From Desulfobacteraceae bacterium (GTDB lineage: Bacteria; Desulfobacterota; Desulfobacteria; Desulfobacterales; ETH-SRB1), in contig JAUVHU010000023.1 of NCBI GenBank assembly GCA_030593145.1, forward strand, positions 1 to 33,558: a stretch of 33,558 bases of DNA, written 5' to 3'. This document shows positions 1 to 33,558 of the stretch, piece by piece; within the stretch, counting starts at the first letter, position 1; each line of letters opens with the position of its first letter. A program made the position numbers and the translations under genes. Under the pieces are notes generated by a model that was given only the letters and a program-made list of their open reading frames with translations, was not told the origin of the DNA and did not search any database.

Positions 1-648
1 GGCGGCAAGGAAAAGAGGAAGGTCAAACGCTATGCAAAAGAGGTGGGCGACGATGTTTATCGTTATCTGATCGTATTTCTTAATCCTGCTGATATCAGGG
101 GGACAGCTCTCCTTACATGGGAACAAAAAGAACGAGAGAATGATCAATGGTTGTATCTTCCGGCACAGAAAAAGATGCAGCGTATCGCAAAGGGAAGCAA
201 GAAAAATTACTTCATGGGCACAGACTTTACATATGAAGACATGGAACCGGAAGATATTGATAGCTTTAACTACACGATTTTGCGTTCTGAAAAGCTGAAT
301 CAGGATAAGAAGAACTTTGACTGTTATGTAATCGAGGCGGTTCCGGCCAACAAAGAAAAAAAGAGGGAAAGCGGCTATTCTAAACGGATTATGTGGATAG
401 AAAAGGAATATCTATATACCGTTAAGGTGGAGTTCTACGATCGCAGAGGCAGATTACAGAAGAGGCAAACTAATCATGGGCTGGAAAATGTTTCCGGAAC
501 AATATGGCGTGCGAAAAAAACTCTGATGAATCATCTGATGAAAAAACATAAAACCCTTACGGGTACTACGTCGAGAAAGATCAATACATCTATAAAGGAT
601 TCTGTCTTCACAGAACGCTTTATACTTTCCGGCAAACACACACAGTAA
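1..648 (+). CDS. Outer-membrane lipoprotein-sorting (LolA-like) protein, 5' end missing
   Basis: The frame is open from base 1, so the N-terminus, including any signal peptide, lies outside the window; 215 codons are visible. The sequence fits the LolA-like 'outer membrane lipoprotein-sorting protein' family. It has a beta-rich middle with short lines such as WLYLPAQKKMQRI, a DFTYEDME segment, a stretch reading YVIEAVPANKEK, and a family-like C-terminal end with FTERFI. Proteins of this family are periplasmic and thought to bind lipid or lipoprotein cargo. The next two genes encode an RND/MMPL exporter and an outer-membrane barrel, an order that suggests one trans-envelope export system. That role is inferred; the substrate is not visible. 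Family assignment is fairly confident. Confidence 0.75.
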   Translation, partial: GGKEKRKVKRYAKEVGDDVYRYLIVFLNPADIRGTALLTWEQKERENDQWLYLPAQKKMQRIAKGSKKNYFMGTDFTYEDMEPEDIDSFNYTILRSEKLNQDKKNFDCYVIEAVPANKEKKRESGYSKRIMWIEKEYLYTVKVEFYDRRGRLQKRQTNHGLENVSGTIWRAKKTLMNHLMKKHKTLTGTTSRKINTSIKDSVFTERFILSGKHTQ

Positions 649-709
649 GGGAAAGTCAGGGATTAGTTGTCAGGGGTCAGGTGTCCAGAGATTATTGATC
701 GCTAAGATT

Positions 710-836
710 GATGGCTAAGTAAAAAGTTTCATATACAAGGCGTAGTGATTTTTCAGGATCGAAGGCATACGTATAGTATGTTGAGAGTCTGAAAAAACAC
801 TGCAACGCAGTAGATGGGACTTTTTACGACGCCATC
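710..836. repeat. MITE-like element with gatggc/gccatc terminal inverted repeats
   Basis: The left end reads gatggctaagtaaaaagt and the right end actttttacgacgccatc, an imperfect terminal inverted repeat. The interior is also self-complementary: AGGCGTAGTGATTTTTCAG near 738-756 pairs with CTGAAAAAACACTGCAACGC near 790-809. The whole element can therefore fold into one long hairpin. It has no coding capacity. The same ends recur at 5151, 6881, 14604, 18911, 24797 and 27004. It fills most of the gap before the RND gene. A short GTCAGGGGTCAGG-type word array (about 655-690) lies just to its left. Confidence 0.75.
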
Positions 837-861
837 AAGATTGATGTGAAAGGTTATACTT

Positions 862-3612
862 ATGCGTAAATTTATGCTGTGGAGTCAGGATCACCCGTGG
901 ATTGCGATACTTATAGTTGCTATCGTCACAATTTTTGCCTCATACAGCGCTCGCAACATAAGGATCGACGCCGGAACTGGAGGTATGATGATCCAGGGAG
1001 ATCCTGCCCAGGGCTATTATCAGGAAACCCTGAAAAAGTTTGGAACAGACAATATTACTGTCATCTTTATCAATGACAAAAACCTCTTTACCCCTGAAAA
1101 ATTAAAACTATTAGATGAGCTGGTTTTCAAGTTCGAGGAATTACACGGAGTCAGCAAGGTTGAAAGTCTTTATTCCGTAACCAACTTTAAAGGGGTTGAT
1201 GGATTTCTTGAAACCAACCCCCTGATGGATTGGCCGCCTGAAACTCAAGAAGAGGCCGAACAGATAAAAGCGGATGCCCTCCGGAATCCCGTCTTTCTAA
1301 ACAATCTGATTTCAAAAGATGGCTCTGTTACAGCGATAAATCTTTTTGTAGAAGTAAATCCTGATGAGCCTGGGTTTAATGTTAAGTTTTCCAAACAGGT
1401 AGATGAAATTATAAAACCGTTCCAAAACCGGTTTGATGGCATATTCCAGATCGGTCTTTCCTACACCCGTCGTTTGATAAGTGATAATATTATAGGAGAC
1501 ACTGTTAAGCTGGTGCCGATGGCGATTTTTGTTCTCCTGTTAACTTTGATTGTATTCATGCGTTCAGCCAGTGGAGCTGTATTGCCCATGCTTACAGCCG
1601 GCACAAGTATTGTCTGGACAGCCGGTTTTATGGCCTACGTGGATATTCCTCTTAATGTGCTTACTGTTATCGTGCCTTCCCTTATCGTTGTTATCGGCTC
1701 GACAGAAGACATACATATTCTTTCCGAATATTTGGAAAGTATGGAAGAAACGGGTGGCAACAGAACTGAGGCTATTAAAATCATGTCGGGAAAAGTCAGC
1801 ACGGCAATACTCCTCACCTCGCTGACCACTTTTATCGGGTTCCTTTCCGTTACATTAAACCAGATAATTCTGCTCAAACAATTCGGTATTGTAGCTGCAT
1901 TTGGTTTGTTTGTTAATCCTATTATCACATGTTTTCTCGCCCCGGTTTATCTCCGTTTTTTTGGTTCTACAAAAGGCAAAATATCCGGAGAACACAAGGC
2001 AAGTTTTGCAGACCGCTTTTTTGGAATGCTTGCAGATAATATAATAAAACTTATTTACAGCAATAAATGGCTGGTTCTTACTTTTTTTCTCGGCATAGCT
2101 GCTATCATCGGACTTTTTACATTCCAGGTCAAGGTAGATAATGATCTTCTCGGCTATTTTAAAAAGAATTCGGCAATATGCTGCCGCAGTCAGATACTTC
2201 ATGAGAACTTAGCGGGCGCTCAAACCTTTTTCATCCGCATAAACAGCGGTTTTCCAGGTACTTTTAAGCAGCCTGAAAACCTTGCTTACATTGCTCAAAT
2301 ACAAAAATACATGTCCGAAAAAGGGTGGTTTGATAAAACAAAGTCTCTTGCAGACGATATATCCATCATACACAGAGAAATGAACAACGGCGATGAAAAA
2401 TACTTCAAGTTGCCTGATTCAACTGATCTTATTGCTCAGTACCTCCTTTTTTTACGCAGGGATGAAATTTCCCGTTATGTGACTGCAGACTTCAGTGAAG
2501 CAAATATTATAGTGAGACATAATATCAGTTCCTCCTACGAACTTGCCGATGCACTTCAAGACCTTGAGCAATACATTAAAAAAACTTTGAATCCTCATTT
2601 CTTGTGGAAGTTTACTGGCGAGAATATCCTTGTTAATGCGGCAGCAGACAGTATGGCTGAGGGCCAGGCAAAATCACTTTCCATAGTCCTTGTCCTCATC
2701 TTTATCATTATGTCGGTCCTGTTTGTCAATGTTAAGGCCGGTGTTTTATCACTTATTCCGAATCTGTTCCCAATTGTTCTTAACTTTGGCATTATGGGTA
2801 TTTTCGGCATTCCCTTAAATACCGGAACCGCCATGGTGGCGGCGATCGCCATCGGAATTGCCGTGGATGATACCATACATCTCATGAGCCGTTATAATGC
2901 TGAGATGCGTGTACTGCAAAGCCAGGACAAGGCCATTAATGTGTGTATACACGCTGAAATAAGACCGGTCATTTCAACGTCTATAGCTCTGTCCCTGGGT
3001 TTTGCCGTGTTGGGTTTTTCTAATTTTGTTCCAGTCATCTGTTTTGGCCTGCTTTCATCAATGGTCATGATATTTGCCATTATAGGCGATTTGTTTATAA
3101 CGCCGATTCTGCTCTCATCTACTCAGTTAATGACTCTCTGGGATATGATAGGCCTCAAGCTGCAAGGGGCGGTTATAAAGGATGCCGAGTTGTTCCGCGA
3201 TCTCAGGCCCTGGCAGATAAAAAGAGTCGTTTTGCTGGGCAAGGTTCTTACCAGCGAAGCCGGAGGATTGGCCGTGTTACAGGGAGAAGAGGGATCAAGC
3301 ATGTATCTTCTTCTTGAAGGCAGGGCCGAAGTGGTAACAAAGGACAAAAAAACCGGCAGGGACATCATCCTTACCAAACTTAATCCTGGTGATGTTTTCG
3401 GTGAAATAGCTCTTGTGGAACCCGGCCCGCGATCTGCTGACGTGCGTGCTTTAGAACCGATCAATTATCTTGAAATTGACTGGAATGGCCTTAAAAGAAT
3501 TCAAAGAATTTATCCCCGCATTGCCGGTCGTTTGTTTCTCAACCTTTCGCGAATTCTTGGTGAGCGCTTGGTACATACGAATAAACTTCTTTTTGAAACA
3601 AAACGGATTTAA
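862..3612 (+). CDS. RND/MMPL-family exporter with C-terminal cyclic-nucleotide-binding domain
   Basis: This 916-aa inner-membrane protein has the duplicated RND layout. There is one N-terminal helix (about residues 13-31), a periplasmic loop, helices at about 215-370, a second half starting with a helix near 400, a second loop, and helices at about 600-770. Conserved acidic motifs in equivalent helices are visible: GSTEDIHI (about 280-287) and AVDDTIHL (about 668-675). Residues from about 780 to 905 form a cyclic-nucleotide-binding domain with a well-kept phosphate-binding cassette: GEI in FGEIAL near 846 and PRSA near 856. The fusion suggests transport gated by cAMP, c-di-GMP or a related ligand; this is inferred. 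It lies between LolA-like and beta-barrel genes, which suggests lipid or hydrophobic cargo moved to the outer membrane. The ATG follows an AAAGG about 9 nt upstream. Confidence 0.87.
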   Translation: MRKFMLWSQDHPWIAILIVAIVTIFASYSARNIRIDAGTGGMMIQGDPAQGYYQETLKKFGTDNITVIFINDKNLFTPEKLKLLDELVFKFEELHGVSKVESLYSVTNFKGVDGFLETNPLMDWPPETQEEAEQIKADALRNPVFLNNLISKDGSVTAINLFVEVNPDEPGFNVKFSKQVDEIIKPFQNRFDGIFQIGLSYTRRLISDNIIGDTVKLVPMAIFVLLLTLIVFMRSASGAVLPMLTAGTSIVWTAGFMAYVDIPLNVLTVIVPSLIVVIGSTEDIHILSEYLESMEETGGNRTEAIKIMSGKVSTAILLTSLTTFIGFLSVTLNQIILLKQFGIVAAFGLFVNPIITCFLAPVYLRFFGSTKGKISGEHKASFADRFFGMLADNIIKLIYSNKWLVLTFFLGIAAIIGLFTFQVKVDNDLLGYFKKNSAICCRSQILHENLAGAQTFFIRINSGFPGTFKQPENLAYIAQIQKYMSEKGWFDKTKSLADDISIIHREMNNGDEKYFKLPDSTDLIAQYLLFLRRDEISRYVTADFSEANIIVRHNISSSYELADALQDLEQYIKKTLNPHFLWKFTGENILVNAAADSMAEGQAKSLSIVLVLIFIIMSVLFVNVKAGVLSLIPNLFPIVLNFGIMGIFGIPLNTGTAMVAAIAIGIAVDDTIHLMSRYNAEMRVLQSQDKAINVCIHAEIRPVISTSIALSLGFAVLGFSNFVPVICFGLLSSMVMIFAIIGDLFITPILLSSTQLMTLWDMIGLKLQGAVIKDAELFRDLRPWQIKRVVLLGKVLTSEAGGLAVLQGEEGSSMYLLLEGRAEVVTKDKKTGRDIILTKLNPGDVFGEIALVEPGPRSADVRALEPINYLEIDWNGLKRIQRIYPRIAGRLFLNLSRILGERLVHTNKLLFETKRI

Positions 3613-3673
3613 CCTAATCAGTGCAGATCGAGCCCAAAATCGTTTAATTTAGGTTTAATAAGGAGATATGCTT

Positions 3674-5143
3674 ATGAACCAAATAAAATATTTCATCATC
3701 TTTTTCTTGGTTTTTTTTCTGGTCTTCAGTTCTCAGCAGTTTGTGAGTGCTGATGATCTTGATTTGTTAAACGATCTGGATCAGGAAATGTCACCAACAG
3801 AAGAGAAAGCTGGCGATGATCTTGACCTTTTCGACGAATTAGAAGAATCGCCGGCTGAGAAAAAGGATGACCGATTTAAGCTCTTTACCCAAATCGGCAA
3901 GAACCTTGAGGGAAGTCTTCAATTGCGCGGTCATGTTTTCTACAGGGAACCGGAAGACAGGGAAGGTCTTGATAAAAAGAATCCCGTTGGAGAGGCTCTC
4001 CTGAGGTTTAACACATGGACCGGCAATGATATGCTGCGCCTGGATTTTTCCGGCTGGCTGGAAGCGGGAAGTCAAAAAGATACCTATGAAGGTGTTTTTC
4101 GGTGGCCACAGGATAAAGACCGTCAACGGCATTATCTGGAATTGAATGAACTTTATCTTACTCTTTTTCAGGACGACTATGACGTAATGCTGGGTAAAAA
4201 GATTTTTAAGAACGGGATTTCGACACTTTACTCTCCTGCTGACAGGTACCGTTTCGCGGATTTGAATGATCCACTGGACCCTAAAGATTTTGGCATATGG
4301 CAAACGAAGATGGATTATTACATTAAAGAGGTTACCATTACGGCAGCAATATTTCCCATATTCAATGCCGGCAAGCCCCCCAGTGGGCATTCCCGCTGGT
4401 CAGGCTCTACGGGAGATTATGATATTTATGAAGAAGATGTAGATACATCTGATGATGACAACGAAGTCGAAGATGATTTTCCCAATATTTCAATTAATAA
4501 CGTCAGTTATTTTGCCAGGGCCAAAACGACCTTCCGCGGCTGGGATTTGTTTACCTCTGTTTATCACGGTCTCAATCCCTATTATGTTCTGAGGGAGGAA
4601 ACCCGTGGGGCTAAAACAGTGACCATCAAGGAGAATGTAAAGGTAGGCAACTATGCTGCCGGTTTTTCGACGGATTACAAAAAGTGGGAGTTTCACGGAG
4701 AAGGCCTGTTCAGCTTTAGCTATGATGGAAAGGACGATAATTATATCAATCTCGTTGGCGGCTTTACATACACTATCGATGAATTGGCTAAAAAACTCCT
4801 TCTGGAAAAAATTGATGTAACTATCGAATATGCGGGAGAAACAGTAACGAAAAAACAATACGCCGATAATTATACGAGAAGTTCACAGAAAAGTAGATTA
4901 GGGCAGAACAATATATTCACACGCATTAATTTTAAATATGATGAAGATTTAAGTTTTCAGTACATTTCGGATTTTGAATTCGATCCATCAGGCAGATACA
5001 ATAGAATCCAATCCAAGTATAAAATCCGTCAGGGGCTTGAATTGACGATTGCCGCTGGATTCTTCAACGGCAAGAGTGACAGCTACTATGGCAGATGGGA
5101 ACGGAATGATCGGCTTGTAACTACCTTGAAATATAGCTTCTGA
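3674..5143 (+). CDS. Outer-membrane beta-barrel protein (DUF1302-like)
   Basis: I place the start at the second ATG (3674). The AGGAG at 3661-3665 is 8 nt from it but only 2 nt from the first ATG at 3668. The product is about 489 aa. It has a hydrophobic signal peptide ending near SADD, then a duplicated acidic segment (DDLDLLNDL and DDLDLFDEL, with SPTEEK and SPAEKK after them). After that come alternating beta-strand sequences, and the C-terminus reads LKYSF, with the terminal Phe typical of BAM substrates. It resembles DUF1302-type barrel proteins that often accompany RND/MMPL exporters and LolA-like proteins, as here. Its function is probably an outer-membrane partner or porin of that system. 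The family call is moderate; outer-membrane location is fairly sure. Confidence 0.72.
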   Translation: MNQIKYFIIFFLVFFLVFSSQQFVSADDLDLLNDLDQEMSPTEEKAGDDLDLFDELEESPAEKKDDRFKLFTQIGKNLEGSLQLRGHVFYREPEDREGLDKKNPVGEALLRFNTWTGNDMLRLDFSGWLEAGSQKDTYEGVFRWPQDKDRQRHYLELNELYLTLFQDDYDVMLGKKIFKNGISTLYSPADRYRFADLNDPLDPKDFGIWQTKMDYYIKEVTITAAIFPIFNAGKPPSGHSRWSGSTGDYDIYEEDVDTSDDDNEVEDDFPNISINNVSYFARAKTTFRGWDLFTSVYHGLNPYYVLREETRGAKTVTIKENVKVGNYAAGFSTDYKKWEFHGEGLFSFSYDGKDDNYINLVGGFTYTIDELAKKLLLEKIDVTIEYAGETVTKKQYADNYTRSSQKSRLGQNNIFTRINFKYDEDLSFQYISDFEFDPSGRYNRIQSKYKIRQGLELTIAAGFFNGKSDSYYGRWERNDRLVTTLKYSF

Positions 5144-5150
5144 GAATTAT

Positions 5151-5190
5151 GATGGTTTCGTAAAAAGTCACGAATTTAACTATAGATAGT
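5151..5190. repeat. Partial copy of the gatggc element
   Basis: It begins gatggtttcgtaaaaagtca and runs on into cgaatttaactatagatag. This matches the reverse complement of the right half of the copy at 27004-27061. It lies 8 nt after the barrel stop codon. No opposite end with a good match is seen, so it is a partial or decayed copy. Confidence 0.65.
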
Positions 5191-5214
5191 TAAGTAAAAA
5201 GGTAACTACTTAGG

Positions 5215-5378
5215 TTGTCAGGTTCACGGTTGGACGTATTCAGGGTGACATAGGGTTCACCATGGACTTCCGTGCAAGACAGCCTACAGTATCACAAGAA
5301 CCAGATGAACTCAGCTTTCATCTTGGATAGAACTTCTATTTCATCTATTTAACCCTGAACCGCGGAACTTTGAACCAG
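5215..5378. repeat. Inverted word array, GGTTCACGGTT type
   Basis: The left side carries caggttcacggttggac and agggttcacc words, and the right side carries ccctgaaccgcgg and actttgaacc words in the opposite sense. The two sides could pair loosely. Similar GTGAACC words occur at 30530-30556 and 33204-33225. Together with the partial element at 5151 this accounts for the whole 5144-5383 gap; no gene is seen here. Confidence 0.45.
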
Positions 5379-5383
5379 AGTAG

Positions 5384-6382
5384 TTATATATATTTTTGTT
5401 TTACTTTCAGTATTCTTTCTACGGATTCCATTCCTTTTGCCATAATCTTTTGAGAGTCTTTCAGGCTGTTTAATATTTCATAAAATGCTTCTTCAATATC
5501 AGGTCCTTTGTGGCAGATAAGAGCTATATCGATATCTGCCGAAAGTATTTGCTGAATTATTGTTTTAATATTATAGTTTTTTTTAATGGCTCCCATATCC
5601 AGATCATCAGTCATAATTAGCCCGTTAAACCTCATCTGTTTACGCAAAAGATCTTTTGCAATCAGGATTGACAGGCTTGCGGGCCAGATTGAATCAATCT
5701 TTTCATAAAATATATGGGACAGCATTATTCCTGCCACATTATGCTTTATTGCTTCCTTAAAAGGCAAAAGATCAACAGCTTCCAAATCTGTAATATCGGC
5801 ATTTAACAGCGGCATATCAAGGTGTGAATCAACTGTTGTGCGGCCTATGCCGGGGAAGTGTTTTGCCACAGACATAATTTTATTTTGTTGAAGATGCTCA
5901 ATTACTTTTACACCAAGCTTTGAAACCCATATAGGATCATTTCCAAAGACTCTTTCAGCCATTATGCTTTGAATGCCTTTGGGCGCTACATCAAGGACAG
6001 GGGCCATATTCATGTTGATTCCAACCTCTGTTAGTTCCTTTGCGGTTATTTTAGCAAAATTGACAGCATCTTCTTCTCCCCGCATTTTTGAGTTGCCTGG
6101 AAACTGAGTAAAGGGGGCCTTTAGCCTGGCTACCTGTCCGCCTTCTTGATCAATGGATATAAACAAGGGGGGCTGGTCCTGTTCCAGAGCATATTCCTGA
6201 GCCGAAAAACACAGGTCTTTTATTTGTTGCGGAGAAGATAAATTTCCAGCAAAAAGAATTATTCCTCCAACGTTAATTGTATCGATAAGAAACTTAAGGT
6301 CATCATTTAGTCCGGTTCCATTAAATCCGACCATCAGCCGCTGTCCGGCTATTTGTTCATTTGTAAGCGCTTTAATTTCCAT
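5384..6382 (-). CDS. nagZ: Beta-N-acetylhexosaminidase, glycoside hydrolase family 3
   Basis: It encodes a 332-aa GH3 enzyme, cytoplasmic by analogy with NagZ (no signal peptide). NagZ removes N-acetylglucosamine from anhydro-muropeptides in peptidoglycan recycling. The NagZ hallmark loop is present, KHFPGIGRTTVDSH (about residues 171-185), containing the Asp-His pair. FISIDQEGGQVARL lies further upstream and MTDDLDMGAI, containing the catalytic Asp region, lies near 255-264. The frame is open to a TTG at 6427, but ATG 6382 has an AGGA 5 nt upstream and starts with the expected MEIKALTNEQIAGQ, so I use it. It is transcribed alone, divergent from the SEC-C gene. A general GH3 beta-hexosaminidase is the alternative. 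Confidence 0.88.
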   Translation of the reverse strand: MEIKALTNEQIAGQRLMVGFNGTGLNDDLKFLIDTINVGGIILFAGNLSSPQQIKDLCFSAQEYALEQDQPPLFISIDQEGGQVARLKAPFTQFPGNSKMRGEEDAVNFAKITAKELTEVGINMNMAPVLDVAPKGIQSIMAERVFGNDPIWVSKLGVKVIEHLQQNKIMSVAKHFPGIGRTTVDSHLDMPLLNADITDLEAVDLLPFKEAIKHNVAGIMLSHIFYEKIDSIWPASLSILIAKDLLRKQMRFNGLIMTDDLDMGAIKKNYNIKTIIQQILSADIDIALICHKGPDIEEAFYEILNSLKDSQKIMAKGMESVERILKVKQKYI

Positions 6383-6460
6383 ATTGATCCTGCCGTTAAA
6401 TTTTTTGCGTTCCTTGACCTTGAACAAACTGAAACATTTTGAAACTGGCTTAATAGTATA

Positions 6461-6472
6461 TCAATATATTGA
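6461..6472. promoter_or_regulatory. Perfect 12-bp palindrome in divergent AT-rich intergenic region
   Basis: TCAATATATTGA is a perfect palindrome in the very AT-rich gap (6383-6592) between nagZ and the divergent SEC-C gene. A regulator site or chance in AT-rich DNA are both possible. I could not assign convincing -35/-10 pairs in this gap. Confidence 0.25.
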
Positions 6473-6592
6473 CATATTTATAGTAAAATTATAATGTTTT
6501 TCGCAATAGAAAATCAATTATGCGCATTATAATACTTTGTTCTTATACCTTAAGTGGTAGATGGATCCTATAATATTTTATATGGTGATAAG

Positions 6593-6880
6593 ATGAAAAA
6601 AATATTTGATGGTAAAAAAACAGCAAAATTAGGCTCTGAAAAGAATCCAGCTGTTGTTAATCTTCAAACAAAAAAAAGATTGAAAGAAGTAGTATCCATA
6701 TTTGAAAAAAACGGTTGGAAATATACAATTGAATTGGAACCAGATAAACCGGAGGATATTACCGATTTAGAGATATTATTGAATCCATCTAAAACTATGA
6801 TAGCTGAAAAGAAAGTTGGGCGCAACGAGCCATGTTCATGTGGAAGCGGGAAGAAGTATAAAAAATGCTGTGGTAAATAA
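6593..6880 (+). CDS. SWIM/SEC-C metal-binding motif protein, PBPRA1643-like
   Basis: The product is 95 aa from ATG 6593; the frame is also open to a GTG at 6554. The C-terminus carries a complete SEC-C zinc motif, [19 protein letters not shown]. The upstream part ([18 protein letters not shown], then [18 protein letters not shown] and [11 protein letters not shown]) matches my memory of the small PBPRA1643-type SWIM/SEC-C family, so this is a whole small protein and not a SecA fragment. Its cellular role is unknown. The start is weakly supported because only GGTGAT precedes the ATG. Its stop codon is followed at once by a gatggc element. Confidence 0.8.
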
Positions 6881-7069
6881 GATGGCGTCGTAAAAAGTCC
6901 ATTTTATTCACTTCATGACCATTTTGGGCGCAATTAAGATGTTTATCTAAAATGCAAGAACTCGGCCTAACGGCCTCAAACAGCTTGCATTTCTTAACGA
7001 TGAACATCTTAATTGCTTTTTCCCCAAAATGCTCAAAGTCGTTCACAAAAGACTTTTTACGAAGCCATC
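6881..7069. repeat. Full-length gatggc element forming a 189-bp hairpin
   Basis: The ends gatggcgtcgtaaaaagtc and gactttttacgaagccatc are inverted repeats. Inside, gcaattaagatgtttatc pairs with gatgaacatcttaattgc, ccattttgggc faces ccccaaaatg, and the tip is CGGCCTAACGGCC-like. Almost the entire element is palindromic. Reading frames across it are products of the palindrome and not genes. It starts at the first base after the SEC-C stop codon. Confidence 0.75.
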
Positions 7070-7161
7070 AAATAAGGCTATTTTATATTCTAAAAGACTG
7101 TAACTATAAGAAGTCTTTTTGCCGAACATTATATAAAGAATCCTGGTCCAAAGGATCGGGC

Positions 7162-7240
7162 TTTAGTTCACTTCAAACTCTTGCAGCGTTTCTTCAGGCA
7201 GAGCCGAAGAACTCTGACCTGGCCTTGAGGACCAGGTTTT
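7162..7240. other. Intergenic segment: shared 26-mer and possible terminator hairpin
   Basis: Bases 7162-7187 are an exact reverse complement, by eye, of 33226-33251 in the word element near the right edge. ACCTGG (7217-7222) and CCAGGT (7232-7237) form a short stem followed by TTTT, a weak candidate terminator. The rest of 7070-7340 shows no convincing gene: the frame open from 7239 only gains its ribosome-binding site at 7328-7333, directly before the ATG at 7341. Confidence 0.35.
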
Positions 7241-7340
7241 GAAGGGTAAAATAAAAAGTCTTAAAGTGGTGGTGATTGACATAGGCATCCGGCCCGCTGG
7301 TTATTCGCCACGATTCATTCTTAAGCGAGGAGGAATAGAT

Positions 7341-7445
7341 ATGGGTGATAAAGGGAAAAAAGATAAAGGAAGAAAGGAAGAACTGAAGAAGGCCAAGCTT
7401 AATCTAAAGGAAAAACGAAAAATGAAAAAAGAAAAGAAGAGATAG
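7341..7445 (+). CDS. 34-aa highly basic peptide
   Basis: ATG 7341 follows GAGGAGG (7327-7333) at good spacing. The product begins MGDKGKKDKGRKEELKKAK and ends in KEKRKMKKEKKR. It is almost entirely Lys, Glu, Arg and Gly and probably helical or disordered. Very similar short Lys-rich peptides beginning MGDKG are, from memory, scattered in proteobacterial genomes without a known role; nucleic-acid binding would be a guess. The strong ribosome-binding site argues that it is translated. The longer upstream frame (from 7239) has no matching site and is not used. Confidence 0.6.
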   Translation: MGDKGKKDKGRKEELKKAKLNLKEKRKMKKEKKR

Positions 7446-7552
7446 ATGCCCAATGTTGTTTAGTTTTAAATCAAAGCAGGACAATTCAAAGAGGCTAACG
7501 ATTACGTTTCAGATATAACTTGTTGCTATTAAAAACATGAGGAGAACGTAAC

Positions 7553-7996
7553 ATGGAAAAAAATGACAACATTTTCAAAGATCAAGAGGGAGCTATCCAA
7601 CAATTCACCGAAGAACAACAGTCAATCCTGAAAACAATGGACAAGTGGATTTTGGCTGTCACCACTACTGATCCCGACACTGTGGTGAAGTTATATGCTA
7701 AAGATGCCGTTTTCTGGGGCACTGTATCACCCTTTCTGCGAACAACTCCTGAAGGAACAAAGGATTATTTTGAACATTTCATGCGGTTTGAACATTTAAA
7801 TGCAATCTACTACAAACCCATGGTAAGAGTTTATGGCGATATTGCTATAAACTCCGGTTATTACACATTTTTTTATGAGAAGGATGGAAAAATGATGAGC
7901 ATACCCGCTCGTTACACTTTTGTTTATCGTAAGAACGGGGATGGTGAGTGGGAAATCATCGACCATCATTCTTCCGCTGTGCCTCAAAATGGATAG
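7553..7996 (+). CDS. SnoaL-like/CaMKII-association-domain (NTF2 fold, DUF4440-type) protein
   Basis: The 147-aa protein has an NTF2-like fold signature: an N-terminal helix (QSILKTMDKWILAV), DPDTVVKLYAKDAVFWGT, YFEHFMRFE, and a C-terminal strand pair PARYTFVYRKN and WEIIDHHSSAVP. This last piece is typical of the CaMKII-AD/SgcJ-type branch of the SnoaL superfamily. Some relatives bind small molecules or act as accessory enzymes, but most bacterial members have no assigned reaction, so I give none. There is no signal peptide. GGAG lies upstream of the ATG. It appears to be a single-gene unit, ending shortly before the convergent tRNA. Confidence 0.75.
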   Translation: MEKNDNIFKDQEGAIQQFTEEQQSILKTMDKWILAVTTTDPDTVVKLYAKDAVFWGTVSPFLRTTPEGTKDYFEHFMRFEHLNAIYYKPMVRVYGDIAINSGYYTFFYEKDGKMMSIPARYTFVYRKNGDGEWEIIDHHSSAVPQNG

Positions 7997-8040
7997 CATC
8001 ATCATTTTTTAGCGGGAAACATTTTTCAAAAATTTGGAAG

Positions 8041-8113
<73 letters not shown>

Positions 8114-8153
8114 ATTGAAAAAATGCTATATTAATTAGAAATCAGGATTTTTG

Positions 8154-8906
8154 TCAAGAAATATTTAGCCCCAGGTCCCCAAAAAGATATTGTATTAGAG
8201 CAGATGCGGCAATTGTAGCTGTTTCAGCTTTCAGTACGCGTGGGCCAAGAGCGGAAATAAGGAAACCGCAGTTTCTGGCGCTTTCAATCTCCTTGGATGT
8301 AAAGCCTCCCTCGGGGCCAATCATTATGCAAATTGTACTAATATGTTTGTCATGTTTTGTAAGTATCGAGTTAATAGATTTTGTTTCATTTTCATAAAAA
8401 ACTATTTTCAGATTACAATTCTTTACTGCTTTTAACATATCTTCAAAGGATACTGTTGTTCCGATTTCTGTAATTCGGCTTCGCTTGCATTGTTTCGGAG
8501 CTTCAATCGCGATTTTTTTCCATCTTTCCATACGAGCGGCAAGCCGTTTTTTGTCTGGTCTGGGTATAGATCGCCTTGCAATAAAAGGTATCCATTTTGT
8601 TATTCCAAGCTCCGATAATTGTCTGACAAGTGTGTCCATTTTCCTTTCTTTTAAAAATGCCTGGGCTACGATAATTTGAACAGGTGATTCTGTTTTTGAT
8701 TGGAAACGGCGAGTTATCAATACTTCAACACTATTGGCAGATAAATGTACTATTTTAGCTTCGTATTCAAGGCCAAGGCCGTCAAAAAGCCCTATCATAT
8801 CTCCAGACTTCAGTCGCAACACCTTTTTTATATGTTTTGCATCAGTGCCGGTGATGATCGATGTTGAGCCGATAATATCTGATTGATTAATATAAAAATA
8901 TCTCAT
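8154..8906 (-). CDS. rsmE: 16S rRNA (uracil-1498-N3)-methyltransferase
   Basis: The 250-aa SPOUT-class methyltransferase methylates N3 of U1498 in 16S rRNA using SAM. An N-terminal PUA-like part (RYFYINQ, DAKHIKKVLRLKSGD) precedes the knotted domain with QAFLKERKMDTLVRQLSELG, ERWKKIAIEAPKQCKR, MIGPEGGFTSKEIE and LGPRVLKAETA, all RsmE hallmarks. Length is normal for the family. It sits just downstream (same strand sense) of the word element at 8986-9119 and upstream of tRNA-Phe; the 330-bp gap to its right holds that element and a promoter for the opposite strand. Confidence 0.95.
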   Translation of the reverse strand: MRYFYINQSDIIGSTSIITGTDAKHIKKVLRLKSGDMIGLFDGLGLEYEAKIVHLSANSVEVLITRRFQSKTESPVQIIVAQAFLKERKMDTLVRQLSELGITKWIPFIARRSIPRPDKKRLAARMERWKKIAIEAPKQCKRSRITEIGTTVSFEDMLKAVKNCNLKIVFYENETKSINSILTKHDKHISTICIMIGPEGGFTSKEIESARNCGFLISALGPRVLKAETATIAASALIQYLFGDLGLNIS

Positions 8907-8985
8907 AATGTTTTATTATAATTTAAACTTGCATTCCGCAAATCATTTTTTTTGGTGGAATCGTAACAATTAAAAAAGCGAACAA

Positions 8986-9119
8986 TTCAGCCACAAAGGC
9001 ACTAAGACACCAAGATTATAGTATAATTCTTAATGTACAGTATATGCCGTATACGCAACTTTTTTCTTCTCTTTTAGATAATTACAATTAAAGTCCTTTT
9101 GTGTCTTTGTGGCTGAACT
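8986..9119. repeat. Inverted word array, CACAAAGRCAC type
   Basis: The left arm (8986-9013) reads ttcagccacaaaggcacta and continues with agacacc words. The right arm (9091-9119) has tttgtgtctttgtggctgaa in the opposite sense. The arms pair over roughly 25 bases with mismatches around an AT-rich middle of about 75 bp. The arm is an iterated, imperfect 9-nt word (CACAAAGGC / ACTAAGACA). There is no gene. It lies in the gap between divergent rsmE and the acidic-protein gene. Confidence 0.6.
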
Positions 9120-9139
9120 TTTACAAAAAAGCAAATATC

Positions 9140-9167
9140 TTGACACATACATATACTGTATGATAAT
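9140..9167 (+). promoter_or_regulatory. Sigma-70-type promoter for the acidic-protein gene
   Basis: A consensus TTGACA (9140-9145) is followed after 16 bp by GATAAT (9162-9167). Transcription would start near 9174, giving a leader of about 60 nt before ATG 9236. It is the clearest promoter match in the window. Confidence 0.55.
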
Positions 9168-9235
9168 TTCCTAATTTATAATAGGCTGTTAATATTAAAT
9201 AATGGTGCATAATATTTTAGCAATCTGGGGTTATT

Positions 9236-9709
9236 ATGATAGATAATAATGAGACCGGTAAAGCAAATGAAGCGGAAAAACTTCTGGAAGATGAAGATAT
9301 TATAGAACTAACCGACGAGGCTGTTAATGCATCTGAAGAGGAAACAATAGAACTGACGGATGTTGTTGAGCAACCTCCTTTAACGGATGATGACTCGGAA
9401 ACCGGTCTTGTGCTCGATGAAGTATTTGATGAAGAGCGTAGTAAAGAACAGATCATAGAGGATGATTTTATCGGTTCGATAGGGATGGAGTTAGAACCTG
9501 AAGACACGCAAGAAAAAGATCTTGTTTCTGAGACTCTTTCTTTGTCTCCTGAACAGATAGATAAGGCTTTAGAGCGTATTATAAAGAAAATGTATTCCGA
9601 AAAGATAGAGAGTATGATTGCTGAGATGATTGAAAAAGCGGTTACCAAGGCGATAGAAATGATGAAAGGGACACTGATAGATGGTGCGGAGGGAGTAGGT
9701 AAGGATTAG
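9236..9709 (+). CDS. Acidic protein of unknown function with IELTD repeats
   Basis: I do not recognise a named family. The 157-aa product is strongly acidic. Its first half carries a repeated motif, DIIELTDEAV (21-30) and TIELTDVVE (37-45), followed by a related GLVLDEVFDEE, and is probably disordered. The second half (about 103-147) is a predicted amphipathic helix region: LSPEQIDKALERIIKKMY, then EKIESMIAEMIEKAVTKAI. There is no signal peptide or membrane segment. A promoter lies at 9140-9167. The last codon and stop (GAT TAG) lie in a GGGATT word array. Its position before valS may be incidental, as 220 bp of repeat-rich DNA separate them. Confidence 0.65.
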   Translation: MIDNNETGKANEAEKLLEDEDIIELTDEAVNASEEETIELTDVVEQPPLTDDDSETGLVLDEVFDEERSKEQIIEDDFIGSIGMELEPEDTQEKDLVSETLSLSPEQIDKALERIIKKMYSEKIESMIAEMIEKAVTKAIEMMKGTLIDGAEGVGKD

Positions 9710-9780
9710 GGGATTAAGTGGTAGGGATTAACGGATTAAAATGTTTATGATAAGAGAATATTGAACGGCAGAGTAAAGCG
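9703..9780. repeat. GGGATT word array plus 29-bp core copy
   Basis: From the stop codon of the acidic gene onward the DNA reads as GGGATTAAG-like words (9703-9740), followed by a core segment at 9749-9777. That segment is an exact reverse complement, by eye, of 30470-30498. No opposite arm is evident. The rest of the gap to valS (9781-9932) is AT-rich with no gene seen. Confidence 0.6.
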
Positions 9781-9932
9781 TTCATAGCCTTTTAGAACAA
9801 AATTCTATCTCTAAGGGTATGTGGGTAACAAAAAACTAAATTTTTCGAGGTCTGTAATTAATACAACTGTTGGGGATTATTTGATAATCCCCTTTTTCAA
9901 TTTTTTAAATAGTTTTTTAAGGTGAATTGTAT

Positions 9933-12611
9933 ATGAGTTCAAATTTACTTGAAAAGGGTTATGAGCCACAAGACGTTGAAAAACGCTGGTATGATTTTTG
10001 GGAAAAAGAACAACTGTTTGCCGCTGATGAAGAGGGCGCTCAGAAAAGTTATTCCATTGTGATCCCACCGCCTAATGTTACCGGTGTGCTTCACATGGGG
10101 CATGCATTAAATATTACATTGCAGGATATTCTTTGCCGCTACAGGAGGCTGCGAGGAGATAATGTTTTATGGATGCCGGGAACAGATCACGCGGGTATTG
10201 CGACCCAGAATGTTGTGGAAAGAAAACTTGCTGCTGAAGGGTTGAATCGCCACACGCTTGGCAGGGATAAATTTATCGAGGCTGTATGGGAGTGGCGCAA
10301 AGAGTATGGAAGCGCAATAATTAATCAGCTTAAAGCTCTTGGGGCTTCATGTGACTGGAAACGTGAACGCTTTACAATGGATGATGGGTTGTCACGTTCA
10401 GTGCGGAAGGTTTTTGTAACTCTATTTAATGAAGGTCTTATCTATCGCGGCAATTATATGATTAACTGGTGCCCGCGCTGCAACACAGCTCTTGCCGATC
10501 TTGAGGTCGAACATGATGATCATAACGGCCATCTTTATTATATCCGCTATCCTTTTGCAAAAGGTTCAGGCAGTATAATTATTGCCACTACCAGACCTGA
10601 AACCATGCTGGGTGATACAGCGCTGGCTGTAAATCCTGATGATGAGCGGTATCAAAACATTGATTCCGACCATGTAATTCTTCCACTTGTAAACAAGGAA
10701 ATTCCCATAATCAAAGACTCTTATGTTGACATGTCATTCGGAACAGGCGGGCTTAAGGTTACACCTGCTCATGATCCTAACGACTTTGAGATAGGGTTGC
10801 GCCATAATCTTCAAACCGTAAAGGTTATTGGAGATGACGGGTTTATGACGTCAGAAGCCGGTAGATTTGAAGGGCTTGATCGGTTTAAATGCAGGGATGC
10901 TGTTATTAAAGCGCTTAAAAAGGAAGGATACCTGGAAAAAATCGAGCAGTACAACCACAGTGTCGGGCATTGTTACAGATGCAAGACAGTTGTTGAGCCG
11001 AACCTTTCGGAACAGTGGTTTATTAAAACAAAGCCGCTTGCTGAAAAAGCTATAAAAGCGGTTGAAAAAGGCGAGACAAAGATTATTCCTTCAGTCTGGA
11101 ATAAAACATATTTTGACTGGATGCATAACATAAAAGACTGGTGCATCTCGCGACAGATATGGTGGGGACATCAGATTCCCGCGTGGACATGTGAAAATTG
11201 CGGTGAGCTGGTGGTTGCGATAGATACACCTGAATCATGCCCGGCCTGCGGTGGGCATGATCTTGCGCAGGATGATGATGTTCTGGACACCTGGTTCAGT
11301 TCTGCGCTATGGCCTTTTTCCACCATGGGATGGCCGGACAAGACAATACTTTTAGATAAGTTTTATCCAACATCAGTACTGATTACAGGTTTTGACATCC
11401 TCTTTTTCTGGATAGCGAGGATGATGATGATGGGTATCCACTTTCTGGGAGAGGCGCCGTTTAAAGATGTTTATGTGCATGCTCTGGTGCGTGACGAAGA
11501 CGGTAAAAAGATGAGCAAGTCAAAGGGGAATGTTATTGACCCGCTGAGTGTTATAAACAGGTATGGAACAGATGCCTTCCGTTTTACTTTAGCGGCTTTT
11601 GCGGCACAGGGACGGGATATAAAGATGTCTGAAAAGCGGGTAGAAGGATACCGCAATTTTATAAATAAGCTATGGAATGCCGCCAGGTTTGCCCTGATGC
11701 ATATAACTGAAGAGAATTCAAAACCTTTCAGTCTTCAGCCTTCAGCTTCCAGCCTTTCTCTTACGGATCGATGGATTCTATCAAGGCTGAATAGTGTTAC
11801 TAAGACTGTTTCCGATGATCTTGACAACTACAGGTTTAATGATGCAGCCGGCACTCTTTACAAATTTGTATGGCATGAATTCTGCGACTGGTACCTGGAA
11901 TCTATAAAGCCATGCCTGTATGGCAAGGAAGAAGAGGGCAGACGTCAATCAACAACTGGTGTGCTGTGGTTTGTCCTGCGGAATACACTAATTTTGCTTC
12001 ATCCATTTATACCTTTTGTAACAGAAGAAATCTGGCATAAACTTCCGGGAACAAAGGGTTCTATTATGAAGGCGGTATTTCCTTTGGATAGTCCGGATGA
12101 TGCGTGTTATTTTCATGATCAGGAAGCTGAATCAACAATGGAATTAATTACAGAAATAATTTCCGGGATTAGAAATGTCAGGGGTGAAATGAATATTCCG
12201 CCGTCATCATTACTTGATGTTTCTGTACAGTCACAGAATACAACCACAAGGGAAATAATAAAAAAGCACCAGGATATTGTTATAAACCTTGCCGGACTGA
12301 AAAACCTTGCGGTTGAACAAACCGGTGAAAAGCCGAAGGCATCGGCTACAGCTATTGTTGGTAATGCTGCTATTTTTGTTTCACTTGAAGGAATAATCGA
12401 TTTTGCAAAAGAGGCAAAGCGGCTTGAAAAGGAGGTCGGGAAACTATCAGTGGAGCTTTCTGCGCTGTCAAAGAAATTGAACAATGAGGATTTTCTTCAA
12501 AAGGCGCCGGAATCGGTGGTTGAAAAGGTTAAGGAAAAGCACAGAGTCATTCTTGAAAAGCAGCAGAAATTAGAGGCAAACCTGGATAAGATTAAGGGAT
12601 TGAGGGATTGA
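9933..12611 (+). CDS. valS: Valyl-tRNA synthetase
   Basis: This class I synthetase charges tRNA-Val and has an editing domain. The start is ATG 9933, with AAGGTG at 9919-9924; the frame is open to a TTG at 9927. The product is 892 aa, normal for ValS. Visible motifs are PPPNVTGVLHMGHAL (HIGH-type), TTRPETMLGDTA in the CP1 editing domain, WTCENCG and SCPACGG cysteine pairs, and KKMSKSKGN (near 526). The C-terminal tRNA-binding coiled coil runs from KEAKRLEKEVGKL to the end. Two oddities are seen. An iterated CTTCAGCCTTCAGCTTCCAGC stretch (about 11731-11755) encodes the linker SLQPSASSLSL. The last residues, IKGLRD, and the stop codon are encoded by a GGGATT word array. Confidence 0.97.
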   Translation: MSSNLLEKGYEPQDVEKRWYDFWEKEQLFAADEEGAQKSYSIVIPPPNVTGVLHMGHALNITLQDILCRYRRLRGDNVLWMPGTDHAGIATQNVVERKLAAEGLNRHTLGRDKFIEAVWEWRKEYGSAIINQLKALGASCDWKRERFTMDDGLSRSVRKVFVTLFNEGLIYRGNYMINWCPRCNTALADLEVEHDDHNGHLYYIRYPFAKGSGSIIIATTRPETMLGDTALAVNPDDERYQNIDSDHVILPLVNKEIPIIKDSYVDMSFGTGGLKVTPAHDPNDFEIGLRHNLQTVKVIGDDGFMTSEAGRFEGLDRFKCRDAVIKALKKEGYLEKIEQYNHSVGHCYRCKTVVEPNLSEQWFIKTKPLAEKAIKAVEKGETKIIPSVWNKTYFDWMHNIKDWCISRQIWWGHQIPAWTCENCGELVVAIDTPESCPACGGHDLAQDDDVLDTWFSSALWPFSTMGWPDKTILLDKFYPTSVLITGFDILFFWIARMMMMGIHFLGEAPFKDVYVHALVRDEDGKKMSKSKGNVIDPLSVINRYGTDAFRFTLAAFAAQGRDIKMSEKRVEGYRNFINKLWNAARFALMHITEENSKPFSLQPSASSLSLTDRWILSRLNSVTKTVSDDLDNYRFNDAAGTLYKFVWHEFCDWYLESIKPCLYGKEEEGRRQSTTGVLWFVLRNTLILLHPFIPFVTEEIWHKLPGTKGSIMKAVFPLDSPDDACYFHDQEAESTMELITEIISGIRNVRGEMNIPPSSLLDVSVQSQNTTTREIIKKHQDIVINLAGLKNLAVEQTGEKPKASATAIVGNAAIFVSLEGIIDFAKEAKRLEKEVGKLSVELSALSKKLNNEDFLQKAPESVVEKVKEKHRVILEKQQKLEANLDKIKGLRD

Positions 12612-12682
12612 GGGATTGAGGGATTAAATTCAACAGGATACCTTTAATTCCTAAATTCCCTAATTCCTTAATCTCTAAATTT
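12591..12682. repeat. Empty GGGATT word element (valS-nadC)
   Basis: The left arm (12591-12626) is gggattga iterated. The core at 12620-12648 includes ATTAAATTCAACAGGATACC. The right arm (12645-12682) reads aattcctaaattccctaatt and onward, the reverse sense of the left. It matches the cores at 16574-16601 and 21671-21698 with one or two differences. It has no reading frame inside. It supplies the valS stop codon and ends just before the nadC ribosome-binding site. Confidence 0.75.
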
Positions 12683-12695
12683 AATGAGGATTTGC

Positions 12696-13523
12696 ATGAA
12701 TTCAATAGAGCAATTAATTGAAATAGCGCTGCAAGAGGATATCGGTTCAGGAGATATTACCACAGACAATCTTGTTAAACCTGATATTAAGGGGCATGGC
12801 AAAATAATAGCTAAAGAACAACTCGTTATTGCGGGGCTCGATATTGCCTGCCGTGTTTTTGAACGTCTTGACCCTCAGATTGTTTATAAACCGTTATTTA
12901 TAGATGGTGACAGAGTAGAAAACGGTGAAGTTGTTGTAGAGATTGAGGGTAAACTTTGCGGTCTGCTTGTAGGCGAACGGACTGCTTTGAATTTTCTGCA
13001 GCGCCTTTCAGGTATTGCAACATATGTGAGGTCGTATGTGGATATGCTTGGAGATAGAGACGTGCGTCTTGTTGATACAAGAAAAACCGTTCCCGGATGG
13101 CGCGTTTTAGAAAAATATGCTGTTCGTGTCGGCGGGGCATACAACCACCGGATGGGGCTGTATGACGGTGTGCTGATAAAGGATAATCATATTTCCGTAT
13201 GTGGAGGCATTAATAAAGCTGTAGATAATATCCGAAACAGTGTGTCTCATTTTATGAAGATAGAGGTTGAGGTTTCAGATCTTGATGGTGTGAGAGAAGC
13301 CATAGATTCCGGCGTTGATATTATCATGTTAGACAACATGGATATAAAACAGATAAAAGAGGCGGTTGAGTTTATAAATGGAAAGGCCTTGGTTGAAGTG
13401 TCCGGCGGGATAACAATTGACAACCTGAATCATCTGGCAGATGTCGGTGTTGATATAATATCGTCAGGGGCTTTAACCCACCATGCACAATCTGTTGATT
13501 TGAGTATGCGGATAGATGTTTAA
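12696..13523 (+). CDS. nadC: Nicotinate-nucleotide pyrophosphorylase (quinolinate phosphoribosyltransferase)
   Basis: The enzyme converts quinolinate and PRPP to nicotinate mononucleotide in de novo NAD synthesis. I start at ATG 12696 because GAGGA (12686-12690) precedes it; ATG 12684 would place that site inside the gene. The product is 275 aa, normal length. Motifs seen are EDIGSGDITT, ERTALNFLQRLSGIAT, VDTRKTVPGWRVLEKYAV, KDNHI and EVSGGI near the C-terminus. It is codirectional with valS, separated only by the empty word element. A possible nadK lies at the right edge of the window but is not linked. Confidence 0.96.
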   Translation: MNSIEQLIEIALQEDIGSGDITTDNLVKPDIKGHGKIIAKEQLVIAGLDIACRVFERLDPQIVYKPLFIDGDRVENGEVVVEIEGKLCGLLVGERTALNFLQRLSGIATYVRSYVDMLGDRDVRLVDTRKTVPGWRVLEKYAVRVGGAYNHRMGLYDGVLIKDNHISVCGGINKAVDNIRNSVSHFMKIEVEVSDLDGVREAIDSGVDIIMLDNMDIKQIKEAVEFINGKALVEVSGGITIDNLNHLADVGVDIISSGALTHHAQSVDLSMRIDV

Positions 13524-13525
13524 CC

Positions 13526-13614
13526 TCAGAGGTTGGATGTCAGAGGTCAGAGGCTAAAAGATAAGTCAAGTGGGAGCGGCTTTCAGTCACGAAATTAGGT
13601 GCCAGAGGTCGGAA
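13526..13614. repeat. GTCAGAGG word array
   Basis: After the nadC stop codon come gatgtcagaggtcagaggc and, 50 bp further on, ggtgccagaggtcggaagc: short imperfect words resembling 655-690. They fill the gap between convergent nadC and the REC-GGDEF gene. No good inverted arm is seen. Confidence 0.4.
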
Positions 13615-13623
13615 GCTAATGAT

Positions 13624-14550
13624 TTAAGCGCCTGATGATGAAGATTTGTCGGCAAACAGGGAGCAAACTCTGTTCCGGCCCTTTTGCTTTGCAGCGTACA
13701 TTGCCATATCAGCTCGGTGGACAAGTGTGGATATTTTTTCGTTGGAATTATATTCGGTAACACCTATGCTTATGGTTACATGGACAATTTTCTCAGGTTT
13801 TGGCGTAAACTCTTCAGATTCCATTGCGATTCTTATTCTTGGGGCAACAATTTCAGCCTCCTTGCAGGTAGTTTCAGGTAGGATAATCGTAAATTCCTCG
13901 CCACCATATCTATATGCGGAATCCATTGTTCTAAGGCACGACTTGATTATCCAGCTGAGTCTGACCAGAACCTTGTCACCCTCCACATGGCCATAAGTAT
14001 CATTATATTTTTTGAAATGATCAATATCTATAAAAAAAAGTGAAAACGGACGATGATATCGTTTAAACCTGTCAACCTCGAGATCAAGCTGCTTATAAAA
14101 ATGTCTTGAATTATAAAGTTTTGTAAGACCATCAGTTATCGCAAGTTTTTGCGATTCTTCAAGCATTTTGACACGTTCAATTGTGATCTCCCGCTCTTTT
14201 AATACTCTTTTTAACCTGAGCAGCAGCTCTTCAAGTCGTATTGGTTTAAAGATAATATCGCTGGCGCCTATGGTAATTGCGTCTTCATGAGAGTAGTCTT
14301 CCCTGTAACCGGTAATAACAATAACATCTGTATCGTATTTTTCTTTGATTAAACCGGTAAGTTCCAGACCATCCATTCCAGGCATAACAATATCTGTTAT
14401 TACGACATCCTGATTGTTTGTTTTTAATAAATCAAGGGCTTCATCTGCGCTGGAGGCTGTGGATGAGATATATCCTGCATTCTCAATAAATTCGTGCAAT
14501 GATTCTCTTGTAGATTTATCATTATCAACAATTAATATTTTAGATTTCAT
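13624..14550 (-). CDS. Response regulator diguanylate cyclase (REC-GGDEF)
   Basis: The 308-aa cytoplasmic protein is predicted to make c-di-GMP from GTP when phosphorylated. The REC domain (1-120) has the acidic pocket DND (9-11), phosphoacceptor D53 in ITDIVMP, the conserved Thr in VIVITGY and Lys in FKPIRLEEL. The GGDEF domain (about 140-300) starts with DGLTKLYNSRHF, has FFIDIDHFKKYNDTYGH and a GGEEF active site near 216-220. It also has an RxxD product-inhibition site (RTMD) five residues before GGEEF. No sensor kinase is adjacent. It is monocistronic here and convergent with nadC. The cNMP-type domain on the RND protein is a conceivable but unproven link. Confidence 0.93.
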   Translation of the reverse strand: MKSKILIVDNDKSTRESLHEFIENAGYISSTASSADEALDLLKTNNQDVVITDIVMPGMDGLELTGLIKEKYDTDVIVITGYREDYSHEDAITIGASDIIFKPIRLEELLLRLKRVLKEREITIERVKMLEESQKLAITDGLTKLYNSRHFYKQLDLEVDRFKRYHRPFSLFFIDIDHFKKYNDTYGHVEGDKVLVRLSWIIKSCLRTMDSAYRYGGEEFTIILPETTCKEAEIVAPRIRIAMESEEFTPKPEKIVHVTISIGVTEYNSNEKISTLVHRADMAMYAAKQKGRNRVCSLFADKSSSSGA

Positions 14551-14603
14551 TTTTGTTTGTATGATAAATAGTTGTTGATTATAATCTTTATTTCGTAAAT
14601 ATT

Positions 14604-14663
14604 GATGGCGTTGTAAAAAGTCGAAAAGCTACTTTTTACGAACCGTAATAGTTTCGTAAAAAA
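14604..14663. repeat. Short gatggc element between divergent genes
   Basis: It begins gatggcgttgtaaaaagtc and is followed by an inverted ctactttttacgaac and then a further tttcgtaaaaaatt. The hairpin GTAAAAAGT...ACTTTTTAC has a 10-nt loop. It lies upstream of both lepA and the REC-GGDEF gene, so it could influence either promoter. Confidence 0.6.
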
Positions 14664-14743
14664 TTAGATTTATTGTTTTTAACCATAAAGACGGATTCTG
14701 TCAATCGTCTTTTTTTTGAGTCCATAAGGTTTGATTTTTATAG

Positions 14744-16540
14744 ATGGGAAATATTAGAAACTTCAGCATAATTGCTCATATTGATCACGGCAAATCCACT
14801 TTGTCTGACCGTCTTATCCAGGCCACTGATATAGTGTCTGACCGGGATTTTCAGGATCAGATTCTTGACACCATGGATATAGAACGGGAGCGCGGTATCA
14901 CGATAAAAAGCCAGAGCGTCTGCCTTCCATATACTGCAAAGGACGGACGAACATATACTTTGAACTTGATAGACACTCCTGGCCACGTGGACTTTACTTA
15001 TGAAGTTTCACGAGCTCTTGCTTCCTGTGAAGGGGCTCTTCTTTTGATAGACGCAAGCCAGGGCGTTGAGGCACAGACTCTGGCCAATCTTTATCTCGCC
15101 ATGGAACACGATCTTGTAATTATTCCTGTTATCAATAAAATAGATTTGCCGTCTGCTGATATTGAAAGGGTGAAAGGGCAGATAGAAAAGGATCTTGGGC
15201 TTGATCCTGAAGAAGCGATTCTTATATCAGCCAAGGAAGGAATCGGTATAGAAGGTGTACTCGAAGGTGTTGTACAAAAACTTCCGCCTCCCTCAGGAGA
15301 CTCAAGCGCGCCCTTTAAGGCTTTGATTTTTGATTCACATTACGATTCTTTCCGTGGCACTATTATTCATTTCCGGGTATTTGAGGGTAAAATAAAGCCG
15401 GGCGATCTTATTTCCTTTATGACAAATAAGGCTGTGTACAAAATAGAGGAGTTAGGAATATTTCAGATAAACCGGGTGCCGCAGAAAGAGCTTTCAGCAG
15501 GTCAGGTGGGGTATATTATCGCGGGGATTAAAACAGTAAGTGATATAAAATGCGGCGATACAATTACATTAAAGAACATGCCCTGTAAAACTCCGATATT
15601 GGGATTTAAGGAGGCAAAGCCGGTTGTCTTTTCTTCAATTTATCCTGTTGCTGCCGACGATTATGAAGAACTTATTGTTGCGATGGAAAAACTCAAGCTG
15701 AATGATGCCTCTCTGATTTATGAAAAAGATAGTTCCGCGGCTTTAGGTTTTGGCTTTCGCTGCGGCTTTCTGGGCCTTCTACATCTCGAGGTTGTACAGG
15801 AAAGGCTTGAGCGTGAATATAATCTTTCCCTTATATTAACAGCGCCGTCTGTTCGGTACAAACTGATTATGCAGGACGGTTCAATGCTCATAATTGATAA
15901 CCCCGCCTTATATCCTGATCCAACTATTATCGAACATACTGAGGAGCCGTTTATTCGTGCCTCAATTATAATACCGGATCATTACATGGGTGCGGTTATG
16001 AAACTGTGTCTTGATCGTCGGGGAATAAATCGAAATTATCAGTACCTTACAAATGATCGCCTTGAAATGATTTTTGAATTGCCACTTGCAGAGATAGTTT
16101 ATGATTTTTATGACAGACTCAAATCCATTACCCAGGGCTATGGATCGTTTGATTACGATATGCTTGATTACAGAAATACCGATCTTGTAAAGCTTGATAT
16201 GTTAATTAATGGAGATCGTGTTGACGCGCTTTCTCAGCTTGTTCACAGGGACAGAGCTGTTGAAAGGGCAAGGCGTGCCTGTGAAAAGCTGCGAGGTGAA
16301 ATTCCAAAGCAGATGTTTAAAATAGCCATACAGGGAGCTATTGGCGGGAAAATAATAGCTCGGAAGACTGTTTCCGCTTTTAGAAAGGATGTTACGGCAA
16401 AATGTTATGGCGGGGATATTTCCAGAAAACGCAAGCTTCTTGAAAAGCAGAAAAAAGGGAAGAAAAGAATGAAGATGATAGGCAAGGTAATGATTCCTCA
16501 GTCTGCATTTTTGTCGGTTTTGAAAACAGATGGGGATTAG
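14744..16540 (+). CDS. lepA: Elongation factor 4 (back-translocating GTPase)
   Basis: The 598-aa translational GTPase acts on stalled or mistranslocated ribosomes. The G domain has AHIDHGKST (11-19), DTPGH (near 76-80) and NKID (near 131). A LepA-specific C-terminal domain follows, with basic segments KCYGGDISRKRKLLEKQKKG and KMIGKVMIPQSAF. Length is standard (about 600). AAGG lies upstream of the ATG. The last codon and stop (GAT TAG) fall at the start of the S23-containing word element, so the C-terminus has an unusual final GD. It heads a codirectional run with S23, leuC and leuD. Confidence 0.97.
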   Translation: MGNIRNFSIIAHIDHGKSTLSDRLIQATDIVSDRDFQDQILDTMDIERERGITIKSQSVCLPYTAKDGRTYTLNLIDTPGHVDFTYEVSRALASCEGALLLIDASQGVEAQTLANLYLAMEHDLVIIPVINKIDLPSADIERVKGQIEKDLGLDPEEAILISAKEGIGIEGVLEGVVQKLPPPSGDSSAPFKALIFDSHYDSFRGTIIHFRVFEGKIKPGDLISFMTNKAVYKIEELGIFQINRVPQKELSAGQVGYIIAGIKTVSDIKCGDTITLKNMPCKTPILGFKEAKPVVFSSIYPVAADDYEELIVAMEKLKLNDASLIYEKDSSAALGFGFRCGFLGLLHLEVVQERLEREYNLSLILTAPSVRYKLIMQDGSMLIIDNPALYPDPTIIEHTEEPFIRASIIIPDHYMGAVMKLCLDRRGINRNYQYLTNDRLEMIFELPLAEIVYDFYDRLKSITQGYGSFDYDMLDYRNTDLVKLDMLINGDRVDALSQLVHRDRAVERARRACEKLRGEIPKQMFKIAIQGAIGGKIIARKTVSAFRKDVTAKCYGGDISRKRKLLEKQKKGKKRMKMIGKVMIPQSAFLSVLKTDGD

Positions 16541-17053
16541 GGGATTGAGGAATTTAGGAATTTGGGGATTAAGGGATTAAATTCAATAGGATACCTTCAA
16601 CTCCTAAATTCAATAGGAATTAAGGGATTATGAATTACAAGAGGTTTGAGGAATTACCATGCTGGCAAAAGTCGAGGGAGCTATGCAAGATCATTTTTGA
16701 TTTGATCAATCAAGGGGGATGTTCAAGGGATTTTAGCTTGAGGAATCAAATTTGGAGCGCTGCCGGTTCGGTGATGGACAATATAGCGGAAGGCTTTGAC
16801 GATGGTTCAACTCGTGAATTTATCCGGTTCTTAGGGTATTCTCAAAGATCGTGCAGTGAAGTGCAATACCAATTATATAGGGCATTAGACTGTAAATATA
16901 TTAACCAGAGTCAGTTTGAAAAAGCTTATGAGATTGCCTCAGAATGTCGTAAGCAAACCAAGGGATTTAGAAAGTATTTGCGGGATTATGATTTCAAGAA
17001 ATAGCAGTAAACCAGAAATTCCTTAATTCCTAAATCCCTTAATTCCTAAATTA
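16532..17053 (+). mobile_element. GGGATT word hairpin element carrying a four-helix-bundle gene
   Basis: The left arm (16532-16580) is gggattgaggaatttagg and similar words. The core (16574-16602) contains ATTAAATTCAATAGGATACC. After it, ctcctaaatt starts the right arm, which is interrupted by a copy of aaattcaataggaa and then the S23 gene (16630-17004). The right arm resumes at 17015-17053 with aattccttaattcctaaatc words. Both flanks are reverse complements in word content, so the gene sits in the loop or arm of a long hairpin. Two empty copies with the same core lie at 12591-12682 and 21635-21728. The arrangement resembles intervening sequences in 23S rRNA, which carry the same protein family, but here it lies between protein genes. 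Confidence 0.6.
16630..17004 (+). CDS. Four helix bundle protein (S23/23S rRNA intervening-sequence protein family)
   Basis: The 124-aa all-helical protein has family hallmarks: an opening YKRFEELPCWQKSREL, LRNQIWSAAGSVMDNIAEGF (NIAEG at 51-55), REFIRFLGYSQRSCSE, and a last helix ECRKQTKGFRKYL. Members were first seen in intervening sequences of 23S rRNA and form pentameric four-helix bundles; their function is unknown and the old name 'ribosomal protein S23' is misleading. The gene lies within a word element that even supplies its AAGGG ribosome-binding site (16623-16626 region, only about 3 nt from the ATG). It interrupts the lepA-leuC interval. Transfer together with the element is likely but inferred. 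Confidence 0.88.
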   Translation: MNYKRFEELPCWQKSRELCKIIFDLINQGGCSRDFSLRNQIWSAAGSVMDNIAEGFDDGSTREFIRFLGYSQRSCSEVQYQLYRALDCKYINQSQFEKAYEIASECRKQTKGFRKYLRDYDFKK

Positions 17054-17068
17054 GATATTGGAGGATTT

Positions 17069-18358
17069 ATGGGCAAAACCATTGCTGAAAAAATATTTGA
17101 TTCTCACTTTGTAGACAACCCGTTTGGGGATATCCATGTGATAAGGCTGGATGCTGTATTCTGTCATGAGATTACAACACCAGGCGCGATTAATGATTTA
17201 ATCGACAGGGGTAAGGATAGGGTTTTTGATTCAGCCAGGATCAAGGCTGTGATTGACCATGTGACTCCGGCAAAGGACACAAAAACAGCTATGCAGGGTA
17301 AAGTGCTCAGAGAGTGGGCATTGCGTCATAATATCCACGATTTTTTTGACATTGGAAGAAACGGTGTGTGTCATGCAATTTTTCCGGAAAAGGGGTTTGT
17401 ACTGCCCGGCTACACATTAATCATGGGCGATTCCCATACCTGTACTCATGGCGCATTCGGCGCATTTGCGGCAGGTGTCGGCACAACAGACCTTGAGGTG
17501 GGAATCCTGAAAGGTGTATGCGCGTTTCATTATCCTGTAACCATGAAATTGAACATAACAGGCAGGATGCCTGAAGGGGTTTGCGCAAAGGATGTGATCC
17601 TCTCTATCATAGGCAGACTTGGCGTAAACGGCGCAACCAATAAAGTCATTGAATTCGCAGGTCCGGTTGTAGACAAGATGAGCATGGAAGCCAGGATGAC
17701 CTGCTGCAATATGGCTGTAGAAGCAGGAGGAACCTGTGGTATATGCTGTCCGGATATGACGACCGTGGAATATCTCTGGGAGTTTATCAAGGGTGAATAT
17801 GCAACAAAAGAGGAGGCGCTTGAAGAATTTAACAGATTTTCTCCTGACCCGGATGCAGTGTATGAAGATGTTATAGACCATGATATCAGCGAGCTGGAAC
17901 CGCAGGTTACATTTGGGTACAAGCCTGACCAGGTAAAACCTGTAAAAGAGATGGAGGGAATTAAGGTTGATCAGGTTTATATCGGATCATGCACAAACGG
18001 AAGGATAGAAGATCTTCGTGTTGCCGCCGAGGTATTAAATGGGGAGAAGATCAGCGATTCAGTCCGGGGCATTGTATCACCTGCCACTCCAAAGGTTTTC
18101 AGCCAGGCAATGGAGGAGGGGATACTGAAGATATTCATGGATGCCGGATTCTGTGTCACTAATCCGACCTGCGGAGCCTGCCTGGGCATGAGTAACGGCG
18201 TGCTTGCGGAAGGTGAAGTATGCGCTTCAACAACAAACCGGAATTTCAACGGCCGGATGGGTAAAGGCGGCATGGTGCATCTCATGAGCCCTGCAACAGC
18301 AGCAGCAACAGCCATAGCAGGGCATATTACGAATTCAAGGCTTTATAAAGAGGATTAA
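17069..18358 (+). CDS. leuC: 3-isopropylmalate dehydratase / homoaconitase large subunit (archaeal-type)
   Basis: The 429-aa catalytic subunit belongs to the short LeuC/HacA branch of the aconitase superfamily. It isomerises 2- to 3-isopropylmalate in leucine synthesis. Iron-sulfur cysteines are visible in YIGSCTNGR (near 306) and NPTCGACLG (near 366). Substrate-loop residues are in GDSHTCTHGAFGAFAAGVGTT. GGAGG lies 4 nt before the ATG. It pairs with leuD downstream. The short form cannot be separated from homoaconitase or a citraconate-type hydro-lyase by sequence reading alone; no leuA, leuB or lysine genes are in the window to decide. The C-terminal Asp and stop lie in a GGGATT array. Confidence 0.87.
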   Translation: MGKTIAEKIFDSHFVDNPFGDIHVIRLDAVFCHEITTPGAINDLIDRGKDRVFDSARIKAVIDHVTPAKDTKTAMQGKVLREWALRHNIHDFFDIGRNGVCHAIFPEKGFVLPGYTLIMGDSHTCTHGAFGAFAAGVGTTDLEVGILKGVCAFHYPVTMKLNITGRMPEGVCAKDVILSIIGRLGVNGATNKVIEFAGPVVDKMSMEARMTCCNMAVEAGGTCGICCPDMTTVEYLWEFIKGEYATKEEALEEFNRFSPDPDAVYEDVIDHDISELEPQVTFGYKPDQVKPVKEMEGIKVDQVYIGSCTNGRIEDLRVAAEVLNGEKISDSVRGIVSPATPKVFSQAMEEGILKIFMDAGFCVTNPTCGACLGMSNGVLAEGEVCASTTNRNFNGRMGKGGMVHLMSPATAAATAIAGHITNSRLYKED

Positions 18359-18381
18359 GGGATTGGGAGATTGAGGAATTG
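18352..18381. repeat. Short GGGATT word array between leuC and leuD
   Basis: The sequence ggattaagggattgggagat and the following tgaggaattgg are words of the same type as the larger elements, without a core or right arm. It holds the leuC stop codon and runs directly into the leuD ribosome-binding site. Confidence 0.6.
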
Positions 18382-18390
18382 GAGAGAATA

Positions 18391-18912
18391 ATGAAAAATT
18401 TCAGTGGCAAAGCGTTGTTTCTTGATAGATCGGATATAAACACAGATGAAATAATCCCGGCAAAATACCTTACGGAAATTTCCAGGAAAGCGTTAAAACC
18501 TTATCTCCTGGAAGATATAAAATTAGACGGATTTGACAAAAAGGATGTTGAAGGGAAAAGCGTTATTATCACAAGGGCAAATTTCGGATGCGGATCTTCA
18601 AGGGAACATGCTCCCTGGGCGCTCGAGGGAAATGGGATCAACCTGGTAATTGCCGAGAGTTTTGCCAGAATTTTCAGACAGAACATGTATAATTGCGGCA
18701 TGATGGCTGTGGAACTGTCCGCCCAGGCTATTGAACATCTTTTTAATGATTTTGCAGGCAAAGAAACATTTGTTGAAACCGATCTCGAGAAAAACAGATT
18801 TATTTTGCAGGATGATGAACATAAACAGGAGATACCCTTTGAGATTTTCGAGTTTGACAGGGCTCTTGTTGAAGCCGGCGGATGGGTGGAATATGCTGAT
18901 TTGAGATATTGA
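18391..18912 (+). CDS. leuD: 3-isopropylmalate dehydratase / homoaconitase small subunit (archaeal-type)
   Basis: The 173-aa swivel-domain subunit binds the substrate and completes the LeuCD enzyme. It has SDINTDEIIPAKYLTE near the N-terminus and the FGCGSSREHAPWAL motif (about 66-78), with Arg in the SREH loop for substrate contact. I start at ATG 18391 with GGAGA at 18381-18385; the frame is open to a TTG at 18379 that lies in the word array. It is 32 nt after leuC. The stop codon (TGA, 18910-18912) overlaps the first bases of a gatggc element. Confidence 0.9.
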   Translation: MKNFSGKALFLDRSDINTDEIIPAKYLTEISRKALKPYLLEDIKLDGFDKKDVEGKSVIITRANFGCGSSREHAPWALEGNGINLVIAESFARIFRQNMYNCGMMAVELSAQAIEHLFNDFAGKETFVETDLEKNRFILQDDEHKQEIPFEIFEFDRALVEAGGWVEYADLRY

Positions 18913-18962
18913 TGGCGTTATAAAGAGTAAATTAATCACGTCTCTTTTCAAGGCGTACGCCG
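18911..18962. repeat. Degenerate gatggc element overlapping the leuD stop
   Basis: It starts gatggcgttataaagagtaa inside the leuD stop codon and continues with cacgtctcttttcaaggcg. The right end is decayed. It lies in the gap between convergent leuD and glnD. Confidence 0.5.
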
Positions 18963-19004
18963 CAAAACACGAAAGAAAACACAAAATAAGATATGGAAAT
19001 CAGT

Positions 19005-21617
19005 TTAACCGTAAACGGTTAACACCTGTTCAATTGTCTCCTTTATTTTATCTGTCTGTTCCTTTGAGTCTACTTTTTGACCTTCAAAATCCCTGACATA
19101 GAAGACATCAACTACCTGATCGATCTTGGTGGCTATTTTGGCAATCCGGATGTCGAGATCGCACCTGAATAGAGCGTCAGTAATTTTAAAAAGAAGCCCT
19201 GGAAAATCATAGGTAAAAACCTCAATAATCGTAAAGAAACTTGAGCTTTTATTGTCCACTACGATTCGATGTGGTCTTTCAAGCGTATACGGTTTTGCGG
19301 TTTGATAAACAGATATCTTTTTATCAAGAGCTTTTGTAAGATTCAGTTTGCCTGACAGGGCGGATTTAAGATCCTTTTTTGTTTTGTCCCACTTTTCTTC
19401 TTCAAATATCCGGTCCAGCGGTGGATTAACCTTAAATATGTCAAGGGCGATATTGTTACGCCATGTATATACCTGCGTATCGAGAATGTCGAGGCTGTGC
19501 AGTGTAAATATTCCTGCGATTTTTGAAATAAGACCTGGACGGTCTTTTGCGCAGATAGTAACAGTCCTCGTGTTTGAATCGGAAACTTTGGTAATTTTCC
19601 AGACAAAATCGGCATTTTCCAGGCTTTTATACAGACTGATGTGTTCCAGAATATCCTGGGTGGTGGTGTAAAGAAGGTATCGTGGAGACATAAAATTAAA
19701 AAGTGTTTCTGTGGTCTGTCTGTCATTTGACGAAGATATTAAGCTTAAAACCTCCTCTTTTTTCTTTTCAACCACATTTACAGCCTCTTTAGTCGCAAAT
19801 TCACCTTTCTCAAGAATATGCAAGACCTTAAGAAATAAATCTTTTAAAAGGGTTGAAGTCCAGACCGACCATGCCTTTGGCCCGGTAGCCATGGAGTCGG
19901 CAATGGTCAGAAGATACAGCATCTTGAGACGTTCTTTATCTTTAACTTTCCTGGCAAAGGAAATTGCGGTTTCTTCATCATTAATATCCCTTCTTGTGGC
20001 GGTTTTAATCAAGGATAGATGTTCTTTAATCAAAAAAGATACTGTTTCAATCTCCTCAGATTTATAACCACGGCTGACTAATATGGAGCGAGCAATTTCA
20101 GCGCCTTTTTCCGAATGATTTTTTGCAGGGTCTTTTTTACCAATGTCATGAAGAAGGGCAGCCCAGAGCAATATTTTTCTGTTTGTGTTTGTAAGTTTAT
20201 TATATAGATCGCCGTATAACCGGTCTTTTGATGTATCTTCAGATGCCCCGAAATTTTTTATTATCTGTACTGTGCGTAATAGATGCTTATCCACAGGATA
20301 TATATGATACTCATTGTACTGTATCCTGTTCATAATTGCTTTTAATTCAGGTATAAAATGCAATAGAAAGCCGGTGTTGAACATTTCATTGAGTACGTTA
20401 AATGTCGGAGCGAGAGTAATTAAGATCTTTTCAAACGATTTTACAGCAGAAGGGGAGGCTCTGTATTTGTCATCAACAAGATACGCGAATTCTTTAACAA
20501 ACCTTTTTGCCTCATGGCCCAAGGGTACTTTTAAAACAGCGCTTTCTTCAAATATTTTTATCAAAAGATCAGGAGATTGCAAGATTTTCTCAGGAGAACT
20601 AAAGCTGAGTCTGTCTTTGATAATTTCAAAGCCGTCAATTCCGGCATGTTTTATTTGTTTTGTTTTGGGTTGATATCTATTTGTGTATTCATGTTCATAA
20701 AGAAACATCGTATGCAGCTGTTTGATAAATTCCATATTTGAATGGAGATCGCCCAGGAATCTTTCAACCGGCTGTTGACCGTTTTTTGCACTATACTTTA
20801 AGGCGTAGGCCAGATCTGTTTGATACTCAAAATAGAGTTGGTCGCATTTTCTTCCGGTCAAGTTATGCAAACGGTTTCTTACATTCCATATAAACGAAAG
20901 AGATTTTTCCAGAGTATGAAACTCTTCGTGGGAAAGGTATCCGTAAAATTCAAGATCTCTTGGCCGGCTTATGTTGGATATTATCCGGGCAATCCATAGC
21001 ATAGTGTGGTAATCTCTTAATCCGCCACGGCCTACTTTCAGGTTTGGTTCTAATAAATATGTGGAGTCTCCAAAACGTTTGTGACGGTTCACGTTGTTTT
21101 CAAAAATAGATCTGATTATTTTATCAGATTCTTTGAGAATGACCTTTTTCCGAAACTGTTCTATTAAATCTAAGAATAAATCGGAATTGCCGCAAATAAA
21201 GCGTGCGTCCAGAATGGATGTCAGCGCTTCAATATCCTTGCCCGCGATATATAGAGATTCTTTAATCGATCTTGTAGCATAACCAACATCAAGACCGATA
21301 TCCCATAGCGGGTAGACGATTTCCCTGACAAGATCATCCGCTTCTTTAGAAACCTTTTTCCCGAAAAGTATGAGAAGATCAACATCAGAATGAATACACT
21401 GTTCTTTCCTTCCGTAACCCCCGACAGCAATGATTGCGCATGATTTGTTGTTGACCGGACACATCGGACTTTTTCTAAAAATGTCAATAAAATAGTTGTT
21501 CAGAATTTGGGCATGTTGGTTTAAAAAATCCGGTTCTTTTCCTTTCAGGAAGCTTGAGATCAGCTCATTCCTGTTTTGCCGCAGAATCAATAATGGATGT
21601 TTATCGGTTTTTTTCAT
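19005..21617 (-). CDS. glnD: PII uridylyltransferase / uridylyl-removing enzyme
   Basis: This 870-aa nitrogen sensor uridylylates PII proteins when glutamine is low and removes UMP when it is high. The nucleotidyltransferase domain has AVGGYGRKEQCIHSDVDLLI (near 62-81). The HD domain has LWAALLHDIGKK (near 482-493). Two C-terminal ACT domains start at about 685 (VTICAKDRPGLISKIAGIF) and 795 (FTIIEVFTYDFPGLLFKIT). I start at ATG 21617 (MKKTDKHPLLIL): the 18 residues before it in the open frame, which begin MPKFLNPQIPKFK, are encoded by the word element and look spurious. It lies 106 nt after glnE on the same strand, an operon separated by an element. Confidence 0.94.
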   Translation of the reverse strand: MKKTDKHPLLILRQNRNELISSFLKGKEPDFLNQHAQILNNYFIDIFRKSPMCPVNNKSCAIIAVGGYGRKEQCIHSDVDLLILFGKKVSKEADDLVREIVYPLWDIGLDVGYATRSIKESLYIAGKDIEALTSILDARFICGNSDLFLDLIEQFRKKVILKESDKIIRSIFENNVNRHKRFGDSTYLLEPNLKVGRGGLRDYHTMLWIARIISNISRPRDLEFYGYLSHEEFHTLEKSLSFIWNVRNRLHNLTGRKCDQLYFEYQTDLAYALKYSAKNGQQPVERFLGDLHSNMEFIKQLHTMFLYEHEYTNRYQPKTKQIKHAGIDGFEIIKDRLSFSSPEKILQSPDLLIKIFEESAVLKVPLGHEAKRFVKEFAYLVDDKYRASPSAVKSFEKILITLAPTFNVLNEMFNTGFLLHFIPELKAIMNRIQYNEYHIYPVDKHLLRTVQIIKNFGASEDTSKDRLYGDLYNKLTNTNRKILLWAALLHDIGKKDPAKNHSEKGAEIARSILVSRGYKSEEIETVSFLIKEHLSLIKTATRRDINDEETAISFARKVKDKERLKMLYLLTIADSMATGPKAWSVWTSTLLKDLFLKVLHILEKGEFATKEAVNVVEKKKEEVLSLISSSNDRQTTETLFNFMSPRYLLYTTTQDILEHISLYKSLENADFVWKITKVSDSNTRTVTICAKDRPGLISKIAGIFTLHSLDILDTQVYTWRNNIALDIFKVNPPLDRIFEEEKWDKTKKDLKSALSGKLNLTKALDKKISVYQTAKPYTLERPHRIVVDNKSSSFFTIIEVFTYDFPGLLFKITDALFRCDLDIRIAKIATKIDQVVDVFYVRDFEGQKVDSKEQTDKIKETIEQVLTVYG

Positions 21618-21634
21618 GTTTCGATAATTTCTCT

Positions 21635-21728
21635 TGAATTTAGGAATTTGGGGATTAAGGAATTTAGGCATTGAAGGTATTCTATTGAATTTAATCCCTC
21701 AATTCCTCAATTCCCTAATCCCTCAATC
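21635..21728. repeat. Empty GGGATT word element (glnE-glnD)
   Basis: On the minus strand it reads GGATTGAGGGATTAGGG-type words from the glnE stop codon. The core (21671-21698) has ATTAAATTCAATAGAATACC, one base different from the S23-element core. An opposite arm of AAATTCCTTAATCCCC words follows. It has no gene. It supplies the glnE stop and would give glnD a false N-terminus if the longest frame were used. Confidence 0.75.
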
Positions 21729-24662
21729 CATCAATTTCTTCCAGATCTTTCTTATTTGTTTCCGCAGATCATGAAATTGATTTTCAGGCACTATGGCGGG
21801 TTTTTCCTGAAGGCTCAGGCTGTGAACCGCTTTTCTGTAGTTCAGGTATGCATCCTTGAGAAGATGAGCTGTATGTTTGTCAATAACCCCTGTTTCCGCC
21901 AGGGTTTGAAGAAGACGCACATTGTCGGTCCATTTTAATAGTTCGTTATGTTTATAAGAGTTTAAAAGCACGAGGTACTGTACCAGAAATTCAATATCAA
22001 CGATTCCGCCTGCATCCTGTTTAATGTCAAACGATTTTGGCTTATGTCTTAAGTATTCTTTACGCATGCGTTCGCGCATGTCACGAACCTCTTCTTTAAG
22101 TTTGGCCTGTGTTCTCGGGCGAGCAATTGTATCTTTCCTTATCTGCTCAAAATAGTTTGATAGATAAATGTTTCCACTTATTGCTCTTGCCCTCACAAGA
22201 GCCTGATGTTCCCATGTCCATGCCTTGTTTATCTGGTAATCTCTAAATGCTTCAATATGAGTAACCAGAATACCCGAACTTCCGCTGGGGCGCAGTCTTG
22301 TATCGGTTTCATATAGCGCCCCTGCAGGTGTATGAGCTGTCAGTATATGTACAATTCTCTGTCCAAGACGCGCGAAAAACTGCGAGTTGTCAATAGGGCT
22401 TATGCCGCCATGGGTTTGCCCTCTGGTTCCAGCGTGGAGAAAAACCAGATCAAGGTCACTTCTATATCCAAGTTCAATTCCTCCAAGCTTTCCGTATGCA
22501 ATGACAACGAATCCTTTCTCGATTTTTTTCCCATCTATTTCGCAAACAGGCGTTCCGTATTTTTTAATTAGATGATTCCAGGCTAATTCAAGGACTTTAT
22601 CTACTATTGTTTCGGCAAGTTCGGTAAGATGATCGCTGGTTATCATTAGCTTTATGGAGCCGGTGACATCCGCGGCCCCCACACGCAGCATGTTAATCTG
22701 TTTGAAAATACACAATTCCTGTATCTGATATTCAAGATCTTCAGGCTGGACTACTTCAAGTTTTTTGCGTATTTCCTTTTCAAGCTCATTCCTGTCAGGC
22801 GGAGAATAAAGAGTGCGTGAATCAAGCAGTTCATCTAAAAGCACAGGGTGGTGAGACAGGAAAGACACGATCCATGGACTGGCGCTTGATAAATTTACGA
22901 GATGTGTAAGAGCGGTTGGATTTTCAAGAAGAAGGGCTATATAGCAGGTTCGCCTTTCAATGGTTTTTATTAAATCGATTATACGGATTAGGACAGTGTG
23001 AGGGTGCTCAGACTTGCCGACCTCTTTTAAAACAAGCGGCATAAGCTTGTCCAGGCGTTTTCTGCCTTCTATACTCAGCTTCTGTGTGTGCGGATCATTG
23101 CGAAGATTATTAAGCAGGCTGAGTGCTTTGTCAGCTATCTCAAATCCGGCAGCAAAAAGGATTTGTCCGGCTTTTTCTTTTTCCACAAGATTTAGCCAGA
23201 CGCTCTGTAATCCGGTAAGTTCTTTATCTGCTGAATCTGCCTGGATTTCTACATTACTTGTGGCCAGCAATGTGTTGAAATGATAATTAACAGCATCCAT
23301 GTGATTTTTAAGATTTTTTGCAAAAGACTCCCAGTTTTCAAAACCCATTGATACGGCAAGCCGTATTTTTCCAGACTGGTCTGAGGGAAGCTGATGGGTC
23401 TGCTGGTCTGAAAATTCTTGCAGGCGGTGTTCGGTGTTTCGTAAAAACCTGTACGCTGTTATAAGTTCATTACAAACATCTTCAGGGATATGTTTTTCCT
23501 GCGAGAGAACGGTTAGCGCCTTTTGAATACTCCGCTCTTGAAGAGCAGGTATCACACCGCCCCGGATTAACTGGAACATCTGGCCGAAGAATTCTATTTC
23601 ACGAATTCCTCCAGGGCCAAGTTTAATGTTGTTTTTCAGCCCCTTACGATGCGCTTCAAGATGGATCTTTTGTTTCATATTTCTCAATGAATCAAAGACC
23701 CCAAAATCCAGGTATCTACGATAAACAAAGGGCTTCAAAATTTCCAAAAGTCGGCTGCCGGCGTTATTGTCATCGGCAATGATTCTTGCTTTTATCCAGG
23801 CATAACGCTCCCATTCACGTCCCTGGCTCTGGTAATATGATTCAATGTTATCGAAATTCATAACCAAAGGCCCGCTTTCGCCATAGGGCCTAAGGCGCAT
23901 GTCCATTCTGAACACAAGACCGTCTGAAGTTGTTGCTCCGATCATACTTAAAAGGTTCCGGCAAAGACGCATAAAAAAATCTTCATTACTTATAGATTTT
24001 GATTTCCCTTTTGTTTTTCCTGGTTCCGGAAAGGCAAAAATCAGATCAATATCAGAAGAAAAATTAAGTTCATATGCTCCAAGCTTTCCCATTCCTATAA
24101 CCACAAGATATTGAGGAGTACCGTTGGTTCCGGTGGGGATTCCGTATTCCTGAGATAGTTTTCCGTGAAGAAGCAAAAGCGTATGTTTTATACATGAATC
24201 GGCAAAGGCTGAAAGCTCTGCCATGGTTTCATCGAGGTCAGCCCAGCCTGAAAGATCACGCCAGGCAATTCGAACCATTTCACGAAGACGGAACGTGCGA
24301 AGTATATGCTGCATCTCAGGCAGAGTATACACAGAGCCGCTGGAAGGAAGCAGTTTCTTCAGCCTGTTGTTATAATCATCCGGAATATATCTTTGCTGGA
24401 GATCGCCGCTTTTGATTAGATTATCAAGAATATGCGGATGATGGATGCAGGTTCTTGCTACAAAATCGCTAAAGGCAAAGACCTGCTTTAATGCGGCAAG
24501 CATTTCAGTATTATATGAAGGGGTTATTTTTGAGTTTTTTGCCGATAAACAGAAGTCCTTCCATCTGTTATTAAAATCGCCGGATAGTTGTTCAGGAAGG
24601 TTATTGGATTGTTGATTTATGATTGTTGATTTATGATTGATGGAATCGCTCCTGCCCGCCAT
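21723..24662 (-). CDS. glnE: Glutamine synthetase adenylyltransferase / deadenylase
   Basis: The 979-aa bifunctional enzyme adds or removes AMP on glutamine synthetase under PII control. Two nucleotidyltransferase domains are visible: GMGKLGAYELNFSSDIDLIF (near 190-209, deadenylase side) and YGKLGGIELGYRSDLDLVF (near 720-740, adenylylase side), separated by a helical linker. Length is normal to slightly long. The first 21 or so residues (MAGRSDSINHKSTIINQQSN) are encoded by repeat DNA: a core piece and ATCATAAATCAAC words. The start at 24662 has an AGGG upstream but may not be original; the next in-frame Met is about 50 residues in, too late for a whole protein. The final Asp and stop lie in the downstream word element. 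Confidence 0.95.
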   Translation of the reverse strand: MAGRSDSINHKSTIINQQSNNLPEQLSGDFNNRWKDFCLSAKNSKITPSYNTEMLAALKQVFAFSDFVARTCIHHPHILDNLIKSGDLQQRYIPDDYNNRLKKLLPSSGSVYTLPEMQHILRTFRLREMVRIAWRDLSGWADLDETMAELSAFADSCIKHTLLLLHGKLSQEYGIPTGTNGTPQYLVVIGMGKLGAYELNFSSDIDLIFAFPEPGKTKGKSKSISNEDFFMRLCRNLLSMIGATTSDGLVFRMDMRLRPYGESGPLVMNFDNIESYYQSQGREWERYAWIKARIIADDNNAGSRLLEILKPFVYRRYLDFGVFDSLRNMKQKIHLEAHRKGLKNNIKLGPGGIREIEFFGQMFQLIRGGVIPALQERSIQKALTVLSQEKHIPEDVCNELITAYRFLRNTEHRLQEFSDQQTHQLPSDQSGKIRLAVSMGFENWESFAKNLKNHMDAVNYHFNTLLATSNVEIQADSADKELTGLQSVWLNLVEKEKAGQILFAAGFEIADKALSLLNNLRNDPHTQKLSIEGRKRLDKLMPLVLKEVGKSEHPHTVLIRIIDLIKTIERRTCYIALLLENPTALTHLVNLSSASPWIVSFLSHHPVLLDELLDSRTLYSPPDRNELEKEIRKKLEVVQPEDLEYQIQELCIFKQINMLRVGAADVTGSIKLMITSDHLTELAETIVDKVLELAWNHLIKKYGTPVCEIDGKKIEKGFVVIAYGKLGGIELGYRSDLDLVFLHAGTRGQTHGGISPIDNSQFFARLGQRIVHILTAHTPAGALYETDTRLRPSGSSGILVTHIEAFRDYQINKAWTWEHQALVRARAISGNIYLSNYFEQIRKDTIARPRTQAKLKEEVRDMRERMRKEYLRHKPKSFDIKQDAGGIVDIEFLVQYLVLLNSYKHNELLKWTDNVRLLQTLAETGVIDKHTAHLLKDAYLNYRKAVHSLSLQEKPAIVPENQFHDLRKQIRKIWKKLMD
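24602..24660 (-). repeat. GATTTATGATTGTT word array with core end
   Basis: On the plus strand gattgttgatttat is repeated (24608-24638) and joins gatggaatcgctcctgcc (24639-24656). Read on the minus strand, that core end, AGCGATTCCATC, resembles AGCGATTTCATC at 30409-30420 and AGCGACTCCATC at 33309-33320, each next to or near a word arm. It overlaps the glnE 5' end. To the right, 24663-24800 is a GC-rich patch without a visible gene. Confidence 0.5.
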
Positions 24663-24796
24663 AGCGAGCCCTATCGTCTTTTTGTTGGCTCGACCGCCCG
24701 CCTCGCCTGAGCGGACGTCTTGAGCGGCGCTGACTATCTCCCTTAAAATATTCTTTCTTGAAAATCAATGCTTTTAACATGAAAGCCGCTTTATTT

Positions 24797-24830
24797 GATG
24801 AACTCATAAAAAGCCACAAATTTAACTGAC
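24797..24830. repeat. Partial gatggc element
   Basis: The sequence gatgaactcataaaaagcca with following caaatttaactg matches the partial copy at 5151 and the reverse of the right half of 27004-27061. It is decayed and has no partner end. It lies upstream of the small four-Cys gene. Confidence 0.5.
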
Positions 24831-24906
24831 AGGGTTTACAAGCGGTATGTCTTGTTATATTTAAAAGTATATGATAATTATTAAATTTTAAAGGCTTGGA
24901 GGAATT

Positions 24907-25095
24907 GTGAAATTTCCAGCAAAAAACAGTTATTATAAGTTCAAGTTTGATTTTGAAGTAGGATATCTGAAAAAAAGTCCGTGCAAAGAATGCAATTTGA
25001 GAAACAGCTACCCTAAGTGTGCGGATAATTGCAAAATGTTGGATAAAATTCAGACAATTCTTTCTGAAGCAATATCATGTTCAAGAAGATATTGA
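24907..25095 (+). CDS. Small four-Cys (probable zinc) protein preceding the Mla genes
   Basis: A GTG start at 24907 with GGAGG (24898-24902) gives a 62-aa protein. After a basic N-terminus it reads KSPCKECNLRNSYPKCADNC, a CxxC...CxxxC pattern that suggests one zinc site, then a short helix KMLDKIQTILSEAI. I recognise no named family. There is no signal peptide. It ends 13 nt before the mlaE start and is codirectional, so it is probably cotranscribed and may regulate or assist the lipid-transport genes; that link is inferred. The strong ribosome-binding site and cysteine spacing argue that it is real. Confidence 0.6.
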   Translation: MKFPAKNSYYKFKFDFEVGYLKKSPCKECNLRNSYPKCADNCKMLDKIQTILSEAISCSRRY

Positions 25096-25108
25096 TCGGC
25101 CGATTTAT

Positions 25109-26251
25109 ATGAAAAAACCTGAGCAATTATCATCCCCCCTGTATGATATCTCCGAAAAAGAAAATGGCGAGATAACAATTCATCTAAAAGAAAGAATCGA
25201 TATTTACAAATCAGCTTCCATCCTCAAGAACCTGACTTTACTGATCAAGACAAAGTCTCCTTTTTCTATGACAATAGATCTTGCCGGAGTAACCTATCTT
25301 GATGATTATGGAGCCCTGCTGTTATTTAAATTAAAAAATTTAATCACAGCCAAAAAGGGAGGCTTCAACATAATAAATGCCGACACCAGGGCAAATAAAA
25401 CACTTTCCATGGTTGACCCTGACTCCTATAGACGGCCTGTTGCTGATAAAGGAAAAAACCCGGCAAATATTTTTGTTCATCTCGGTAAATCAACAATAGA
25501 AACCGCTTCAAATCTTAGATTTTTGATATCTTTTTTTGGCTCAGTGGTTATTTCCATGGTTCATGTATTGTTTCATCCAAAGTCATTACGGATTGATGAC
25601 ACTCTCTTATGCATGAAAAAAACCGGAGTTGATGCGCTTCCCATTGTCGGGCTCATCAGTTTTCTGCTCGGGCTGATAATGGCCTTTGTGTCGTCGATTC
25701 AGCTTCAAGATTTCGGCGCGAACATTTATGTTGCTTCGCTTGTGGCTCTGGTGATGGTCTTCGAACTCGGGCCTATAATGACCGCCATTATTGTGTCCGG
25801 AAGGTCAGGTTCCGCTTTTGCGGCAGAAATAGGCAGCATGAAAATTTCAGAAGAGATTGACGCTCTTTTTACAATGGGATTCAACCCCACTTTGTTTCTG
25901 GCAGTTCCAAAAATTGTGGCATTGATTATCGTTGTGCCGATCTTAACTTTTTTTTCAGACATTTTTGCGATTGCAGGGGGGCTTGTGGTAGGTGTATTAA
26001 TGCTTGATTTGACCCCAACCTCCTATATGAGCCAGACTCTTGAAACACTTACACTTTTTGATGTTTTATGGGGAATGTTTAAAAGTTCAATCTTTGCGGT
26101 TCTTATCGCCAGTGTCGGGTGTTTAAGAGGATTTCAGGCACACGGTGACGCTGCTTCTGTTGGGAATGCGGCGACATCAGCGGTTGTGAGCGGTATATTT
26201 CTTATTATTCTCTTTGATTCAATTTTTGCTGTAATTCGCTGTTACTGGTAA
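25109..26251 (+). CDS. mlaE: MlaE-family lipid ABC transporter permease with N-terminal STAS domain
   Basis: The 380-aa inner-membrane permease belongs to a phospholipid ABC transporter working with MlaF and MlaD. Residues about 15-110 form a STAS domain (ITIHLKERIDIYKSASIL, MTIDLAGVTYLDDYGALLL). The MlaE domain follows (about 130-380) with GVDALPIVGLISFLLGLIMA, ELGPIMTAIIVSGRSGSAFA, EIGSMKISEEIDAL and five or so membrane segments. In E. coli the STAS protein MlaB is separate; fusion to MlaE is a known variant. I start at ATG 25109 (MKKPEQLSS); the frame is open from 25019 but that part overlaps the four-Cys gene in another frame. The gene ends 2 nt before mlaF. Confidence 0.92.
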   Translation: MKKPEQLSSPLYDISEKENGEITIHLKERIDIYKSASILKNLTLLIKTKSPFSMTIDLAGVTYLDDYGALLLFKLKNLITAKKGGFNIINADTRANKTLSMVDPDSYRRPVADKGKNPANIFVHLGKSTIETASNLRFLISFFGSVVISMVHVLFHPKSLRIDDTLLCMKKTGVDALPIVGLISFLLGLIMAFVSSIQLQDFGANIYVASLVALVMVFELGPIMTAIIVSGRSGSAFAAEIGSMKISEEIDALFTMGFNPTLFLAVPKIVALIIVVPILTFFSDIFAIAGGLVVGVLMLDLTPTSYMSQTLETLTLFDVLWGMFKSSIFAVLIASVGCLRGFQAHGDAASVGNAATSAVVSGIFLIILFDSIFAVIRCYW

Positions 26252-26253
26252 TT

Positions 26254-27003
26254 ATGGAAAAAGAAGCCATTATTCAGGTAAAAGACCTTACTTCAGAACA
26301 TGGGGATAATCTGATTCTTGACAATGTGAGTTTTGACGTTTTCAGGAAAGAAATTCTTGTAATAGCGGGTTCAAGCGGATGCGGAAAAAGTACTTTGCTG
26401 AGACATATGGTGGGGTTAGACATACCTGTGTCTGGAAAGATACTGATAAACGGCATCGATATTACTTCCTGTGATGAGGCTGCTTTTCTGAGTGTTTTAA
26501 AAAAAATCGGCATTTTGTTCCAGAGCAGCGCTCTTTTAGGTTCTATGACTATTGCGGATAATGTAGCTCTTCCTATTTTAGAATACTCTGGCCTGCCTGA
26601 AAGTTTTATACAGGATATTGTCAGGATGAAGCTTTGCATGGTCGATCTGGCAGGTTATGAAGATTATTTTCCTTCTGAATTAAGCGGAGGGATGAAAAAA
26701 AGAGCGGGTCTTGCAAGGGCACTGGCGCTTAATCCTGAAATACTGTTTCTTGATGAACCGTCCGCGGGACTTGATCCGATTGTTTCGGCAGAAATAGATG
26801 AATTGATTTTACATATAAATAAGAGTATTGGTACAACAATAATTATTGTTACCCATGAACTTGAAAGCATTTTTCATGTTGCCCAGCGGGTTGTGATGCT
26901 TGATAAAAAAACAAAGGGCATAATCGCCGAAGGAACGCCGGAACACCTGAAAAACCATAGTGGTATTCCGTTTGTCAGGCAGTTTTTTAACAGGACGAAA
27001 TAA
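26254..27003 (+). CDS. mlaF: Mla-type lipid ABC transporter ATP-binding protein
   Basis: The 249-aa ABC ATPase powers the MlaE permease. Walker A is GSSGCGKST (near 38-46), the Q-loop is in GILFQSSALL, the signature is LSGGM (near 143), Walker B is ILFLDEP (near 163), and the switch His is in THELESI (near 200). Length is typical. It is separated from mlaE by 2 nt, so it is translationally coupled. A gatggc element begins at the first base after its stop codon and separates it from mlaD. Confidence 0.94.
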   Translation: MEKEAIIQVKDLTSEHGDNLILDNVSFDVFRKEILVIAGSSGCGKSTLLRHMVGLDIPVSGKILINGIDITSCDEAAFLSVLKKIGILFQSSALLGSMTIADNVALPILEYSGLPESFIQDIVRMKLCMVDLAGYEDYFPSELSGGMKKRAGLARALALNPEILFLDEPSAGLDPIVSAEIDELILHINKSIGTTIIIVTHELESIFHVAQRVVMLDKKTKGIIAEGTPEHLKNHSGIPFVRQFFNRTK

Positions 27004-27061
27004 GATGGCGTCGTAAAAAGTCCCATCTATAGTTAAATCCGTGACTTTTTACTAAACCATC
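27004..27061. repeat. Minimal gatggc element inside the mla operon
   Basis: The ends gatggcgtcgtaaaaagtc and gactttttactaaaccatc flank an interior of about 20 bp. It is the smallest complete copy in the window. It begins directly after the mlaF stop and lies before mlaD, and could fold as a hairpin in the operon mRNA. Confidence 0.7.
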
Positions 27062-27094
27062 AAATAAGGTATGGTTTGTTGATTTAATAAACAA

Positions 27095-28033
27095 ATGACT
27101 TCAATTAAAACAAAATTTACAGTGGGTCTCTTTGTTATAGTCGGTTTTACAATGGTTATAATCGCCGTTATATGGCTTGGAATGTCCCATTATTTTGAAA
27201 AGGGTAATTATTATATTGCCTGCTTTGATGAGTCTGTACAAGGGCTGGACAAAGATTCACCTGTCAAATATATGGGCGTATGCATCGGCCGTGTTGACAG
27301 TATTGGTGTTGCTCCTGACGCAAAACTGATTCAGGTCGTATTGAAAATTGAAACAGATTTGAAACTTGATAACAATATTGTGGCTCAATTAAAATCCGTA
27401 GGCATCACCGGAATAATGTATGTTGAAATCGAAAGAAAAGGAATCAATGAACCGGATCTTTCACCGCAAATTGATTTTCCGGCTAAATATCCTGTAATTC
27501 CCACAAAACCATCAGGGATAAAGAGGTTTAGAGAAGGGATAGCCGATGTTCTGGCCCAGATCAAGGATATGGATGCTAAGGGAATAGCGGAAACGCTGAA
27601 AACAACGATTAAAGAATTATCTTCGGATGCAAGATTGTCACTTGCCCGTACCAGGCAGATTATGGATTCCCTTGAAAAGACAAGCAGCTCCATCAATACG
27701 TTAGCCGTTAACGCGGATAACGCTGTTTCCCGTTTCAATAAAACTACCGCCAGGATTGACAGGATAGTATTGGAAAATGAAAAAGGATTTACAGAAGCTG
27801 TTTCAGATTTCAAGAGTTCTATGAAAAATGCCAATGTTATGCTGCAAAACGGGACAGATCTGATAAAGGGATCAGAAGACAGGCTCAGCAACCTGCAGCG
27901 CCATTTTCTTGTAACATTGCAGCATCTTGAAAAGGCAAGCGATAATTTAAACAGGTTTGTTGAGCTTGTTGCCGACCAGCCATCTCAGTTGATACTTGGG
28001 GAGCCTCTGCCGGCAAGGGAAGATAGGAGATAA
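27095..28033 (+). CDS. mlaD: MCE-domain substrate-binding protein of the Mla system
   Basis: The 312-aa protein is anchored by one N-terminal helix (VGLFVIVGFTMVIIAVIWLG, about 9-30) and exposed in the periplasm. The MCE domain follows (about 40-115): YYIACFDESVQGLDKDSPV, KYMGVCIGRVDSIGV, KSVGITGIMYVEIE. A long helical C-terminal part (about 150-300) lies after it. MCE rings pass phospholipid between the inner-membrane ABC complex and periplasmic partners. It belongs to the operon with mlaE and mlaF although an element precedes it and no clear ribosome-binding site is seen. It is 5 nt from the lipoprotein gene. Confidence 0.9.
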   Translation: MTSIKTKFTVGLFVIVGFTMVIIAVIWLGMSHYFEKGNYYIACFDESVQGLDKDSPVKYMGVCIGRVDSIGVAPDAKLIQVVLKIETDLKLDNNIVAQLKSVGITGIMYVEIERKGINEPDLSPQIDFPAKYPVIPTKPSGIKRFREGIADVLAQIKDMDAKGIAETLKTTIKELSSDARLSLARTRQIMDSLEKTSSSINTLAVNADNAVSRFNKTTARIDRIVLENEKGFTEAVSDFKSSMKNANVMLQNGTDLIKGSEDRLSNLQRHFLVTLQHLEKASDNLNRFVELVADQPSQLILGEPLPAREDRR

Positions 28034-28038
28034 ACCCA

Positions 28039-28659
28039 ATGAATTGTACCCGTAAAATATTATATGTCTTTATGTCTCTTATTTTGTTTGCCCCAGGCTG
28101 TTTAAGTCTTAAAAAACCGGTTGTAAAGATAGACTATTATACACTTGAATATGATTCACCAGACGTTGCTTTTCAAACGCGGCTTCCTTTTGTTGTCCGG
28201 ATAAAACGGTTCCAGGCAGCGCCTGTATATAACTCGAATAGAATTGTTTACAGTGAACAAAAGTTTAAAAGGGCCGCGTATAATTACCACAGATGGCGGT
28301 CAAGCCCGGGCGACCTCGTGACCTACTTTCTGGCACGGGATATGCGTAAGTCAAACTTGTTTAAGGCTGTATTAACTTACGATACAGGATTTTCATCTTC
28401 CCATGCCATAGAAGGTATTGTCGATGAATTTTATGAGCGGGACGAAAAGGACTTATGGAAGGCGGTTCTTTCCGTAAGCATCACCCTTGTCAGGGAAGGC
28501 GAACCCGACGTTAGCAAGAGGGTTCTTTTCCAGAAAAAGTACACTGCAAAGGAAACATGTGAACAAAAAACACCAATAGCCCTGGCCAAAGCAATGAGCA
28601 GCGCGATGGCAAAGATATCTGAAATAATAATAACCGATATATATAACTGTCTTAATTAA
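28039..28659 (+). CDS. ABC-type transport auxiliary lipoprotein (PqiC-like)
   Basis: The 206-aa product starts with a lipoprotein signal: a basic N-terminus, hydrophobic YVFMSLILFAP, then a lipobox ending in GC (Cys 21). The mature part, with IDYYTLEYDSP, LPFVVRIKRFQAAPVYNSN, RIVYSEQ and W..SPGDLVTYFLARDM, fits the ABC_trans_aux/PqiC-type family that partners MCE transporters. It is probably an outer-membrane lipoprotein that receives or guides lipid from MlaD. AGGAG precedes the ATG and overlaps the end of mlaD. It closes the mla operon. Confidence 0.83.
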   Translation: MNCTRKILYVFMSLILFAPGCLSLKKPVVKIDYYTLEYDSPDVAFQTRLPFVVRIKRFQAAPVYNSNRIVYSEQKFKRAAYNYHRWRSSPGDLVTYFLARDMRKSNLFKAVLTYDTGFSSSHAIEGIVDEFYERDEKDLWKAVLSVSITLVREGEPDVSKRVLFQKKYTAKETCEQKTPIALAKAMSSAMAKISEIIITDIYNCLN

Positions 28660-28710
28660 ACCTAAATTGAGCGATAATGTTGTTAACATAAAACTTTACA
28701 GGAGAACTCA

Positions 28711-30327
28711 GTGAACCGCCAGAAACTTCATGATATTCCGGCATGGAAAAAGCTCATAAAGCATGCCCGTTTTATGACTTTTCCTGAAAAGCATTTAAAA
28801 CATCTTGTTAAAGAAAAAAACAGACTTGAAAAATTTTCTTTGCAAGGCGCTGAAATTTTTTATGATTTTTCCCGCCAGAGAGTAGATAAAAAAGCCATGG
28901 ACCTTTTGTTTGAGCTGGCCGACGCAAGAAAATTAAAGGAAAGCTTTAACTTGATGGCAAGCGGGGAAAAGGTAAATACAACGGAAAACAGGGCAGTACT
29001 TCATACAGCATCAAGAAATTTTTCAAACAATTCTGTTCTTGTTGATAATAAGGATGTAATGCCTGAAATAAGTAAAGTCAGGGATGATATCAAAGGGTTT
29101 GTTTCAAAAGTTCATAATGGAGAGATAACAGGAACCACAGGAAAGCCGTTTAAACACATTATAGTTATAGGGATTGGCGGGTCATACCTTGGCACGGAAT
29201 TTGTTTCCAGTGCGTTGCATGCTTATGCTGATAAAGATATTAAAATTGATTATCTGTCAAATGTAGATACCCATAATTTTGGGAGGATAATATCATATAT
29301 TGATCCTGAAACCACCCTCTGGATCGTTATTTCAAAGAGTTATACAACCGCGGAGACAATGGCAAACGTAAAGCTTGCCTACGCCTTTATGGAAGAAAAA
29401 GGGCTTGACCCTGCAAAACATTTTGTAACTGTTACAAGCAAGGGCAGTCCGGGTGATGATAAAAAAACACCTGTTATACGCTCATTCCATATGTTTGACT
29501 TCATAGGCGGAAGATACAGCGTAACCTCTGCGGTCGGCGGGGTGCCGCTTAGTTTGTATCTTGGATATGACCGGTTTGAACGTTTTCTAAAAGGCGCTGA
29601 AGAGATGGATAATCACGCAAGGTCTGCGCCTGTTCATCAAAACCTCCCGCTTATCGCAGCCATTATCGGAGTGTGGAACAATAATTTTCTTGGATACCAG
29701 GAGCAGGCTATTATTCCGTATGCCGCGCCGTTGCATAAGCTGGCGCCTCATATCCAGCAGTTAGTTATGGAAAGTAATGGAAAATCTGTTACAAGAGAAG
29801 GGGATATTCTAAATGAATCCACCGGTGTAATAGTATTTGGAGAGCCCGGCACAAACGCGCAGCATTCATTTTTTCAACTGGCTCATCAGGGCCGTCCGTT
29901 TCCCATTGATTTTATCGGGGTGATCAAACCACAGTATGAACAGTTTCAATGCAGATCAAAAGGGGTCACAAACCATCAGGAACTATGGGCGAACCTTATT
30001 GCCCAGCCCATGGCGCTGGCTGTTGGAAAGGATGACAAGGACAAAGCAAGATATTTCCCCGGCAACAGGCCATCCTCAACAATTATTTTAAATGATCTTT
30101 TGCCTGAAAACATTGGACGTCTTCTATCCTTTTATGAAGCTAAAACTGTTTTTGAAGCCTTTATCTGGGACATTAATCCATTTGATCAGTTTGGCGTCGA
30201 GCTTGGCAAAACCATGGCTTCCGGCATTAGAAATGAGATCGCGACAAAAAATGATAAAAGCGACCATACTTTTGAAGGAATGGATCATATAACCAAATCA
30301 TATCTTGATATGCTTTTTAAAAAGTAA
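28711..30327 (+). CDS. pgi: Glucose-6-phosphate isomerase
   Basis: The 538-aa cytoplasmic enzyme interconverts glucose-6-phosphate and fructose-6-phosphate. Motifs are GIGGSYLGTEF (near 155), SKSYTTAETMANV (near 209), GGRYSVTSAVG, the catalytic Glu in MESNGKSVT (near 353), and the C-terminal signature INPFDQFGVELGKTM with catalytic Lys near 496. The GTG start at 28711 has GGAG 8 nt upstream. It lies 51 nt after the mla lipoprotein gene and may be read through from that operon. An array-rich element follows its stop. The minus-strand class II aldolase in the window acts two steps later in glycolysis. Confidence 0.96.
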   Translation: MNRQKLHDIPAWKKLIKHARFMTFPEKHLKHLVKEKNRLEKFSLQGAEIFYDFSRQRVDKKAMDLLFELADARKLKESFNLMASGEKVNTTENRAVLHTASRNFSNNSVLVDNKDVMPEISKVRDDIKGFVSKVHNGEITGTTGKPFKHIIVIGIGGSYLGTEFVSSALHAYADKDIKIDYLSNVDTHNFGRIISYIDPETTLWIVISKSYTTAETMANVKLAYAFMEEKGLDPAKHFVTVTSKGSPGDDKKTPVIRSFHMFDFIGGRYSVTSAVGGVPLSLYLGYDRFERFLKGAEEMDNHARSAPVHQNLPLIAAIIGVWNNNFLGYQEQAIIPYAAPLHKLAPHIQQLVMESNGKSVTREGDILNESTGVIVFGEPGTNAQHSFFQLAHQGRPFPIDFIGVIKPQYEQFQCRSKGVTNHQELWANLIAQPMALAVGKDDKDKARYFPGNRPSSTIILNDLLPENIGRLLSFYEAKTVFEAFIWDINPFDQFGVELGKTMASGIRNEIATKNDKSDHTFEGMDHITKSYLDMLFKK

Positions 30328-30333
30328 GAAAAG

Positions 30334-30558
30334 ATGAACGTCGAACATCGAACGTCCAACATCGAATTTTGAATAAGGAATTCTGCCAATTTATAAATCG
30401 GCAGAGCGAAGCGATTTCATCATTCGATGTTCAAAGTTCGATGTTCGATGTTCGACGTTCAAAAGAACTTTTACTCTGCCGTTCAATATTCTCTTATCCC
30501 ACGCTCCTGCGTGGCAACAAGAAACCGACAACCGTGAACCGTGAACCTCTGAACCTGC
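30334..30558. repeat. GAACATC word hairpin with core, followed by GTGAACC array and second core
   Basis: The left arm (30334-30372) reads gaacgtcgaacatcgaacg and so on, and the right arm (30421-30464) is its reverse complement in words (ttcgatgttcgatgttcgac). They enclose a core at 30373-30420 with TAAGGAATTCTG and GGCAGAGCGAAGCG. Within the core TCTGCC/GGCAGA can form a small stem. Then 30470-30498 is an exact inverse copy of 9749-9777, and GTGAACCGTGAACC words follow at 30534-30556. The whole pgi-Nudix gap is repeat DNA without a gene. Confidence 0.7.
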
Positions 30559-30559
30559 C

Positions 30560-31063
30560 TTATTCCGCATACCCCGCATAATATATCCTGATAAATTTTT
30601 TATGACTTTCAAATGCTATTTCCGGAAGTTCATCAGGATGAAAATAGGCCAGATCAGATGCGTCATCACCTGCTTTATGATGACCGGAATAATTTTTAAT
30701 TAGATAGCCGACCATGAGAACCGTATCATACTGAGAGCTATTGTTCGACGTAACGCCAAGAAGCATTTCAATTTGTCCTGAAAGTCCTGTTTCCTCCTTA
30801 AGCTCCCTTAAAGCGGCCTGTTCAGGGGTTTCGCCAAGCTCCATGAATCCGCCCGGAAGACACCAGAAACCTTTTTTTGGCTCAGCGCTCCGTTTTACAA
30901 GAAGCACCTTTTCCGTGTCATCAATGACAATTAGACATGACGCAGGTATCGGATTTTCGTAAATCGGTTCTTTGCACTGCTCACAGAAAAGGCGGGTATT
31001 ACCATTAATTTTTTTTTCAATAAGCTGTTTTCCGCAAAAATGGCAAAATTCTTTTTTTTTCAT
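30560..31063 (-). CDS. Nudix hydrolase with N-terminal zinc ribbon
   Basis: The 167-aa protein starts with a zinc ribbon (Cys 7, 10, 27, 30: CHFC and CEQC). The Nudix fold follows, with the box near 72-94: GGFMELGE, then REL and EETGL, giving the Glu residues that bind metal. It hydrolyses a nucleoside diphosphate linked to X. The zinc ribbon recalls NudC-type NADH pyrophosphatases and small zinc-ribbon Nudix proteins, but it lacks the NudC middle domain, so the substrate is open. No clear ribosome-binding site precedes the ATG. It lies downstream of the aldolase gene on the same strand, separated by a hairpin element. Confidence 0.88.
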   Translation of the reverse strand: MKKKEFCHFCGKQLIEKKINGNTRLFCEQCKEPIYENPIPASCLIVIDDTEKVLLVKRSAEPKKGFWCLPGGFMELGETPEQAALRELKEETGLSGQIEMLLGVTSNNSSQYDTVLMVGYLIKNYSGHHKAGDDASDLAYFHPDELPEIAFESHKKFIRIYYAGYAE

Positions 31064-31099
31064 AATTGATGAACTTGTAAAGAATTACGCATAGTTAAT

Positions 31100-31238
31100 G
31101 TCTATCCATAAATGGTAGATTTTGGTTCCTGGCAAGACTCGAGCGTTTTTGCAACCGCAGGCATAGTGTGCCTATTCCGAGGATTGCGAAAAAGCGAAAT
31201 CGCCGCCAGGGGCCGAAAGATGCCATTTGTGGATGGAC
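31100..31238. repeat. 139-bp palindromic element between aldolase and Nudix genes
   Basis: The ends gtctatccataaatgg and ccatttgtggatggac are inverted repeats. Inner parts also pair: cctggc (31128-31133) with gccagg (31204-31209), and cgtttttgcaacc with ggattgcgaaaaagcg, around AGGCATAGTGTGCCT. The element can form a single long hairpin. It differs in sequence from the gatggc and word families. It lies 5 nt after the aldolase stop codon and could act as a 3' hairpin for that transcript. Confidence 0.65.
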
Positions 31239-31243
31239 ACGAG

Positions 31244-32539
31244 TTAATCGTCAAAATCTCCCTCAATACCCTTGTCGGATGATATTGATGCTGCCCGTTT
31301 AATTATTTTTTCAGAAGTCCATTCATCAGGGTCTTCAATCCTTTCTGTTTTTGGTCCAGGATTATATGAGCCTGTTTCGAGAATAGCCTCAACAACAAGC
31401 GGCGCGGTATCCTTTGCATTAAATACATTTACAAGGATGTTGTAGATAAATTTTTCAACCCTTTCGGTCATTCTTGCCTTAATATCTTTTGGTTGCCCGA
31501 GAAGCTTGTTTTCAAAGGGAAGATTGAGTTTTTTATAGTTTCCGCCTTTTATTTCTTTTGATTCGGCATAGGCCGTCATTTCCGCCCACATCAATTCTGT
31601 TACACCTTCATCTTTTACCTTGATAAAGTTGCCATTATCATCAAGCATGGCATTCCCGTAGTCGTTAACCTCAAGACCCCACGAGATCATCTGAAGCGCT
31701 GTTGCGACATTGGCCTTGGTAGTTCTTGTTTTAGAGGCAATTTCTATCAATCGGTCGGAACTGTTTCCTGATGTGCCATGCTGAGCGCCTGAAACTTTGT
31801 ATTTTGCCAGGGCTTCATGAATTTCAGATGTTAAAGGTATCTGTATTCCCTGGGAGCTTTCCTCTATGCCATGTGTAGTGCCGTTATTTAATGCTATCCA
31901 GTCAGGAAAGATATTATGAGCATTCAGACCCTGAATGAGAAACATAGCCTCTTCTACGGTGGAAAGCCCTGACTTGCCTTTAATCTCACCAACTTCGGTT
32001 TCAAGACCCGCCCAATCAGGAACAAAAGGATTCAAGGCCAGGTTGGCAAGCAAATTCTTGTCATCCGGCATATGTGACGCGTCTATGGCAATTGATGTCA
32101 TGCCTGCCTCAAACAGGGTTGGAATCTCTATCTTTGCCCCGTCAATATCCTCTTCTTTTTTGATGCCATAATGATCTGCATGTATTACAACCGGAATTGT
32201 AATACCCATTTCATTGCATAACCCATCAACTATCCTGGCAATATTCCAGTAATTTACAGCGCAATAGGCGCTGGCGCCGCCTTCCGATCTTGCTATTTCA
32301 ATCATAATAGCTGCATTTGCCTTTTGGGCAGCCCGCAACGCTCCGCGTATTATGAATATATTTCTGCCATTAGCCGCGATAGTCATGGCATTACCTTTTG
32401 CAATCATTGCCCTGTCAATAAATTTTCCACTGACTATCAATGCTTTTGAATTTGGAAACAGCTTTACAACGTTTGGTGGACGGCCTATATCAAGAGCCTT
32501 TTCAAAGTCTGATGAATTTATGACTCTATTATCTAACAT
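31244..32539 (-). CDS. Class II fructose-bisphosphate aldolase
   Basis: The 431-aa zinc-dependent aldolase cleaves fructose-1,6-bisphosphate to two triose phosphates, or runs in reverse. The class II signature VVIHADHYG (near 117-126) supplies Zn-binding His and the catalytic Asp. MTSIAIDASHMP, a degenerate second signature GLETEVGEIKG, and SGAQHGTSGNSSDRL (third His and phosphate loop) follow. At 431 aa it is longer than E. coli FbaA (about 359) and forms a divergent branch, so another ketose-bisphosphate substrate such as tagatose or a deoxy sugar is possible. GGAGG lies 8 nt before the ATG. It is 24 nt downstream of the VIT-like gene, a likely operon. Confidence 0.85.
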   Translation of the reverse strand: MLDNRVINSSDFEKALDIGRPPNVVKLFPNSKALIVSGKFIDRAMIAKGNAMTIAANGRNIFIIRGALRAAQKANAAIMIEIARSEGGASAYCAVNYWNIARIVDGLCNEMGITIPVVIHADHYGIKKEEDIDGAKIEIPTLFEAGMTSIAIDASHMPDDKNLLANLALNPFVPDWAGLETEVGEIKGKSGLSTVEEAMFLIQGLNAHNIFPDWIALNNGTTHGIEESSQGIQIPLTSEIHEALAKYKVSGAQHGTSGNSSDRLIEIASKTRTTKANVATALQMISWGLEVNDYGNAMLDDNGNFIKVKDEGVTELMWAEMTAYAESKEIKGGNYKKLNLPFENKLLGQPKDIKARMTERVEKFIYNILVNVFNAKDTAPLVVEAILETGSYNPGPKTERIEDPDEWTSEKIIKRAASISSDKGIEGDFDD

Positions 32540-32563
32540 AACCTGACCTCCTTTTTATTCTGT

Positions 32564-33046
32564 TTAAGCAAAATTTGATCCTATCCATACCCCAACATAA
32601 TGTGTTAAAATTATAACCACAACAGCAATAAGAAGATGTTCAACAATTACTTTCCAAGTCTTTGTATGCTGATCTTTTGCAATGAAAAAACTGAAAACAC
32701 AAAGAATGCTCAGTCCCCAGACAAGACAAAAAACAATTGCCTGTGACAGAGGGAGTAACAGTATGGGTACTAAGAAAGTTATGGCGAAAAGGAATTTAAA
32801 TACAAGGGTTGAAATAGTAGCTTCCCATATTTCTCTATGTGTGTGTTTGTTTTCGGATTCTTCGGCAATATGAATGCCAAGAGCATCGGAAAAAGAATCT
32901 GCAATTGCTATCGTCAATATTCCGCCAATAATGACTTTGCTTGAATGTGTGCCTGAGTGCAGTCCGACAATCAAGCCAAGAGTAGTAATAATCCCTGATG
33001 TTAGTCCAAAGCTGAATCCTGTTTTGATTGAGTGATTAAAAGCCAT
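32564..33046 (-). CDS. VIT1/CCC1-like small membrane protein
   Basis: The 160-aa protein has four to five membrane helices. It reads GFSFGLTSGIITTLGLIVGL, IIGGILTIAIADSFSDALGI, then a polar loop HIAEESENKHTHREIWEA, and helices near 90-110, 115-135 and 140-158. The first two helices resemble the VIT1/CCC1 iron-manganese transporter fold, with an Asp in the second (ADSFSD) where metal ligands sit. It is shorter than classic members and lacks an obvious cytosolic metal-binding bundle. A metal transport role is tentative. It precedes the aldolase gene on the same strand. Confidence 0.7.
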   Translation of the reverse strand: MAFNHSIKTGFSFGLTSGIITTLGLIVGLHSGTHSSKVIIGGILTIAIADSFSDALGIHIAEESENKHTHREIWEATISTLVFKFLFAITFLVPILLLPLSQAIVFCLVWGLSILCVFSFFIAKDQHTKTWKVIVEHLLIAVVVIILTHYVGVWIGSNFA

Positions 33047-33203
33047 TCATGTCTCTATTGTTTTACCCTTAAAAACTTGGTCCTTTGGGCCAAGTCTTAA
33101 CTCTAATAAAAAGCACACCACCGCTATGTAGTCAAGAGTTTAACAAGAAGTTTGATATTTGAAACCGATTTGACTATATATATTTTTTAAGGCATAAGAA
33201 AAT

Positions 33204-33392
33204 GACGGTTCACAGTTCACGGTTGGCTGCAAGAGTTTGAAGTGAACTAAAGTTTGAAGTGCGCTAAAGTTAAGGAATTCTGTCAATCATATAAAATCAG
33301 CGGAGCGGAGCGACTCCATCCCGCCGTGCTCGCGCTCGTCGCGGCAGGAACTTTAGGCACTTTAGCTCACTTTAGGCACTTCAAACTTGTAC
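33204..33392. repeat. TTTGAAGTGC word hairpin with core
   Basis: The left arm (33226-33270) reads gtttgaagtgaactaaag twice with variation. The right arm (33349-33388) reads aactttaggcactttagctc and onward in the opposite sense. The core at 33271-33348 contains TAAGGAATTCTG and GCGGAGCGGAGCGACTCC, close to the core at 30373-30420, plus a GC-rich inner hairpin (CCCGCC...GGCAGG). GGTTCAC words lie at 33207-33224. With AT-rich DNA on either side this fills the 33047-33467 gap; no gene is seen. Confidence 0.7.
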
Positions 33393-33467
33393 AATTTTAA
33401 GTAAAACAGCTTCTTTAAGGGCGGCTGCAACGGACTTTACGGTTTGGATTTAAGGAGTTATGATATT

Positions 33468-33558
33468 TTGAAAACAATAGGACTATTTATAAAAGCAGAT
33501 GCGAATGCGAATAAAAAAGCAGATGAACTTCAAAACTGGCTGCAAGCAAAAGGGATAG
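33468..33558 (+). CDS. nadK: Probable NAD kinase, N-terminal 30 codons only
   Basis: A TTG start at 33468 with AAGGAG (33452-33457) opens a frame that runs off the right edge. It starts as (M)KTIGLFIKADANANKKAD and continues ELQNWLQAKGI. This resembles the first strand and helix of bacterial NAD kinases. The ATG at 33460 is followed by a stop after two codons, so TTG is the likely start. The GGDG motif that would prove the family lies outside the window. Confidence 0.6.
   Translation, partial: MKTIGLFIKADANANKKADELQNWLQAKGI

What the first reader, a model, noticed from the sequence alone, without database searches (positions are those of the whole stretch)
30334..30498. Different word arms but a shared core: a modular hairpin family
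Seen: the 30334-30464 hairpin (GAACATC words) and the 33226-33388 hairpin (TTTGAAGTGC words) have unrelated arms, yet their loops share TAAGGAATTCTG and a GCAGAGCGAAGCG-type segment in the same order. A related core end, AGCGATTCCATC, joins a third word type at 24639-24660. In each case the arm consists of imperfect iterations of an 8-11 nt word, mirrored on the other side. Arms that diversify while staying self-complementary, around a constant core, suggest active templated generation or gene conversion and not simple decay.
Basis: partly seen in the sequence, partly recalled or inferred. Interest (0 to 1): 0.72.

Follow-up and report, generated by a model that had tools for sequence, protein, structure and literature searches.

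The report
Word-armed hairpins from four-helix-bundle elements
The hairpins are gene-less copies of a widespread, apparently mobile bacterial element whose gene for a small four-helix-bundle protein sits between mirrored arrays of a short repeated 'word', a different word for each protein lineage, which suggests where such short repeats in many bacterial genomes come from.

Summary
The hairpins at 30334 and 33226 have unrelated word arms around one homologous core, and 24639-24660 is the right half of that core beside a third word. The core occurs at 11 places in the 2.5-Mb genome (reversed control 0) and in many Desulfobacterales genomes. The explanation lies outside the window. Genes of the 23S_rRNA_IVP family (PF05635; also called S23 or four helix bundle proteins) sit between mirrored arrays of an iterated word, mostly 7 nt. 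In 88 of 125 loci the two arms are complementary across the gene (own score 44, permuted 19). There are about 40 word classes, and they follow the protein lineage. IVP genes carrying each of the finding's three words exist (L351/L353, L335/L333, L350/L020). Pieces of the core lie next to the gene in examples of all three. So the hairpins look like gene-deleted, MITE-like derivatives, comparable to REPINs of RAYT genes. The 30334 site is occupied by different word elements in relatives and is empty in one. Per-copy arm co-variation is not seen inside the core families, so 'templated generation' is not shown. The transposition mechanism is unknown; reverse transcriptase is not required. Word arms also flank IVP genes on cyanobacterial and Bacteroidota plasmids.

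The parts
30334..30373 (+). left arm, GAACATC/GAACGTCC words (7-nt period)
   Evidence: same arm flanks IVP genes L351 and L353
30374..30421 (+). core A (TAAGGAATTCTGCC...GGCAGAGCGAAGCGATTTCATC)
   Evidence: 11 places in own genome, reversed control 0; right half directly follows the IVP gene in L351/L353
30422..30462 (+). right arm, reverse complement of the words
30463..30498 (+). right-hand flank shared with sister copies (AAAGAACTTTTACTCTGCCGTTCAATATTCTCTTATC); exact inverted match at 9749-9777
33226..33271 (+). left arm of the second hairpin, TTTGAAGTGAACTAAAG words
   Evidence: related words flank IVP genes L335, L333, L332, L338
33272..33319 (+). core A, second subtype
   Evidence: reverse complement of its left half directly follows the IVP gene in L335 and L333
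33320..33348 (+). nested GC-rich hairpin inserted into the core (CCCGCCGTGCTCGCGCTCGTCGCGGCAGG)
   Evidence: absent from most sister copies; same insert at other points in L006, L012
33349..33388 (+). right arm of the second hairpin
24607..24660 (-). remnant: GATTGTTGATTTAT words joined to the right half of core A; its words match the arms of IVP gene L020 (G000 contig C84)
16533..16628 (+). left arm (GATTGAGG words, 8-nt period) plus core B of an IVP-carrying element
16630..17004 (+). 23S_rRNA_IVP (four helix bundle) gene, 124 aa
   Evidence: PF05635 E=1.1e-29
17014..17053 (+). right arm of the IVP element
   Evidence: one 8-nt word absent on both arms in ortholog L173
12590..12684 (+). gene-less hairpin with the same GATTGAGG words and core B as the IVP element at 16533-17053
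21634..21728 (-). inverted gene-less copy of the same hairpin (83% complementary to 12590-12684)
7161..7254 (-). half copy of the TTTGAAGTG element (left arm and outer flank)
   Evidence: flank consensus

Best explanation
The hairpins are gene-deleted, non-autonomous (MITE-like) members of apparently mobile elements built as: word arm, inner flank, 23S_rRNA_IVP gene, inner flank, mirrored word arm. SHOWN by sequence: IVP genes lie between complementary arrays of an iterated word; the word is specific to the protein lineage; IVP genes with the same three words as the finding exist, and in examples of each word family pieces of core A lie beside the gene; elements sit at unrelated sites and vary between relatives at one site. 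INFERRED: core A is what remains when the gene is lost; the IVP protein, a nucleic-acid-binding four-helix bundle by analogy with its relatives, recognises its own word arrays and helps move or maintain both gene-bearing and gene-less copies, as RAYT is thought to do for REPINs. Iterated words would let the arms pair in many registers, so arms can lengthen, shorten and drift while staying complementary. NOT KNOWN: the enzyme that cuts and joins DNA, and whether pairing matters as DNA or as RNA.
For: Arms across the gene: first set of 67 IVP loci own 44.2 v permuted 18.8 (sd 0.74, max of 2000 permutations 24.1) v random positions 18.1; second set of 58, own 43.5 v 19.3; U-D score >=35 in 88/125, with arms as separate halves in most, only 12/88 having a complete hairpin on one side; 40 word classes. 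Period 7 or 14 in 33/46, 8 in 7, 9 in 4. Word sharing by protein identity, different sites only: >=85% 0.95, 70-85% 0.71, 60-70% 0.29, <50% about 0.01. Same words as the finding around IVP genes: L351/L353, L335/L333, L350, L020; core pieces adjacent to the gene. Two recent copies at unrelated sites, L134/L157. Site 30334: different word elements in G071, G083, G077, G074, G076, chimera in G079, empty in G023. Sense orientation between same-strand neighbours 36 v 2. Cyanobacteria/Bacteroidota plasmids: 10 loci own 39.5 v cross 19.0.
Against: No transposition was observed, and no catalytic residues or target-site duplication were identified. Pfam classes IVP as an rRNA intervening-sequence protein, not a transposase. 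In the own genome the GAACATC and TTTGAAGTG families have no intact gene-bearing partner among the IVP loci examined; the partners are in related genomes. Core-A motif counts in IVP flanks as a whole (6/125) are not above the own-genome background rate; the evidence is its position in the matching word families. About a third of IVP loci show no clear arms.
Confidence: 0.8

Rival explanations
1. RNA-level element, as in 23S rRNA intervening sequences: the arms form a double-stranded RNA stem in an operon transcript, RNase III removes it, and selection on RNA pairing keeps the arms complementary.
For: Same protein family and ORF-in-loop layout as the Coxiella IVS, whose terminal inverted repeats are cut by RNase III (PMC4990558); strong sense-strand orientation, 36 v 2; stable predicted stems.
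Against: Wobble pairs are not favoured over A-C mismatches in arms (112 v 107, p=0.79), as RNA-pairing selection would predict. No Rfam match, rRNA included, in 20 IVP loci tested.
Confidence: 0.3
2. REP/REPIN system moved by a Y1 (RAYT) transposase; IVP is a passenger.
For: Hairpin repeats dispersed in intergenic DNA; Y1_Tnp in 52 of 58 genomes and in all 16 genomes with five or more IVP matches; two Y1 genes in the own genome.
Against: The two own Y1 genes are not bracketed by mirrored word arms as IVP genes are; beside one of them lies a decayed IVP-type element. IVP and Y1 counts are not significantly correlated (rho 0.21, p 0.12); several genomes with IVP have no Y1 match (G008, G011, G022, G043, G050); words track IVP lineage.
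Confidence: 0.15
3. Reverse-transcriptase copying (Avd-like, as in diversity-generating retroelements): IVP recruits an RT that self-primes on the folded arms and rewrites one arm from the other.
For: The cyanobacterial plasmid IVP L287 has a weak match to the bAvd family (E 0.005, below cut-off); would explain mirrored arms.
Against: No RVT_1 match in the own genome, nor in G041 (18 IVP matches), G037 (23), G016 and G014 (11 each); IVP and RT counts uncorrelated (rho 0.04, p 0.74). No per-copy arm co-variation.
Confidence: 0.05
4. Ordinary slippage repeats that happen to form hairpins, with the IVP gene inserting into them as a target.
For: Short-period tandem arrays are slippage-prone; gene-less word hairpins exist.
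Against: In recent copies the arms and further outer sequence move with the gene to unrelated sites (L134/L157); word class follows protein lineage.
Confidence: 0.1

Closest known systems
REPIN-RAYT systems (PMC3116915)
   Same: Dispersed intergenic hairpins related to sequences flanking a single gene family, several lineages each with its own repeat, non-autonomous copies outnumbering genes
   Different: The gene is a 23S_rRNA_IVP four-helix bundle, not a Y1 transposase; the ends are iterated words with about 40 alternatives, not fixed GTAG-type palindromes
23S rRNA intervening sequences encoding S23p (Coxiella, Leptospira; PMC4990558)
   Same: Same protein family (PF05635), ORF in the loop of a long inverted repeat, regarded as selfish
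   Different: Elements here lie in protein-gene intergenic regions, not rRNA; arms are iterated words; many copies per genome; gene-less derivatives
Cyanobacterial STRR/heptanucleotide repeats, tRNA-Leu P6b heptanucleotide hairpins (PMC3488679), GGGNATC repeats (PMC4692102), TAACTGA heptamers (PMC4679880)
   Same: Dispersed degenerate heptamer arrays, some folding into hairpins, in Cyanobacteria, Bacteroidetes and others; for TAACTGA, the route of spread reported as not evident
   Different: In the papers read or found here they were not linked to IVP genes; here such arrays flank IVP genes, including on cyanobacterial plasmids
Bacterial MITEs
   Same: Internally deleted, gene-less, terminal inverted repeats
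   Different: No recognised transposase in the parent; termini are variable word arrays
Avd of diversity-generating retroelements
   Same: Related small four-helix-bundle family (weak bAvd match for one member)
   Different: No RT association found

Membership tests
23S_rRNA_IVP / S23 four helix bundle (PF05635) | Match to the curated family model | tested here: met
   window ORF 16630-17004 E=1.1e-29, 103 bits v cut-off 33.8; profile finds solved chains 2gsc and 2rld
23S rRNA intervening sequence (IVS) | Located inside rRNA | tested here: not met
   no Rfam match, rRNA included, in 20 IVP loci; the window copy lies between two protein genes (LepA-type and LeuC-type by sequence) and the only Rfam match in the window is a tRNA
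23S rRNA intervening sequence (IVS) | ORF in the loop of long complementary ends | tested here: met
   88/125 loci; two permutation tests
23S rRNA intervening sequence (IVS) | RNase III excision | not testable with these tools
   needs RNA data; wobble-pair test gave no RNA signal
REPIN-RAYT | Associated Y1 tyrosine transposase | tested here: not met
   own Y1 genes are not bracketed by mirrored word arms; words follow IVP
REPIN-RAYT | Dispersed hairpins sharing ends with the associated gene | tested here: met
   GATTGAGG hairpins and IVP element in the same window
MITE | Terminal inverted repeats and no ORF, related to an autonomous element | tested here: met
   core-A hairpins v L335, L350, L351, L353; that the gene-bearing element is itself autonomous is not shown
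MITE | Target-site duplication | tested here: inconclusive
   element edges not resolved at the 30334 site
Diversity-generating retroelement | Reverse transcriptase present | tested here: not met
   no RVT_1 match in the own genome
STRR / heptanucleotide repeats | Degenerate tandem words of about 7 nt, dispersed | tested here: met
   period 7/14 in 33/46 arms; cyanobacterial plasmid IVP loci

The most novel reading that the evidence does not exclude
A class of mobile element in which a transposase-free four-helix-bundle (IVP) protein recognises and spreads its own lineage-specific heptamer-word arms, with the word co-evolving with the protein, and which is the source of the dispersed heptamer repeats (STRR, TAACTGA and similar) of Cyanobacteria, Bacteroidetes and others.
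Probability: 0.35. Interest if true: 0.93.

Novelty: new variant of a known kind. Interest (0 to 1): 0.8.

Why it matters
Short degenerate repeats of about 7 nt have long been reported in cyanobacteria and other bacteria without an agreed origin (one study of TAACTGA repeats states that no mechanism of transfer is evident; PMC4679880). Tying word arrays to a protein family gives them a candidate agent and makes the question testable. The 23S_rRNA_IVP family itself is described as functionally uncharacterised (PMC11270868); lineage-matched words give an immediate binding hypothesis. The work also gives about 40 protein-word pairs to test.

Tried and rejected
Per-copy arm co-evolution within the core families: tested and not found. 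Reverse transcriptase as required partner: rejected. Y1/RAYT as the associated gene: not supported. RNA wobble signature in arms: none. Rfam families: only a tRNA in the window, none in 20 IVP loci. Two composite flanking hairpins as the general architecture: found in a few loci (L335, L350) but not the rule. Core-A motif enrichment over all IVP flanks: not above background. A strict census of 428 kb, 394 kb of it outside the window, found 13 word hairpins, 0 in shuffles of part of it, but the threshold is strict and misses many, including the 33226 hairpin. An alignment or covariance model of the core was not built; pattern counts and direct comparison were judged enough.

Full report
OBSERVATION. 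Both hairpins exist at the stated places. 30335-30461 has 80% complementary arms and folds at -59.6 kcal/mol, z -9.6; 33236-33385 folds at -56.6, z -5.5. Their arms are unrelated but the cores are homologous: the left core motif has two matches in the window (expected 0.13), the right one three, the third being the remnant at 24639-24659 on the minus strand (expected 0.01). In the whole genome the two-part core occurs at 11 distinct places and never in the reversed-pattern control. A scan of public genomes listed 100 stretches, nearly all from Desulfobacterales.

SUBFAMILIES. The copies fall mainly into three word types, each with its own core subtype: TTTGAAGTG (75 of 113 tabulated), GAACATC, and GATTGAA. 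Nine to ten copies have the TTTGAAGTG right arm and core but an unrelated left arm, and L077 joins a GAACATC left half to a TTTAGG right arm, so the halves can recombine at the core. GAACATC word pairs occur 161 times in the own genome, 0 in the reversed control. Within a family a copy's arms are not better matched to each other than to other copies' arms, so copies spread as a consensus.

THE GENE. The window itself holds an IVP gene (16630-17004; PF05635, E 1.1e-29) between GATTGAGG-type word arms, and two gene-less hairpins with the same words and the same inner sequence at 12590-12684 and, inverted, 21634-21728. The own genome has 11 PF05635 matches, several of them fragments, and the intact ones have word arrays on both sides. 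In 58 genomes of the order, 43 have matches, up to 23 per genome; 14 control genomes have none.

STATISTICS. For 67 loci, local alignment of the 260 nt upstream with the reverse complement of the 260 nt downstream scores 44.2 on average against 18.8 when partners are permuted (sd 0.74, largest of 2000 permutations 24.1) and 18.1 at random positions. A second set of 58 loci gives 43.5 against 19.3. In all, 88 of 125 loci reach 35, falling into 40 word classes. The best period is 7 or 14 in 33 of 46 arms, 8 in 7, 9 in 4. At different genomic sites, proteins at least 85% identical share the word in 95% of pairs, 70-85% in 71%, 60-70% in 29%, below 50% in about 1%. When the word differs between lineages, both arms differ together: own 55 against cross 23 at 60-70% identity.

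LINK TO THE FINDING. L351 and L353 (loci from genomes carrying core-A hairpins) are IVP genes with GAACATC arms, and GGAGCGAAGCGATAGCATTATTCG or GCGGAGCGAAGCGACATCATTATTCG follows the gene: this is the right half of core A. In L335 and L333 the arms are AGTGCCTAAAGTGAGCTAAAG-type words and, just after the gene of L335, CTTTAAAATAGCCAGAATACCTTAAC is the reverse complement of a close version of the left half of core A; L333 has a similar stretch. L350 carries GATTGAA words and a complete core-A hairpin just after the gene, with a second one before it. L020, in the own genome, shares the third word with window 24607-24642. The three protein groups are about 32-40% identical to each other, against 23-24% to the window's own IVP for the first two groups. 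The simplest reading is that core A predates the split of the three word families, and that the hairpins lost the gene.

MOBILITY. L134 and L157 are near-identical copies, arms and outer leader included, at unrelated sites of one genome. Downstream of the gene preceding the 30334 hairpin (its product looks like glucose-6-phosphate isomerase, named here from its sequence only), relatives carry GAACATC hairpins with other loops (G071, G074), GATTGTCG words (G083), GGCTGAA words (G077), GTGAACTAAAG words around an inverted core (G076), a chimera (G079), or nothing (G023). G069 has 50 PF05635 matches, many at contig ends. Between the window IVP element and its ortholog L173, one 8-nt word is missing on both arms, a single instance of mirrored change.

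OTHER PHYLA. Ten IVP loci on plasmids of Cyanobacteria and Riemerella score 39.5 against 19.0 for swapped partners; words include GGGGAAAA, TTTTAGC, GGGAGTA and GTCAGGA.

MECHANISM. IVP genes lie in the sense direction between same-strand neighbours 36 times against 2 antisense (orientation judged by longest open stretch), and the upstream arm is richer in G than C in 75 of 84 loci with a difference. That suggests transcription matters. Yet wobble pairs are not enriched over A-C mismatches (112 v 107), so RNA pairing is not shown to be under selection. Reverse transcriptase is absent from the own genome and several IVP-rich ones and its count is uncorrelated with IVP. Y1 transposases are nearly ubiquitous and only weakly correlated, and the own Y1 genes are not bracketed by mirrored word arms. 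The best-supported model is a REPIN-RAYT-like relationship (PMC3116915) with IVP in the place of RAYT; the recombination enzyme is unknown.

PRIOR WORK. Ten text searches of the held library found rRNA intervening sequences with S23p (PMC4990558), IVP called functionally uncharacterised (PMC11270868), and heptamer repeats in cyanobacteria and others (PMC4679880, PMC4692102, PMC3488679), but no paper joining the two. The library lacks most subscription journals, so prior description cannot be excluded.

Noticed in passing
window 705-727, 811-844, 5145-5187, 6875-6907, 7043-7077, 14599-14621, 18906-18928, 24791-24827, 26998-27069: A different dispersed inverted repeat, GATGGCGTCGTAAAAAGTC, about nine copies in both orientations
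   Followed up: no
window 33320-33348; L006, L012, L014, L018, L019, L022: A nested GC-rich hairpin (CCCGCCGTGCTCGCGCTCGTCGCGGCAGG) inserted at various points of these elements, apparently moving on its own
   Followed up: partly
window 30470-30498 and 9749-9777: Exact 29-nt inverted match, the outer flank of the GAACATC subfamily, isolated at 9749
   Followed up: partly
region downstream of the gene at window 28711-30327 in G071, G074, G076, G077, G079, G083, G023: One intergenic site occupied by different word elements in relatives, empty in G023
   Followed up: yes
L187: IVP gene with unusually long arms made of short palindromes (TTTGCGCACTGCGTGCGCG)
   Followed up: no
G049: 43 matches to reverse transcriptase, many with identical scores, in one genome
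   Followed up: no
alignment A1: IVP proteins share near-invariant polar residues Q40, S47, N51, E54, E77 (numbering as printed), possibly a functional site
   Followed up: no
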